DNA from: a virus
Reading direction: 5' to 3' (one strand)
DNA: 53,977 nucleotides
Virus record (IMG/VR): IMGVR_UViG_3300025547_000009
Location: 1 to 53,977 of that record
Below, piece by piece: positions 1 to 53,977 of this stretch. Below the pieces are notes generated by a model. It ran no database searches, was not told the origin of the DNA, and saw nothing but the letters and a program-made list of their open reading frames with translations. The position numbers and the translations under genes are program-made. Position 1 is the first letter of the stretch; each line of letters begins with the position of its first letter.

Positions 1-42
1 CGAAGAAGAGGGTTCTGATGCACCTTTGTTAGACCCTATCGG

Positions 43-621
43 TTAAAGGTCTAACCACCTTTTGAGTTCATTGCGATAGTTCTCACCCTTGTTGATGTAG
101 TGGCTAACGATTTCATTAGACATGAACCTCATGTGGCATCCGATTGTCCAACGAAGATCACCCTTTCGATCAATCGAAGCATTTTCAAGTGTCAACATGA
201 AATGGGGATCTTCAGACCCATCAAGAAGTGTTCCTGACTGTAGCACTCGCCGATAATCCCCACCGCTCAGTTTAAATGCCTTTCGTCTAGGGTCAAACTT
301 TACATACTTTGGGAAAGTCTTATCAAAGGATTCTGATACGGTACCATCAGTATCGAGCTTATGTAGTGATGAAAGAATCTTCATAATATCTACAACTTCG
401 TCATACAACTCGATATACAACTCTTGGGTAGGGGTGGTTTCTTCTTCTTGTCCAAAGTAATCATCTTTAAAAATCTTTGAGTCATCTTCATAGTATGATC
501 TCTCTGCGTCATACATATTAGAGTCAAAATAACCTTGTGGGTATCCTGCTGTCCTTTGGTTTTCAAGACGAGCGATTCTTGACTCAAGGTTTCTGATTAC
601 TTCTGATGCTGATCTTCTCAT
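43..621 (-). CDS. Tagged hypothetical protein (class 1 N-terminal tag)
   Basis: 192 residues starting with the recurring class 1 tag: MRRSASE, then a helix ending in RIARLE at about residues 1-20. The tag is basic and amphipathic, with hydrophobic residues spaced 3-4 apart, and RIARLE fits the R-h-x-x-h-E pattern of short trimeric coiled coils. Residues 35-65 are very acidic and Tyr-rich. The remainder looks like a small alpha/beta domain containing KGDLRW, a pattern with loose counterparts in other tagged proteins. The start is supported by an AAAGGAAC Shine-Dalgarno sequence. It is divergent from the MazG-like gene and lacks the usual TTAACCTTAA leader of tagged genes. Function is unknown; a virion-associated role is inferred only from the tag family and promoter type. 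Confidence 0.8.
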   Translation of the reverse strand: MRRSASEVIRNLESRIARLENQRTAGYPQGYFDSNMYDAERSYYEDDSKIFKDDYFGQEEETTPTQELYIELYDEVVDIMKILSSLHKLDTDGTVSESFDKTFPKYVKFDPRRKAFKLSGGDYRRVLQSGTLLDGSEDPHFMLTLENASIDRKGDLRWTIGCHMRFMSNEIVSHYINKGENYRNELKRWLDL

Positions 622-671
622 GGGCTGTTCCTTTCATATAAGAACAATGGTATAAAAACACACCTAATGTT

Positions 672-693
672 AATTATAGGTAAACTATTAAAA
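672..693 (-). promoter_or_regulatory. Late-type (class L) promoter-like motif
   Basis: Read on the minus strand it gives TTTTAATAGTTTACCTATAA, a close match to the element repeated before tagged genes (TTTAATAGTTTATTTATA). It lies about 50 bases before the start at 621. It overlaps the ribosome-binding site of the divergent plus-strand gene. Confidence 0.5.
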
Positions 694-705
694 AGGAGTA
701 TTGAT

Positions 706-1191
706 ATGAAGTACGCAAAATTTGAAAAGATTGATGGAAAAGATCAACTTGTCGTTGTGACCCGTGATGAACTCATTCATTTGGTTGGGTCAGAAGAAGT
801 GGATCAATACATCTTTGATAATGGGTATACAGACCACTCTGACGAGACATTCAATAACTACCAAGAGATGACCGCACAGACTGCAAAGTACCCCCCATCT
901 CAAGCTCTTGAGTACCTTTCACTCGGTATTGCATCTGAGGCGGGAGAGGTAGCAGGTAAGATGAAGAAATGGATTCGAGATGATTCCAAACTTTGGGAGA
1001 TTGAAAAAGAGGAGGCTAAACAAAAGTGGGTTCAAGCGATGTCATCAGAGATTGGGGATGTTCTCTGGTATTGTGCCCGACTCGCAGATGAGCTTGGTCT
1101 AAGTCTCTCTCAGATTGCAGAAGAGAATATGGAGAAGCTCTTAGATCGAAAGGCTCGTGGTGTTATCGGTGGTAGTGGGGATAACCGATGA
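706..1191 (+). CDS. MazG-like nucleotide pyrophosphohydrolase
   Basis: 161 residues. The metal-binding pattern of the all-alpha NTP pyrophosphatases is visible: E78-x-x-E81 (SEAGE) followed by E115-x-x-D118 (EIGDVLWY). The helical C-terminus is also typical. Such enzymes hydrolyse nucleoside triphosphates to monophosphates. In phages they are thought to clean up or rebalance nucleotide pools or to blunt alarmone signalling; which of these applies here is unknown. The ATG at 706 is preferred over one at 667 because AAAAGGAG sits seven bases upstream. The first 50 residues are an N-terminal extension I do not recognise. The gene is divergent from the tagged gene at 43-621. Confidence 0.85.
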   Translation: MKYAKFEKIDGKDQLVVVTRDELIHLVGSEEVDQYIFDNGYTDHSDETFNNYQEMTAQTAKYPPSQALEYLSLGIASEAGEVAGKMKKWIRDDSKLWEIEKEEAKQKWVQAMSSEIGDVLWYCARLADELGLSLSQIAEENMEKLLDRKARGVIGGSGDNR

Positions 1192-1198
1192 GGTTTAT

Positions 1199-1213
1199 AA
1201 ACTGTTTATAATC
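1199..1213 (+). promoter_or_regulatory. Weak late-type promoter-like motif
   Basis: AAACTGTTTATAATC resembles the GTTTATTTATA core of the class L element. It lies about 33 bases before the phosphoesterase start. The match is weak. Confidence 0.3.
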
Positions 1214-1245
1214 TCCTTTAGTTATAAAAACTGAGGTTAGTTTAT

Positions 1246-1929
1246 ATGAGACTAGTTTGCATTTCAGACACACACAACCAGCACGATAAACTTGAGTTGC
1301 CCGATGGGGATGTTCTAATCCACGCAGGAGATTGGACAGGTACAGGTACGCAAAAGCAAGTTATCTCATTTATAAGATGGTTTGCGAATCAGCCACATAA
1401 ACATAAAGTCTTGATTGCAGGAAATCATGAGGTGACTCTTGACTCACCTTTTTATCGTACTAACTGGCCTAGATTCCACCCTCAACAACCCCACAGTTCA
1501 CATGATATCTCTAACTATGTGTTGAGAGAAGAGGGCATCCACTACCTTGAGGATACAGAGGTGGTTATAGAGGGTGTTAAGTTTTACGGTAGTCCATGTC
1601 AGCCCTCTTTTGGTGGTTGGGCTTTTAATGTAGACAGGGGTTTACCGATACGATCTGTATGGGGGAATATACCCGATGACACTGATGTCTTGATAACTCA
1701 TGGGCCTCCACATGGATATGGAGATAAGTTAGCTTGTGGAGAGCGTGTGGGCTGTAAAGATTTACTTGATGAGGTAACGACAAGAATCAAGCCCAAAGTC
1801 CATATTTACGGACATATACATGAAGGGTATGGCACATACGACTTAGAGGGTATAAAGCTAATTAACCCTTCTAGTTGTAATGAGCATTATAAGATTACAA
1901 ATAAGCCTATCATATATGACTTAGAATAA
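1246..1929 (+). CDS. Calcineurin-like metallophosphoesterase
   Basis: 227 residues with the complete set of metallophosphoesterase metal-ligand motifs in order: SDTH (D8, H10), GDW (about 27-29), GNHE (about 59-62), HGPPHG (about 152) and GHIH (about 190). The size and the GPPHG form resemble the compact MPPED/239AB-type phosphodiesterases. It probably hydrolyses phosphomono- or diesters in a Mn/Fe-dependent manner; the substrate is not predictable from sequence. A GAGG ribosome-binding site precedes the ATG by about eight bases. Its stop codon overlaps the end of a decayed tag gene on the other strand. Confidence 0.88.
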   Translation: MRLVCISDTHNQHDKLELPDGDVLIHAGDWTGTGTQKQVISFIRWFANQPHKHKVLIAGNHEVTLDSPFYRTNWPRFHPQQPHSSHDISNYVLREEGIHYLEDTEVVIEGVKFYGSPCQPSFGGWAFNVDRGLPIRSVWGNIPDDTDVLITHGPPHGYGDKLACGERVGCKDLLDEVTTRIKPKVHIYGHIHEGYGTYDLEGIKLINPSSCNEHYKITNKPIIYDLE

Positions 1930-1982
1930 CTTGTTTTCAAGTCGTGCTATTCTTGATTCGAGTCTGAAGCTGATCTTTTCAT
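1921..1982 (-). pseudogene. Decayed orphan tag gene (class 1 tag remnant)
   Basis: On the minus strand an ATG at 1982 begins MKRSASD. The sequence then continues in a different frame as LESRIARLENKLF and a stop. Compared with intact tags, 13 bases are missing between the two halves, so the original frame ends at TAG (1947-1949). No cargo domain follows. The upstream region is fully conserved with other tagged genes: a class L promoter-like motif, the TTAACCTTAA leader and an ATGGAGAA ribosome-binding site. This is best read as the stub of a lost tagged gene or a failed cassette copy. Confidence 0.75.
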
Positions 1983-2030
1983 AATGGTTTCTCCATTTGG
2001 TTAAGGTTAAAGAGATCACTTAAGATCAAG

Positions 2031-2047
2031 TATAAATAAACTATCAA
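2031..2047 (-). promoter_or_regulatory. Late-type (class L) promoter-like motif of the orphan cassette
   Basis: Minus-strand TTTGATAGTTTATTTATA, nearly identical to the element before intact tagged genes. It lies about 49 bases upstream of the remnant start, followed by the conserved AAGTGATC and TTAACCTTAA leader. Confidence 0.55.
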
Positions 2048-2049
2048 AC

Positions 2050-3060
2050 CTAGTATGGCTCTCTGAAATCTAGGTTTTCTCCCTCAAGGAGATGAGCAAT
2101 AAAATTAAGCTCCTTCTTACTTAGACCTCTAAAAGTAAGAGTTGTTTCTAGGTGTCCAGACTCATTTAAGACAGCTTCTGTGAAATGATCCTCTACACCC
2201 CAAGCATATCCAGCATAAACGGAAGAACTATCTTGCTCAAGTACTATTGAAGAGGGTTTGACCTCGACAGACATTAAACCCTCTATTTCACCAAACTCAC
2301 TCTTAACTGCTTCCTCAATGTCTTCCCCCCTCAACTGACCCTTATCTTCCCAAGTAGCGATTATATCCCTATCATCCATAAGTTTGTGGGTGAGTGTGTA
2401 GGTAGTATTTATTCGAGCTGTCTTGTTTTCAAGTCGAGCGACTCTTGATTCAAGACTGTTAATTATTTCACTAGCTGATCTTCTCATCCCTGCGATCTCC
2501 ATATCTTTGAGTATTCTATTTAGAACTTTCTTGACTCTACGATCTCTAGTCAAAGAGAGGGCTTTTTCAAAGTCTCCGCTCCATAGTGCGTCATATTTTT
2601 CAGACATTTCATCTCTAAACTCTGGGTCATAGATATAAAGCATTGGTTCATGCTTTTCGATAGCCTCGATTAAGAGATGTTTTACGGACGAGTGTCTTTT
2701 CATGATGTATTCACTTTGTTTGCTTGTGGATGGAAAAGGGGTTGGGTTATATTTAGCCGCCATATCAACCATCTCACGATCTTCATGTGTGAGTCTTTGT
2801 CGATACCAGTCAGAACCCATAGTGATAAGTGCATAATTAGTACGGTCTAAAGATCTCTCCATTTTAGAGAGGTGCTTAGGGATGGCTTCAAAGTTATCCC
2901 CACAACGCTTGTATACTTCTTCTGCGAGTTGCGGGTGTTCTTTGATAGCTTCTACCATCTGGTTGACATGACTACGAACAATGTGAGCTTCTACACGAGA
3001 GGCTGAGACACCTTCAGATAAAATAGACCAAGATGCTTGGCTTGAAGATTTCTTTTTCAT
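2050..3060 (-). CDS. Hypothetical protein with an internal class 1 tag (possible in-frame fusion)
   Basis: 336 residues from the ATG at 3060, chosen because a GGGGG Shine-Dalgarno precedes it; an earlier in-frame codon at 3093 lacks one. The N-terminal ~190 residues are helical and charged, with ASRVEAHIVRSHV near residue 20 resembling the class 2 tag. At codon 2487 a complete class 1 tag begins internally (MRRSASE to RVARLE), followed by a ~120-residue acidic alpha/beta domain. The DNA just before the internal ATG (ATATGGAGATC) resembles the ribosome-binding region of free-standing tagged genes. The gene may therefore be a fusion of two genes, or may also produce a short 145-residue protein from the internal start. 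Last gene of a minus-strand run. Confidence 0.75.
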   Translation of the reverse strand: MKKKSSSQASWSILSEGVSASRVEAHIVRSHVNQMVEAIKEHPQLAEEVYKRCGDNFEAIPKHLSKMERSLDRTNYALITMGSDWYRQRLTHEDREMVDMAAKYNPTPFPSTSKQSEYIMKRHSSVKHLLIEAIEKHEPMLYIYDPEFRDEMSEKYDALWSGDFEKALSLTRDRRVKKVLNRILKDMEIAGMRRSASEIINSLESRVARLENKTARINTTYTLTHKLMDDRDIIATWEDKGQLRGEDIEEAVKSEFGEIEGLMSVEVKPSSIVLEQDSSSVYAGYAWGVEDHFTEAVLNESGHLETTLTFRGLSKKELNFIAHLLEGENLDFREPY

Positions 3061-3107
3061 TATTATCCCCCTTGTCTTTTGTTCTAACGACAATAATAGA
3101 AGAACTA

Positions 3108-3572
3108 TTACTCAAGCTCTTCTGGTATATCGAAGCGTATCGTTCTTCTATATTTATCTCGATACCCAATTTTAGCTTCTACTTGATGCTTACAAGGGAT
3201 CATCTTTCCTGTCTTGATCTTGTGTAAGATTAACTCGTAATCCATGAGATCACCAGGCAATGCCATAATGATATATGGGTTAGCTATATCAGTTGGTAGG
3301 TCTTTAGGGTCAACTACAAGCACAATCGCAGTTGGAGTAGAAATCCAACCTTTAATGTGGATCGTCTGTTTGGTAGCAAGTATTGAGGTGTATGGCTTTA
3401 AGTCGATTACAGATCCGTTTGATCCGAATGACTTAAGGACAGCAACAGACCCTTTTTTAGTCCAATAAGATGGAATAGGGGGTGTGTTGAGTTCACTCCT
3501 CCACCAGAGTAAAAGTTCTTCGGGTTCTCTTATACAAGCAACGAGACTAGATATTTTTGTGATTAGATCCAT
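3108..3572 (-). CDS. Hypothetical protein
   Basis: 154 residues, family not recognised. The N-terminus (MDLITKISSLVACIREPEEL) is an amphipathic helix reminiscent of short class 2 tags, but the match is weak. The centre is rich in beta-type residues, with no transmembrane segment and no recognisable catalytic motif. It lies two bases after the metalloprotease gene, with an AAAGGGCAG ribosome-binding site inside that gene's end, so it is probably co-translated with it. Confidence 0.65.
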   Translation of the reverse strand: MDLITKISSLVACIREPEELLLWWRSELNTPPIPSYWTKKGSVAVLKSFGSNGSVIDLKPYTSILATKQTIHIKGWISTPTAIVLVVDPKDLPTDIANPYIIMALPGDLMDYELILHKIKTGKMIPCKHQVEAKIGYRDKYRRTIRFDIPEELE

Positions 3573-3574
3573 GA

Positions 3575-5404
3575 TTACTGCCCTTTGATTTTAAACTTAG
3601 TTTTCCAGTTAGGTGAGTAAGTGTCCAAGACACTTCTGTTCACCCTAGAGACTAAGTTAGGTTCAAGCACATTAGCGATCAAAGCATTGGTTTTAGGTGT
3701 TCGAGAGCTTTTGGGCATATAGATGTTTCCGTTAGTCTTATCTATAAATGCCACAGCGTGTTTAGACCCTAACTCCAAGTTATCGTAGACTAGTTTAATC
3801 ATAGAATTGCCTACTCTAGCTTCTAAGTCTAAAGCATTCGCTATTCCCCTACTCGCTTCTGTGATCGCATCTAAATTACTTTCTGGAGTAGTTGGTCTTG
3901 TCGGTTCGGGTGTTTGATCCACGATTTCTGTTGGAGGAGGTGTTGTATTCCCCTCCGTTATCATGTTCATTGTTCTCCAACGAGGCTTTAAGCTACTCAT
4001 TCTCTCATGTCCTACACAAACATCTAAGTTATTGTCTGTAATGTTTGCGAGGTTGACATTTAGGTTTGGTTTAGACTTATTCTTAGGTGCAAACAAGTTA
4101 CCTGTCGCATAGTCAATGAACATATATGCGTGTGTAGATCCAATAGCTTGATTGGTGTAGATAAAGAGTCCATACTTACGCCCCTTCTTAAAGAACAGTC
4201 CAAGACGACTCGCCAAGGACTCAGAGGTCTGTATCATTTGTTGTTTACTTGGGAGTGTTTCTTCAACCTGCGTTGTGGGAACATTCTCTTCTGGTGTAAA
4301 TTCTTCCGTAAAGTCAGTCATGTTTGGAGTGTACTCTTGACCGTCTATTACAATGCTATTAAACGCATCTAAAGACTTCGGATGTAGCTTCCCTACTGCT
4401 TTGTAAGCTAAGGCTTCGCAGAAATGCTCTTCTACATCAGAGGTAGCATAATTAGTAGGGAACAGACCAGACCGAGACTTGAGGTGGTCTTTAATGTACT
4501 TTGCTTTGTACGCACCGACTTCGCTTCCATCTGGCAATACAAGGTAAACACCACCTCTTGGGTGAGTCCGAGAAAGCGTAGTTGGAACACCATGACTCGG
4601 ATTTGAACTTATAGTTGTCTTAGTACGATTCTTTTTGGCATATAAACCGATGTCTTTACCCACAAAGTCATTGAGATTTACTCTGTGTCCCATATGACAT
4701 CGGGAGTCATATCTTCTCCATAAACTCTTTTTCTCCCTAGATAGATTCTTCCTGTAATATCTATGTCCAATTTCATGGATGAATGTCTTCATGAACTCTT
4801 CTTGATCTCGACCCATGTGCTTTAGGGTGACTTCATCTTTAGCAGAGTTGTACCACGCATACCAACTAGCCCTACCTAGCTTTTCGACTAACACCACATC
4901 ACCATAAAGTGCTTGAGTAAAGTTGGGTGCAAGCGAGTTTGTGCAGTAAGTAAGTGCTTTAGTACAAGCCTCTACCATCTCTTCAACTTTATCGCCACTG
5001 AGGTTGATTGGGTTCTGCAAAGTAAAAGGACCAACATCAACTGTGTTTTCACCTTCTTCTCTTAATGGATGTTTCAGAAGATCAAAGATATCCTTAATAT
5101 GTGATCTTCTATCAGAAAACCATTTAGCTGGACTGAATCTTGATCTAGGCATCTTAACCTTGTTTTTTATGGCTCGGACTCTCCTAGATTTATCTTCGGG
5201 AAACTTGATCTTATGGAACAAGAAATCGGCTAGATGCACTGTGTGTACTACTGCCGTAGTATCTAAACTCTGAAGATGCAGATGATCTTCAATGTAGTCG
5301 AGAGCATCGGTTACTTTTATATTGAACTGACTACCTCTTACGAGTCCTTGCCAGTCGCCTAGTTTACATCTACTTAAATGATTATAACTAGCGTACTTTT
5401 TCAT
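3575..5404 (-). CDS. Putative zincin metalloprotease (HEIGH) with duplicated C-terminal module
   Basis: 609 residues from the ATG at 5404 (AGGTGG five bases upstream). H210-E-I-G-H214 is the HExxH zinc motif of zincin proteases. A later EEHFCEALAY near residue 325 could supply the third zinc ligand. The C-terminus carries two copies of a ~85-residue module, about residues 400-485 and 525-609. Each contains GS-x-HA, then FID, a TGN/NGN turn and a P-K segment, separated by a Pro/Thr-rich linker. It sits in a minus-strand run with probable virion genes and may act in virion maturation or be injected; neither is shown. The overall family is not recognised. Confidence 0.75.
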   Translation of the reverse strand: MKKYASYNHLSRCKLGDWQGLVRGSQFNIKVTDALDYIEDHLHLQSLDTTAVVHTVHLADFLFHKIKFPEDKSRRVRAIKNKVKMPRSRFSPAKWFSDRRSHIKDIFDLLKHPLREEGENTVDVGPFTLQNPINLSGDKVEEMVEACTKALTYCTNSLAPNFTQALYGDVVLVEKLGRASWYAWYNSAKDEVTLKHMGRDQEEFMKTFIHEIGHRYYRKNLSREKKSLWRRYDSRCHMGHRVNLNDFVGKDIGLYAKKNRTKTTISSNPSHGVPTTLSRTHPRGGVYLVLPDGSEVGAYKAKYIKDHLKSRSGLFPTNYATSDVEEHFCEALAYKAVGKLHPKSLDAFNSIVIDGQEYTPNMTDFTEEFTPEENVPTTQVEETLPSKQQMIQTSESLASRLGLFFKKGRKYGLFIYTNQAIGSTHAYMFIDYATGNLFAPKNKSKPNLNVNLANITDNNLDVCVGHERMSSLKPRWRTMNMITEGNTTPPPTEIVDQTPEPTRPTTPESNLDAITEASRGIANALDLEARVGNSMIKLVYDNLELGSKHAVAFIDKTNGNIYMPKSSRTPKTNALIANVLEPNLVSRVNRSVLDTYSPNWKTKFKIKGQ

Positions 5405-5406
5405 TT

Positions 5407-6138
5407 TTACCACCTGATCTTGAACTTGACTTTAAGTTGTAAATCTTCGTTAATGACTTCTTCTGGAGGTCTTGTGTCATAAGAATAGTTAAACTCATTA
5501 ATGATAGAGAAGAACTTATCTACCTTGAACTCTAATGAACCTGTCCCCAGAATACGATAATCAGAAGGAGTCATAAAGAGAGGCTGATAATAGGCTATTA
5601 TTTTCCCCTCTACTGTGTCCTTCCACTTTTTACCTAGTCTGATATAGGAAGTACCTCTAGCGTCTAACCTACCCTCTTTTAAGCCTTCAATTTGTTCATA
5701 GTCTGACATACCCCCTAGACCTATGGCTAGATGGTCTTCAAAAGCAGTAAATCTAATTCCAAATCCAGTTAGTTGTCTGAGTTGAAGAAGTCTGAACTCA
5801 TCTTTTTGGTTTTGGGTGAACATTTCTGTTCCTATGTGGTTCAACCACATAGCTGTCCACCTTAAATGAGAATACGCAGTGTTGTTAAAAGACTCTCCGT
5901 CTTCTTCTCCGTAGGAAACAGATCCTATAAGTAAGTTATGGTGTACGCCACTAATGTGATCTAACCTCAAACCTGCTTGGTATTGGAATACTTCCACATT
6001 TCCTCTTTGAAGAGAAACTCCTACTTCGGTAGAACCATGTAATCCTTGCTTATTTCCACTTCGGTCAGACTCGATGTTTACAACCTGTCCCCATGCCATA
6101 AGAGGGGGCATCAACAGAAAGATAAGCAAGGCTCTCAT
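5407..6138 (-). CDS. DUF481-like outer-membrane beta-barrel protein
   Basis: 243 residues. The ATG at 6138 (TAATG overlap with the upstream gene) begins a classic signal peptide: MRALLIFLLMPPLMAWG, probably cleaved after AWG or nearby. The mature part is built of alternating beta strands rich in aromatic residues and Gly. It ends in a terminal Trp preceded by alternating hydrophobics (KVKFKIRW), like the C-terminal beta-signal read by the BAM machinery. The pattern matches the DUF481/YdiY family of salt-induced outer-membrane proteins. It is unusual in a phage. Possible roles are changing the host surface (superinfection exclusion) or a captured host gene, both inferred. Confidence 0.72.
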   Translation of the reverse strand: MRALLIFLLMPPLMAWGQVVNIESDRSGNKQGLHGSTEVGVSLQRGNVEVFQYQAGLRLDHISGVHHNLLIGSVSYGEEDGESFNNTAYSHLRWTAMWLNHIGTEMFTQNQKDEFRLLQLRQLTGFGIRFTAFEDHLAIGLGGMSDYEQIEGLKEGRLDARGTSYIRLGKKWKDTVEGKIIAYYQPLFMTPSDYRILGTGSLEFKVDKFFSIINEFNYSYDTRPPEEVINEDLQLKVKFKIRW

Positions 6139-7547
6139 TACAGAATCTCTACAGGGTAGTTCTCCAATAGGAGTTTTGTAAGAGGACATCGCTTTTTCTT
6201 AGCGTGTGTTTGTAGGTACGGGATATGATCACTACTCTTATTGTGGAGAGTGTGAGCAATAGTTCCTGTATAAAGAATGAGATCAGAGATCGCCTTATGT
6301 GCAGACTTTGCACAAGAGGGTTTAAATCCTAAAGGGCCTGATAACACACGCTTTGGTTTCTGATTGAGCAAGCAAGCACCACTAAGAGCTTTACTAGCAT
6401 GACAGTTTGATCCTTGGCATCGAGTGCTGAAATAAGTACCCGCTTCTGGGTGTTTTGTTTCAACAAACCGAGCGAGGGTATTTACCTTTTTCTCCAGTTT
6501 ACGCAGAGCAACCTCTACATCACTCTGGACTCGCTTGGTGAAGCCATAGTTCCCACTAGCCGCAGTCTTGGTTGCCATTCGACTCATGCCTCGGTAGATT
6601 TCCATAGCCATCGCATTGTTGGTGGCCGCATACTCAAAAAGCCTTTCAGCATCTTGATCTACCAACTCTTCTTCGATCTCACGAACGGAAACCCCATAGT
6701 GATCTGCGATATGCTTCAGGATCTGAGCCTTCTTTGCAGGGGGGATGCTGTTCAGATACTTTGCGTTCTCAGCACCCGAACCAGCGATCTTGTTCATATA
6801 TTGAGAAGCCACTCTACTAGACTGTACTGAGTTAGCAATCAAGTCAGCTATTTGCTGACCTAATTGTTTCGCAGATGACCCATTAAGGTTCTTGATCAAA
6901 TCCCTACCTACCCAAAGAGAAGTCGCAATCTCATTTGATTTTCCAGATCCCTCAGTTGAGTTTTGAAAAAAGATAGTAGTATTTAAAGAAGATATCTCCA
7001 TTTTGACTGAATAAAAAGGTTTACCTCTTAACCTTGCATGGGTACTGACCTTAATCTCAGTGATCTTAATGTCTCCTTTAATATTCTGGGCATCAAGCCA
7101 AGTTTCAAGTTTCATTACAAAAGCATAGAGTTTGCTTCGGACATCTTCTTCATCAATGAGTTTAGCGACCTCAGTCAAAGACTTTCCAGTATTTGAATTA
7201 AACAACTCTTTTGGTGAGTACATTGCTTGACGCAAAGTAGACCTAGACTTAGTAATCAAGTCATCAACTTCTTTTTTGAGTCGTTTGATGTTCTTGTCGG
7301 CTTTTTCCATAGCTCTGTTATAGTGTTCAAAGCTAGGTGTATAAGCATCACGACCATGTGTATTTACTAGATCTTGTTCATTTTGTTCAGCTCTCTCCCA
7401 GTTCTGATAGATCCTACGATCAATCATACCTAGATCAAGAAGCCCTTTGATGTCCATGCTATCAATACACTTTTCAGCTTGGTCAATTTTCTCTTGAAAG
7501 AGCAAAGATTTTTCAATCAGATTTTCGGATATTTCATGCCTACTCAT
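6138..7547 (-). CDS. Coiled-coil hypothetical protein with internal class 2 tag
   Basis: 469 residues from the ATG at 7547 (GGAG upstream, four bases after the previous stop). Residues 15-110 are charged and helical, probably coiled coil. SSRVASQYMNKIAGS near residue 245 matches the class 2 tag, and a second Arg/Lys-Ala segment (RMATKTAASGNYGFTKRV) lies near residue 325. The C-terminal ~90 residues hold several Cys and His, suggesting a metal or disulfide site. No enzyme family recognised. Its position between acidic-repeat and membrane proteins, under a class L promoter-like element, suggests a virion-associated role by inference. Confidence 0.72.
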   Translation of the reverse strand: MSRHEISENLIEKSLLFQEKIDQAEKCIDSMDIKGLLDLGMIDRRIYQNWERAEQNEQDLVNTHGRDAYTPSFEHYNRAMEKADKNIKRLKKEVDDLITKSRSTLRQAMYSPKELFNSNTGKSLTEVAKLIDEEDVRSKLYAFVMKLETWLDAQNIKGDIKITEIKVSTHARLRGKPFYSVKMEISSLNTTIFFQNSTEGSGKSNEIATSLWVGRDLIKNLNGSSAKQLGQQIADLIANSVQSSRVASQYMNKIAGSGAENAKYLNSIPPAKKAQILKHIADHYGVSVREIEEELVDQDAERLFEYAATNNAMAMEIYRGMSRMATKTAASGNYGFTKRVQSDVEVALRKLEKKVNTLARFVETKHPEAGTYFSTRCQGSNCHASKALSGACLLNQKPKRVLSGPLGFKPSCAKSAHKAISDLILYTGTIAHTLHNKSSDHIPYLQTHAKKKRCPLTKLLLENYPVEIL

Positions 7548-7548
7548 A

Positions 7549-8727
7549 TCACCACTCCAAGTCGTCAATGATGTCATAGTATCGAGCTTTTTTACCCATT
7601 TCATCTCTGTTTTTTTCAACAAGACTAGGGTCTGGAGCTTGCCCTGGAGAAGTTACTGATCCTTCATACTCTAAAAAATCTTCTGGTACATCTCCATCTC
7701 TTCTAGCATTTGCGTACTCCTCTTGACCTTTTTCTCCCTTAGAATATTTTGATTCTTTATCGAAATCAGCCATGAACCCCATATCATCAATAATGTCCTC
7801 TGAACCTTGTTGGTCATCATCTCTATATCCACGATAACGAGCAACATCATTCATAGCAGAGTAAGACTGAGAAATCTTGTCCTCGACCCAATCATCAAGA
7901 TCTTCCAGACCAATGTCATCAACGATGAAATCAGCCATGTCGCTCATCTCTCGTAGATTCTGTCGGCTCATGTATGAACCAGAGTCTTCGTGGTCTTTAG
8001 CAGTTCGACCAAGACCAATGTCATCAATAATCTCATCGTCTGAAGCGAACATAGGTCTGTGTGTTACTTGAGAGCCACCTTTTTCAGCAAGCATTACCGT
8101 AACATCATATCCCTTTATTCTTTTACGAGTGCCTTTTTGGAAATGTGCCTGTGCCATCTCCTGTGCTTCAAACTTCGAGTCCGCGTAGACTTCAACTTTT
8201 TCACGATTCCACATGGCGATATACCCATTAGAACCAGATCCGATTTGTTGACCCCCAGCCATGCGACCAAGACCCATGTCATCAATAATCTCATCGTCTG
8301 CTGACTTCATCTTTTCATTCATCTCTTCCTCAGAGTGAACTACTTCATCTTCAAACTTTTCAGCAACTTCAGGGTTGTCTTTTTTCCATTGTGCGACCGC
8401 TGTATCAACAACTTTATCTGAGTTATGCTTACGACTAGGTAAACGAGACTCTTTCCAAAAGTCGGACATACGACCAAGACCAATGTCATCGACAATCTCG
8501 AATCCTTCAAGTTCATCAGCCTCAAAGTCATCAGCGACAACATCATCTATATAGTTGCCTGGTCCACTTTTAAGGTCGCCATATCCCGTGTTGAGTTGTA
8601 CCGTCTTTTCCCCCAAGAAATCGGCGGCATTTCTTTCACCATAGTCGGGCTGTAGGCGAAGGGGTTGTTGTGGTTGGCGAAGCTCCATGTGCTTCTGAGC
8701 GATTTTCTTTGCGAGTCTTTTAAACAT
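7549..8727 (-). CDS. Acidic protein with six IIDD-type repeats
   Basis: 392 residues, strongly acidic. It opens with MFKRLAKKIAQKHM, a class 2-like basic helix. The motif (E/D)-I-(I/V)-D-D-(I/M)-G-(L/F) recurs near residues 77, 146, 232, 267, 311 and 385; three copies read IGLGR or MGLGR. Residues 168-225 look like a small alpha/beta domain (WNREKVEVYADSKFEAQEMA, then VTVMLAEKGGSQVTH) of a type I recall from other phage proteins. The repeated acidic peptides look like docking or processing sites rather than a fold. First gene of a minus-strand run under a class L element; AAGGAGAAC precedes the start. Confidence 0.8.
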   Translation of the reverse strand: MFKRLAKKIAQKHMELRQPQQPLRLQPDYGERNAADFLGEKTVQLNTGYGDLKSGPGNYIDDVVADDFEADELEGFEIVDDIGLGRMSDFWKESRLPSRKHNSDKVVDTAVAQWKKDNPEVAEKFEDEVVHSEEEMNEKMKSADDEIIDDMGLGRMAGGQQIGSGSNGYIAMWNREKVEVYADSKFEAQEMAQAHFQKGTRKRIKGYDVTVMLAEKGGSQVTHRPMFASDDEIIDDIGLGRTAKDHEDSGSYMSRQNLREMSDMADFIVDDIGLEDLDDWVEDKISQSYSAMNDVARYRGYRDDDQQGSEDIIDDMGFMADFDKESKYSKGEKGQEEYANARRDGDVPEDFLEYEGSVTSPGQAPDPSLVEKNRDEMGKKARYYDIIDDLEW

Positions 8728-8764
8728 TTCTGTTCTCCTTAAGAGGGTTCATCTTTAATAGTGG

Positions 8765-8783
8765 TAATAGATAAACTATTAAA
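8765..8783 (-). promoter_or_regulatory. Late-type (class L) promoter-like motif
   Basis: Minus-strand TATTTAATAGTTTATCTATT, about 38 bases before the start at 8727. It overlaps the 3' end of the upstream metalloprotease gene and probably drives the 8727-to-2050 run. Confidence 0.5.
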
Positions 8784-10665
8784 TAGAGGGTAGTCCTACG
8801 AGGTACTTAACAACATCACCCTTACCCTCTAGGTTTCGGGTGTAGCATTTTCTATCATCATCCCACTCAAGAGGTTTATTGATGATTGTCCTTACTTGAT
8901 CTTCATCTTGAACATGGTTGACACCGAGTCTCTTCTTTAAGAGTCGGGCGAACCTTGCGTCAACCTCTGCGTACCAACCTCTCTTTAAGAGAAGTTCAGC
9001 ACCTTTCATCAACATAGCGTTCCTACCTTCACTTGTTCCGTCAGATCCGATGAGTCCAATCTTCTTTCCGAAAGGAGTAGATGAGTAGCTGACGAAAGCG
9101 TCTATCTCATCATCACCTTCTACATCTACAACCCAGAAGGTGTCGTAGTTGCTCATAAGATCCGACTTGGAGCTTATGTGTTTCCCTACTTTGGAGTATG
9201 ACAGATCATAAATAGTCCAAAGTTGTTCTTGTTGATCTTGATCAAACTGTCGAGGGGGTGCTTCAACCCACTTTTTACGCTCAAGATGAACACGAGCGAT
9301 ACGACTAGCCATTCTTTGATGGGTGTTAAAGATCATCTTATATGCTTCGCCCACAGCTTTCTTATATTTGCCTTTGGCGTATCTTTTAAGAGTGTGAAAA
9401 AAGCTATTTGGGCTTGTGGATCTCGTCCATTTAGATTTTGACCCGACACCAGTTAAAGCTTTGAATACCTCTAATTTATCTTTTTCTGTGAAAGTCTCAT
9501 ATTCAGAAAATCGCTTTAGATCAGACATTATTGTTCTAATGTTATCTCTAAGATCAGTATAAAACTCACCATCGTCAAGATAGTGGAGTTCCTTTTTATC
9601 TCTTACGCTTAGACTTTTGGGGTCTCCATGTTGGTTATATTCAGGGGTTTGGATTTTCTTTGAGGGCATACCAGCTTCATTCTTATACGCCCTAAAATTG
9701 TCTGTTATTTTCTTACCCACGAAAGTTAATATAGATTGACCAACATGAGTCATTTCATGGATTACAGAAGTATGCACTGCTCTTATTACATTACGCACAG
9801 TAGGATGGTAATCAAAAGACTGAAGAATCTTTTTCCCATAGTCAGGGATAGCGATTGTGACTTCTTTTTTAGTAAAAGACCAACTACTGTTTGTTGCATC
9901 TACCTCGATCTTTACTTTGATCTTGTCAAAATACTCCCAAGTACGGCTCATGTCTGACATACTTTTTTTTAAGGACTCAACCATCATTTCATAGTTTTCA
10001 ATGAGGTCCTCGAACTCAGGGTTGTTTTTCTTTTTCGCCTTCTCAATTATTTGAGAATACTCCACGATTTGACCCTTGGCTTTTTCCCGCATCATTTCTT
10101 GATGTTCTTCTAATGAGTTTTGGTCGAGATACCAGTCACCAAAATAAATAGGGAACTCTTTAATAATCACCTGCCCCATTTTCATGGGTTTTAATTTTAC
10201 TCGGATGACTTTCTTAAATTCTTTTATCTCCCCTTTAAGTTTCTTTGTCTCTCTTTCGCCCCAAGATAAGTAACTCTCCAATTCGATCTCGGTTTTCGCT
10301 ATGCTTTCTTCAACGACTACTCTTATCTGTTCTCTTTTGGCGGGGTCTTTTACTCCAGAGAAGTATCTCTGTTTTAAATGCATAGATGCATAACCATATC
10401 CAAAGTACCCTGTGGACAATGAAGAAAAATCTTTATAACTATTGAAAAGACCACGAGTCCCATCCTTCCTTAACGATTCTCTAAGGGAGACAATGGAGTC
10501 TGAGAGGGCGGATAGACGGGTTTCTTGCTCTCCTCGGTAGTTTTTATAACTTTTAATCTTCTCTTGTAGGGCTTTGACGATATTAGTAGCTACTTGAGAG
10601 AGTGCAAAACCATAAACATCTTGAGTCATCATTTCTGGTGGCTTCATTAGTCCTGCGTATTTCAT
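8779..10665 (-). CDS. Putative zincin metalloprotease (HEMTH) fused to a GNAT-like domain via a class 2 tag
   Basis: 628 residues. H303-E-M-T-H307, within VIHEMTHVGQS, is a zincin zinc-binding motif. The N-terminal 290 residues are charged and helical. A class 2 tag (RMASRIARVHLERK) occurs at about 452-465. After it comes a ~160-residue alpha/beta region with DAFVSYSS, then LIGSDGTSEGRNAMLMKGAELLLKRG, which looks like a GNAT-type acetyltransferase fold, though I cannot align the acetyl-CoA motif firmly. The tag thus sits at the border between two domains. A GGGGGT ribosome-binding site precedes the ATG. It is co-oriented with the C39-like protease gene two bases upstream. Confidence 0.72.
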   Translation of the reverse strand: MKYAGLMKPPEMMTQDVYGFALSQVATNIVKALQEKIKSYKNYRGEQETRLSALSDSIVSLRESLRKDGTRGLFNSYKDFSSLSTGYFGYGYASMHLKQRYFSGVKDPAKREQIRVVVEESIAKTEIELESYLSWGERETKKLKGEIKEFKKVIRVKLKPMKMGQVIIKEFPIYFGDWYLDQNSLEEHQEMMREKAKGQIVEYSQIIEKAKKKNNPEFEDLIENYEMMVESLKKSMSDMSRTWEYFDKIKVKIEVDATNSSWSFTKKEVTIAIPDYGKKILQSFDYHPTVRNVIRAVHTSVIHEMTHVGQSILTFVGKKITDNFRAYKNEAGMPSKKIQTPEYNQHGDPKSLSVRDKKELHYLDDGEFYTDLRDNIRTIMSDLKRFSEYETFTEKDKLEVFKALTGVGSKSKWTRSTSPNSFFHTLKRYAKGKYKKAVGEAYKMIFNTHQRMASRIARVHLERKKWVEAPPRQFDQDQQEQLWTIYDLSYSKVGKHISSKSDLMSNYDTFWVVDVEGDDEIDAFVSYSSTPFGKKIGLIGSDGTSEGRNAMLMKGAELLLKRGWYAEVDARFARLLKKRLGVNHVQDEDQVRTIINKPLEWDDDRKCYTRNLEGKGDVVKYLVGLPSI

Positions 10666-10667
10666 TT

Positions 10668-11714
10668 TTACCCCCTGTTTAGATATGAAGAAGCAACACG
10701 ACTAGCCCTGCGTTTATTGATGTCTCTTAATACGAGATCGACCACGCTTAGTTGAGCCGATGGTTTGACATTGGGCAACAGACCTGCAATCTCAATCGCT
10801 AACTCTTTTCTCGACAACCCGCTTTGAGCGAGGTTTAAGATTTGAGATACCTGTTCATCTGAAACATCTGTCTCTGACTGCAAGCAAGGCAGTAAGGAAG
10901 CCATTTTAGAGGTTGTTGAGGGTAAGTGTCTGATGATCTCTGGGAATGTGGAGATACCTTTACAAGTACGGATTAAGTCAGCCCCCTCAAACAAGAACGC
11001 AGTACATTCTCCTTGAGCGTTCTTTTCAAAATCAAGGGAATACTGTCCAACACCTGGAACTGAGACTTTGTAAACAAGATATATCCCGTCCACATCTGCT
11101 TTACATGACCACTTATCAAGCATGGTCATGTAGCCTAAGTGCTTCACACTTGATACGATCTCTTTTACAGAGCTTACAAAGTCATCTCTAGTAGCCATGA
11201 TTTGTCTCCCATCTTCTGTTATTTCACGCTCAATCATAAGAGCAGGTCTGCGAACTAAGTAGTTAGGCCACTTCTCGTACCACTTAGCATAGAAGTCATC
11301 TTCGGAGACTTCACGAGTGGTCTTGTCGGGGTTGGGTAGATTCGGGTCAGCCACATGAACTACATAGCTTCCTTTTTCACCTGTAACATCAAAGATCAAA
11401 CTAGCATGACTCCAATCCCTACCTTCGGGATTCCATGCAATAAGTACAGGCTTACCCTCATCTGTCCACGCTTTTACTTGGGTCAAAGTAGCTGGTGTAG
11501 TGAGGGTAGCTCGACACCCAAAATACTGAGCACAAGCTAAGACTTCTTCCCACCTAGCCCCTTGCATAGGTTTTGCACCAATCACTTGATTGACTTGATC
11601 CTCGTTGCACTTAACGCCAACAGCATTTAGAGCCATACAGGTGGAGGTCGCCACACAACTAAACTGTGAACGCTGTCGTATTGGGCTCACATCTGCTTTT
11701 GCTGATCTTCTCAT
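10668..11714 (-). CDS. C39-like papain-fold cysteine protease with tag sequences at both ends
   Basis: 348 residues. The N-terminal domain has the order of a C39/papain-like peptidase: Q14-x5-C20 (QRSQFSC), H103 (WSHASLIF) and D123 (VADPN). The core matches bacteriocin-processing-type C39-like domains. The first five residues, MRRSA, repeat the start of the class 1 tag. The last thirteen, around RRASRVASSYLNRG, are a textbook class 2 tag. The protein could process phage proteins or be packaged and injected; no experimental basis is visible. A GAAAGGGAT Shine-Dalgarno and a class L-like element lie upstream. Confidence 0.75.
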   Translation of the reverse strand: MRRSAKADVSPIRQRSQFSCVATSTCMALNAVGVKCNEDQVNQVIGAKPMQGARWEEVLACAQYFGCRATLTTPATLTQVKAWTDEGKPVLIAWNPEGRDWSHASLIFDVTGEKGSYVVHVADPNLPNPDKTTREVSEDDFYAKWYEKWPNYLVRRPALMIEREITEDGRQIMATRDDFVSSVKEIVSSVKHLGYMTMLDKWSCKADVDGIYLVYKVSVPGVGQYSLDFEKNAQGECTAFLFEGADLIRTCKGISTFPEIIRHLPSTTSKMASLLPCLQSETDVSDEQVSQILNLAQSGLSRKELAIEIAGLLPNVKPSAQLSVVDLVLRDINKRRASRVASSYLNRG

Positions 11715-11749
11715 GATAGGTATCCCTTTCTATTGTTAGAAAAGGCACA

Positions 11750-11770
11750 CCTATAAAGAGACTACAAATC
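11750..11770 (-). promoter_or_regulatory. Variant late-type (class L) promoter-like motif
   Basis: Minus-strand TTTGTAGTCTCTTTATAGG, a variant also seen before the tagged gene at 14652. It lies about 37 bases upstream of the C39-like protease start. Confidence 0.45.
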
Positions 11771-11777
11771 TACTGTC

Positions 11778-12539
11778 TTATCTTCTCTTAAACTTCGCTT
11801 TATTGAGGTGAATCTGAATGTGTCCTTTTTCTCCTATACCAATATCATAGTCCTTATCGTAGCCCGATTTGAGCTTTTGAAATATGGGGTACTTTCTTGT
11901 TAGGAGTTTATTAAGATCATTGGTTAGAGGTCCAGCCCACTCATCCCACCAACCTTCTTCATCCCAACCTTCTGGATCACAGTCATCATCCCAATCCTCA
12001 TCACAGTCATAATTCTCTCCAACATAATGGTCGAGTCTATGTCTATTCATAGGTTCTATCCATAGGAACCAGGTATCTCCATCGTCACTTAGATCCATAC
12101 CACTCATACGACTGCCATTCGGGGTCCTTGATCTAATCAAGAAATCGTATACCTCTTGAGCTGTCGGTAGTTGTTCTTCAACTGTAGGTCGAGATCGAGG
12201 TGTTGATCTAGTAGGTGTTGGTTGTCGAACAGCTCTTGCACTTGGAACAGAGGGTTGTCTACCTGTTGGGTTGGATCTAAATGAGTCAGCCAAGTCAGAT
12301 GCGTTGTTTCTGTGCATCATCTTTCTGATGTTTTTTAGATCACGATCACTAAGATCTCCACCGTCTTTGAGGATCTGAAGGTATCCTCCAAGTTCAATGA
12401 CCATTCTCGTGTCAGTTCGGTTTTGAGCTATGAAACCCCTAAGAACTTCATAAGCCTCTGTCTTAGTAGTCGCTTGTTTTTCAAGCCTTGCAATCCTCAT
12501 CTCAAGACTTCTGATTATTTCTGAGGCTGATCTTCTCAT
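11778..12539 (-). CDS. Tagged hypothetical protein (class 1)
   Basis: 253 residues opening with the class 1 tag (MRRSASE to RIARLE, then KQA). Residues 25-85 are helical. Residues 88-125 are a low-complexity Pro/Thr/Arg linker (RQPTPTRSTPRSRP). Residues 185-205 are extraordinarily acidic (DCDEDWDDDCDPEGWDEE). The C-terminal 50 residues look like a small basic alpha/beta tail. The family is not recognised. An ATGGAGAAC ribosome-binding region and a class L-like element precede it, the standard tag cassette. Confidence 0.78.
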   Translation of the reverse strand: MRRSASEIIRSLEMRIARLEKQATTKTEAYEVLRGFIAQNRTDTRMVIELGGYLQILKDGGDLSDRDLKNIRKMMHRNNASDLADSFRSNPTGRQPSVPSARAVRQPTPTRSTPRSRPTVEEQLPTAQEVYDFLIRSRTPNGSRMSGMDLSDDGDTWFLWIEPMNRHRLDHYVGENYDCDEDWDDDCDPEGWDEEGWWDEWAGPLTNDLNKLLTRKYPIFQKLKSGYDKDYDIGIGEKGHIQIHLNKAKFKRR

Positions 12540-12574
12540 AAGTGTTCTCCATTGATTTAGGTTAGTTAAGATCT

Positions 12575-12596
12575 AGTATAATGAAACTATTAAAAG
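12575..12596 (-). promoter_or_regulatory. Late-type (class L) promoter-like motif
   Basis: Minus-strand TTTTAATAGTTTCATTATA, followed by AGATCTTAACTAACC and ATGGAGAAC, the leader of tagged genes. It overlaps the last codons of the upstream gene. Confidence 0.45.
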
Positions 12597-13492
12597 CGAT
12601 CTCTATCAAAAGAATCGCTATCAAAGTCTGCAATCACATCATATTCAATTTGAGCAACGACAATAACAGTTAAATATCTGTCATCATCTCGAAAGATGTC
12701 TCTAACTTCATAATCATACTCGATCACTTCGATTTGAGAGATGTTATGATAGCTAGGGAGTCTCTGTTTTATCTCATATTCAACTTCACCAAAAGCTAAG
12801 TCAATTTCTTCTGATCCCATATTTCTCAAGATGTTGTTCTCAATGTTCTTAGTGAGAGCATCACACAAGATTTTAGTAGATTTATCTTCTGGAGGATAGA
12901 AGTCATCTAAGTTCATCTTAGCTAGTTTCTCAAGGTCTTTTAAGTCAACTTTGAGCTTCATCTTGGTCTTTGATCCTACGACACCCGAAACTGTGTCCAA
13001 TTCGGGATAAGCTGGATTGCTAGGGTGTAGCATAGAGTTTGATTCAACTTCGATCTCACCTTTCATAAGTTTTTCATTCTTATTGATGACTTCACCATCA
13101 AGAATAGAAGCAGACAAAGCATGGAGGAAATGATTTGCTTGTCGATCAGAAACACCTGGCATCATTGCTTGAACAGACTTTAATCCTGTACCTGCTTGTT
13201 TCAGACTCGCATTACGATAACTCGATGTTATCCGATCTGCATCACGATCTGACAGATACATATCTGTATCCCGATCATAATACTTGCCTGCTTTCGGGTC
13301 GTAGTAAAGAACTTCACCACCTTTAAACATGAAAGGCCCTTCAAGACCTTGATTGGAAAGATCTGTGTACCGATCACGATCAAGACGGGGCAGACGATGT
13401 TTAGCCATCATTTCTTCATGGTGTCTCTTTGCAGAGGATCTCTTCTCAAGGTTCGCAATACGCACCTCAAGATTTCTGATTGTATCTTTCAT
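12590..13492 (-). CDS. Hypothetical protein with shortened class 1 tag
   Basis: 300 residues from the ATG at 13492 (ATGGAG just upstream). The N-terminus MKDTIRNLEVRIANLEKR keeps the helical second half of the class 1 tag but has lost the MRRSASE start. Residues 40-85 are rich in Asp, Arg and Tyr (DRDTDMYLSDRDADR). The rest is a probable alpha/beta domain with a strongly acidic, Tyr-rich C-terminus. No known family. It sits between two full-length tagged genes, so it is probably an older, divergent member of the same set. Confidence 0.75.
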   Translation of the reverse strand: MKDTIRNLEVRIANLEKRSSAKRHHEEMMAKHRLPRLDRDRYTDLSNQGLEGPFMFKGGEVLYYDPKAGKYYDRDTDMYLSDRDADRITSSYRNASLKQAGTGLKSVQAMMPGVSDRQANHFLHALSASILDGEVINKNEKLMKGEIEVESNSMLHPSNPAYPELDTVSGVVGSKTKMKLKVDLKDLEKLAKMNLDDFYPPEDKSTKILCDALTKNIENNILRNMGSEEIDLAFGEVEYEIKQRLPSYHNISQIEVIEYDYEVRDIFRDDDRYLTVIVVAQIEYDVIADFDSDSFDRDRF

Positions 13493-13536
13493 TAGTATCT
13501 CCATTTATTTGGTAGGGTTAATGATCTAAAATTTGA

Positions 13537-14652
13537 CTATCTAAGAGAGACTGCTTCCATTTTATAAGTCAAATAAGTGATTGCAGGGTATCGACTCGCT
13601 GTCTTACCCTCTACCATCTCATCATATTCGTCAGTATTAACCACCCAGCGATACATCGCTTTCTCTAAGAGAGCTAAAAACCCTGTTATGATGAGTGGTG
13701 CAAAACTACCTATGTTTTGTTTTAGATAATCCTTAACCTGATCTGCATTTAAACTGATCGGTTGGTATTGAGATATTGGAGTCTCTATCGTTGTATGCTC
13801 AATTTGAAGGAAGTTATTATCTGAAGCAGGGATAGCGTCTAATGTAAGATCTCCTTTTGACATTGCTACTTCCATTTTTTTAGCAAGGTCTTGGGCTTCT
13901 TCTATCGTGGGGAGCTGTGTGGTCGGAGGAACTTCTTGAACAATACGAACCCTTGTATTTTGACTCAAAGCGGTATACTCAGTCATATCTGCTAAAGTGG
14001 TTCTTAACCCAGAGGCTTGGACAATCAAACGAGCTAACATCACAATGATCGTGGTCACTACTGTGCCTTTTAAAGCCATTATCCCCACTACCCCTATGAG
14101 AGATGTGAAAAAACGATAAAGTACCTTAGAATACCTTTTAAGAGCGTTCATGAATATCTTAAAGCTATCCCCTTCACTAATCTTCTTAGGGTTAAGGATA
14201 TGCTTAAAGTCTGAATACCATGAAAGGTATGCACTTTTCATCCTCGTTTGGTTTTCGCCCACATACTTTTTAACAAGGTCTTTTAAAGGAATCTTTTTAT
14301 CCTCTGCCTTACCCCCTGTGAAGATAGATTTCAAAGGGTCTGAAGGATTAAAGGAAACGATCTTAGGTAAGCCAGCTCTTGTGGTTGTCACACCTGCCAT
14401 AGCTCTAAAAATCCTTGAACCCAACAACGCCCCTAAAGAGTCGTTAATCTTGGATTTATTTCCCTCAACTTCAAGATTGACCGTATTGTATATGTCAGCA
14501 AATCCATTGATGATCTTCTTAACAATGTTCTTAGGGATATTAACAAGACCTTTAAATGTACTTGAAATATCATCTATGAACCCTGCTTGACGCTCTAAGT
14601 TTGCGACTCTAATTTCAAGCTCTCTTATGGTTTCACTGGCAGATCTTCTCAT
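13537..14652 (-). CDS. Tagged membrane-associated hypothetical protein (class 1)
   Basis: 371 residues beginning with the class 1 tag (MRRSASE, then RVANLERQ). Hydrophobic segments at about 185-220 (VLYRFFTSLIGVVGIMALKG, then VVTTIIVMLARLIV) and about 318-335 (FAPLIITGFLALL) look like two or three membrane helices. TASRYPAITYL near the C-terminus loosely resembles the class 2 tag. The family is not recognised. It shares the design tag plus membrane domain with the protein at 43863-44918, which carries a class 2 tag instead. The standard TTAACCTTAA leader and ATGGAGAAA ribosome-binding region precede it. Confidence 0.77.
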   Translation of the reverse strand: MRRSASETIRELEIRVANLERQAGFIDDISSTFKGLVNIPKNIVKKIINGFADIYNTVNLEVEGNKSKINDSLGALLGSRIFRAMAGVTTTRAGLPKIVSFNPSDPLKSIFTGGKAEDKKIPLKDLVKKYVGENQTRMKSAYLSWYSDFKHILNPKKISEGDSFKIFMNALKRYSKVLYRFFTSLIGVVGIMALKGTVVTTIIVMLARLIVQASGLRTTLADMTEYTALSQNTRVRIVQEVPPTTQLPTIEEAQDLAKKMEVAMSKGDLTLDAIPASDNNFLQIEHTTIETPISQYQPISLNADQVKDYLKQNIGSFAPLIITGFLALLEKAMYRWVVNTDEYDEMVEGKTASRYPAITYLTYKMEAVSLR

Positions 14653-14698
14653 AAGATTTCTCCATTTGATTTAAGGTTAATGAGATCACTTATGAGAA

Positions 14699-14719
14699 CC
14701 TATAAAGAGATTACAAATC
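14699..14719 (-). promoter_or_regulatory. Variant late-type (class L) promoter-like motif
   Basis: Minus-strand TTTGTAATCTCTTTATAGG followed by TTCTCATAAGTGATC and TTAACCTTAA. It overlaps the end of the GNAT-like gene and lies about 47 bases before 14652. Confidence 0.5.
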
Positions 14720-15145
14720 TATCACCACACAAAGACCAGAGCTAGGGTACTTCCTTTTAAGAGAATCCCACACCCTCATGGCTTGGTCGCTAGTAGAACC
14801 CGATATGCTACATTTTTCGGGTATGATGACAAAGGGTTTCCTCACCCTTTTCGACCAACCCTCTATGAGCCTTTGATAAATCTCTGACCCGATTCTCTTG
14901 CCATGATAGTCTTTACTAAGACTAACCACAGTTACTTCAAGAATTCGTATCTCCTCACCCTCCATGACTTGAGGGTATTCATAACTGATGTCAATGAGGT
15001 CATCAGAACAGTGGTAGGTATGTACTACTTCCATCATAGAGATAGAGTCTCCATAAGCCCTAGCAAGCCCGATGACATTACCTTGATCTTTAACCTCTAC
15101 AAAAACAGAGGTTGGTGTGGTTTTGACAGAGAACTCTAACATCAT
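14711..15145 (-). CDS. GNAT-like acetyltransferase paralog
   Basis: 144 residues with a GNAT-like order: strand VTVVSLSKDYHGKRIGSEIYQRLIEGW (acetyl-CoA loop-like HGKRIG at about 80-85), then FVIIPEKC and AMRVWDSLKRKYPSSG. The signature FIPxxC, then RVWxSL, then a (F/Y)PSSG-type ending recurs in both halves of the protein at 42865-43860. The three form a phage-specific paralogous set. The classical Q/R-x-x-G-x-G/A is imperfect (H-G-K-R-I-G), so activity is uncertain. It starts at either of two adjacent ATG codons; no strong Shine-Dalgarno is visible. Confidence 0.65.
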   Translation of the reverse strand: MMLEFSVKTTPTSVFVEVKDQGNVIGLARAYGDSISMMEVVHTYHCSDDLIDISYEYPQVMEGEEIRILEVTVVSLSKDYHGKRIGSEIYQRLIEGWSKRVRKPFVIIPEKCSISGSTSDQAMRVWDSLKRKYPSSGLCVVIDL

Positions 15146-15146
15146 C

Positions 15147-15707
15147 TTAGTATTTGAGATCTAGTCCGAGTTTGCCATCCGTACCTGGTACTTTACAGCA
15201 GATACCTACGACTGTTGGGTCAACACCTAAATTGGCGTTAAGATTAGCGTCTGGGTCATTACATAACAACCCATTTTCGCTTATTTTGAGAGGGTCATTA
15301 AGGTTATATGTAATAGGGCCAGCGTTGCGAACGCCATTAACTGCTAAGGCTGTTGTTTCAAACTCTTTGAACAGAACTCTAGCACCCCCATTAATGAGAG
15401 TCAGAACAGCCGCACCCGAAGCTGAAGCTAATGCACCCGTGTTCTGATAGGATGTGAAGTTTCTGTATGTGGATTGTCTAGCGTCAGCGTAGTTTTCTGA
15501 TCCATAGAGAACGAAACCCGCTACATATTGACCATTGGATTTTTCAACGGTAAATTCAGCCACGCTATTTTCGTTTTCTACATAGTGAACCCAAGTGCCA
15601 CCTTTCCAACCTGTTTGACGCATGATCTGTCCTGCGGTGCAAGGTGTTTTATCGCCATTTTTTAAGACATCAATGTCATCCATAGTTAAATTAAGATCTA
15701 TTGACAT
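15147..15707 (-). CDS. Hypothetical, probable virion structural protein
   Basis: 186 residues, rich in Gly, Asn and Ala, mostly beta-type, with no membrane segment and no tag. QTGWKGGTWVHYVENENSV and the Asn/Asp-rich C-terminus (CNDPDANLNANLGVDP) suggest an exposed beta-rich structural or decoration protein, but I do not recognise the family. Its start codon overlaps the stop of the upstream gene (TAATG), with AAGGTGAAG as ribosome-binding site. Its placement among tagged genes supports a late/virion role by inference. Confidence 0.68.
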   Translation of the reverse strand: MSIDLNLTMDDIDVLKNGDKTPCTAGQIMRQTGWKGGTWVHYVENENSVAEFTVEKSNGQYVAGFVLYGSENYADARQSTYRNFTSYQNTGALASASGAAVLTLINGGARVLFKEFETTALAVNGVRNAGPITYNLNDPLKISENGLLCNDPDANLNANLGVDPTVVGICCKVPGTDGKLGLDLKY

Positions 15708-16210
15708 TAGACTTCACCTTTGTCTTTTTTATCTTGTAAGACCTTCTTGACTGCTTTAGCCATTTCTTTCTTGTCTAAGTGTCTTTCAACAACCTTCTTT
15801 ACAAGATCCTTTTTCACCTCAGATTTGGTCTGTACTTTGGGTGTAGGGGGTTTAGCTTTAGCTAACTCATCAAATGAATTAGGTACACCCTTAATCGGTT
15901 CTTCTGTTTTCACAATGAACTGATTGAGGGTACTGAACTCTTTACCTCCAGGTCTCTTGACGATCTCATCGGGAGGAGGGGGTGCAATCACAGATTCGCT
16001 TTGGATGAGATCGTCATCTTTTTTCATCTCACCCGACTGTATCGCTTTTTCGGCTGTGTCTACTTTGTTTGTGATAGCTTTCGACTCTGCTAAGTTCCTC
16101 ACTGATCTTTTGGTTGGGTTGTCAAAGAAAACAGACTCGGCTGACTGTGCCTGTTCAAGCTCTGCTACTCTCCTCATCAATGAGGCTATTTTATATCTAA
16201 GATTGCTCAT
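15707..16210 (-). CDS. Charged, proline-containing hypothetical protein with tag-like N-terminus
   Basis: 167 residues, highly charged. The N-terminus MSNLRYKIASLMRRVAELEQ mixes class 1 and class 2 features (a KIAS segment, then RVAELE matching R-h-x-x-h-E). A Pro cluster (APPPPDE) lies near residue 78. The C-terminal 60 residues are Lys-rich helix (VKKDLVKKVVERHLDKKEMA). It resembles scaffold or internal proteins in composition only. An AAGGAG site and a strong class L element precede it; first gene of the 16210-to-14711 run. Confidence 0.72.
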   Translation of the reverse strand: MSNLRYKIASLMRRVAELEQAQSAESVFFDNPTKRSVRNLAESKAITNKVDTAEKAIQSGEMKKDDDLIQSESVIAPPPPDEIVKRPGGKEFSTLNQFIVKTEEPIKGVPNSFDELAKAKPPTPKVQTKSEVKKDLVKKVVERHLDKKEMAKAVKKVLQDKKDKGEV

Positions 16211-16242
16211 ACTAAACTCCTTGAGGCTTTAGTGTACGCAAT

Positions 16243-16260
16243 TTATAAATAAACTATTAC
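16243..16260 (-). promoter_or_regulatory. Late-type (class L) promoter-like motif
   Basis: Minus-strand GTAATAGTTTATTTATAA, about 33 bases before the start at 16210. Confidence 0.55.
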
Positions 16261-16263
16261 TTT

Positions 16264-16395
16264 TTACCTATAGCGTGGGGAATCAAAACTTTTTAGATTC
16301 AACTCTATTTCCTGTTTAGGGGCTAAGTTAGGGTCTTGAGTAAACTCGTGCCACAGGTTGATCTTGACCCATGTCGGGTATATGATTAAGGGTCA
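16264..16395 (-). other. Intergenic stretch with an open frame lacking a start codon (possible gene remnant)
   Basis: The 200 bases between 16211 and 16411 hold the class L element and, on the minus strand, about 43 open codons. They have protein-like composition (WVKINLWHEFTQDPNLAPK), end in TAA at 16264, and contain no ATG, GTG or TTG start with a ribosome-binding site. The frame is offset from the upstream DUF3228-like gene. It may be a decayed gene end. I see nothing else here. Confidence 0.25.
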
Positions 16396-16411
16396 TACGG
16401 TATTCGACAGG

Positions 16412-17038
16412 CTAGAGGGTGCTACGAAGCCTAATGTTCGCTCGAATATCCCAGTAGGCTTTAGAGATCTCCATTTGAGCCTCATACTCCTCTTGGGTCA
16501 TGGAGGTCTCTGTGCCACCACTCAAGTTGTTGTAGTTAGCGTGTAGAGCGTTAGGGGTGATGGGAGGTGCTTCCATATTGTCGTCCTCACTTGCGTTGAT
16601 GCTCACAAGTTCCCAGTTATCGGGAGACAACTCCATGATATTATCTCCATCTTGGGCGAGAGCCACACTATTATAAAACACCAAGTCCACAACCTTTGCG
16701 ACAGGCTTAAAAGAACGCACTACCTCCCGAAAGGGTCGGGGATCTTCCCCCTCGACTCGACTGCGAAACCCCTCGATCACTTGCTCTCCCTCTCTGATGA
16801 GAGTGATGGCACTGAAGAACTGATCCATTACTTGCTCCTCTGTAAGACGAGCGAGGATCACTCGTCCACCTTGATTATAAGAGGCAGGCTTGTAGCCTTC
16901 GGACAAGTTCTCCTCCTCGACCTTGTGGAGAAGGAGAGCGACCTCCTCAAAACTGAGGCTTGAGTGAGAGTAAGGACTCTCAGCTGTTTGGCGTTGGCAG
17001 AAAGGATTTACTGTAGCTGAGTTGATTGTGATGTTCAT
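16412..17038 (-). CDS. DUF3228-like protein
   Basis: 208 residues. The pattern GYKPASYN, VVDLVFYNSVALAQDG, WELVSINA, ITPNALHANY and a C-terminal EEYEAQMEISKAYWDIRANI matches my recollection of DUF3228, a family of unknown function found in bacteria and plants. No catalytic residues are established for the family. It is preceded by GGGAGAAC and a class M promoter-like element about 45 bases upstream. That suggests it belongs to the same expression group as the small accessory genes rather than the tagged genes. Confidence 0.6.
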   Translation of the reverse strand: MNITINSATVNPFCQRQTAESPYSHSSLSFEEVALLLHKVEEENLSEGYKPASYNQGGRVILARLTEEQVMDQFFSAITLIREGEQVIEGFRSRVEGEDPRPFREVVRSFKPVAKVVDLVFYNSVALAQDGDNIMELSPDNWELVSINASEDDNMEAPPITPNALHANYNNLSGGTETSMTQEEYEAQMEISKAYWDIRANIRLRSTL

Positions 17039-17082
17039 CTTGTTCTCCCTTTCGTGGAGTTTGGTTGATGATGATGTTTTGT

Positions 17083-17100
17083 AATAAATAAAGGGTTACG
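17083..17100 (-). promoter_or_regulatory. Class M promoter-like motif (GTAACCCC type)
   Basis: Minus-strand CGTAACCCTTTATTTATT, about 45 bases before the start at 17038. The leader CATCAACCAAACTCC and GGGAGAAC that follow are shared with other class M genes. Confidence 0.55.
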
Positions 17101-17121
17101 ACTTAGGACAACAACTTAGTT

Positions 17122-17286
17122 TTAGCCTAGCTCGTTCTCTTCAATCTCATGCTGAATCTCACATTGTGTGAAGCCGATAATCTCATTACGAGCCTTCTCT
17201 CGCATCTCTGCTATAGTGAAAGATTCACGAGTATGGAAAAGGAAAAGTCTTACTAGTGCGTTTATCTGTGTGATTGTGTATGTCAT
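17122..17286 (-). CDS. Small hypothetical protein (54 aa)
   Basis: 54 residues beginning MTYTITQINALVRLFLF and ending in an acidic helix (CEIQHEIEENELG). The ATG at 17286 is preceded by ATGGAGAACCC, an excellent ribosome-binding region. A class M element lies about 60 bases upstream. Composition suggests a short helical soluble protein. No family recognised. It is a typical small accessory phage gene between DUF3228 and the lysozyme-like gene. Confidence 0.7.
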   Translation of the reverse strand: MTYTITQINALVRLFLFHTRESFTIAEMREKARNEIIGFTQCEIQHEIEENELG

Positions 17287-17346
17287 AGGGTTCTCCATTG
17301 GGAGTAAGTTATTGAGGAGTGAATGTCAGCCCCTCTACACAACACT

Positions 17347-17364
17347 AATAAATAAGGGGTTACG
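17347..17364 (-). promoter_or_regulatory. Class M promoter-like motif
   Basis: Minus-strand CCGTAACCCCTTATTTATTA, about 60 bases before the start at 17286. It is divergent from the plus-strand copy at 17437. Confidence 0.55.
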
Positions 17365-17436
17365 GTTTGGTTTTTATTAAGTAAATCAAACACTTATGTC
17401 TGAAGATGGTTCTTACAGTTTGGGTTCAACAGATAA

Positions 17437-17454
17437 GCGTAACCCCTTATCTAT
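17437..17454 (+). promoter_or_regulatory. Class M promoter-like motif
   Basis: GCGTAACCCCTTATCTAT, 50 bases before the lysozyme-like gene start, followed by ATGGAGAACC. With the minus copy at 17347 it forms a divergent promoter pair. Confidence 0.55.
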
Positions 17455-17504
17455 GTACCTAACATAAGGGCAACCAAGCCCAACACTCCCAATGGAGAAC
17501 CAAC

Positions 17505-18140
17505 ATGGACGCAACAACAATCCTTTATATAATCCTTAGTCTGCTTCGTGCAGACAACGCAACGAACTTGGACACCCCAGTGGTTCACAATCACTTGGTC
17601 GAGGTGAGCCAATCGATTGAAGCTCACGCTTCACGCACAGTACCTGCTGTGAGACTTATCTCGTTAGCATATAACGAGAGTCGCTTCGGCTATCGCCATG
17701 TTCAAAAGGGTAAGTACCCTAAGTCAAGTTGGGGTGCTTGCGGTATATACCAACAAGTAGTGAAATACAGCAAGATTAAAACTACCTGTAAGAAACTAGG
17801 GACTGATGTTGATCATGCGACACAGGCGGCTGTGGCTTACCTCTCCTACATGATTGATCGTTGGTCAATCCGAGGTAGTAGTCGTATGGACGAGCGTATG
17901 TGTCATTATTTCAGTGGTAATGACTGCGATGACAATAAAGATGGGAAGTTGAACCTTAAAGATGACGCTATGCAATACGCATCACGACATCGTAAGATAC
18001 GCTTAAAGGCTCATAAACTACGCTCTAAGGCTAGTAGGTCTTTGAAACCACGCACTACTACTCGCAGAGCTAGAAAAGCTCGTAAGATCACATTAGAGAG
18101 CCTTTTCGCAGGTGTTCGCAAAAAGTCCCGTGAAGACTAG
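17505..18140 (+). CDS. Lytic transglycosylase/lysozyme-like protein with EF-hand-like loop
   Basis: 211 residues. LAYNESRFGYRH (probable catalytic E58) followed by SSWGACGIYQQVVKYS (77-92) is the SLT/lysozyme-like signature of enzymes cleaving the glycan of peptidoglycan. The N-terminus (TTILYIILSLLRA) is hydrophobic and could act as a weak export signal. DDNKDGKLNLKDD near 142-154 fits an EF-hand/dockerin calcium loop. The last 45 residues are strongly basic (RRARKARK), possibly binding cell-wall polymers or nucleic acid. It sits under a class M element, away from the baseplate genes. Its role could be host lysis or DNA entry. Confidence 0.75.
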   Translation: MDATTILYIILSLLRADNATNLDTPVVHNHLVEVSQSIEAHASRTVPAVRLISLAYNESRFGYRHVQKGKYPKSSWGACGIYQQVVKYSKIKTTCKKLGTDVDHATQAAVAYLSYMIDRWSIRGSSRMDERMCHYFSGNDCDDNKDGKLNLKDDAMQYASRHRKIRLKAHKLRSKASRSLKPRTTTRRARKARKITLESLFAGVRKKSRED

Positions 18141-18219
18141 ATATATGACGCAGGTATATTAACTGTTCTTTTGCTTTGGTTTGTAGACTGTTAAGAACCT
18201 TAATCTAAAAGGCATGAAG

Positions 18220-18633
18220 ATGTATACGAAAAAAGTAGGATCACAGAGAGGGATGAAAAAGATTGAGGATTGGTATGGGGTCAATAAGAGCACCCCAGAT
18301 CAGTGGTTTCATCGTTGGGAGCAGTTCTTAGTATCGTTAATGTCCGAGTTGGGCTATCAGTGCGTGGGGAATGAGTCTGTAAAAAAGCCGAAGGGGAAGC
18401 ATTGGTCTAAGACGATGAAGTTCACCCACTCTAGCCTAGACGATATTATCCTTTACCTTAGTCGTAATCGTAGACAGGAAGGTGGTAGTCTCTGCCTTGT
18501 GTATGATACCTACGAAGCTACTATTGAAACATTAAGTGATGAGGTTATGTCGAGGCAAAAAGTCGGGGGCCAGATCTTAGGTCATATCCGAGAGGGATGG
18601 TCTAAGAGCAAAAATGTTAACCAAGAAGATTAA
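18220..18633 (+). CDS. Hypothetical protein, paralog of the next gene
   Basis: 137 residues from the ATG at 18220, where AAAAGG has proper spacing; an ATG at 18214 is too close. It shares a pattern with the next protein: TKK near the start, then W, VNK-(S/T)-TP, WF, FL and ELG within the first 50 residues. The two are diverged tandem duplicates. No known family and no membrane segment. Its last 20 bases overlap the next gene. Confidence 0.68.
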   Translation: MYTKKVGSQRGMKKIEDWYGVNKSTPDQWFHRWEQFLVSLMSELGYQCVGNESVKKPKGKHWSKTMKFTHSSLDDIILYLSRNRRQEGGSLCLVYDTYEATIETLSDEVMSRQKVGGQILGHIREGWSKSKNVNQED

Positions 18634-19018
18634 GGGCAAGAGAGTAATGAGAGTTCTCCCTGTGTGGAGATGCGTCAATAAAACCACCCCTTTTATCTGG
18701 TTTGAGAAATATGAAAGGTTCTTAACTGATCTAGGATATGAGCTTGGTTTTATCTCTATAGAGATCAGTGGAGTACAAACCATAAGCGATAGCTTCTACC
18801 TCACGATGACTTTTCGCCATATTGAGGGTAAAACTTTTATGTTTATGCTCATGAGGAGCAAACAGTTTTTTGGTGGTGGGATAACACTCAAACAAGACGG
18901 TGTGAAAACCGATTTCTTTATGACTGCTACTCCCTCACATGGGTCATTTCAAGAGTCTAGGACTGACATCGGGAACTGGTTTATTGAGCAGATCCGAGAC
19001 TCTTGGAGTTTATTCTAG
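18614..19018 (+). CDS. Hypothetical protein, tandem paralog of the preceding gene
   Basis: 134 residues. The N-terminal 50 residues align with the preceding protein: MLTKK versus MYTKK, then CVNKTTPFIWF versus GVNKSTPDQWF, and ELGF versus ELGY. The start at 18614 overlaps the upstream gene and has only a weak ribosome-binding site, so translational coupling is likely. The C-terminal part is beta-rich and less conserved. The gene runs tail to tail into thymidine kinase, overlapping it by nine bases. Confidence 0.68.
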   Translation: MLTKKIKGKRVMRVLPVWRCVNKTTPFIWFEKYERFLTDLGYELGFISIEISGVQTISDSFYLTMTFRHIEGKTFMFMLMRSKQFFGGGITLKQDGVKTDFFMTATPSHGSFQESRTDIGNWFIEQIRDSWSLF

Positions 19019-19591
19019 TCCAAACTTTTTACGAGATACTGGGAGAAATCCGAACCCAGGTGATATGGAGTCTCCTGTTGAGATTTGATTTCCCTTATCA
19101 TCGACTTTCATATTAAAGGTCGCCTTCTCTACAGTTCCTGGAGAAAAGGTAGCGACTTCTTCAATATGGTCAGCCCATGCGAGGAGATACCGACTACCTT
19201 CAAATGGTTCACCCTTAAAGTCGGTTCGTAGTCCATAAGCAAACACAGGTATTTCGAGCAAGTCAACGACCTTTGTTAGACCGAGAACTTGCTCACGACT
19301 AAAGAACTGAGCTTCGTCAACAAAGACGACTTGGATACCCTCTGATCCGACATCTTTTCTGAAGATCACCTCTTGCATAATGAGGTTGTAGGGATCTTCA
19401 CTTGTTCCGACTGTGGTAGCTTTCTGCTCAAAGCCGATCCTTGAGGCGACTTTTGATTTCCCATCCCGACCTTGTGCCACTTCTGGTACAAGGATACGAA
19501 ACTCTATTTCTCGCTCTTTACAGGAATGTGCTCTCATGATGAGGTTAGCAGATTTACCTGCGTTGACAGTGGAGTAGATAAAGTTTAACAA
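19010..19591 (-). CDS. tdk: Thymidine kinase (TK1 type), zinc lasso missing
   Basis: 193 residues. It would phosphorylate thymidine to dTMP for DNA synthesis. Walker A-like STVNAGKS (7-14), Walker B-like FVDEAQFF (90-97) and AYGLRTDF (118-125) are in the order of type II thymidine kinases. The usual structural zinc site, four Cys/His after the lasso region, is absent: the only Cys is residue 24 and the corresponding segment reads VATFSPGTVEKATFNM. The enzyme may be stabilised differently or have altered activity. It overlaps the sigma-like gene upstream by seven bases, suggesting one operon. Confidence 0.88.
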   Translation of the reverse strand: MLNFIYSTVNAGKSANLIMRAHSCKEREIEFRILVPEVAQGRDGKSKVASRIGFEQKATTVGTSEDPYNLIMQEVIFRKDVGSEGIQVVFVDEAQFFSREQVLGLTKVVDLLEIPVFAYGLRTDFKGEPFEGSRYLLAWADHIEEVATFSPGTVEKATFNMKVDDKGNQISTGDSISPGFGFLPVSRKKFGLE

Positions 19592-20190
19592 GGTAATAAA
19601 TCCTCTCGTTCAAGTAAGTAAGCGACCTTTTCACGCACCTGCTTTACATACTTATTAACGAGTCTAATTTCCCAACCATATTCACGACTGATATGGGCTT
19701 TCTTTAGTCCGTTTATAAGGGCATCATACACTTTGAGTAAAACTCCTGAAAAACTGGCTCTGATTTCTTCTGCGAAGATTGCGTCTGAGGGGTCTTCCTC
19801 ATAAGACGCATTATATGAACAAGCCACATCCTCTTCCACACCAGGTACAAATCTATCACCCACACGATTAAATTTGTTCATGAAGTTCATGGTGATGCAA
19901 TCAACCACCATAACAATATAAGTAGACAACGCAGATTTATCTGGGTCATAAGGACATGACCCTCTATTTCGGATGAGTAGCCCTTTGTATACCTCTTGTA
20001 GTACCTCTTCGGTATCGACTCCCGTTTTCATCAAATTCACCCCTTGTCTTTTGTAGAACAGCTTTTTGATGTCTTCTTTGTGTTTCCCTATATCAATACC
20101 CAGTGCTTTTACTTTGAAAGTATATGAAAAAATAGTAGGTAATCCCTCTTGCCACTTATATTTGGGCGAGAGGTCAGTATAATCATACAT
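19585..20190 (-). CDS. Sigma-factor-like transcription protein
   Basis: 201 residues. Residues 58-112 resemble sigma-70 region 2: TEEVLQEVYKGLL, then YDPDKSALSTYIVMVVDCITMNFMNKF. This parallels the D-x-x-QE, FDP-x-KG and F-x-T-Y-x pattern of that family. Residues 165-195 (AHISREYGWEIRLVNKYVKQV) could be a helix-turn-helix like region 4. The size is close to T4 gp55, the late sigma of T4-type phages. If correct it would direct host RNA polymerase to phage promoters, such as the class L or M elements here. No clear promoter precedes it; it is divergent from 20249. Confidence 0.6.
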   Translation of the reverse strand: MYDYTDLSPKYKWQEGLPTIFSYTFKVKALGIDIGKHKEDIKKLFYKRQGVNLMKTGVDTEEVLQEVYKGLLIRNRGSCPYDPDKSALSTYIVMVVDCITMNFMNKFNRVGDRFVPGVEEDVACSYNASYEEDPSDAIFAEEIRASFSGVLLKVYDALINGLKKAHISREYGWEIRLVNKYVKQVREKVAYLLEREDLLPC

Positions 20191-20248
20191 TAAGCCCCCT
20201 TTGCGTTTGGTCGGTAGATGTACTCTTCATGTAGAAAGGTTGTTGTCA

Positions 20249-21235
20249 ATGAAAAAGACATTTCAAATCGAAATACTACATTGGGCTAAGACAAAGCACA
20301 ATGTAGACACTAAATATATACATAAATCTTTATCTGACAAGGATTTTAATAGTCTTTGCTTACTTTTGCACAAAAATAGGGGTATTGGCTCGGTGGTAGA
20401 CACCAAAGAGATGGTGAGCGAGTACCTCAAAGAACATGGCATACAGTATATACCTCAATCTTTTAACGGGGTCGATGTAGATCTAAACTTCTTCTTCAAC
20501 ACCCACCCTCTCCAAGAAGATGGCTCGATTGAAGTTGATCTGTACCATATACTCTTACATTCGTGGTGTAAACCGAGTAGGATAAACTACAGAATACTTA
20601 AAAAACATCTTAAAGAACTAGGGTATGGTTTAAAAACTTCATCTCCTACCTATTCTAATCACACAGAAAACTGCGTAGTTTCTCTTAAAACCAACTACCC
20701 TTTAAGTTTACCAAAGACTCTGACACGCAATACCAAATCTATTAAGTGGTATGCAGAAGTACACCGTTGGATTTATTTGGAGTCCCCTAAAATCGAACTG
20801 AATGGCGAAACCTATACTTTGAATAGTATAGGTGAGAGGTGGGAAGCGTACTTTACAAAGCGTTTAATCGATCTTTTTGTCATGTCTGAAACTCCTTATC
20901 TACATAAGCACCCTCAAGTGAGAGGTGCTTACGAAAACGCCCCCCCTGTTCTTGCCCTGTGTGAACTGACACTTCGAGATGTTTTTAAGCCGACTAAGTT
21001 AAAAGACTGGGTAAATACAGCTTTAAGGACTTCTGACCTTGAGACTTACGGTAAAGAGTCGGAGGTAGATGAGGTCTTTTTAGATACTGTTTATGATGAG
21101 GTTTGTGGCAAACTATCTAAAACTATGATAAAAGGCAACCCCATTAAAAGTTTTGATGTCGTTGGGGGTTGGATTTCTATAATAGTGATTGCTTACCTCA
21201 ATGATATTTTGAGTGAATACCGATCACTATTATAA
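20249..21235 (+). CDS. Hypothetical protein
   Basis: 328 residues from the ATG at 20249 (AGAAAGG upstream). Mixed alpha/beta with no membrane segment and no motif I recognise. A central basic segment (RINYRILKKHLKELGYG) is followed by SLPKTLTRNTKSIKWYAEVHRWIYL. The C-terminus is hydrophobic helix (VVGGWISIIVIAYLNDIL), possibly amphipathic. Placed directly before the lysozyme-like and primase genes on the plus strand, and divergent from the sigma-like gene. Replication or regulation are guesses only. Confidence 0.65.
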   Translation: MKKTFQIEILHWAKTKHNVDTKYIHKSLSDKDFNSLCLLLHKNRGIGSVVDTKEMVSEYLKEHGIQYIPQSFNGVDVDLNFFFNTHPLQEDGSIEVDLYHILLHSWCKPSRINYRILKKHLKELGYGLKTSSPTYSNHTENCVVSLKTNYPLSLPKTLTRNTKSIKWYAEVHRWIYLESPKIELNGETYTLNSIGERWEAYFTKRLIDLFVMSETPYLHKHPQVRGAYENAPPVLALCELTLRDVFKPTKLKDWVNTALRTSDLETYGKESEVDEVFLDTVYDEVCGKLSKTMIKGNPIKSFDVVGGWISIIVIAYLNDILSEYRSLL

Positions 21236-21243
21236 GGAACAAG

Positions 21244-22038
21244 ATGAATCTACTGATATTTTTAGGACTCTCTTTTCAGTGTATGTTGAACCATATGTCT
21301 TATGCGTCCTCTATCCACATAAGACCTGGATGGGATGTGGTTCAATCAAGACCAGCTTCAGAGAGGCAACTTAAGAGGTTTCTAAGAGAACTGACAAAGA
21401 ACGAAGAAGAATATATTGACCCTCGCATCCTAGCCTTATCTTGGGTTGAGTCTCGTATACGACCAAGAGTACGAAGAGGAGATCGTGGTAAAGCCTGTGG
21501 GATGTTTCAAATCCATGCTCGCTACTCTTATCCCATGTTCAGAAGACGAAGGGGATTCAACGGTTGGGTCGAGGAAGAACAAAAAGAGGTGATTGGTAAG
21601 GAATGTCGCAAACTCGAATCTATAAGGTACTCTGTAAAGACCGTAGAGAAACTTTTAGGTATGATGGATAAGAGAGACTTACACCCTTGTCATCATAACA
21701 GTGGCTTCTATGGTCGGTGTAATACATGGTATAAACAACGAGTAGATTACTGGACTGCGTACTTTAAATTCGCCAACTTTATATGCAATGAAAGGATAGT
21801 GAAGATTATGGCTATGATGAGAACAGGAAATCCCATACCCACAGCACCCGCTACAATGATACAAGGATACCTAGACGCTATGGGAGGTAAAGAACCCCAT
21901 AGCGAAGATACGACTTATAAGTCGGGGTATGATCTAGCCAAACTCGTACAAGAGGGGAAGGCTCAAGCACCCTCTTGGGCGACTGAAGACTCAAACAGCA
22001 CCTCGACAACAAGCGAGGGAACTGAGCGTGAGGGATGA
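21244..22038 (+). CDS. Secreted lysozyme/lytic transglycosylase-like protein
   Basis: 264 residues. The N-terminus (MNLLIFLGLSFQCMLNHMSYAS) looks like a signal peptide, so the protein is probably exported to the periplasm. LALSWVESRIRP (probable catalytic E69) followed by KACGMFQIHARYSYP (84-98) is the SLT/lysozyme-like signature. The C-terminus is a Ser/Thr/Glu-rich tail. It is a second, diverged copy of the activity at 17505. Endolysin with secretion-dependent lysis is the likely role. It overlaps the primase gene start. Confidence 0.75.
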   Translation: MNLLIFLGLSFQCMLNHMSYASSIHIRPGWDVVQSRPASERQLKRFLRELTKNEEEYIDPRILALSWVESRIRPRVRRGDRGKACGMFQIHARYSYPMFRRRRGFNGWVEEEQKEVIGKECRKLESIRYSVKTVEKLLGMMDKRDLHPCHHNSGFYGRCNTWYKQRVDYWTAYFKFANFICNERIVKIMAMMRTGNPIPTAPATMIQGYLDAMGGKEPHSEDTTYKSGYDLAKLVQEGKAQAPSWATEDSNSTSTTSEGTEREG

Positions 22039-22699
22039 TTGGATAAGGCAAGGATTAATAGGGACACACCCTATACACCTACCTTATCTAGTATCAAGAG
22101 GGGTGAATGAAAGTTGTCTAGTAGATTTCTACTCATGGCAACCCCACACCAATGTTCAATGTCCAAAGTTTAAAGCTAACTTTGGACATTCAGGTGAGCG
22201 TATTAAAGACTCACTCATAATCCCTATTACTTCCCCACGAGGGGAGATCTTAGGGATGGAAACACGCAGGATCAACGAGGACGGGTCTAAAAGAGTACAT
22301 CAGTACCGAACCCTCAATGCTCAATGGAATCCTTATGCTTTAGGTGCAGAGGAAGGTTTTAAGGCATTGTGGGAACTAGGAGATTTATGGGTTGTTGAGG
22401 GGATCTTTGATAAGATCTCTCTCGATAAGGTCATACCTAGTTGTGATGCCTGTATCTCAACCTTGAGGGCTGGTATGGATGCTATCACAATGGACATGAT
22501 AGAGCGTTTCTACACACCTGCCTCAACCATATACATCTGTTATGATAATGATGAGACAGGTCAGAAGAAATCATATTGGCTTCAGCGTGAGATGAAGAAG
22601 CGAGGTATGAGGGCTGTTATCTGGAAGTATCGAGGGAAAGACCCTAACGATGTGTGGACACAAGGAGGAGATCAAGCTCTAAGGAGAATGTTCCTGTAA
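22028..22699 (+). CDS. TOPRIM-domain primase-like protein
   Basis: 223 residues starting at GTG (GAGGGA seven bases upstream). LIIPITSPRGEILGMETRRI resembles the RNA-polymerase-basic part of DnaG. WVVEGIFDKIS (121-131), ICYDNDETG (170-178) and GKDPNDVW (203-210) are the TOPRIM metal-binding motifs. The zinc-binding domain and helicase-binding domain of full primases are absent, so it would need a partner or be a stand-alone RNA primer synthase. It overlaps the lysozyme-like gene by 11 bases, and its end overlaps the tagged gene on the other strand by 28 bases. Confidence 0.82.
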   Translation: MRDDWIRQGLIGTHPIHLPYLVSRGVNESCLVDFYSWQPHTNVQCPKFKANFGHSGERIKDSLIIPITSPRGEILGMETRRINEDGSKRVHQYRTLNAQWNPYALGAEEGFKALWELGDLWVVEGIFDKISLDKVIPSCDACISTLRAGMDAITMDMIERFYTPASTIYICYDNDETGQKKSYWLQREMKKRGMRAVIWKYRGKDPNDVWTQGGDQALRRMFL

Positions 22700-23973
22700 T
22701 CTTCTTCAATATCTCTTACTTCTAAATCCATGATTGCGTAAGAAAGCCCATCAACACCTCTCTTACTTTCATTTAGATTTATAGTAAAGTGTTTAGTTCC
22801 TGTTGTGATGTCCTCATCTTCTTCATTCTCAAAATATTCAATAACACATTGAATGTCCAAACGAAAATCTTCTTCATCGAAGAAAATCTTATCCCTTTCG
22901 AGATAATAATCGGAAAGCTCATATACCTCTCTACCTAGTTCAGTGCTTATCCACCTATCCACAACCTTAATCAAATGTTTTAATGCTTTCCCACTTCTAT
23001 CTATTAAGTTAAGATTAATCGCCTTACGAGCGTTACCGTAGGATTGTTTTTCGAGTCTTGCGATCCTCATCTCAAGAGGATTAATGATTTCTGATGCTGA
23101 TCTTCGGTTAGAGGTACTTTTCAGATGTTTTACCACTTCTTTACGATCATGCTTTCCATCTACACTCCCTACTTCAACCCCGACAGGTTTTGCATCGGGA
23201 GAGCTAAAGTAAATGTAAGCCAAAAAGTGTTCATCAACCATACCCTTCTCTTCACAAAAGTCATCATAGCATATTTCTTTCTTTTGACCCTTATCAATCA
23301 AAAGCTCATAAAGACCCTGCTCGGATTTGATTTGCACAGCTTTGAGAATCTTTGGTCTGCTTTTGAAACCTTTGATAAATTTGGCTCTTTCAGCGGCTTT
23401 AATGACTTCTGTCTCCGTTAAACCAAAAGAGTCTTTTACCCATCTTTGAGAGAAGAAGTCTTTAACATCTTTAAAGTTAAATGCTTGTTTTTCAAGTCTA
23501 GCGATACGACCCTGTTTACGAAGCCTATCTCGCTCTTGGTTGACCATTTTTTGATGCTCCTCTACTTCTTTACGAGCACTCTCTTGACCTACACGATAAA
23601 TAACTTGATCAACGACTCGTTTAATGAAGTTTCTTTCGCTCATCTTTGAGTCATTTGCACCACTCAGTTCAAAGTCTACTTGTCTAAAGTCTCTGTTTCC
23701 ACCTGTGATCTTGTACTCAGCAGTATCTTTCCCTTCTCTTTTTAGAGAGACTTGGTACACCTCACCTTCAAATTTGAACTTCCCTGATAACCGATTGTCC
23801 TTATCCATTTTCACATCAGAATTGACTGCTCTGTTGTCTTTTAGTCCTTTTAAAAACCACCCATGTACCGTATCTAGGGGGTTTTTTTCAAAAAGTCCAA
23901 AGATTGCTTGTTTTTCAAGACGAGCAATCCTCATCTGAAGGTTATTAATAATTTCACTGGCAGATCTTCTCAT
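22672..23973 (-). CDS. Triple-tag protein: three class 1 tags in one chain
   Basis: 433 residues from the ATG at 23973; an in-frame GTG at 24009 only reads through the leader. Tag 1 is at 1-23 (full). Tag 2 is at 155-165, only the second half (GRIARLEKQAF). Tag 3 is at 289-311 (RRSASEIINPLEMRIARLE) without a Met. Each is followed by a ~120-residue charged alpha/beta segment, so the chain reads as three tagged proteins joined in frame. No linker repeat or stop remnants remain. The standard leader and a strong class L element precede it. It may be a polyprotein if the tag is cut, or a multimer built by fusion. Confidence 0.8.
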   Translation of the reverse strand: MRRSASEIINNLQMRIARLEKQAIFGLFEKNPLDTVHGWFLKGLKDNRAVNSDVKMDKDNRLSGKFKFEGEVYQVSLKREGKDTAEYKITGGNRDFRQVDFELSGANDSKMSERNFIKRVVDQVIYRVGQESARKEVEEHQKMVNQERDRLRKQGRIARLEKQAFNFKDVKDFFSQRWVKDSFGLTETEVIKAAERAKFIKGFKSRPKILKAVQIKSEQGLYELLIDKGQKKEICYDDFCEEKGMVDEHFLAYIYFSSPDAKPVGVEVGSVDGKHDRKEVVKHLKSTSNRRSASEIINPLEMRIARLEKQSYGNARKAINLNLIDRSGKALKHLIKVVDRWISTELGREVYELSDYYLERDKIFFDEEDFRLDIQCVIEYFENEEDEDITTGTKHFTINLNESKRGVDGLSYAIMDLEVRDIEEDYRNILLRA

Positions 23974-24018
23974 AATGGTTCTCCATTTGATTAAGGTTAG
24001 ACTGATCACTTATGAGAA

Positions 24019-24039
24019 CCTATAAATAAACTATTAAAG
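24019..24039 (-). promoter_or_regulatory. Late-type (class L) promoter-like motif, consensus copy
   Basis: Minus-strand TTTAATAGTTTATTTATAGG, 46 bases before the triple-tag gene. It is followed by TTCTCATAAGTGATC, TAACCTTAATC and ATGGAGAACC. Confidence 0.6.
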
Positions 24040-24372
24040 TCACCACCATGAGAGGTAAACGATCTCATACCCATCGTCTATTGCCTGTATAGCCGATTCT
24101 ATGAACCTCCCTGTTTGAGTCTCCTCATATTTGCCACTCACTCCCCAAAAAGACCCTTTCGCTGTTTGTAAATTTTGATATTCATCTTTGAGTCTTAACA
24201 AGTCATCTTTGTCTAGGGAAAGCTCAACGCAGTTGAAACTCTCAGCGTTACCTCCTTTGGCATAGTATAACTCAGACATCCAGCCTTCAAGGTTGGCGTG
24301 TTTACGCCACTGTATGATGTAGGTGTCTTCTTCGTCTTGTCGTCTTGTGAACGCATATTGATCTAATCCCAT
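24040..24372 (-). CDS. Conserved phage protein of the MGLDxx type
   Basis: 110 residues. The pattern MGLDQYAF, then WRKHANLEGWM, YYAKGG, FNCVELSL and a terminal YLSWW is one I recall from many phage and bacterial proteins of unknown function. Some of these carry a misleading phosphoglycerate kinase label, for which I see no support. It is the last gene of a minus-strand run that starts at 25086 under a class M element. Confidence 0.72.
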   Translation of the reverse strand: MGLDQYAFTRRQDEEDTYIIQWRKHANLEGWMSELYYAKGGNAESFNCVELSLDKDDLLRLKDEYQNLQTAKGSFWGVSGKYEETQTGRFIESAIQAIDDGYEIVYLSWW

Positions 24373-24388
24373 TTATTGCTCCTCTGTG

Positions 24389-24649
24389 TTATGGTTCATT
24401 TCTATCAAAGTATTTGGGTAAGTCTATGATCTCGATAACTAAGATACCCTCTTGATCCGTAGTTAAACCCAAGCGTTTTGAGGGGTCATAAGCCTCAACC
24501 AAATGGTACTCTTTTTCAGGTCTGCTCATGTCGTAGTAAAGGCTTATTCCGTATCCGTCATAGGTCTTTGCTAGCCAGCTATAGTTGTGTTGACCATTGG
24601 GTTTTGGGTCTTTGCCTATCAGATAGCTGATAGTTTCGATCTCTCTCAT
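24389..24649 (-). CDS. Small hypothetical protein
   Basis: 86 residues from the ATG at 24649 with GGAGG upstream. Tyr-rich and mixed alpha/beta (SWLAKTYDGYGISLYYDM), with no membrane segment. Its start overlaps the stop of the tiny membrane peptide gene (ATGA), indicating coupled translation. No family recognised. Confidence 0.65.
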   Translation of the reverse strand: MREIETISYLIGKDPKPNGQHNYSWLAKTYDGYGISLYYDMSRPEKEYHLVEAYDPSKRLGLTTDQEGILVIEIIDLPKYFDRNEP

Positions 24650-24723
24650 GATGACCTCCAAGTTTTCACTAAGGCGACAATAATAGCCACCTCAATGAGT
24701 CCACAGATTAAAGCGTATGCCAT
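24646..24723 (-). CDS. Tiny membrane peptide (25 aa)
   Basis: 25 residues: a single hydrophobic helix (ALICGLIEVAIIVALV) followed by KTWRSS. The ATG directly follows the upstream gene's stop, AAAGGAC is the ribosome-binding site, and the stop overlaps the next start (ATGA). The tight packing supports a translated gene. It would be a single-pass inner-membrane peptide with a positive C-terminus. Role unknown. Confidence 0.6.
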   Translation of the reverse strand: MAYALICGLIEVAIIVALVKTWRSS

Positions 24724-25086
24724 TTATTTGTCCTTTCGAGTCCAAGAGCCTGTCCAACTAGACTCTGTTGAGTTAAAGCCCCATTGGGGTGTTCCCAAAA
24801 CAGGTGCAGGAGCTACGGTTTTACCGAGAGCTTTACGCTCCACCTCCCAAGACGATGCTCCTGTCTCATCACAGATGTACTTGAAGCTCACATAGCGATG
24901 CTTTTGACCCTTCTTGATGTTGAACTTAGGGTGGTCTTTACGAGCGACCACCACTTTGTTAACAAAGGTGGCGTACCAATAACCATCCTCGTACTCGTAC
25001 CCACTACAAGTGAGATGACCACGATTCAAGCCGTCATAACCTTCTTCAGCCATGTAGTCGTTGTATCTGTCCATTGCTAAACTCAT
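24724..25086 (-). CDS. Hypothetical protein
   Basis: 120 residues from the ATG at 25086 (AAGGAGAACAAC upstream). Tyr- and Trp-rich N-terminal half (YEYEDGYWYATFVNKVVVA), basic centre (FNIKKGQKHRYVSFKYICDE) and a Trp/Ser-rich tail (SSWTGSWTRKDK). No known family. It is the first gene of a small operon with the 25-residue membrane peptide and two more genes. Confidence 0.66.
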   Translation of the reverse strand: MSLAMDRYNDYMAEEGYDGLNRGHLTCSGYEYEDGYWYATFVNKVVVARKDHPKFNIKKGQKHRYVSFKYICDETGASSWEVERKALGKTVAPAPVLGTPQWGFNSTESSWTGSWTRKDK

Positions 25087-25139
25087 GTTGTTCTCCTTAG
25101 TGGAGTCTTGGTTGATGAGGTTCATTCCTCATGTAGTCT

Positions 25140-25156
25140 TATAGATAAGGGGTTAC
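25140..25156 (-). promoter_or_regulatory. Class M promoter-like motif, consensus copy
   Basis: Minus-strand GTAACCCCTTATCTATA, 54 bases before 25086. It is followed by CATCAACCAAGACTCC and AAGGAGAAC, the class M leader. Confidence 0.6.
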
Positions 25157-25167
25157 AGTTTCACCCC

Positions 25168-25728
25168 TTAGTCCTCATCTTCCTCCTCTCGCTCCTGCTC
25201 CTCACGATCAGCGGTACACCATTTACAAAGAGCTTCATCATGGTATTCGTACTCGCTGATCTCATTCCCACAGTCCTCACACTCGTACTCCTCTTCGGGA
25301 TCAGTCTCGATCTCAAGAGCACCCTCTGAGGTGTAGAAGGTGAAAGTACCATCATAGTAGTCAGCTCTACTAACTTGATCTTTTGTCATGGACACTGCTT
25401 TGACCCCACTGTCTTTGAGTTTCTCTTGGACTACCTCGTCCTCGATAAGCTCGACAGGGATTGCCCCAATGAGTCCTGCGTCAACAGGATAAGAGCGTCC
25501 GTCAGACCCCACATAAAATCCATCGCCATGAGCTGTGGAATGCACAAAGATGGGATGACCCATGTAAGTGAGGTGTCCGTCAAAGTCCTCTTTGGACTCT
25601 GCCTTTTCAAGATCCTCGCAGAAGTTATTAACCCAAAGAGCATCGTTAGTCGCCCCTCCTGCCTCGATGGTGTGGAGGAAATAACAAGGATCTCCGATAA
25701 AGTGTGTTGGTGTTGGTGTCGCAGTCAT
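25168..25728 (-). CDS. Hypothetical protein with C-terminal zinc-ribbon-like motif
   Basis: 186 residues from the ATG at 25728 (ACGGAGAA upstream). The N-terminal part reads FIGDPCYFLH, then GDGFYVGSDGRSYPVDAGLIGAIP, a compact beta-rich fold I do not name. The C-terminus has CEDC and CKWC separated by 17 residues, a probable zinc knuckle, then a run of Glu/Asp. A class M element lies 56 bases upstream, overlapping the end of the next gene. Confidence 0.68.
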   Translation of the reverse strand: MTATPTPTHFIGDPCYFLHTIEAGGATNDALWVNNFCEDLEKAESKEDFDGHLTYMGHPIFVHSTAHGDGFYVGSDGRSYPVDAGLIGAIPVELIEDEVVQEKLKDSGVKAVSMTKDQVSRADYYDGTFTFYTSEGALEIETDPEEEYECEDCGNEISEYEYHDEALCKWCTADREEQEREEEDED

Positions 25729-25777
25729 TTTTATTCTCCGTTTGGGGGAGTGATGAGGTAGTGATTCTGCCTCCATA

Positions 25778-26011
25778 CTAGGCAATAGATAAGGGGTTAC
25801 AATCACACATTCGGGATTGGTTCTCCATATATAGACGAGCAGACTTAGAGATCTCAACGACATCAATCCTTGCTGTCTTTAAGTGGTTTGCTTGATCCAC
25901 CTTCTCGGCTTCGATTTCTGCCACGATGCGTAGCGAATATACCTTCTCTACCTTGCCTTTGTGCGTGTAGTAGAGTGGCTGTCCTGTAGCTTTATTCTGA
26001 ACATAATACAT
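25778..26011 (-). CDS. Small hypothetical protein whose C-terminus overlaps a promoter element
   Basis: 77 residues from the ATG at 26011 (AGGGG upstream). YYVQNKATGQPLYYTHKGKV is followed by an amphipathic region. The final residues (CNPLSIA) are encoded by the minus-strand class M element of the next gene. The region before its start is the plus-strand class M element at 26014. The gene is therefore squeezed between two regulatory copies. Function unknown. Confidence 0.6.
   Translation of the reverse strand: MYYVQNKATGQPLYYTHKGKVEKVYSLRIVAEIEAEKVDQANHLKTARIDVVEISKSARLYMENQSRMCDCNPLSIA
25784..25800 (-). promoter_or_regulatory. Class M promoter-like motif
   Basis: Minus-strand GTAACCCCTTATCTATT, 56 bases before 25728. 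It lies inside the coding end of 25778-26011. Confidence 0.55.
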
Positions 26012-26013
26012 AA

Positions 26014-26034
26014 CTGTAACCCCTAACCTATAAG
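26014..26034 (+). promoter_or_regulatory. Class M promoter-like motif
   Basis: CTGTAACCCCTAACCTATAAG, a slightly degenerate copy about 37 bases before a 23-codon leader ORF and 105 before the DUF2325-like gene. Confidence 0.5.
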
Positions 26035-26070
26035 AGATTGTGAGCGATCTCACTTGAAAGGATATTATAC

Positions 26071-26142
26071 ATGAAAATCTTAGAACAGAATAATATAACT
26101 ACACTATCCATCAACCAAGACTCCATGAAAGGGGTAGCATGA
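26071..26142 (+). CDS. Short leader peptide ORF (23 aa)
   Basis: 23 codons starting MKILEQNNITTLS, with AAAGGAT nine bases upstream. The stop overlaps the start of the next gene (ATGA). Its second half is encoded by the conserved class M leader (CATCAACCAAGACTCC), which is non-coding elsewhere. It may serve only for translational coupling or may be fortuitous. Confidence 0.45.
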   Translation: MKILEQNNITTLSINQDSMKGVA

Positions 26143-27350
26143 ATCAGAACACATTTGTTATAGGAGGTGAATCTAAGTTCGCCTCTAAGTTTGTTGAACG
26201 CCTTAACAAACGCTTTGGTGATGAGTTGAAACTCATCATATCTAATCACAAGACATGGGATCAATCAGGAGATCGCAGAGAGGACATCCCCTCTGGCACC
26301 GACTTGGTTCTTGTCCTCAAGTCCAACTGCAACCACTCTTTACGAAACTGGGCAAAACAAGAGACCCTAAAAGAGGACATCAAGTTCATCGAATGTTCAC
26401 ACAAGACTGCCATAGCTGAGATGGACATAAGACACTGTTATCAACTACCCATGAATACAAACCTTGATACGACTCAAGAAGAACTTGATCTGTATGAGAC
26501 TTGGGGTAGTTTCTTGGGTGAGCGTATCTTTATCCTTCCCCTTCTCGGCATGGAAGACGAAGGAATCTTTAATGGAAGAGATGCTTATGAGCGTATGCCT
26601 TGGGTGAAGACAGGTAAGAAAAAGATGGTAGCCAAGTGGGATCGTCTTTGGGTGTCTTACTCGAAGGATAGCTCGGAGGGTCTTCGTGCGATTCTCAATC
26701 GTGTTGCGAAAACTGAGGGTAGAAAAGCAACTCTTGAACCTCTCCATTTAATGAATAAGGGTAAGTCTCCTTACTTCAAACTCATTGAGATCTTTAAGTC
26801 CTTTAAAGATGGTAGCTTAGGTCGAGGTCAAGTAAATATGGTCGCTGATCAATGGGTTCGTGATGCGTATCTTGGCACAAACCTAAGAGACTTTCAAAGC
26901 AAGTCCAATCTCAAATATGCCTTAAACTTAATCTTTGGTGCAGGTCTTGATGGGTTATCGCCCGAAACCTTAGAGGTCGTAGAAGAACACTTCCCTAAGC
27001 GTGGTAGACCAAAGGCTAAGAAGAGTTTGAAGACATCCACTCCAGTGGTTGAAACTACAGAGCAGGATCAAAACGAGACTCTAACCCCTATCCTTACTCA
27101 AGAGGATTGGGATGACTATGTGGCACAAAACCCAATCATCGAAGAGGAGATTGAGCAACCTGTTGAACAACCTGTATCGGTAGACTCTCATGTACTTCTT
27201 GGTACTCTTAAACTCACACCTAACGATAATGTGATCTGTATTGGTGAGGTACATCTTGAGGGGGATGTTCACATTTATGGTGACATCTCTCTTGAAGTTG
27301 ATCGCATTGAAAATAACACCCTATATGGTGTTAAAATCAAGAAAGGCTAA
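26139..27350 (+). CDS. DUF2325-like N-terminal domain protein with C-terminal LYGV domain
   Basis: 403 residues. The first 100 residues (FVIGGES, then GTDLVLVLKSNCNHSLRNWAKQ, then FIECSHKTAIAEMD) resemble DUF2325, a small Rossmann-like domain of unknown function; this is tentative. The middle is basic (RGRPKAKKSLK). An acidic, Pro/Val-rich linker leads to a ~50-residue beta domain at the C-terminus ending in LYGVKIKKG. That last domain recurs in the next protein. GAAAGGGG precedes the ATG. First large gene after the class M element at 26014. Confidence 0.62.
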   Translation: MNQNTFVIGGESKFASKFVERLNKRFGDELKLIISNHKTWDQSGDRREDIPSGTDLVLVLKSNCNHSLRNWAKQETLKEDIKFIECSHKTAIAEMDIRHCYQLPMNTNLDTTQEELDLYETWGSFLGERIFILPLLGMEDEGIFNGRDAYERMPWVKTGKKKMVAKWDRLWVSYSKDSSEGLRAILNRVAKTEGRKATLEPLHLMNKGKSPYFKLIEIFKSFKDGSLGRGQVNMVADQWVRDAYLGTNLRDFQSKSNLKYALNLIFGAGLDGLSPETLEVVEEHFPKRGRPKAKKSLKTSTPVVETTEQDQNETLTPILTQEDWDDYVAQNPIIEEEIEQPVEQPVSVDSHVLLGTLKLTPNDNVICIGEVHLEGDVHIYGDISLEVDRIENNTLYGVKIKKG

Positions 27351-27354
27351 ATGA

Positions 27355-27939
27355 ATGAAATTGTCGTCAATGGCGAAACTAATTTTACTGGACCCCATGA
27401 AGTTCCTTGATCTCGATCATGGACAAAAGAACCCAGTAGATGCAAAGCACATTTGGACTGTTAAACACGAACAGGACAGTGCTGTCAGCGAAGGACTCTT
27501 TGTTGACGCACTAAAGTCTATCCGTAAGTTTGCTTCACAAAGGGGAGGCAAAGGTGAAGAAAAAGCCCTTATCCATAGATCCATTATCGAATACTCTGAC
27601 CTTGTGTGGTCTAGGTTCGGTTCAGTTAATCAACTGAACTATCACCTCAAGGGTCTTTACGGTTGTGAACTGCCGAAAGTGTTTAGAGACCATATGCGAC
27701 ATCTTTTCTCAAATGCTCCTCAAGACACCATCGAAGAAGACCCGATTGAGGAGGTCTTAGAAGATCAGCCAAACATCTCACAAATCAGCCTTTGTGGTGT
27801 GAGTTTCAATCTCACCACAGGGTCTAGTCTCATCATCGGTGAACTGGCTACGAAGTCGCTCAATTTGAAAGGGATGAGGTCGATTAATATCGACAAGGTG
27901 TCTGAGGGTCGTTTGTTTGGGGTTAGCCTTAAAGCCTAA
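27355..27939 (+). CDS. Hypothetical protein sharing a C-terminal domain with the preceding gene
   Basis: 194 residues, AAGAAAGG upstream. The N-terminal 120 residues are helical and basic (ALKSIRKFASQRGGKGEEKALIH). The C-terminal 50 residues (SLCGVSFNLTTGSSLIIGEL to RLFGVSLKA) parallel the end of the preceding protein (LLGTLKLTPNDNVICIGEV to LYGVKIKKG). The pair probably interact or bind the same partner. Family unknown. Confidence 0.66.
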   Translation: MKLSSMAKLILLDPMKFLDLDHGQKNPVDAKHIWTVKHEQDSAVSEGLFVDALKSIRKFASQRGGKGEEKALIHRSIIEYSDLVWSRFGSVNQLNYHLKGLYGCELPKVFRDHMRHLFSNAPQDTIEEDPIEEVLEDQPNISQISLCGVSFNLTTGSSLIIGELATKSLNLKGMRSINIDKVSEGRLFGVSLKA

Positions 27940-28020
27940 GACTATCTTATGTGTCTCGGTTTCGTATACAGAGTAGTCGGGGTCTACCTCTTTAATAGCA
28001 AAAACCTGTCGAGTGGACGC

Positions 28021-28476
28021 TTAGTATTCCTTACCTTTGGGTTCTTTTGTGATGTCTCTACGCCTATCTTTTAAACCCGCTTCACTAGCTTGAAGAACTA
28101 AGAATTTTTGAATGTCTCTCTTAGGGATATTTTTGTCTACACCAGTAGCTGTGACAACCGCAAACAGATCTGCCATCGAATTTTTATGCTCTCCTTGCTG
28201 ATACAAATTCATTGCCACTGATACTTTAATTTTATCACCATTATGTTCAATAATGGCTGTGTTCTTTGAACCCATGCCTAGCCTTTTTTGTATTTCTGCG
28301 TACCCTATCCCATACATAGGGTTACCATGAAACCAAAGTGATGCGGTATCAAACTTGGGCCTCTTTTTTTGTTCTCTTTCAGGTTCTTTAAATAAGTCCA
28401 AGATAGCACCTAAAAAACCTTCTTTTTGCATATATCTGTACGCAACTCTACTAGCCATCTTATTACGAGTTCTCAT
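28021..28476 (-). CDS. Class 2-tagged hypothetical protein
   Basis: 151 residues opening MRTRNKMASRVAYRYMQKEG, the clearest N-terminal class 2 tag in the window. A hydrophobic helix (FLGAILDLF) and a basic linker follow. A ~100-residue alpha/beta domain then contains DKIKVSVAMNL and DLFAVVTATG. No known family. A class L element precedes it, as for class 1-tagged genes, so both tag types share the same promoter class. GGAAATAAACC precedes the start. Confidence 0.75.
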   Translation of the reverse strand: MRTRNKMASRVAYRYMQKEGFLGAILDLFKEPEREQKKRPKFDTASLWFHGNPMYGIGYAEIQKRLGMGSKNTAIIEHNGDKIKVSVAMNLYQQGEHKNSMADLFAVVTATGVDKNIPKRDIQKFLVLQASEAGLKDRRRDITKEPKGKEY

Positions 28477-28513
28477 GGTTTATTTCCTTTGTCTGAGAGT
28501 CTCTATATGACTG

Positions 28514-28531
28514 CCTATAAAAGAACTATTA
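28514..28531 (-). promoter_or_regulatory. Late-type (class L) promoter-like motif
   Basis: Minus-strand TAATAGTTCTTTTATAGG, about 38 bases before 28476. Confidence 0.5.
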
Positions 28532-28534
28532 CAC

Positions 28535-29086
28535 TTAGTCCCAATCCTCCCAATCATCCTCTTCTTCCAAAGAAGGGTAAGACTCATTGTCCTTAATATC
28601 GTTCTCTACCTCAGTAACACCTTTAAAGGCACTCGAACCCCAAATACAACCACTACCTACATCCCAAGGGTAGTACCAATGGACTCTCAGTCTCTCACTC
28701 GATTGAAAGGGGCAGATTTCTATACCATCATAATCTTTTGAGACAGCAACCCAATCTATCGCATCTTCCCCACCTATTTCTATGCCATACTTCCCTGTAA
28801 ACATCCATAATTCTTGTTTTATTCGTATTACACACATACGATTAAGATTTACTTCAAGTAAATATTTATGTTGGTATCCCGAAGCCCAACTAGGGTTCCG
28901 ACTTTGCACCCACTCTTTCCAATCCTTATCGCAAGCATACCAAAGACCCTTTGGTTTTTGGAGGGCACTTATAGTCTTGTCCTGTCGAACATTCCGAAAT
29001 GACCCCATTGGTCTTGGAGAATACACCATACGATCATAGCTTTTCGCTTGAATGTGTAGAGTTGCGATTTTTCTGATTACATCCAT
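28535..29086 (-). CDS. Hypothetical protein with basic N-terminal helix
   Basis: 183 residues. The N-terminus MDVIRKIATLHIQAK resembles the class 2 tag (R-K-I-A-x-x-H). The body is Trp- and Tyr-rich (GLWYACDKDWKEWVQSRNPSWASGYQH, DAIDWVAVSKDYDGIEI) and may be a small enzyme fold such as an ADP-ribosyltransferase-like one; I could not confirm any motif. The C-terminus is acidic (EEEDDWEDWD). GGAGAGTATC precedes the ATG. Divergent from the GIY-YIG gene. Confidence 0.65.
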   Translation of the reverse strand: MDVIRKIATLHIQAKSYDRMVYSPRPMGSFRNVRQDKTISALQKPKGLWYACDKDWKEWVQSRNPSWASGYQHKYLLEVNLNRMCVIRIKQELWMFTGKYGIEIGGEDAIDWVAVSKDYDGIEICPFQSSERLRVHWYYPWDVGSGCIWGSSAFKGVTEVENDIKDNESYPSLEEEDDWEDWD

Positions 29087-29116
29087 GATACTCTCCTATA
29101 TAATATATGTAAGAGA

Positions 29117-29137
29117 TTAGATAAAGGAACTACAAAT
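29117..29137 (-). promoter_or_regulatory. Variant late-type (class L) promoter-like motif
   Basis: Minus-strand TTTGTAGTTCCTTTATCTAA, about 31 bases before 29086. It overlaps the ribosome-binding site of the divergent GIY-YIG gene. Confidence 0.4.
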
Positions 29138-29482
29138 ATGAGTGAATGGGTCGTATATGTCATCCAGAGTCAGCAGATCAGACGCTCTGCTAAGACAGGT
29201 AAAGAACTACCTGGTTTCTTCTATGTAGGTTGCACCACAGATGTTAACCGTAGGCTGAGACAGCATCAGGGTTTCATCAAAGGAGGCGGGAAATACACTG
29301 CAAAGCACCGACCTTGGAAGCTCATGTGTACTTATGGCACATACGCTAATAGATCAGAAGCCATGAAAGCTGAGATGGCTCTAAAGAAAAAGCGTGGTAA
29401 GGCTAGGCTCTATTGGACAGAGCAAGAGTCTAAATGGTGTCGAGGTCGTAAAGAAATAGGACTTAAAAACGACTGTATTTAG
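29138..29482 (+). CDS. GIY-YIG family nuclease
   Basis: 114 residues. VVYVIQ (GIY equivalent, residues 4-9), FFYVGCT (YIG equivalent, about 28-34) and TDVNRRLRQHQ with the conserved Arg match stand-alone GIY-YIG nucleases (UPF0213/SLX1-like). Such proteins nick or cut DNA. In phages they may be homing-type or recombination endonucleases. No intron or intein is visible next to it. AAAGGA precedes the start. The end overlaps the tagged gene on the other strand by 20 bases. Confidence 0.85.
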   Translation: MSEWVVYVIQSQQIRRSAKTGKELPGFFYVGCTTDVNRRLRQHQGFIKGGGKYTAKHRPWKLMCTYGTYANRSEAMKAEMALKKKRGKARLYWTEQESKWCRGRKEIGLKNDCI

Positions 29483-29801
29483 CTATGTCTGAATCCATCT
29501 GTTCATTCATCATCCCATGAGGCGGGTTTCCAATATCTAAAGCGTCACCCGTAGATGTTGTCATAAGAATATGATGATACTTTGAGTAGTTTATTTCTAC
29601 ACCATTAGAAAGAGAGATAGAAACCATCTCTCGACCTGTAGGGTCCTTCCCTCTTTGCACATCAACAACATTTCTGTTTGATAGTTTTTGCTCGGCAAGA
29701 TCGTGAACATAACGCAGATCTACGGCCTCACTAGCAAACCTTTCAAGTTTCGCAATCCTAGTCTCAAGGTTTCTAAGGATTTCTGATGCAGATCTTCTCA
29801 T
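29463..29801 (-). CDS. Class 1-tagged small protein
   Basis: 112 residues: class 1 tag (MRRSASE to RIAKLE) then a ~85-residue cargo with RYVHDLAEQKL, then MVSISLSNGVEINYSKYHHIL. One of the smallest tagged proteins, so the tag is about a fifth of the chain. No family recognised. The complete cassette precedes it: class L element, AAGTGATC, TTAACCTTAATC and ATGGAGAAACC. Confidence 0.78.
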   Translation of the reverse strand: MRRSASEILRNLETRIAKLERFASEAVDLRYVHDLAEQKLSNRNVVDVQRGKDPTGREMVSISLSNGVEINYSKYHHILMTTSTGDALDIGNPPHGMMNEQMDSDIAKYSRF

Positions 29802-29847
29802 AAGGGTTTCTCCATTTGATTAAGGTTAAGATGATCACTTAAGAGAA

Positions 29848-29868
29848 CCTATAAATAAACTATTAAAG
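29848..29868 (-). promoter_or_regulatory. Late-type (class L) promoter-like motif, consensus copy
   Basis: Minus-strand TTTAATAGTTTATTTATAGG, 47 bases before 29801. It is identical to the copy before the triple-tag gene. Confidence 0.6.
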
Positions 29869-29897
29869 TTATGGTGTCGAGGTAGAGAACCTAGATT

Positions 29898-30287
29898 TTA
29901 GAGCCTGCGAAGAACCCTCTTAGACTCCTTGAGGAAGTCTGCCTTAACAGAGTCAGAGTCTGGTCCAACCTCGACACGACCAATGGTCAGTCTACCCTGG
30001 TTTCCTTCAGACACATCAACTAAAATGAGATATCCATTCTTCAAGTCTTCTTCATACACGACATTAACATGATTCATATAGCCATTTGTCCACCTTAACG
30101 CTCCTGTAGGCGAAGACTCAAGAGTATAACCTAACAATTTAGTTCCCGCTAACCTTCTCACAGATTGCATGGGGGACGAGGCGAGGCTGTGTCGGATGCG
30201 ATAGAGGGGATCAGGTGTAGATTGTCTTTCAAGACGAGCGACCCTAGTCTCAAGGTTACGGATGATTTCTGATGCTGATCTTCTCAT
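29898..30287 (-). CDS. Class 1-tagged small protein
   Basis: 129 residues from the ATG at 30287; the in-frame GTG at 30323 merely reads through the conserved leader. Tag MRRSASE to RVARLE, then a basic segment (RIRHSLASSPMQSVRRLAG) and a beta-rich domain with TGALRWTNGYM and GYLILVDVSEGNQGRLTI. The domain recalls the post-tag part of 43-621 (KGDLRW). Full promoter-leader cassette upstream. It is adjacent to another tagged gene in the same orientation, each with its own promoter. Confidence 0.78.
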   Translation of the reverse strand: MRRSASEIIRNLETRVARLERQSTPDPLYRIRHSLASSPMQSVRRLAGTKLLGYTLESSPTGALRWTNGYMNHVNVVYEEDLKNGYLILVDVSEGNQGRLTIGRVEVGPDSDSVKADFLKESKRVLRRL

Positions 30288-30333
30288 AGGAGTTCTCCAT
30301 TTTGTTAAGGTTAATGAGATCACTTAAGATCAT

Positions 30334-30353
30334 TTATAAATAAACTATTAAAG
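30334..30353 (-). promoter_or_regulatory. Late-type (class L) promoter-like motif, consensus copy
   Basis: Minus-strand CTTTAATAGTTTATTTATAA, 47 bases before 30287. It is followed by AAGTGATCTC and TTAACCTTAAC, and overlaps the stop of 30348-30635. Confidence 0.6.
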
Positions 30354-30635
30354 TTTAAGGAAAGACTCTACAAGCACCTCTGCGAGATCTTCCCCCTCAA
30401 CCCCATGTGAACTTACCCATACCTCCCCATCTCTCCTTACAGACCCATTATTGAGTGCGTATAGGTGGTGGAGGTACGCAAGGGTAACCGTGTCCTCAAA
30501 GTCGGGCAACCATGTTTCACTAGTAAGAGTGTATCTAACTTTTTGTTTAGGTTTGAAGTGAGGGAAAACTAGGATGCCAGTCACGCAGACCCACTTAGGG
30601 TGTTTAACTAAAAGCCTAAGACGATCAATATCCAC
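30348..30635 (-). CDS. Hypothetical protein (GTG start)
   Basis: 95 residues. The frame opens with GTG overlapping the upstream zinc-ribbon gene by 11 bases; no ATG alternative with a ribosome-binding site is evident. Mixed alpha/beta with KWVCVTGILVFPHFKPKQKV and an acidic C-terminus. No known family. Co-oriented with the two genes upstream as a likely operon. Confidence 0.6.
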   Translation of the reverse strand: MDIDRLRLLVKHPKWVCVTGILVFPHFKPKQKVRYTLTSETWLPDFEDTVTLAYLHHLYALNNGSVRRDGEVWVSSHGVEGEDLAEVLVESFLKL

Positions 30636-30807
30636 CAGAGTTAAACCAACCCTCTCCCTTTAATACGAAGCTACTCTTTGAGATAAGTTTCTGGGGGTCT
30701 TCTGTCTTACATTTAGGACAAGGAGGTGATGGGTCATTCATTTTATGTGTGGCTTCAAAGTCATGTTTACATTCTTCTTGTTTACATCTGTAGTTGTAAG
30801 TCGGCAT
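30625..30807 (-). CDS. FmdB-type zinc ribbon protein
   Basis: 60 residues. MPTYNYRC, then C-KHDFEA, then CPKC matches the FmdB/CxxC regulatory-protein zinc ribbon, with the first knuckle slightly extended (C-x4-C). These small proteins are widespread and poorly understood. The start overlaps the upstream stop by one base. Confidence 0.75.
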   Translation of the reverse strand: MPTYNYRCKQEECKHDFEATHKMNDPSPPCPKCKTEDPQKLISKSSFVLKGEGWFNSGGY

Positions 30808-31061
30808 TATTTTTTATCACTTTCTTGTTTGAGTCTTTCTTCACGCTGTCTTCTTCGAGCTTGACTCTCTAAAGATTGCACATACTCTAGTAATCTACCA
30901 AGCTCTCGATCTACTTGCTTGAGGTTTTTAGCCAAATCTTTATCGGAACATACCTTATCGTCTTTTCTATAAGTACAATAAGAAATAACCGATCTGACAG
31001 CCTCCTTGCTTGTGAGGAGTTTTTGTTGGATAGCCCTAGCAGACCTTAATGGAGTTGACAT
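30807..31061 (-). CDS. Small charged coiled-coil protein
   Basis: 84 residues. The N-terminus (MSTPLRSARAIQQKLL) has a basic amphipathic character. Residues 45-80 are predicted coiled coil (QVDRELGRLLEYVQSLESQARRRQREERL), ending very charged. The ATG overlaps the start codon of the divergent gene at 31060, so both begin in the same CATG. AAGGGG is the ribosome-binding site. Function unknown. Confidence 0.65.
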   Translation of the reverse strand: MSTPLRSARAIQQKLLTSKEAVRSVISYCTYRKDDKVCSDKDLAKNLKQVDRELGRLLEYVQSLESQARRRQREERLKQESDKK

Positions 31062-31515
31062 GAATATATCCCCTTTTGACTTTCATAATGAAGCCTACAA
31101 TATGATAAACACAACCGTGTCTGGTGCTAAAGAGAACGGTCTTGATATATCTACATTACCTCCTCATTTATCCATAATGACAAGTGAGGAGGTACTTCAT
31201 GGAAAAAAAGTTATACTTGGATTCTCTTTACCAGAGATCCTTCAAGATGTAAGCCCTAGTTTATGGTCTTTCATTGCACATCAAAAAATGCAAGAGGAAA
31301 CAAACAGTATAGGGTTCGTTTTTTGGTGCTTGGTTGAAGATTCTAAGTGTGGTGGACAATCTGTCTTTGGTATGTCCTACTTTAAAGAAGAAGGATTCAA
31401 AGGATTTATCTCGGACATCGAGTTTCAATATGAACCCGAACTTCTAACAGACCCTCATCAAATTGTTCCCTCTTTCTTAGACTACGACTTTGAAAATGAA
31501 TATCTGGTTCATTAA
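31060..31515 (+). CDS. Hypothetical protein
   Basis: 151 residues from the ATG at 31060 (GGAG upstream). Acidic, with a central hydrophobic stretch (SIGFVFWCLVE) too short for a clear membrane helix. No recognised motif. First of four plus-strand genes (membrane protein, GGCT-like, tiny peptide). Its promoter must lie inside the opposing gene, since the two starts overlap. Confidence 0.65.
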   Translation: MNISPFDFHNEAYNMINTTVSGAKENGLDISTLPPHLSIMTSEEVLHGKKVILGFSLPEILQDVSPSLWSFIAHQKMQEETNSIGFVFWCLVEDSKCGGQSVFGMSYFKEEGFKGFISDIEFQYEPELLTDPHQIVPSFLDYDFENEYLVH

Positions 31516-31836
31516 ATGAGTTATTTAATCCCAGTTATTCTCTTGTGCCTCGCTGAACTCATTTTTTGGTTTAAGGGTAACTCAAAGGCTCTCTATGGGA
31601 TAGATTGGGGACCTTTAAAATGGTGGCTCTATACAAGTTTATTCACAAACTACCTATGCCTATATGCTTGGTGGAAGCTAATAGAAATCGGAGATGTTTG
31701 GAAGGCCGGCGTAACTTGGGGGTTGTGTAGTTTCACTATAGAACTTATTCTTAACTGCTACTTTTTCGGGTTCAACTGGAAAGGTGTTGTCGCATTATGC
31801 CTATGTGCATTAGCCACAGTCATCGTACACACTTAA
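31516..31836 (+). CDS. Small integral membrane protein
   Basis: 106 residues with about four hydrophobic segments (LIPVILLCLAELIFWF, WWLYTSLFTNYLCLYAWW, WGLCSFTIELILNCYFF and VVALCLCALATVIV). Trp- and Cys-rich. Probably in the inner membrane. The start directly abuts the previous stop (TAAATG). Family not recognised; possibilities include an exclusion or lysis-related protein. Confidence 0.7.
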   Translation: MSYLIPVILLCLAELIFWFKGNSKALYGIDWGPLKWWLYTSLFTNYLCLYAWWKLIEIGDVWKAGVTWGLCSFTIELILNCYFFGFNWKGVVALCLCALATVIVHT

Positions 31837-31848
31837 AAGGAACGCAAT

Positions 31849-32310
31849 ATGAAAGCTCTTTATTTCGCTTATGGTCTTTGTCTTGAAGAACACACAATGG
31901 TTGACTACCACCCTAGTGCTAGGTTTCACCTGTTCGCAACCTTGAGGGGTTTTAAACTCATCTTCTCTGGTGATGGAGTATGTTCCATAGATAAAGGGTC
32001 ATTTAATGACATTGTTGAGGGCGTTTTATACACCGTAGATCATCAAGAGTTATCCGAACCCAGAGAGGGTTCTTCACTGTCGATACTCGACATTATGGGT
32101 CATGACGGAAACTATGTCTCAGCTCATGTTTATTATACGAACCGAAAAGATCTGGTAGCCCCAACTCAAGATTATCTTATGAGAGTACATAAAAAGTATC
32201 AAGATTATGGCTTTAACATGACACCCTTAGAGAACGCACTTGATAAATCAAACTATCAAGATACAGAGCAAGAGGAGGACACAGTATGTGGGCCATTGCT
32301 GTCTTTATAA
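31849..32310 (+). CDS. Gamma-glutamylcyclotransferase-like protein
   Basis: 153 residues. YFAYGLCL (5-12) replaces the family's YGSN loop. FATLRGFKLIFSGDG and NDIVEGVLYTVDHQEL with PREGSS supply the expected strand order and a candidate catalytic Glu. Such proteins cleave gamma-glutamyl amines or peptides with cyclisation. Phage examples are poorly characterised and the altered YG-x-x loop leaves activity open. It overlaps the next tiny gene. Confidence 0.7.
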   Translation: MKALYFAYGLCLEEHTMVDYHPSARFHLFATLRGFKLIFSGDGVCSIDKGSFNDIVEGVLYTVDHQELSEPREGSSLSILDIMGHDGNYVSAHVYYTNRKDLVAPTQDYLMRVHKKYQDYGFNMTPLENALDKSNYQDTEQEEDTVCGPLLSL

Positions 32311-32354
32311 CCTCCCTAATTCTCCTATATGTGATCGCAGAATATGTAGCCTAA
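32286..32354 (+). CDS. Tiny membrane peptide (22 aa)
   Basis: 22 residues: a single hydrophobic helix (WAIAVFITSLILLYVIAEYVA) with no charged tail. AGGAGG with ideal spacing precedes its ATG inside the previous gene, the strongest ribosome-binding site in the area. Too small for routine gene callers. With the 25-residue peptide at 24646 it is one of two tiny membrane peptides. Role unknown; toxin, holin partner or regulator are possible. Confidence 0.6.
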   Translation: MWAIAVFITSLILLYVIAEYVA

Positions 32355-32452
32355 ACAAGCACTTCCAAATAAAAGCAAATACACATCATAAGCTCTTCTG
32401 AGTAGATACAATCCATCATATTAACTTGTCTTTTTGTATGTTATATCGCATA

Positions 32453-32491
32453 TCAGCCACCTTATAAGTTTAGTTCCTATAAGGTGACTGA
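32453..32491. terminator. Probable bidirectional hairpin terminator
   Basis: A 14-base inverted repeat with one mismatch (TCAGCCACCTTATA pairing with TATAAGGTGACTGA) around an 11-base loop. It sits in the 158-base gap between the convergent genes ending at 32354 and 32513. There is no strong T-run, so it may act with a phage or host factor. Confidence 0.55.
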
Positions 32492-32512
32492 TAATAAATA
32501 AGGTATTAAGAT

Positions 32513-32824
32513 CTATCCGTTCGACACAAAGTCATTCAACTTCTTTGCAATAGTTAAAACTTCGTCAACACCCATAGGGGGCATCTTCAACCCCTCGATG
32601 TTTTCTTTCGCAGATGTAATCAACTCAGCGGCTGCAACACCAATCGTATCTTCATGTCGATCATAAAAGCTACCTGCAATGTCACCTTGTGTGTGCATAT
32701 ACTGAATTTGCTTTTCTACACTGTCTTCAACGATATGTTGAGCGAGATGTAAAATCTCTACACGAAGCTCATAGGGGGTCTTGTTTGGTTTAGGTGCAAG
32801 GTCACCTTTTAGACTTGACGACAT
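32513..32824 (-). CDS. Hypothetical protein
   Basis: 103 residues, helical (PYELRVEILHLAQHIVEDSVEKQIQYM) with an acidic-neutral C-terminus. It resembles small phage proteins of unknown function that begin with TPYE-x-R and a helix, recalled from T4-like marine phages, but I cannot assign it. AAAGGATGAC precedes the ATG. It ends before the bidirectional hairpin. Confidence 0.65.
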   Translation of the reverse strand: MSSSLKGDLAPKPNKTPYELRVEILHLAQHIVEDSVEKQIQYMHTQGDIAGSFYDRHEDTIGVAAAELITSAKENIEGLKMPPMGVDEVLTIAKKLNDFVSNG

Positions 32825-32875
32825 AAGTCATCCTTTCTCTGTGTGTGTGTTACCCAAATGGGCGTTTATACTTTC

Positions 32876-32896
32876 GACTCTCTAATAATGAGAGTC
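32876..32896 (-). terminator. Hairpin downstream of the Hc1-like gene
   Basis: Perfect 7-base stem (GACTCTC pairing with GAGAGTC) with a 7-base loop, nine bases after the Hc1-like gene and before the next minus gene. No T-run follows, so it may be a terminator or an RNA-stabilising hairpin. Confidence 0.4.
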
Positions 32897-32904
32897 AATA
32901 GAAA

Positions 32905-33090
32905 TTAATCGCTATTTCTAGCTTCAAGAACCGCCTTACGAATCTCTTTAGACTGAGCGACTACATCTTGTAGTGATTTACGGACTCGTGTCCCTGCGGC
33001 TTTGTTTCCATCGTCAACTTTAGAAGCGTCTGATTCGAGGTCTGCGATTACTTGTTTAAGGGTAGCGATGCGATCTGAGATAGTACTCAT
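32905..33090 (-). CDS. Histone H1-like Hc1 family protein
   Basis: 61 residues. The pattern DLESDASK, then GNKAAGTRVRKSLQDV, then SKEIRKAVLEARN closely parallels the Hc1/histone H1-like family of Chlamydiae and Bacteroidetes, which compacts DNA. The phage version is short and lacks the Lys-rich C-terminal tail. It may bind phage or host DNA or be an internal virion protein. The hairpin at 32876 follows it. Confidence 0.7.
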   Translation of the reverse strand: MSTISDRIATLKQVIADLESDASKVDDGNKAAGTRVRKSLQDVVAQSKEIRKAVLEARNSD

Positions 33091-33153
33091 ATTGATTTCT
33101 CCGAAGAAGGAAAAGGTTGGTTAATTGTATAGGGGTATCCTAAACAATACTTA

Positions 33154-33522
33154 TTATACTATGGGATTCTCTATTTCAGACCTTTTTTTAAGCTCTTCAA
33201 ACATTTCTTTGCGTGTCCAACCCTCTCTAGTCACCCTTTGTAGAAGCTCAGTGCTAACTCTCAAAACCTGTTTTTTTAACCAATTTTTACGATGTATTTT
33301 ATCAGTACCTATATACACACGATTGTCTTTACCTAGATAAACACTCTCATTACCGTAGGCTTCTCCAAGCGTAAATAATATGGTTAACCCATTCTTAGAG
33401 AGCCAAGCCTCAATCTCTTTAAGGATCTGAGCATCTTGTTCATAATAGCCTCTTATAAGGTCGGGAGGTAGGATTTTAGAAGGCTTAACAAGACGCTCAT
33501 ATTTCAAAGATAATCTCGCCAT
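33154..33522 (-). CDS. Hypothetical protein
   Basis: 122 residues, charged and helical, with AYGNESVYLGKDNRVYIGTDKI in the middle, which resembles a small beta-hairpin. The N-terminus (MARLSLKYERLVK) is basic. Family not recognised. It overlaps the upstream gene by 19 bases, suggesting coupled translation with the genes after the polymerase. Confidence 0.62.
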   Translation of the reverse strand: MARLSLKYERLVKPSKILPPDLIRGYYEQDAQILKEIEAWLSKNGLTILFTLGEAYGNESVYLGKDNRVYIGTDKIHRKNWLKKQVLRVSTELLQRVTREGWTRKEMFEELKKRSEIENPIV

Positions 33523-33707
33523 AATGAACGATCTTCGCTTGAAGCAGAGACCCAGCCGACAAACTTGATCTTATCATTAGGGTTTAACTCGGAAGGGCTA
33601 GATACAACACCTTTAGAATACTTAGGTAATATTTGTACATTCATGCTTTTAGGTAACACGACAATGTACCCATTACGAATATGATTACAAATGACTAGTT
33701 CTATCAT
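33504..33707 (-). CDS. Small hypothetical protein
   Basis: 67 residues from the ATG at 33707, one base after the previous stop. Beta-rich (IELVICNHIRNGYIVVLP). A basic central segment is followed by NPNDKIKFVGWVSASS. No known family. Part of the minus-strand run downstream of DNA polymerase. Confidence 0.6.
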   Translation of the reverse strand: MIELVICNHIRNGYIVVLPKSMNVQILPKYSKGVVSSPSELNPNDKIKFVGWVSASSEDRSLWRDYL

Positions 33708-33708
33708 T

Positions 33709-34302
33709 TTATTTTCCCATCTTAAACTTTCCACCCACAGGCAGAGTTTCGGTTACAGCCCAAGAATCTGATTGATACCTCTTAGGTCGAGATTGTGGTT
33801 GAGTAGGCTTGGGTGCTTCACCTATCGTGATTTCTTGAGGTGGCGTATTCAGTGGGTTCTGATACACCTGTGGATTAGGTAATCCGACTTTAGGTGCTGA
33901 GGTCTTCACTGAACTCTCTTCTTCTCCTTCAAACTCTGGTGTATCCACTGGAGGTGCAGGGAGCGTATCTTCTTCCCCCCTATCTATGACACCACCTATA
34001 ATCAAAGGGGATTGTGGCAGTTCTTCTGGGACTCCCCAAACCTCTATCACTTGTGGTTCTTGAAAACCTTCAAAGTCTGAAACACCCTCCCATCTGCTAC
34101 CATCTGCTTGAAGCACAATGTTAGGGTTTTCAAGGAGTCGGTCTACTTGACTGAGTATACGCCTATCCCAAGAGCTAAAAGCCATCCCTGCACGAACACA
34201 CTCTCTATTTTTACATTGGTTACAAAAGGTACGCTCGAACTCTGGTGGACTCATCATCCCACCCTCATTACAATCTACAAAGAAATCTTTATTAGGCTTC
34301 AT
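33709..34302 (-). CDS. Cys-cluster protein downstream of DNA polymerase
   Basis: 197 residues. An N-terminal cluster C11 followed by FCNQCKNRECVRAG (about 26-40) could bind zinc or iron-sulfur. The rest is Pro-rich and apparently disordered (EDTLPAPPVDTPEFEGEEE, then NPLNTPPQEITIGEAPKPTQPQ), with a basic end. Position directly after the polymerase gene, ten bases away, suggests a replication-linked role by inference. Family not recognised. Confidence 0.62.
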   Translation of the reverse strand: MKPNKDFFVDCNEGGMMSPPEFERTFCNQCKNRECVRAGMAFSSWDRRILSQVDRLLENPNIVLQADGSRWEGVSDFEGFQEPQVIEVWGVPEELPQSPLIIGGVIDRGEEDTLPAPPVDTPEFEGEEESSVKTSAPKVGLPNPQVYQNPLNTPPQEITIGEAPKPTQPQSRPKRYQSDSWAVTETLPVGGKFKMGK

Positions 34303-34312
34303 ATAACTGCTC

Positions 34313-37048
34313 TCATTCTAACAAGGTACTAATACTTCGTCCTTCATAGACTACATCATACCCTCCTTCTTGCACCTTAATCCACTCGGCAAGATCTTTT
34401 GCAATCTCTTCAGTTAGTTCCTCTACACAAAAAGTAGGAAGAACGGGGGTTTTCTGAACGGGTTCTTCTACGACCTTCTTTTTAACTATGTTATCGGGGT
34501 TTACTCCATAGTCTACATAAAGTTGTTCTGTCTGCCTTTTGATCTTGGCGATGAATTCCTCTGTGTAATCACATTTAATATTGCTAGATCCACAGTGCAT
34601 ACAAACGGTTGGGCTAGGATCACGAGGTGTTTTCCCATCACAACCTACCTCTTTGCACTTGTAAGGTGCATTGATGATCTTATCTCCAGCCTCTCCTGCA
34701 ATCACATCTTTCACATCAAAAGGCACTGTCCAATCTTTACCCAGCTCAACATCGACAAGTAAAGGCACACGCCACCCTAAACGCTTAATGACTTTGTTGC
34801 GAGTCATTAATTCAGAAATGATGTCAATCGCTTCTTTCAAGATTGATTTGTGAATCTCAAAAACGATTTCGTCATGTACTGTTAAGACCATCATCAGTTT
34901 GTCTTGCCAGCCACGCTTCTTAGTCTCTTGATAGATGAAGCTCATCGCCAACTTAGTCACATCAGCACTTGTACCTTGAACTGGTCCATTCACTGCCTTA
35001 CGCTCATCTTTGGACTTGAACCTAAAGTCATCAGATTTGATGTCGGGTAAAGGCTGAACACGACCCATTCCTGTCTTTACATAACCATGTTTACGACCAA
35101 AATTGTGTTGCTTAGACCACCATTTAGTCAACTCACTATAAGTTGCTGTAAACTTCTTAAACTTCTCGTCTGCTTCTTCCGAAGTGCAACCAATAGTACG
35201 CTGAACAGCTTTACCTGTACCCCCATAGGATAGAGCAAAGTTGCACCCCTTACCATTGCCCCTCAACGCTTTCCAATCATCACGCTTCTTAGCTCCCTCA
35301 CCATAAAATGCAACTGCTGTGATTGTATGTAAGTCTCCAATCTTGTCCGACCCACAACCAGTACAGTTTGAAGGTGGTGCTTTAGCGAATCCATCCTCTT
35401 GGAATTCTTGTGGGTAAGCTGTGCCACATTCAGAACATTCAAAGAAAGCCTTGATCCATTTAGGCTCAAGACTAAGATTGGTTACTAACCGAAGCTCTAC
35501 ACCTGCATAGTCAATGGCCGCTAACCACCAATCATCATCTCGTACAGACACACATGAACGCATCTTAGAAATCGCTTCGGGTTTGTTTGGATCATAGGTA
35601 GCAGGTATGCCTTGAAAGGGTACACGACACCCTCCATCTTTGACCTTCCAAGGCTTGCTATTCGTCTTACAGGAAAAACGACCTGTGTCAGCGGCGAACT
35701 GATCAAACTTAGGTTTAAGCGTACCATCTGGTCCAACATCTTCTACAAATGGAATGAGATACTGACCCATTGCCTTCCCAAGCTCTCGAAAGGTCTTAAC
35801 CTTAGCCATAAAAGGAAAGTCTTCAGCCGCATTTTTAATCACATCTTCAAGAATGTCCTTAGAAGTCACGACCTGACCCGACTTTTCACTCGCCTTAAGC
35901 CCTGGTACACTCAACTCTCTAAATAACAGACCGAGCTTTTGAGGAGATAAAATGTCATAGGTTAATGGAAACTCAATCTCTTCTGTACCTACACTCTTAC
36001 CGAGAACCGTTACAGCCTTAGTAACAAAACCCTTTTCATCGGGATAAAGTCGGAGTGCTTCTTTACGAGCTTCATCAACACGAGTTTTATAACTCATGCC
36101 TTCTACTTCCATGTGATTAAACTTATTCTCTCCTTTAAGAGCACCCTTAAGGACACGCACATAGTTAGGGGTGATGTCTCTCCCTAAAATATCTTTCGCA
36201 CCGTTGTAAACTTCAATCAAAGAGTCAAACCATAGCTTCTGACCTTGCTGACTATATTTCAATGCAGTATCTCGATCTATGTAAACACGATTTCTGTGCA
36301 TCCACCGAGTCGCAAGTAAACACATACGCTCTAAAACATACATCGAGTTAGTGTGTTCTTTAGCTTCACTGTACTTCTTATACAAAACTTCCCACAGCCC
36401 AAGCGTACACATTGCATCACTAGCGGCATACCAAACACAGGGTTCCCAGCTCACATCAAGTTTAGAGTAGTTTTTGTCGGGAGCATCGGGCATGAGGTCT
36501 GATAACTCAATCATCTCACGATCAAGGTGAACATTGGTTAAATGCTTTAGTCCTCGACCACCTTTTTCACGAGGGTTCAAGAGATACTGAATGATGTAAG
36601 TGTCATGCCACTTGAAGGAGTCCCATCGAGCTTCACCGAGTCCTTTTTTATACTCGTTAAACTCCAAGAACTCTTGATCAAAACCTGCGTTATGGAAGAT
36701 AGGTTGTGCTTCTACTCTTGGGTCAAGTAATCGCTCTAGTGCAGGATACATTAAACGCCAAGGAATGTTATGCTCAACACCTTCTTGATGACCAACAGGG
36801 AAATAATAGCCTTTATCTTTGTGTGCTGAGAGGCATACACCCACAATCGTATCTCTCGTGCGACCATTAAACACACGATTATCAAGACCTGTTGTCTCAA
36901 GGTCAAGCCCATAGGCAACGCTGTTAATACACTCGTCAATGCACTCATCAAGGTTCTCTTTCGTACCTAAGATCAGTTCGGTGTCTTTCATCCACAACTT
37001 GGGTTTGATATTTGGTCGTCTTAATGATTCAAGCATATCTGCAAACAT
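34313..37048 (-). CDS. polA: Family A DNA polymerase with two zinc-ribbon insertions
   Basis: 911 residues from the ATG at 37048; AAGGAGG is placed for this ATG, not the earlier GTG. A 3'-5' exonuclease domain starts with DLETTGL (49-55). Polymerase motif A is DYAGVELR (about 513-520), motif B RGNGKGCNFALSYGG (about 580-600) and motif C VHDEIVFE (about 722-729). A CSECG...CTGCG zinc ribbon (about 535-562) interrupts the stretch between motifs A and B. A second ribbon (CKEVGC...CMHCG, about 796-815) lies near the C-terminus. Neither insertion is standard. Replicates the phage genome. Two or three small genes follow in the same run. Confidence 0.92.
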   Translation of the reverse strand: MFADMLESLRRPNIKPKLWMKDTELILGTKENLDECIDECINSVAYGLDLETTGLDNRVFNGRTRDTIVGVCLSAHKDKGYYFPVGHQEGVEHNIPWRLMYPALERLLDPRVEAQPIFHNAGFDQEFLEFNEYKKGLGEARWDSFKWHDTYIIQYLLNPREKGGRGLKHLTNVHLDREMIELSDLMPDAPDKNYSKLDVSWEPCVWYAASDAMCTLGLWEVLYKKYSEAKEHTNSMYVLERMCLLATRWMHRNRVYIDRDTALKYSQQGQKLWFDSLIEVYNGAKDILGRDITPNYVRVLKGALKGENKFNHMEVEGMSYKTRVDEARKEALRLYPDEKGFVTKAVTVLGKSVGTEEIEFPLTYDILSPQKLGLLFRELSVPGLKASEKSGQVVTSKDILEDVIKNAAEDFPFMAKVKTFRELGKAMGQYLIPFVEDVGPDGTLKPKFDQFAADTGRFSCKTNSKPWKVKDGGCRVPFQGIPATYDPNKPEAISKMRSCVSVRDDDWWLAAIDYAGVELRLVTNLSLEPKWIKAFFECSECGTAYPQEFQEDGFAKAPPSNCTGCGSDKIGDLHTITAVAFYGEGAKKRDDWKALRGNGKGCNFALSYGGTGKAVQRTIGCTSEEADEKFKKFTATYSELTKWWSKQHNFGRKHGYVKTGMGRVQPLPDIKSDDFRFKSKDERKAVNGPVQGTSADVTKLAMSFIYQETKKRGWQDKLMMVLTVHDEIVFEIHKSILKEAIDIISELMTRNKVIKRLGWRVPLLVDVELGKDWTVPFDVKDVIAGEAGDKIINAPYKCKEVGCDGKTPRDPSPTVCMHCGSSNIKCDYTEEFIAKIKRQTEQLYVDYGVNPDNIVKKKVVEEPVQKTPVLPTFCVEELTEEIAKDLAEWIKVQEGGYDVVYEGRSISTLLE

Positions 37049-37108
37049 TGGTTGCACCTCCTTATAAGTATCGCTCTCTCCCTCCTATTATATGAGAGAC
37101 ACACAAAG

Positions 37109-37127
37109 CGTAACCCCTTATCTATAG
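37109..37127 (+). promoter_or_regulatory. Class M promoter-like motif, consensus copy
   Basis: GCGTAACCCCTTATCTATA, 57 bases before the gene at 37184. Divergent from DNA polymerase. Confidence 0.6.
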
Positions 37128-37183
37128 AATAGTGTAAGAGGTTCAGAATCATCACGAACCCCACACTCCTCAAGGAGAACCAA

Positions 37184-37525
37184 ATGACAGCCAAGAAGAT
37201 CAAAACCAAGAAGGTCAACACCCTCCGCCATCAGCCCGATGAGCACACCGTCCTCGCTTACACTCCCTTTGAGGATGGGTGTGATGAAGGGTGGTACGAG
37301 CCTGTCGGTAATGTGCGAAAGTTTGACGCACACTACTCAGCGACCCCACTCTGCCTTGAGGAAGATCCTCGTAGGATGACTCAGAGGAAGCAGTTCAAGA
37401 CACGCAAGCTCGCTTGTGAGTGGCTTCTCAAAGTCCGAAATCTCTCTTATTGGGATGAGCGTGATGCCGTCCTTGGAGAGTACGGAATGGATTCTGACGA
37501 GTTCCGTCAAATCGACAGCCCATGA
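37184..37525 (+). CDS. Small basic/acidic hypothetical protein
   Basis: 113 residues, basic at the start (TAKKIKTKKVNTLRHQ) and acidic at the end. Contains FEDGCDEGWYEPVGNVRKFDAH. The codon usage looks different from its neighbours, with many C-ending codons. AAGGAGAACC precedes the ATG. No family recognised. First gene of the 37.1-39 kb class M region. Confidence 0.64.
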   Translation: MTAKKIKTKKVNTLRHQPDEHTVLAYTPFEDGCDEGWYEPVGNVRKFDAHYSATPLCLEEDPRRMTQRKQFKTRKLACEWLLKVRNLSYWDERDAVLGEYGMDSDEFRQIDSP

Positions 37526-37534
37526 AAAGATGGG

Positions 37535-37553
37535 GCGTAACCCCTTAAGTATA
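37535..37553 (+). promoter_or_regulatory. Class M promoter-like motif
   Basis: GCGTAACCCCTTAAGTATA, 45 bases before 37598, followed by CATCAACCAAAACTC and GGAAGGAGAACC. One or two positions differ from consensus. Confidence 0.5.
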
Positions 37554-37597
37554 CCCTTATGTCATCAACCAAAACTCTCTTGGAAGGAGAACCTAAT

Positions 37598-37990
37598 ATG
37601 ACTATCGCATCAATCCTCAAAACACCAACTACTCGTGTAGTCCTCAGTTCGGCTTTCAGCAATCGTATGCTAGCCGAGAACGCTCTTGTCCACAAGATCG
37701 ACCTTGATGTCGATCAAGCTAAGGCTATCATCTCTCTCGCAGAGATGGCAAGCAACATCACCTTCGAGAACGCTATCAATCCACGCCACGAGTCCACTGT
37801 GGCTCTCGCTCAAGGACTTACCAAGTCCGAGTGTGTCGGTGGCAATGTGAGTCTCAACGATGGTGATGTGGTGGTCATCATTCAGCCCTCAGCATCGAGT
37901 CGAAACGACACCGAGTTCGAGGTCGAACACTTTAACGAGTGTATCTTCCAAGTCCTTCAATGTCTACCCCTCTCAATGCTCCAGAGTTAA
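37598..37990 (+). CDS. DUF1874 protein, candidate viral ring nuclease (AcrIII-1-like)
   Basis: 130 residues from the ATG at 37598 (GGAAGGAGAACC upstream). RVVLSSAFSNRML (13-25) parallels the KVFLTNAFSINML start of the archaeal virus B116-type protein. NAINPRHEST (59-67) parallels its NAIGHDST, which holds the family's catalytic His (here H64, with a two-residue insertion). VSLNDGDVVVII (84-95) fits the GD strand near the C-terminus. DUF1874 includes viral ring nucleases that degrade cyclic tetra-adenylate and so disarm type III CRISPR. Activity here is inferred from pattern only. First gene of a class M operon with the next three. Confidence 0.68.
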   Translation: MTIASILKTPTTRVVLSSAFSNRMLAENALVHKIDLDVDQAKAIISLAEMASNITFENAINPRHESTVALAQGLTKSECVGGNVSLNDGDVVVIIQPSASSRNDTEFEVEHFNECIFQVLQCLPLSMLQS

Positions 37991-38001
37991 AGGGAGGGTG
38001 T

Positions 38002-38229
38002 ATGTTGATCTACACAGATGTGGATCAGTGTGGCTTATTCGGAGCTAAATACTTTGGTCTTAACGAGATGCTTGTCTGCTCTGCTGATGCTCTCTTACGC
38101 TCCAAAGGTGGCGATGGATACGACAAAGAACACCGAGACTTTCTTGAGCCACTAGGTTCACAAACCTTAGTCCTCCAGCGTACTGAACAATGTAGTCCAG
38201 GTTGGTGGGAACTTATCAAAACACTTTAA
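38002..38229 (+). CDS. Small hypothetical protein
   Basis: 75 residues from the ATG at 38002 (GGGAGG upstream). Contains MLIYTDVDQCGLFGAKYFG near the start and a C-terminal GWWELIKTL. No family recognised. Immediately downstream of the DUF1874 gene in the same operon, so possibly a partner in the same host-interaction function. Confidence 0.62.
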   Translation: MLIYTDVDQCGLFGAKYFGLNEMLVCSADALLRSKGGDGYDKEHRDFLEPLGSQTLVLQRTEQCSPGWWELIKTL

Positions 38230-38244
38230 AAAAGGAGAATGGAT

Positions 38245-38436
38245 ATGCCTTATAAACGAATGGAAAATGGAGAACGAGTATGGGTCGAAGTCGGTGGTCG
38301 TTATAACAACGAAGTCACCTATCACAGCCGACCCCCAGCACCCGCCCCTATGCCTGTCTTTCGGGTTCGTGAGAACATCGACTACAACACAGGTAAGACA
38401 ACACGAGAGATCGTAATCGTAGAAGATAAAGAATAG
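38245..38436 (+). CDS. Small hypothetical protein
   Basis: 63 residues from the ATG at 38245 (AAAGGAG correctly spaced; the ATG at 38239 is too close). A Pro/Ala run (SRPPAPAPMPVFRV) is followed by a basic-acidic tail. No known family. Part of the class M operon. Confidence 0.6.
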   Translation: MPYKRMENGERVWVEVGGRYNNEVTYHSRPPAPAPMPVFRVRENIDYNTGKTTREIVIVEDKE

Positions 38437-38468
38437 CCTGTCAGCAACCACTCTGAAAGGATACCTCT

Positions 38469-38792
38469 ATGTTAAATTCAAGAACCCTTAAAGTTAATAC
38501 GATGCAAGATCGTAGTTTTAACGAGCTACTGGGTGAGTTTACTCTACACTGCCGAGATCTACTCGAAGAATATAACTTCAACAGAGTAGATGTATCAACT
38601 CTCATACCACCATACCAAGTACATGACGGTGGTTATGTTGAGTTTACTGTCGCAGATCATTTCGATCAAGTTAAGTTTGAGCGTATCCAAGATGAGATTG
38701 CTCGAAAACTACACCTAACAGCTCAAAAGATAAAACTAGGTGGGTGCTACTTTATAGGAAAGACTTACACACTACGAGTGTTTGCTCACTAA
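38469..38792 (+). CDS. Small hypothetical protein
   Basis: 107 residues; GAAAGGAT precedes the ATG. Mixed alpha/beta (VDVSTLIPPYQVHDGGYVEFTV, then an amphipathic helix). No known family. Fourth gene of the class M operon. Confidence 0.62.
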   Translation: MLNSRTLKVNTMQDRSFNELLGEFTLHCRDLLEEYNFNRVDVSTLIPPYQVHDGGYVEFTVADHFDQVKFERIQDEIARKLHLTAQKIKLGGCYFIGKTYTLRVFAH

Positions 38793-38821
38793 CACTCCAC
38801 ATCTCTTGAAAGGAGAACAAA

Positions 38822-38971
38822 ATGGACACAATCAAAGACTTAAAGGCACTAAGGTTGAGTGATAATGAGAACCATAATAGTGGCTTGTCTTTGCTTCGTG
38901 TGTTTAAACACACAAACCTAAAGTATATTTTAATCTTTGTGCATGGGCAAGGCAGAACAAATAAGAGTTAG
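38822..38971 (+). CDS. Small basic hypothetical ORF (49 aa)
   Basis: 49 codons after a strong AAAGGAGAAC. Begins MDTIKDLKALRLSDNENHN and ends basic (GRTNKS) after a short hydrophobic stretch (KYILIFVH). The ribosome-binding site supports it. No family. Probably the last gene of the 37.6 kb operon. Confidence 0.5.
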   Translation: MDTIKDLKALRLSDNENHNSGLSLLRVFKHTNLKYILIFVHGQGRTNKS

Positions 38972-39036
38972 AAGTCTCATTCGTTTGCTTCATGTAGTAT
39001 GGTATAGTATCTCCATCTAAACAAAGGAGATTAACT

Positions 39037-40125
39037 ATGTCTGAACTATACTTTAAATACGCCCTGTATGGACTTGCAAGCCTCTTTCTTGTATCGGTGG
39101 GGGGTAATGCTTGGACTGTCTATAAAATGCAACGAATGGACGCTACAATACAAGATCAGATTGCAGGTGTTCTTAGTGAGAACGCTACAAAGATAACCAA
39201 TATGAATGAGACTTTAGGTACTGTGAAATCTCAGATGGTTGATCGTGCCACGCTTGAACAAAGAGCAAAAGAAATCATTAGTGGACTTGACCAAAAGACC
39301 CAAGACGCTATAGGGAAGTATACTTCTGAAACGGGAGCAAAAGTAGACTCAATCAGCAAACGCTTTGTTAGAATGGAAGCAAGACTCGATCAAGGGATCT
39401 CTCGCATAGGTAAAAAAGTAGATCGCCAAAGAAAAACCCCTCCACCACCTAAAAGCTGGAAAGGTGTGAGTGGACAAGATCAAACCCGATGTGCAGACCA
39501 CCCAGAGAGATGTGAAACATTTGAGTTTAGCTGGCACTCACCTTTCTCTCTAAAAGGTAGACCCATATATACTTTCTCAAGTAGAAATATATGGGAAGGA
39601 AAAGGGAGTCTCGATCTCAACTTAGCATTTAAGGTGGTGGCGATCACTTATGGTGAGGACCAATCCAAACTCGGTTCGGGTGCAGTTCAAAATCAAGGTA
39701 TGCACATTTATGGTGGGTACTTTGATGAACAAGGAGAGTTTGTGGAGATAGAGGGTCTTGAGAGTAAACTCATGAAAGGAGATAAAAACTTAGATCCTAG
39801 ACTGATTTATGTCCCAAAGGTTGATGCACCTATTGGGCGTTTAGGGTTAAGTTTGTTTGAACCAAGTTTACTTGTAGGCTCAACATATCAAGCTGGAGAT
39901 TTTGGTCTGTCTATTGGAGGTAGCTTTTTGAATCTCCGTAAAGGGGAGTATCGGTTAGGTGGGAACTTTGCCCTTACAGAATCTAATCAGTATCTAGGAC
40001 TGATGGGAACATGGCATCCATATATAGCGGGTAAGAACCTCAACATCGCTCCTGGTCTTGGTTGGGTATTAGGTGCAGATGGTTCTAACACATGGTCGTT
40101 GGGAGTCCACTTTCAAGTTTGGTGA
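39037..40125 (+). CDS. Membrane-anchored coiled-coil protein with C-terminal beta domain
   Basis: 362 residues. A single hydrophobic segment near the N-terminus (about 8-30, ALYGLASLFLVSVGGNAW) is a signal anchor or signal peptide. Residues 33-130 are long coiled coil. A Pro cluster (KTPPPPKSW) leads to a Gly-rich beta domain ending LGVHFQVW, with a terminal aromatic residue like an outer-membrane beta-signal. The order inner membrane, periplasmic helix, outer-membrane-like end could span the periplasm, so a spanin-like role is possible. Family not recognised. Immediately upstream of holin-like genes. Confidence 0.68.
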   Translation: MSELYFKYALYGLASLFLVSVGGNAWTVYKMQRMDATIQDQIAGVLSENATKITNMNETLGTVKSQMVDRATLEQRAKEIISGLDQKTQDAIGKYTSETGAKVDSISKRFVRMEARLDQGISRIGKKVDRQRKTPPPPKSWKGVSGQDQTRCADHPERCETFEFSWHSPFSLKGRPIYTFSSRNIWEGKGSLDLNLAFKVVAITYGEDQSKLGSGAVQNQGMHIYGGYFDEQGEFVEIEGLESKLMKGDKNLDPRLIYVPKVDAPIGRLGLSLFEPSLLVGSTYQAGDFGLSIGGSFLNLRKGEYRLGGNFALTESNQYLGLMGTWHPYIAGKNLNIAPGLGWVLGADGSNTWSLGVHFQVW

Positions 40126-40126
40126 G

Positions 40127-40501
40127 TTAAAGTCGGTAAAACTTTTTAAACCCTCTCCAATCTTTGGGGTGCATCTCACTAAACATACTTGGGATCTTAG
40201 AAATCAAGATCCATTCCCATTCAGTATGCTCATGGTCTAAAACAGGTTCTATCTCTGTTTTACATACTCCGACATACATGGTGTAAATCCTGTCCTCAAC
40301 ATGATCGACTACCTTGTATTGGTCGGGAGTTATACCAGTCTCTTCTTCAGTCTCCCTAAGAGCTGTCTGATAAGTCGTTTCATTTGGTTCGCCCTGTCCT
40401 CCTGGGAAGTCCCAATAACTCGACCATTTATCATATTTATAATGTGTTCTTTTCATTATGAGGGTCTTATTACCGCATAATAGCATTATTCCAGCACCCA
40501 T
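40127..40501 (-). CDS. Nudix hydrolase
   Basis: 124 residues. The Nudix box is complete at 35-57: G35-x5-E41-x7-REUxEExGU, ending in REx-EEETGI. It hydrolyses a nucleoside diphosphate linked to another group; candidates are oxidised or capped nucleotides. Tail to tail with the preceding gene, one base apart. AAAAGGAGAACC precedes the start. Confidence 0.9.
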   Translation of the reverse strand: MGAGIMLLCGNKTLIMKRTHYKYDKWSSYWDFPGGQGEPNETTYQTALRETEEETGITPDQYKVVDHVEDRIYTMYVGVCKTEIEPVLDHEHTEWEWILISKIPSMFSEMHPKDWRGFKKFYRL

Positions 40502-40518
40502 AGTGGTTCTCCTTTTGT

Positions 40519-40533
40519 AATTTGTTTATTAGT
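40519..40533 (+). promoter_or_regulatory. Weak late-type (class L) promoter-like motif
   Basis: AATTTGTTTATTAGT, similar to GTTTATTTATA, about 32 bases before the short ORF at 40565. Confidence 0.3.
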
Positions 40534-40564
40534 ACCTCTACTGTACTTATTAAAGGAGTATAAA

Positions 40565-40615
40565 ATGAAGCCGAACCAACAAGTAGCTTTGAGATTAGGG
40601 GCAACCCATGAGTGA
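40565..40615 (+). CDS. Very short tag-like ORF (16 aa)
   Basis: 16 codons, MKPNQQVALRLGATHE, with a strong AAAGGAG site. It recalls the start of the class 2-tagged protein at 41104 (MNKSVQRVASKYM). The stop overlaps the start of the holin-like gene (ATGAGTGA). Possibly a leader peptide or the stub of a lost tagged gene. Confidence 0.4.
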   Translation: MKPNQQVALRLGATHE

Positions 40616-41111
40616 TGGAAACATATCAGGCACTACACCATTACCTGAACACTGTCACTTTGTTGGCAGTGATAAGATAATCTGCTCGGACAACGATGGC
40701 GTTGATCGAGAATGTGAATTTTTCGAGGGTGAATTAGGATGCAAGGTGACAGCACAACTTGTGGATGTAAACCCAACAGGTGCGGAGATGAAAGATGTCT
40801 TTATAGGTCATGCTTATCTTGTAGTGGTTGTCGCTATTTTGAGTTTAGCCTTAACTCAAATCATTAAACCTTTCATTTGGAAAACCTGCACCGAAAAGTC
40901 GGATGCTGTGATTAGACTATTTGCGATACTCACGGGTGCGGGTATTGCCTACCATTTATCAAACCCACTTAAGATGATTGATGTCTATATGGGAGCAAGT
41001 GCGGGAGCTATCAATGCTTTCGTGATAAAAATGTTTAAAGCTAAAGTCAAGAAATCACTAGGTGTTGAATCAACACCAGACCCACAAGATAAGGAAAAAG
41101 AAGATGAATAA
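40608..41111 (+). CDS. Holin-like membrane protein, copy 1
   Basis: 167 residues. The N-terminal 60 residues are acidic and Cys-containing. Membrane segments at about 67-90 (HAYLVVVVAILSLALTQII), about 98-118 and about 123-142. The charged C-terminus (KEKEDE) and size fit a phage holin, which permeabilises the inner membrane at lysis. Its central 100 residues are clearly paralogous to 41488-41871. The next gene starts inside its end. Strong AGGGG upstream. Confidence 0.65.
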   Translation: MSDGNISGTTPLPEHCHFVGSDKIICSDNDGVDRECEFFEGELGCKVTAQLVDVNPTGAEMKDVFIGHAYLVVVVAILSLALTQIIKPFIWKTCTEKSDAVIRLFAILTGAGIAYHLSNPLKMIDVYMGASAGAINAFVIKMFKAKVKKSLGVESTPDPQDKEKEDE

Positions 41112-41460
41112 ATCAGTACAACGAGTTGCTTCAAAATATATGGAAGCAAGATTATTTGGAATACTTAGTACTCCTGTTAGCAATCAGGAAATAAGAAGAG
41201 CAGTTAAAAGATTACAATGGGCTTTCCCAAAAGGTGAATACAAAGTCATGTCCATTATGGGGCAAGACAGGAAGAAAGTGATTAGGACTACTACACCAGA
41301 TGGTTTCTTGTCTGAGATTACTGGTCTTGAAATGGACAAAAAAGGGAATCTATCTTATCGGGTCTTAACTGTGTCTAACCCTCATGGCAGAGACATTAAA
41401 GTTGATAGTTTAGACGAAGCGACAGATACTGTATATAGATTATTAAAGAATCACTTGTAA
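41104..41460 (+). CDS. Class 2-tagged small protein between two holin-like copies
   Basis: 118 residues from the ATG at 41104. N-terminal tag MNKSVQRVASKYMEARL, then an alpha/beta domain (RRAVKRLQWAFPKGEYKVMSIM, then KKGNLSYRVLTVSN). The domain loosely recalls the post-tag domains of class 1 proteins (KGDLRW, TGALRW). It sits between two paralogous holin-like genes, overlapping the first. Function unknown. Confidence 0.7.
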   Translation: MNKSVQRVASKYMEARLFGILSTPVSNQEIRRAVKRLQWAFPKGEYKVMSIMGQDRKKVIRTTTPDGFLSEITGLEMDKKGNLSYRVLTVSNPHGRDIKVDSLDEATDTVYRLLKNHL

Positions 41461-41487
41461 GGATGCTTTGAAAACCATAGGAGGCTT

Positions 41488-41871
41488 ATGAGTAACGAGA
41501 CTAAAAAAACTGAAACGACCGAGACTCTGATGGGACCGCCTGCTCCTAAAATAGAAAAATATGATCATATTGGTCATGTGTATCTTATAGTCGTGGCGGC
41601 TATTGTTAGTTATGCAGTCACTGAAATTGTAAAACCTTTCATCTTCAAAACCTGTGCAGAAAAATCTGAGGCTGTTATTCGCCTCTTTGCTGTTATTACA
41701 GGAGCGATTGTAGGGTACTCTTTAAGTAATGATATTCTTGACCTATGGCTTGGAGCTTCGGCAGGGGCATTAAATGCTTATGTCATCAAAATCATCAAGT
41801 CAAAAATTAAATCCACAGTGGGTGTCGAACTCACACCCACTCCCTCCGAAGAGGGGGGTAAAGAAAAGTAA
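41488..41871 (+). CDS. Holin-like membrane protein, copy 2
   Basis: 127 residues, paralog of 40608-41111: FIGHAYLVVVVAIL versus HIGHVYLIVVAAIV, then IIKPFIWKTCTEKSDAVIRLFA versus IVKPFIFKTCAEKSEAVIRLFA in parallel. Two or three membrane helices and a charged C-terminus. The acidic N-terminal extension of copy 1 is absent. One could be holin and the other antiholin, an inference from the duplication. Confidence 0.66.
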   Translation: MSNETKKTETTETLMGPPAPKIEKYDHIGHVYLIVVAAIVSYAVTEIVKPFIFKTCAEKSEAVIRLFAVITGAIVGYSLSNDILDLWLGASAGALNAYVIKIIKSKIKSTVGVELTPTPSEEGGKEK

Positions 41872-41884
41872 TAGTTTATTTATC
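41868..41884 (+). promoter_or_regulatory. Late-type (class L) promoter-like motif, plus strand
   Basis: GTAATAGTTTATTTATC, 35 bases before 41919, overlapping the previous stop. Together with 48461 it shows the element follows gene direction on both strands. Confidence 0.55.
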
Positions 41885-41918
41885 ATTCACTCTTTTGAAA
41901 ATGAAATGGAGAAATAAA

Positions 41919-42368
41919 ATGAGAAGATCCGCATCAGAAATCATCCGTAACCTTGAGTCTAGGATTGCTCGTCTTGAACGACAATCGGGTCGAGGATCAA
42001 ATCGTCTTGAAAGACAAGCAAGACCAAATGAGAAAATAGAAAATGAAACATCAAAAACAATTCTCACTAAGAAGCAATGGGCAGGGATTGCAAAGACACA
42101 CGCCCCAAAACCTTTTGAGAATCCTCTTGGAGATCAAGAGGTGTATTATGACTATCGCAGAGGAGGTATAATCGTTGATGATCGTGATGAGCATGGTGAT
42201 GATGGAGAAATATTTCTAATCAAAGAGATTAAGGGGGGCGGGGCTGAGGGTGCATTTCAAGTCTATCAAGAGGTTTATCCAGATGCTAGACTGGGCCAAA
42301 ATGGCTGGAATTTTGATGATATGAAGTATTTAGGGAAGACACTAGATCAACGAGCGAGGAGGGGATAA
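41919..42368 (+). CDS. Class 1-tagged protein with duplicated tag end
   Basis: 149 residues. Tag MRRSASE to RIARLERQ, then SGRGSNRLERQARP, which repeats the LERQ end, a partial duplication. The rest is acidic, with DDRDEHGDDGEIFLIKEIKGG and a C-terminal LDQRARRG. The only class 1-tagged gene on the plus strand; its leader lacks the GTGATC/TTAACC part but keeps ATGGAGAA. Family not recognised. Confidence 0.78.
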   Translation: MRRSASEIIRNLESRIARLERQSGRGSNRLERQARPNEKIENETSKTILTKKQWAGIAKTHAPKPFENPLGDQEVYYDYRRGGIIVDDRDEHGDDGEIFLIKEIKGGGAEGAFQVYQEVYPDARLGQNGWNFDDMKYLGKTLDQRARRG

Positions 42369-42499
42369 AAGATATTTTATCCAAAGGCTAAAGGACTTGA
42401 AGACTATCGAAATGAAACTCAACAAAGCAGGTTTAAAGCACAAGTCTTAATAACTTATTTATATCTCACATTACATGAAACTAAATGTGAGGAATAAAT
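42369..42499 (+). promoter_or_regulatory. Short intergenic region with class L-like motif and hairpin
   Basis: Holds TAATAACTTATTTATATC (42448-42465), a class L-like motif 35 bases before the next gene. A hairpin with an 8-base stem (CTCACATT pairing with AATGTGAG) lies just before the ribosome-binding site. A 12-codon ORF (MKLNKAGLKHKS) is also present but unsupported. Confidence 0.4.
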
Positions 42500-42868
42500 A
42501 TGAGATACCTATACCACTACAAAGCTGAAGTCCTCTCCGTCTATGATGGAGACACCGTTACCCTTATGATTGATCAAGGCATGAAACACTTTGCTAGGGT
42601 CAAGGTAAGAATGATTGGGATTGACACGCCCGAAATACGCACTAAAGACCTCGAAGAAAAGAAGCGAGGTTATGAAGCTAAGGACTACCTAAAGTCCCGA
42701 ATCGAAGGTAAAACCATTATCGTACAAACCCTTAAAAAGGGTAAGTTCGGTAGGTGGCTTGGCGTTATGTGGGATTACACCGAAGATGCAGATGATCTAG
42801 GTGAATCACTTAACGATGAAATGATCCGCATGGGTCATGCTAAAGCCTATGACGGTGGTAAGAGATGA
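42500..42868 (+). CDS. Thermonuclease (SNase) family nuclease
   Basis: 122 residues. YDGDTV (15-20), GIDTPE (40-45) and FGRWLGVM (83-90) with ESLNDEMIRMGHAKAY are the ordered motifs of staphylococcal-nuclease-like proteins, which degrade DNA or RNA with calcium. No signal peptide, so cytoplasmic. Overlaps the start of the next gene (ATGA). Could degrade host DNA; inferred. Confidence 0.88.
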   Translation: MRYLYHYKAEVLSVYDGDTVTLMIDQGMKHFARVKVRMIGIDTPEIRTKDLEEKKRGYEAKDYLKSRIEGKTIIVQTLKKGKFGRWLGVMWDYTEDADDLGESLNDEMIRMGHAKAYDGGKR

Positions 42869-43860
42869 GTATCACTATAGAGAAAGGTAGTAAAAGCTAT
42901 CCTCCATCTAATATACAAGTTCTTCTATGTAAGGATAGTGTAGTCTTAGGTGAAGTTAATGGGTATAGTGTGAACATGGAATACTCAGAGGTCGATGGCT
43001 CTGAATGCTATGAAGAAATATACGACCTTATTGAAAGATACCCTCAAGTCCTAGATGAAAACGGTAAACCTAGAATATCTGAAATTTACCAATCCGATAT
43101 AGTTAAGTCTTTTAGAGGACAAGGCTTCGGTGTTGATATGTATATAGAGTTCATGCTTCGGTGTTGGGCTGAAAATAGTAAGGGCAAACCATTTATCCTA
43201 ATCCCTAACGGTTGCAACTTAGATATGGAGGGGAACAACTCAGAGGACTCTATAAGAGTTTGGGAATCTCTAAGTCGTAAGTTTCCGAGTTCGGGAAAAA
43301 GCTACTCAACTTGCATTGCAGTGTTAAGGAAACCATCCTCAAGTAAAATGGCTCAAAGAGTTGCGAGTAGACATATCGCTCGTCTTGATATTAAGTTCGT
43401 AGAAACGGATGACTTCACTAATACAAATTCAACTCATTCGATAGAGATTGTAAATAATAAAGTGAAATTATATAGGGATGTTGTAGGTTTTATAGAGGGT
43501 AAGTTTGGAACCCATACTTTAGAAGAACTATATGAATATGCCTGTTCTGAAGATATTTTAGCCCTTTATGAACTATGGGCGATAGATGCTGAATGGCACG
43601 ATGAGATCCCTGTATTTGAAGTCTTAGAGAGCAGTGTCGATGAGGAGTATCGCTCAAAAAAGTTAGGTCTTCAAATGTATAAAGAACTCGCCAACTTAGC
43701 TAGGGAAGAGTCTAGGACACCAATGTTCTTTATCCCTAACTACTGCAATACGAGGTCTACAACCCCTTCAGCACTAAGGGTTTGGAAATCCTTAACAAAA
43801 TCAAATGCTCCGACCAGCTCTGGTGATGTTGTTTTGATGGTAGATCGAAAGTTGAGATAA
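42865..43860 (+). CDS. Double GNAT-like protein joined by a class 2 tag
   Basis: 331 residues. Two GNAT-like halves share a signature: first ISEIYQSDIVKSFRGQGFG (71-89), FILIPNGC and RVWESLSRKFPSSG; second FEVLESSVDEEYRSKKLG (251-268), FFIPNYC and RVWKSL. Between them lies KMAQRVASRHIARL (161-174), a class 2 tag. The first half keeps a better acetyl-CoA loop (RGQGFG) than the second. It is a paralog of 14711-15145. Role unknown; acetylation of host or phage proteins is possible. Confidence 0.7.
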   Translation: MSITIEKGSKSYPPSNIQVLLCKDSVVLGEVNGYSVNMEYSEVDGSECYEEIYDLIERYPQVLDENGKPRISEIYQSDIVKSFRGQGFGVDMYIEFMLRCWAENSKGKPFILIPNGCNLDMEGNNSEDSIRVWESLSRKFPSSGKSYSTCIAVLRKPSSSKMAQRVASRHIARLDIKFVETDDFTNTNSTHSIEIVNNKVKLYRDVVGFIEGKFGTHTLEELYEYACSEDILALYELWAIDAEWHDEIPVFEVLESSVDEEYRSKKLGLQMYKELANLAREESRTPMFFIPNYCNTRSTTPSALRVWKSLTKSNAPTSSGDVVLMVDRKLR

Positions 43861-43862
43861 CG

Positions 43863-44918
43863 ATGAACAGATATGCAAGTGTAAATAGAGTCGCCCGTAT
43901 CCATACAGCTCGTATGCAAAAGAGAGCGATGTTCTTTGATAATGTCAAAGAAGATGTAGCTTCAGCCTTCATGCAAAATGAAGCGTCAAAAGAACGAAAG
44001 AAGATTTCTAGCGAAGGTAAGTCTGGATTAAAGTTCTTGCAGAAGCAGTTTGGACTAAACTCAATGGATTCCTTCATCAAAGCGATTGGGCAATCTAAAT
44101 ATGATCCCAATGACCCAATACAAAAAATGATTGCAGAAGCTGGGGCTAAAACTAACTCGCCAGGTGAAGCAGGTGATATGTTAGGTAGGTTCGCTAATGC
44201 TTATCAGAAGCAAGACATTGAGGGGATGGCTAAAGAGGTAGGAGTTGAAAAAGAGACTATGGCTCTCGTCCTGCTCTGGTATGTGAGAGACAATAAAAAT
44301 GTGAAACTCAAAAATGCTTCCATGAACAAAAATGCTTTTTGGAATCCATTTGCCGTTGCTCCTGTCCCCCCACTCCCCCCTTTCCACGCACAATCTGTTG
44401 TAGTGGAAAATGTACTAAATATAGGTGGTGGTGTGGTTAGCCAAGTATCTCACTATACAGGTGAAGGGATTTCATGGCTTTGGTCTATAATCCCTTCAGG
44501 GTATGCTCCAACTTTACCCACAGGTAAAGTGTGGACTGCAATATACTTCATTCTGAAGAATGCATGGCTAGGGATTATGAAGGCAGGTGGCCTAGCTATA
44601 GGGGCGATTAAAGCGTCAATAGTTAAAAGCACAGCGACATTCGGAATCATCGCAGTGCTGAAAGTCATAGGGATTGCACTTATTGTATATTACGCCATAA
44701 TAGGTTTGTCTTGGATGAGTTATCAGATCACAAGACTACCTGCTAGGGTACTAATAGAGTTCCCTGTACAGGTCATATGGAAGATCCTTAAGATGGTTGG
44801 AAATGGTGCTATTAAACTCACCACATGGGCTTATGATAAGATCAAGTCAGTAATCTATGAAAATGAAGACCAAATAGAGCCAAGTGACCCTATGCTCCCC
44901 GCAGTCCAAGCGATTTGA
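43863..44918 (+). CDS. Class 2-tagged membrane protein
   Basis: 351 residues. The N-terminus MNRYASVNRVARIHTARMQK is a class 2 tag. Residues 25-150 are charged helix. A Pro cluster (APVPPLPPFHAQ) is followed by hydrophobic segments near 220-245 and 250-290 (IIAVLKVIGIALIVYYAIIGLSW). Design (tag plus membrane domain) mirrors the class 1 protein at 13537. Two bases after the GNAT-like gene. Function unknown. Confidence 0.68.
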   Translation: MNRYASVNRVARIHTARMQKRAMFFDNVKEDVASAFMQNEASKERKKISSEGKSGLKFLQKQFGLNSMDSFIKAIGQSKYDPNDPIQKMIAEAGAKTNSPGEAGDMLGRFANAYQKQDIEGMAKEVGVEKETMALVLLWYVRDNKNVKLKNASMNKNAFWNPFAVAPVPPLPPFHAQSVVVENVLNIGGGVVSQVSHYTGEGISWLWSIIPSGYAPTLPTGKVWTAIYFILKNAWLGIMKAGGLAIGAIKASIVKSTATFGIIAVLKVIGIALIVYYAIIGLSWMSYQITRLPARVLIEFPVQVIWKILKMVGNGAIKLTTWAYDKIKSVIYENEDQIEPSDPMLPAVQAI

Positions 44919-45001
44919 AATGATTAATGAGGTAGACCTTTTAATCCAAAGGACAGTTCCAGCAGAGAGGTCATCCAAAGCGTCATTGATCGAAGCTACA
45001 G

Positions 45002-45937
45002 TCAATGACCAAAGTCTGCTTGGTTCTCGATAAATACTTCTCTAATTTGAGTGATTTGAGAGGTCAAGACTTTGTAAGACACCGAACGAGCCGAAGCCCA
45101 CTTCTTCTTACTCTCATACTCTGCATATCTAAGCTCAAGCCAAAGCGAGTAGTACATATCTACCTTCGCTTCACCGAAACGATCAAGTAAAAGAGATCTC
45201 ATGTACGCATTAGTGGACTTTTCTTCAAGAGAATGATTTTCGTCCTCATGCACAAAGTAGTCTGGCTCTCCGACTGACACACCAGTATCTGCGTCAGTCT
45301 TGGAAACCACTTGAGCGATCTGCCAACCTTGCGACTCAAGATTCTGTATATGATGGACAGGAACATAATCTGTGTTCGACTCTTTAGAAGCGTATGCTTT
45401 GACTTTCGTAACCTCTGATTGAGTCCTCGCACCACGACTCCGTTGTAGAGCATCTGCACCCTCTTTGTACTTTTCACGCACTACATACTGCAAGAACCAC
45501 TCATAGACCACAGAGGGCTTGATTCTCTTGCCTTTATCAATCTCAGTTTTGAGCTGATTTTTCTTGATAAAGTGTTCAGATAGGAAGCTATGGAAGTAGC
45601 TTACGATCTGATCTTCGGGTAGAGTGAAACGCTTGTTGTAAGGGGTTCTTCTCTGAACCATCCCCAACACTCGTTCGTAGTTCTCACACTTAGCATTATA
45701 AAGCCAATTTTCAGTCTCATTTCGCACCCTAACAGGTTTTTTTGGCTGTGAGTCTGATAAGATCATGTCAAAGTGATCATCTGCTGAAGTGTCGTAGATC
45801 ATATCGAAGTGATCATCTGCTGATGTATCGTAGATCATATCGAAGTGATCATCTGCTGATGTATCGTAGATCATATCGAAGTGGGCATCTGCACCACTCC
45901 TTATAGGGTAAGCTAAACCCTTAGTTATTCTATTCAT
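45002..45937 (-). CDS. Protein with four 12-residue acidic repeats; C-terminal part perhaps sigma-like
   Basis: 311 residues. Residues 16-63 are four units of a 12-residue repeat, A-D-D-H-F-D-M-I-Y-D-T-S in the best copies. A basic/alpha region follows. Residues 110-165 and 275-311 have helical content and a C-terminal VSYKVLTSQITQIREVF that could be a helix-turn-helix, so a sigma-like or DNA-binding role is conceivable, weakly supported. GGAGACAC precedes the ATG. The flanking gaps (44919-45001 and 45938-46115) hold only a weak GTTTATATATGG motif near 46066. Confidence 0.6.
   Translation of the reverse strand: MNRITKGLAYPIRSGADAHFDMIYDTSADDHFDMIYDTSADDHFDMIYDTSADDHFDMILSDSQPKKPVRVRNETENWLYNAKCENYERVLGMVQRRTPYNKRFTLPEDQIVSYFHSFLSEHFIKKNQLKTEIDKGKRIKPSVVYEWFLQYVVREKYKEGADALQRSRGARTQSEVTKVKAYASKESNTDYVPVHHIQNLESQGWQIAQVVSKTDADTGVSVGEPDYFVHEDENHSLEEKSTNAYMRSLLLDRFGEAKVDMYYSLWLELRYAEYESKKKWASARSVSYKVLTSQITQIREVFIENQADFGH
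45749..45892 (-). repeat. Four 36-bp in-frame tandem repeats
   Basis: Four adjacent 36-base units within the gene at 45002-45937, each coding the 12-residue acidic unit. The central two are nearly identical at DNA level and the outer ones diverge, consistent with recent slippage or recombination expansion. No spacers, so not a CRISPR. Confidence 0.8.
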
Positions 45938-46115
45938 TTGTGTCTCCGACAGGTCGGGTTAAAGTTTGACTTATTGGACATCTATCCAAGTCAGCAGATA
46001 CCTTACCACACACCAACCGACCTAGCAACGATTTTGCCCCCAAATATGAATTTGTAGATCGTTTATATATGGTATATCTTGTAAACCTTAGCCCACATCT
46101 GAAAGTGTGAGAGAT

Positions 46116-48458
46116 ATGAACATAAAACAAGCAAACGAGATGCTAAATCAGATCAAGAAATCTGGCCTTCATACCAAGACCAAAGTTGCTCAAGAACTTG
46201 TAAGAGAGCTTGAAATGTTCCTCAAATCAGCGGGCATGAAAAAGCAAGCCGATCTGAGGTTGCTGTCTAAAAGAGATGATGATCTTAAGAAGATCTTCTT
46301 CTATTGGGCAAGTGCCGCTCTCTCTGAAATGACTAGTGAGACAGAACTGCAAGGTATGACTATCCCCCCTGTTGGGTCTGATACTGGAGACATCTATGGT
46401 GCAAAGATCCTCAACCAACTTGGTGGTCGAATGAAAAGAAGGCGACAAGCGAGTGTTGCAATGTACGCAAACTTTTTGAACAATCTATATGAGGAACTTA
46501 AACCACTCCTTATCAGCGGTATCAACAAAGCCTATACTAAATTTGCTTATAATAATAAAGAATTTGAGAGACTAAACAGCGACATTCTTGAAGATCTTTG
46601 GCAGAGAGCTACGCTGTGGGCTGTGACTGGTACAAGAGATAGTGCAATAAGAGATACAGAGGTATCCCCTTGGAAAAGGATCGAGGGAAATGTCGAGGGG
46701 GGAGGATCTCTCGCTGAGAGAGTTATGAAAGCTATCCGTAAGGGTGTATTCAGTGCTATGACTTCTAAAGGACGCTACCTAAGCCTTGATGAAAGAAGAC
46801 GACTAGGACTGGCTAAGGTAGATGGGGAAAAAATCAGACAAGAATCTATCGAGGGGCAATCTTCGTCTGGTGAAGAATACAGCAAACTCGATCAGTTTTC
46901 AGCTCAAGGGTTCATTGAGAATATGGATGGAGTGGGTGATACTGAGAAGTACATAAAAAAGCATAAACTAACGGAGGAAGAATTAGAGACTCTAACAGGT
47001 CTATTGACTGATGGGACTTACGAAGATAAACCTTATCAGAGGGCACTCGTACTTGAGATACTTGTAAGGTCAGGTCATATTCTCAAGGACGATGCCTTTA
47101 TAAGAACCTTAAAACTCGACTTCATGGATGGTAAGTTTGAGGGTACAGAAGCAATGGAAAAAGCGGTAGAGGTACTTGAGTTGACAGGAAACCCCATCAC
47201 TAAGGAACTTGTGGATCTTCTCCAAAGTTATGCTTCGGGTGAACTCGATGAAGATGCTTTTGAGGATCTTGAGGGTAACTTGATAGCTGACGGTTGGTTG
47301 GTTGATAACATAGAAATAGAGATAGAATCCGAAGAAGCTGTTAAGATGATCAATGAGAAAGCTGAACAAATGGCAGAAATAGCTGTTCAAGCTATTAACT
47401 TACCAGAAGGTGAGCTTGGAGAAGCCATCGGTGACCTAGCTAAAAAAGAACTAGAAGTGAAAGAGTTAAAGAAGCTCTTAAAGCTGTTCACCGAAGATGG
47501 TTTCCATTGGATGCTTGACGCTAATCTGTATCTTGATGACGCAGAATGGGCTAAAGCTCTGAGGGAGTCGAACCCTAAAGCTTTGAAAGCAATCCAAGAA
47601 GCCATCGAAGAACACCAAGAGCCTCTTCTACCTCTAGGGTTGAAGAATGTTCTCAATTCATCTGTCTTTGAGGACAAGCAAAAAGTGATAGCAATCAAAG
47701 AGTTTGTTGATCAGTGTATGAATAGTGGTGCTATTAAAAAAATGTTCGGTCAGTCTAGGGGGCCTCTTGGTTGGTTCATTGAGTTAGCTATCGTTTTAAA
47801 CGGAAAGTCTATCACAGGGAGAAAAAATGGATCTCCTTTTACACTAAATATTGAGAAGGTAAGATTCTTTGACCTCACCCAAGACTTTTATGCTCAACTT
47901 GCTGAATTTGTTAGAGTGGCGACTGATGGAGAGATAGACGCTCTTGTGGGTAAGCTTGATGAACTCGTTGAACCATATAGGCCAAAAGGGTTGACTTATT
48001 CAGTATCAGATTGGTTAGAAAAGATAGTGGTGACCTGTAAAGAAAGAAAGAAATCTGGAAATCAAGCATGGAAAGAAGCTCGGACAAGTGGGATTGGGAC
48101 AATGAAAGGTTTCTATAGCGTTGTCGCTAGTGATCTTGTTCGGTATCGCTTCTATCTCGACATTGGTCTTACTGAGGGGGATAACTTACCAGAGGGTCTA
48201 GGTAATCCAGATTGTGATAATCGTGTTCTAGGTCTAATGAGACCGATCCCCACCAACGCTGTTAATGAAGTTAAGAGCGAGGGTTATGATCTTATGTTAA
48301 GGTCTTGGCAAGCTGAAGTAACACAGGCCACTCAAAGGCGAGTTGATTTGAGGATTACTGAAAAAGCTAAACTTAACCAACAAGTAAAAAAGGTATTCAA
48401 AGAGTTCGGTATCGAAGAGGGTACAGAGCTATATGAGGCATTTGTTAATCTCGGTTAA
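46116..48458 (+). CDS. Large hypothetical protein, probably virion-associated
   Basis: 780 residues from the ATG at 46116 (GAGAG upstream). Almost entirely helical and acidic, with many Leu/Glu-rich segments (ELVRELEMFLKSAGMKKQ near the start; EKAEQMAEIAVQAINLPEGELGEAI later). The end basic segment ITEKAKLNQQVKKVFKEFG precedes an acidic tail. No family recognised. Directly precedes the baseplate genes, so a tail or virion role is likely but inferred from position. Confidence 0.66.
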   Translation: MNIKQANEMLNQIKKSGLHTKTKVAQELVRELEMFLKSAGMKKQADLRLLSKRDDDLKKIFFYWASAALSEMTSETELQGMTIPPVGSDTGDIYGAKILNQLGGRMKRRRQASVAMYANFLNNLYEELKPLLISGINKAYTKFAYNNKEFERLNSDILEDLWQRATLWAVTGTRDSAIRDTEVSPWKRIEGNVEGGGSLAERVMKAIRKGVFSAMTSKGRYLSLDERRRLGLAKVDGEKIRQESIEGQSSSGEEYSKLDQFSAQGFIENMDGVGDTEKYIKKHKLTEEELETLTGLLTDGTYEDKPYQRALVLEILVRSGHILKDDAFIRTLKLDFMDGKFEGTEAMEKAVEVLELTGNPITKELVDLLQSYASGELDEDAFEDLEGNLIADGWLVDNIEIEIESEEAVKMINEKAEQMAEIAVQAINLPEGELGEAIGDLAKKELEVKELKKLLKLFTEDGFHWMLDANLYLDDAEWAKALRESNPKALKAIQEAIEEHQEPLLPLGLKNVLNSSVFEDKQKVIAIKEFVDQCMNSGAIKKMFGQSRGPLGWFIELAIVLNGKSITGRKNGSPFTLNIEKVRFFDLTQDFYAQLAEFVRVATDGEIDALVGKLDELVEPYRPKGLTYSVSDWLEKIVVTCKERKKSGNQAWKEARTSGIGTMKGFYSVVASDLVRYRFYLDIGLTEGDNLPEGLGNPDCDNRVLGLMRPIPTNAVNEVKSEGYDLMLRSWQAEVTQATQRRVDLRITEKAKLNQQVKKVFKEFGIEEGTELYEAFVNLG

Positions 48459-48460
48459 TC

Positions 48461-48476
48461 TGTAGTTTATTTATCA
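48461..48476 (+). promoter_or_regulatory. Late-type (class L) promoter-like motif, plus strand
   Basis: TGTAGTTTATTTATCA, 44 bases before the baseplate wedge gene. It links the class L element to unquestionable late structural genes. Confidence 0.55.
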
Positions 48477-48519
48477 TCGGTAGTTTAGTATCAAACCCCA
48501 CTAGACTACTGGTGATAAC

Positions 48520-49560
48520 ATGAGCGAAGACCTACAGATTTCTTATGCCTGTCCTCATTATCTTCGATATGAGAGGGTAGGACTACAAAACAGTATCTAC
48601 ATTATACCCGCATCACCAATCAATGGTGAGGGTCTTGTAGTGATTAGACGAGATGGTGTCGTCCTTGAACCTCAAGGTAATTACCGAGAAGCGACTATCA
48701 CCACTCCTAATGTGTCTCCTTTTAGGGTGAGAAGTACCTCCAATGTGCTTACAATAACCACTACAGAGGGGTACTCAAACACAATCACCTTACCCTCGAA
48801 GATATACAAATCAAAGACCTTGATCTCCGAAATACAAAGCCAAATCGGAGCGATCATTGTTGAAGAGACTACATCAAAAGCGTTGAGGTTTTCTGATCGA
48901 AAATTAGGTATTGGGTTTACCCTCACAGGAAGCCTATTAAAAGCACTTGGTTTCAAGAAGCAAAAGCAAGTTATTAAAACGAAAAAGTCTACTCCTGCTT
49001 GGGGGTTAGTTTCACGACTCAACGGACATGATATACAGTTCAAGAGCAGATTAGAACCTGAAGGTTTACTAGAAATATCTTACACTACCGAAAAGCGATA
49101 CTGTAGAAGATGTGGTGGCACAGGGGTTGAAAACGACTTTAGATTCGGTACTGATGGAGACATTCAAAAGATACAAGACACTGATCTACTCTATCAGAAC
49201 ATAGCCAAGACTCTTTTGACTGAGATCGGGTCGAACCCTTACCACGCTTGGTATGGATCAAACGCTAACCGACTCATAGGTAAAAAGAATAATGCTTCGG
49301 TTGGGGTCGCTTTAAGGATGAGTGTACAACAGGCACTAGATAAGTTGCAGAAAATCCAACAAGATCTCAAGAGGGTACAATACCTTAGCCAAGAAGAAAG
49401 ATTAATGAGCGTTCAGTCTGTGGAAGTTTCTACACTCAATAACAATGCGACTGCATTATTGTGTAATGTGGTTGTTCGTAGTGGAGCAAATCGTCAAGTG
49501 AGCGTAAATATAGTCTTTGAAGTACCTGGTAGCATTTCATTAGATGGGAGTTTGACATGA
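48520..49560 (+). CDS. Baseplate wedge protein (gp25/W-like)
   Basis: 346 residues. The N-terminal 185 residues are beta-rich. CRRCGG near 197-202 is a zinc-knuckle-like pair. LYQNIAKTLLTEIGSNPYHAWYGSNANRLIG (about 225-255) matches the conserved core of gp25/W baseplate wedge proteins, with WYGS. The C-terminus is helical then beta. It would form part of the baseplate wedge. The stop overlaps the next start (ATGA), typical of a tail operon. Confidence 0.75.
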   Translation: MSEDLQISYACPHYLRYERVGLQNSIYIIPASPINGEGLVVIRRDGVVLEPQGNYREATITTPNVSPFRVRSTSNVLTITTTEGYSNTITLPSKIYKSKTLISEIQSQIGAIIVEETTSKALRFSDRKLGIGFTLTGSLLKALGFKKQKQVIKTKKSTPAWGLVSRLNGHDIQFKSRLEPEGLLEISYTTEKRYCRRCGGTGVENDFRFGTDGDIQKIQDTDLLYQNIAKTLLTEIGSNPYHAWYGSNANRLIGKKNNASVGVALRMSVQQALDKLQKIQQDLKRVQYLSQEERLMSVQSVEVSTLNNNATALLCNVVVRSGANRQVSVNIVFEVPGSISLDGSLT

Positions 49561-52500
49561 GCTATAGCTTAAAAATTGTAAAGCCAGATGGAGTTAGTTC
49601 CACTGTTTCAACAAGTTATTCTACAGATAAAGAAGAAGTATTCATTCATGGTCTTGTTGAGGGGTACGATCAAATCACAGTGTCATTCTTAGATGAAGTA
49701 TTCACCTCCGTAGGACAAGAAGCAGACATCACAATTAGTAATGGGACTTGGGTATTCCCGAATCCAGACACGACACAAGAGGGGATAGACTTAAATCAAG
49801 GGGCTAACAGCTTCTTTATCACAGCAACAGATGGGTCAAACACTACCTCTTTAACACTCATCGTCATCTCTAGTCTTGACTCAAATACTGCTAAACCTCA
49901 GCCCCCTCTCAATATAAAATCCGAGAGAGCGGATGATAATGTAGTTCTTAGTTGGTTACATTCAGACTCTGAGATTATCTCTTATAATGTGTACGCTTCT
50001 ACTGTAAGTGGAGGGGGTGATGGTTATCGACAGATCAACAAGATACCTATTGACCCGATTTCTTATGGGTTTAAGTCTGAGAAGGTTACCTCTGTAGTAG
50101 ATTTCTCTAGTGATCTTAAAACAATCGAAGAAGACCCAAATGTCCTTACGATAAAAGCCTTACAGAACACCACATCAAGTGATATAGGCACACAAGAAAT
50201 TGCTGAGAGCATCAGTCGATTAAGAGTGTCAACAAATGTGTCTGCAATCGAGTTAGAAACAAAGGTGTCTTTCAAACATAATCGTAGTATACCAGACCAA
50301 GCGAATACAATAGATATAGGCGATTTTTCTTCTCTCAATGCAAACACACCTCTTTACTATGTCATTACAGCAGTCAAGGTCGTGGATAACCAATCGGTTG
50401 AGTCCACTTTTAGTGTTGAAGTTGGATCCGCACCGATTGACTTACAGATTGTCAATACAATCCTACCCAATGTGACTGATGCACAGATTACAGAGAGTAT
50501 GATCTCAGCTATTTATGATGCAGACTCCACAGCGAGTGTCCATGCTGGGTCTGCGATAAGAGACTTGTTTATAGACCCAGTAGTGTCAGAGATCTCTCGC
50601 ATGAGAGTCCTCTTAGATTTCTGCTACAAAGCTACCAACTTTGTGTCTCTTAACGACATTGATGACCCAACAGGATTGGGTGAGTCCATCTTCGTATCTA
50701 ACTCAAGTTATAAACAGCTCTTAAAAGAGGCTTACTTCCTTGATACCGACACACAGGTACAAAACCTTATCGACATCTGTTTTGATCGCCTAGCGTCTAA
50801 TCTAGGCATTGTTAGGTTATCAGGTCAGGTGGCTAGAGGTGAAGCAACTTTCTTCTCAAGAAGTCTGCCTACTTTTGATCTGATCGTACCTATAGGACAG
50901 ATCCTCTCTAGTGGTGGTGTGAGATTTAGAACTCTTCAAGGGGGGACAATCACAGTTTCTGAAGCACCTAGCTTTTACAACCCAATCACACGCGGATATG
51001 AGATCACCTTACCAATCCAAGCTGACACAGCAGGTCTTAGTGGGAATGTTACATCGGGTCAAATCACAACTGGTGCTCCTTTAGGGTTAAGTGTAATCAA
51101 TAACTCATCTACATTTGGAGGTTCTACTAGAGAGACAAACCAAGAAATGATGACACGAGCAATGACTTACATATCTTCTGTAGATGTAGGCACAAGAGCT
51201 GGTTATGAGCGAGTGGCTAGAGAGTCAGCAGGTGTTTTAGGCTATGAGGTTATAGATGCTGACAACCCATATATGCTTCGAGATAACGATCAAGGGGGGA
51301 AGGTAGACATTTGGATTAGAGGTGAACTGTTGAGCCGAGTAACTGATGTATATGCTCCGTCCTATAGGTCAAGAAAAGACTCAAGGTTCATCCCTATACA
51401 ATCGGAGGGTGCATATAGGTTTCAAGCCTCAGATGCCACCTCAGAGAACCCTCTCTTTCAAATGATTGATCGAACTAATACCTTTGGACTTAAAAACCAA
51501 ACCAATGGTGAGTTCTTCGACCTTACAGGAGCAACTATTTCTGAAGGTAAGATCCTTCGACTCAATACAGACATATCCCAACCCACATATCGCATGACCG
51601 ACATTATCTTGGGAGACTATAGAACTGATGTTACTAATAAAGTCGTGCTTGATCGACAACCTGTTCGACAAGTCATTTCTGTCCGTAAAGCAGATGGTAC
51701 TGATCTGACTTTCACCTTCTATAAAACCGAAGATCCTCTTGTGCAAGGACAGTCCTCAAAATCTCAAGACTATATCATCCTTGATAACGATGGATTAGAG
51801 AAGATCATCTCAATCACAGCCGAGCAACAAACCCTTAATGAACTCTACACTGAAACGCTATCAAATCGTGGGGTAGACATCACTACCATTGTAGTCAAAG
51901 ACTCAAATGGTAATACTTTTGCAAGCCCATTGACCTCTGCAACGCCAGATTATGTTATCGAAGTTAATGGTGATCTGACAACGATTAAGAGGACTACTTC
52001 AAGTACAATCACATCGAGTCAAACAGTCCTTGTCGATTATGAATACCTAGAAAACATTACAGTAACCTATCAGACAAACCTAGTTGTATCTAACCTACAA
52101 CTAGAAGTTGATGAACAAAAACACATGGGTGCAGATGTTCTTATAAAAGAAGTTTCTCCTGTTCGAGTTAATGTAAAAGGTCTTGTCTACTTAGAACAAG
52201 GGACATCAGCTACTAGTGTTGACTCAATAATCAAAGCCTCTTTATTCAATCGCATAACGGAAACAACTCTTGGTGGGAGTCTTTACCCATCCGATTTCAT
52301 TCGGGAGATTGACTCTGTACGAGGTGTTTCTTATGTCTCTGTTCCTTTGACAGAGCTTTCACTGACTGAAGGAGATCAGATCCTTCGTGAAAAAGTGAAC
52401 CCAACAGTGCCTGTGGAAGTCACAGAGTTTACAAGCTCTAGTCATAAAGTATGGCTCATGGATGTTCAACTAGATCATGTACCTCAACAAAGTGGGGGGT

Positions 52501-52832
52501 CAAATGCTAGGGTGTTTTTAAATCGAAAAGAAATCGAAACGCTCAAGGTCGGACAAAGAGAAACAGCCTCAAACTGGATCGGTGAGAAAGGGAGCATCGT
52601 AGGTTTAGAGAAAGCCTCTGTTAACTCTAACGGAGTTCTCACAGAGATACCAAACTCCACTCGAAAACTTATGATCTCATTACCTTTGGGGGAAACTCCT
52701 TTAGGGTATGAGATTGAGGTCAACTACACTTGTGGTAATGGGACTGGAGTAGTAGGTGAGATCAGATTAAATAACTTTAGCTACTTTCAAGTGGGAGATC
52801 TCAGCTTCACTTATGAAGAGGAGAGAAGATAA
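49557..52832 (+). CDS. Baseplate J-like protein with fibronectin-III-like domain
   Basis: 1091 residues. The N-terminal region contains a beta domain and a fibronectin-III-like segment from about 112 (PQPPLNIKSERADDNVVLSW). A central baseplate J-like core includes GTRAGYERVARESAGVLGYE (about 543-562) and LRDNDQGGKVDIWIRG. The C-terminal 500 residues are beta-rich. It forms the baseplate wedge arm joining tube and tail-fibre network in myoviruses. Much longer than the ~300-residue P2-type J, like large marine myoviruses. Overlaps both neighbours. Confidence 0.82.
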   Translation: MSYSLKIVKPDGVSSTVSTSYSTDKEEVFIHGLVEGYDQITVSFLDEVFTSVGQEADITISNGTWVFPNPDTTQEGIDLNQGANSFFITATDGSNTTSLTLIVISSLDSNTAKPQPPLNIKSERADDNVVLSWLHSDSEIISYNVYASTVSGGGDGYRQINKIPIDPISYGFKSEKVTSVVDFSSDLKTIEEDPNVLTIKALQNTTSSDIGTQEIAESISRLRVSTNVSAIELETKVSFKHNRSIPDQANTIDIGDFSSLNANTPLYYVITAVKVVDNQSVESTFSVEVGSAPIDLQIVNTILPNVTDAQITESMISAIYDADSTASVHAGSAIRDLFIDPVVSEISRMRVLLDFCYKATNFVSLNDIDDPTGLGESIFVSNSSYKQLLKEAYFLDTDTQVQNLIDICFDRLASNLGIVRLSGQVARGEATFFSRSLPTFDLIVPIGQILSSGGVRFRTLQGGTITVSEAPSFYNPITRGYEITLPIQADTAGLSGNVTSGQITTGAPLGLSVINNSSTFGGSTRETNQEMMTRAMTYISSVDVGTRAGYERVARESAGVLGYEVIDADNPYMLRDNDQGGKVDIWIRGELLSRVTDVYAPSYRSRKDSRFIPIQSEGAYRFQASDATSENPLFQMIDRTNTFGLKNQTNGEFFDLTGATISEGKILRLNTDISQPTYRMTDIILGDYRTDVTNKVVLDRQPVRQVISVRKADGTDLTFTFYKTEDPLVQGQSSKSQDYIILDNDGLEKIISITAEQQTLNELYTETLSNRGVDITTIVVKDSNGNTFASPLTSATPDYVIEVNGDLTTIKRTTSSTITSSQTVLVDYEYLENITVTYQTNLVVSNLQLEVDEQKHMGADVLIKEVSPVRVNVKGLVYLEQGTSATSVDSIIKASLFNRITETTLGGSLYPSDFIREIDSVRGVSYVSVPLTELSLTEGDQILREKVNPTVPVEVTEFTSSSHKVWLMDVQLDHVPQQSGGSNARVFLNRKEIETLKVGQRETASNWIGEKGSIVGLEKASVNSNGVLTEIPNSTRKLMISLPLGETPLGYEIEVNYTCGNGTGVVGEIRLNNFSYFQVGDLSFTYEEERR

Positions 52833-53977
52833 TGGTATATGATTTCGACCCACGCACAAATAGAGAAAACTTAAACTCAAAGTCCTACCCTAGACGACTC
52901 CTAGAGGACATAATTACCAACAAAATCGTAGACTCCATGTCCTTCGGGACTGCCTCAAACTACCTCACTCGTAGCTATGGCCCGAACCATAGGGTTATCT
53001 ACGAGGGTGTAGGCCGACTCCTTGCAGGATTATTAGTAGACACCTTAGATAACCTAGAAGATGTTGAATACTCCCAACTAAGAGCTGAGTTTATTGCTAC
53101 TCGCCTCATGTACCTTGTGTTCCCCGATGAGGACTCTGTACCTGTCGGGGATACACATGAAGAGACTATCTCTTTTCTCCTACAAACCTATGAAGCTCTA
53201 TTAAAAGGGGCGACTAAAAAATCTGTCGATGAAGTGTTGAATGACATCGCTGAAGGAAATGCCGTTGTACTTAGCAACATCGAGGGATATATCGCTAACA
53301 TCAAGTCCTCTATCCTCGCTACAACAGAATACAACACAGATGGGGTGTTTTCCAAACACAGACACTTTGCCTTCACTGATGAATCTGGACTAGGTTCTAC
53401 CAACAAGCCGATTGAATATAAATGGGGAGATGAACTTCATACACACGACATTATTGACGGAGTTATTCAGCCACACATAGATGCTGACGGAAACTCTCAC
53501 TCCCATGAGGTTTATCTTGGGATACCAGAAAACATCATAAGATTACAAACGAACTTACGCAAGGTTTTAAGGGTAACCAAACCCGCACATATTAAAACAG
53601 GTGAGGTTTCCTCAGTCATTGATGAGGACATACCTATTCTCTCTAAAGGGAAAGGAGATGTGTTTAGCCCTATTCTCGGAATCGACCCTGCTCAAACAGA
53701 TGCTCTGATAATCGAGGGCAACAAGATTGACGCAACACTACCATATTACAACCAAAACGCACAGTATGGGCTTGTTGGAGTCTCGCTAGGGTCTTTCTTC
53801 CAAGAAGAGATGAGGAAGGCTAGGGAGGGTGTTTACGAAGAATATTTCTACGGGTATGCGTCTGGTAATACCATTCGTGTATGGAGGACTAATGTCCAAG
53901 TAGCAGACAACCTCGTCCTCAGTGATGATGACTCCAACACAGCAGATCAAAAGTTTAGGGTCATAGAGGTCGAAAGT
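52832..53977 (+). CDS. Baseplate/tail protein, 3' end outside the window
   Basis: 382 codons to the window edge, still open. Starts at an ATG overlapping the previous stop (TAATG) with GGAGAGAAG upstream. Helical early region (NSKSYPRRLLEDIITNKIVD), then mixed. Residues about 200-232 are His-rich (DELHTHDIIDG, then PHIDADGNSHSHEVYLG), a possible metal site. Follows the baseplate J-like gene, so a baseplate or tail-associated protein. Family not recognised. Confidence 0.7.
   Translation, partial: MVYDFDPRTNRENLNSKSYPRRLLEDIITNKIVDSMSFGTASNYLTRSYGPNHRVIYEGVGRLLAGLLVDTLDNLEDVEYSQLRAEFIATRLMYLVFPDEDSVPVGDTHEETISFLLQTYEALLKGATKKSVDEVLNDIAEGNAVVLSNIEGYIANIKSSILATTEYNTDGVFSKHRHFAFTDESGLGSTNKPIEYKWGDELHTHDIIDGVIQPHIDADGNSHSHEVYLGIPENIIRLQTNLRKVLRVTKPAHIKTGEVSSVIDEDIPILSKGKGDVFSPILGIDPAQTDALIIEGNKIDATLPYYNQNAQYGLVGVSLGSFFQEEMRKAREGVYEEYFYGYASGNTIRVWRTNVQVADNLVLSDDDSNTADQKFRVIEVES

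Follow-up and report, generated by a model that had tools for sequence, protein, structure and literature searches.

The closest described parallel to the genes analyzed here is the capsid targeting sequence (CTS) of phage T4, which is carried by IPI-IPIII and Alt and is removed by gp21 (PMC9026906, PMC3012670). Like the T4 CTS, the 23-residue tag that we describe is a short N-terminal sequence common to otherwise unrelated small proteins, and its cargo is diverse and differs among relatives. The T4 CTS is removed by the prohead protease, whereas removal of the tag is a prediction. The T4 sequence has ~10 residues and the tag 23, with a coiled-coil pattern; the tag occurs on an unusual scale (up to ~30 proteins per genome), its predicted cleavage site is [KR]-x-A, and its cargo can be fused in chains. 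We propose that the tag works like a T4 CTS and do not claim membership in that family, because a T4 gp21-type protease (Peptidase_S77/PF03420) was not found and because both the head location and the cutting are predictions from sequence.

Other phages offer partial parallels. Head proteins of SPN3US and phiKZ have propeptides, with A-x-E and S-x-E motifs (PMC5694885, PMC10052503). The present case would share with them large phages, many ejected head proteins, and several cuts within propeptides, but the motif differs from [KR]-x-A, and here one tag is common to dozens of proteins. DarB of P1 has an N-terminal capsid targeting sequence of between 9 and 30 residues (PMC9024508) that sends cargo to the capsid, the role proposed here for the tag; unlike tagged proteins, the P1 Dar proteins have no common consensus and no fusion chain. 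As for the coiled coil, RhxxhE is a trimeric coiled-coil motif (Kammerer 2005, as cited in PMC5940361). In the form given by that citing paper, the tag contains it (R15-I16-x-x-L19-E20, with R, L, and E invariant), spans only about two heptads, and has a trimer state that is predicted by the motif only.

We analyzed a 53,977-nt stretch of viral DNA from IMG/VR (the window), and all the comparison data are uncultured contigs. An earlier note on this DNA had proposed that one 433-aa protein carries three tags, each followed by a different segment of ~120 residues, by in-frame fusion of three tagged genes. The gene is laid out as follows.

24021..24033, minus strand: promoter-like box TAGTTTATTTATA, ~60 nt 5′ of the ATG
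23981..23984, minus strand: ribosome-binding site GGAG (a conserved AAATGGAGA precedes tag ATGs)
22672..23973, minus strand: three-tag fusion gene, 433 aa, ATG at 23973, stop at 22672, no internal stop
23905..23973, minus strand: tag 1, full, residues 1-23, MRRSASEIINNLQMRIARLEKQA, predicted cut between KQA23 and I24
23509..23904, minus strand: segment 1, residues 24-155, with a charged helix at its end
23482..23508, minus strand: half tag RIARLEKQA, residues 156-164, predicted cut between KQA164 and F165
23110..23481, minus strand: segment 2, residues 165-288, missing in the relative G002
23041..23109, minus strand: tag 3, full, residues 289-311, NRRSASEIINPLEMRIARLEKQS, with AAC replacing ATG
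22675..23040, minus strand: segment 3, residues 312-433, whose 26% homologue is the C-terminal part of the G002 allele

The presence of three tags in one ORF is borne out. The full tags score ~74 bits or more with a tag matrix (seeded in part from the tags of this same ORF), versus a best score of 14 in 1.5 Mb of shuffled translations, and R[IV]ARLE[KR] has 0 occurrences in 20 shuffles of 766,076 ORF residues. The second tag is real, but it is the second half of a tag only and spans residues 156-164, not the 155-165 first proposed. The segments have 132, 124, and 122 residues, in agreement with the expected ~120. For tag 3, the predicted cuts are between RSA293 and S294, and at KQS311 or RKA318.

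The tag belongs to a large family. In IMG/VR large-phage contigs it heads more than 110 unrelated cargo sequences (80 + 32 non-redundant), with 31 matches in contig G005 (375 kb) and 12 in G011 (226 kb). It is thus an N-terminal sequence common to unrelated cargo, which is one property of a CTS-type sequence. Among 87 aligned proteins L12, R15, L19, and E20 are invariant, and A5 is near-invariant at the N-terminus. Pfam matches of the cargo are isolated ones only: a WGR domain, a cupin/JmjC-like domain, and KOW motifs. The exact tag pattern has no occurrence in a bacterial and archaeal genome collection, and LR745208, a distant relative of 485 kb among the huge phages, has no tag match. No close homologues were found in annotated phages, in DNA or protein, and a tblastn search with the 23-aa tag, underpowered at such length, gave no matches.

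The tag is a module of DNA as well as of protein: a promoter-like box, a ribosome site, an ATG, and 23 codons. Of 45 tags, internal ones included, 35 have the box TAGTTTATTTATA ~60 nt upstream, and in G005 it also stands before head and tail genes. At least 6 further genes in the window open with the same tag, and a second fusion is present.

43..621, minus strand: N-tagged gene, 192 aa
2050..3093, minus strand: second fusion, an untagged gene joined in frame to a tagged gene
11778..12539, minus strand: N-tagged gene, 253 aa
12590..13504, minus strand: gene with a degenerate N-terminal tag, 304 aa
13537..14652, minus strand: N-tagged gene, 371 aa
29463..29801, minus strand: N-tagged gene, 112 aa
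29898..30287, minus strand: N-tagged gene, 129 aa
41919..42368, plus strand: N-tagged gene, 149 aa

A decayed tagged-gene start lies at 1930-1995 (minus strand), where the promoter-like box, ribosome-binding site, and ATG are kept, the tag is out of frame, and the reading ends in a short dead ORF.

Other repeated or clustered features were seen along the way. Another short peptide, approximately [AS]xRVAxx[YF][LM] and often with K[TI]A after it, is repeated in the window at 28024-28479 (-), 41062-41457 (+), 6138-7622 (-, residue ~279), and 10668-11714 (-, C-terminus). Several proteins carry it at the N-terminus, one apparent fusion has it internally, and a C39-like peptidase has it at the C-terminus; it is also present in head-module proteins of G005. 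Three protease-like genes lie near tagged genes, at 3575-5413, 8779-10665, and 10668-11714 (-). Their features are two motifs resembling those of zinc proteases, HEIGH and HEMTH, and a match to Peptidase_C39_2, and their products may serve either as cargo or in processing. Inside a gene of the window, 45760-45892 holds a tandem repeat with a 36-nt period and three or more copies. G005 has at least 5 related DNA-methyltransferase-like genes in a row, with a DnaB-like helicase between them (L093:1477-10570, minus strand).

How does the same locus look in relatives? The 107-kb contig G001 has an identical gene, but at 99.993% identity over 53,973 nt it is the same virus as the window and thus gives no independent support for the fusion. 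Beyond it, the syntenic locus exists in three states: one part plus a separate gene in G005, two parts in G002, and three parts in the window. Homologues as a single three-part chain everywhere, which would have spoken against the idea of fusion, are therefore not what we observe. In G005, a tagged gene with one cargo (245 aa) precedes a second, separate tagged gene (244 aa), and the gene order upstream is common to G005 and the window up to the tag. We claim the same locus here and not homology, since the comparison of segment 1 with the single-cargo protein of G005 is not significant (shuffle P 0.48; none by hhalign).

The G002 allele (274 aa) consists of tag 1, segment 1, the half tag, and a different C-terminal part, which is homologous to segment 3 at 26% (shuffle 0/1000). 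Over codons 1-164 it differs from the window at 4 codons only. The two contigs are 98-99% identical from the tag-1 ATG to about window position 22120 bar one internal replacement, which runs from the half tag through to the last ~10 codons, so the half tag is the breakpoint of the G002 allele. Upstream of the ATG, the two differ in both the preceding gene and the 5′ untranslated region while codons 1-164 are nearly identical, which places one edge of the high-identity island at the tag-1 ATG. An exchange of segment 1 only is ruled out because the downstream gene is also 98-99% identical in G002. Separate homologues were sought for each segment, as the earlier note had advised, and the outcome is mixed: the segment 3 homologue is found only behind other internal tags, and no direct stand-alone homologues at a significant level were found for segments 1 and 2. 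Two weak matches are not claimed, that of segment 2 to a tagged protein of G012 (E 0.09-0.12) and that of segment 3 to G005 L085 (z 5 among ~85 comparisons).

Fusions of other composition occur across the clade. The untagged part of the 2050-3093 fusion stands alone in G002 and G005. A fusion in G021 has an internal tag without ATG before a cargo whose N-tagged stand-alone homologue is in G005 (E 4e-71). In G005, an internal tag precedes a 55% homologue of the C-terminal portion of the G002 allele, joined there to a different N-part; that N-part recurs in L139 (L139/L089 54%), with unrelated C-parts, and an N-tagged protein found in G022 also has the L139 cargo (E 3e-78). Similarly, the WGR-type fusion L082 and L165 have N-parts at 55% and unrelated cargo. 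In the cargo swaps of L165/L082 and L139/L089, the border falls exactly at the internal tag. L166 seems to contain another three-part chain, whose third tag is eroded (KVARFERSA). In a 331-aa ORF of L185 (frame start 4501, minus strand), QRVRLAS is all that separates two cargoes; the second of these occurs by itself, behind a tag of its own, in L013 1288-1899 (plus strand; E 1e-22).

The tag is thus an exchangeable N-terminal module, and the borders of exchange and of fusion are at tags. The three states of the locus and the other fusions in the clade together give good support to the in-frame fusion of tagged genes, and the evidence is solid that the 433-aa ORF is an in-frame concatenation of three "tag + cargo" modules in a clade of uncultured large phages. 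The fusion genes encode several proteins in one ORF, which is one of the two features of a viral polyprotein; the other, proteolytic release of the parts, is predicted here.

If such a chain were cut, what would cut it, and where? Tag ends carry [KR]-x-A or [KR]-x-S, with variable spacing. The motif [KR]-x-A occupies positions 21-23 in 36 of 80 non-redundant tags. When it is not there, 28 of 44 tags have one within the next 12 residues (3.1 in shuffled sequences), compared to a second copy in 4 of the 36 tags that already have it at 21-23 (3.0 in shuffled sequences); the motif was first spotted in these same data, and the shuffle tests take no account of kinship among sequences. In a second set of 32 new cargoes, the excess repeats (6/18 vs. 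1.5, P 0.002), but the contrast between the two tag groups does not (Fisher 0.21, in a small set). The motif is present at 11 of 14 fusion junctions, an indirect sign of release, and absent from 3, and the end of tag 3 in the 433-aa ORF is KQS. The tag itself also contains the motif (RSA, RIA), and there it could be due to the constraints of a coil.

The head genes have to be read from relatives, as the window contig has no head protease. A head maturation protease (phrog_18299) is found in G005, G011, G014, G017, and G019, which include both of the largest tag-bearing contigs. The G005 head module has this protease. It also encodes two proteins that we name from where their genes lie and from the character of their sequences, not from a family match: one is acidic and scaffold-like, the other MCP-like. 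Among 373 G005 ORFs ranked by [KR]-x-A excess, the scaffold-like protein is 1st and the protease 4th, and [KR]-x-A is by far the strongest of 180 three-residue patterns in this pair. The LR745208 protease is 44% identical to the G005-type protease, and there both the scaffold-like protein and the protease have a [KR]-x-A excess (21 vs. 10.5; 12 vs. 5.4). The MCP-like protein has no such excess, and neither the protease nor the scaffold-like protein is enriched in the T4-, phiKZ-, and SPN3US-type motifs (LxE/IxE, SxE, AxE).

These patterns suggest, short of proof, a role for the tag in directing proteins into the nascent virus head, followed by its removal. We consider it somewhat more probable than not that the tags are T4-CTS-like capsid-targeting propeptides, and that modules of tag plus cargo concatenated in frame give a chain that the head protease cuts into three. 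The tag would form a short coiled coil through which cargo is docked to the prohead scaffold, and as a propeptide it would be removed by the head maturation protease after [KR]-x-A (or -S). The chain would be cut near residues 23, 164, and 293-318, and the products would be three internal (ejected) head proteins. A possible link of the tagged genes to the virion comes from the promoter-like box that they have in common with head and tail genes, and from the head protease in tag-bearing contigs. We infer cleavage into three proteins from a statistical agreement: the [KR]-x-A/S at tags and junctions is also the top motif of the protease and the scaffold-like protein.

Alternatively, the tag may be a short trimerizing coiled coil that is never cut, in a stable multi-domain chain whose coils gather copies or partners. 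The invariant residues fit RhxxhE as that motif is cited in PMC5940361, a charged helix closes segment 1, and a low-confidence AlphaFold model of the 433-aa protein (pLDDT 39, no confident fold) has the half tag within one long helix, 113-181. We find this unlikely, because an uncut coil leaves unexplained why [KR]-x-A follows the helix at varying distances, why it matches the motif of the protease and scaffold-like protein, and why A5 is near-invariant. One could also see the tag region as mainly a recombination anchor in the DNA, made of promoter, ribosome site, and first codons, with internal tags being functionless scars left by unequal exchange. Long-alignment homology does end at tag 3′ ends above chance in several genome pairs, with nothing for G005/G019 and G019/G020 (the test takes long alignments only; a version without that restriction was inflated by paralogous tags). 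The decayed start at 1930-1995 fits as well, as do some fusions in which the reading frame runs across an intact ribosome site and ATG. But L12, R15, L19, and E20 are kept at the protein level in 95 of 95 tags despite varied codons, and internal tags that have no ATG keep their protein sequence (in G021, L139, and L089), which makes functionless scars improbable.

Fusions that keep an ATG and a sequence like a ribosome-binding site (359 aa in G005, and 2050-3093 in the window) would also be expected if internal tags were alternative translation starts giving nested proteins. At tags 2 and 3 of the 433-aa ORF, the start codon, the GGAG, and the promoter-like box of real tagged starts are all absent; these tags are therefore internal to one chain and not hidden starts, and the reading is very improbable. 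As for the fusion being an artefact of assembly, the identity of the window and G001 as one virus leaves room for it, and G002, a different virus, has this half tag too, in a gene of two parts, while other contigs carry other fusions, so we give it hardly any credence.

Returning to capsid-targeting propeptides, the 433-aa gene is best read as a concatenated and probably polyprotein-like cargo gene, for which we infer head targeting, tag removal, and release of three proteins. The fuller proposal is a tentative one, although quite possible: a phage polyprotein of tag-concatenated cargo, released in the prohead by a head protease that recognizes [KR]-x-A, with the tag DNA acting as an adaptor for shuffling. 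In the literature searched, we found no description of a head protease with [KR]-x-A specificity. If true, the tags would provide a sequence-based readout of many head-packaged (ejected) proteins in this clade of large phages, together with a testable protease specificity. The 433-aa gene would be a rare case in which one chain yields several virion proteins of a phage, and the tags would explain the shuffling of early-acting proteins between phage genomes.
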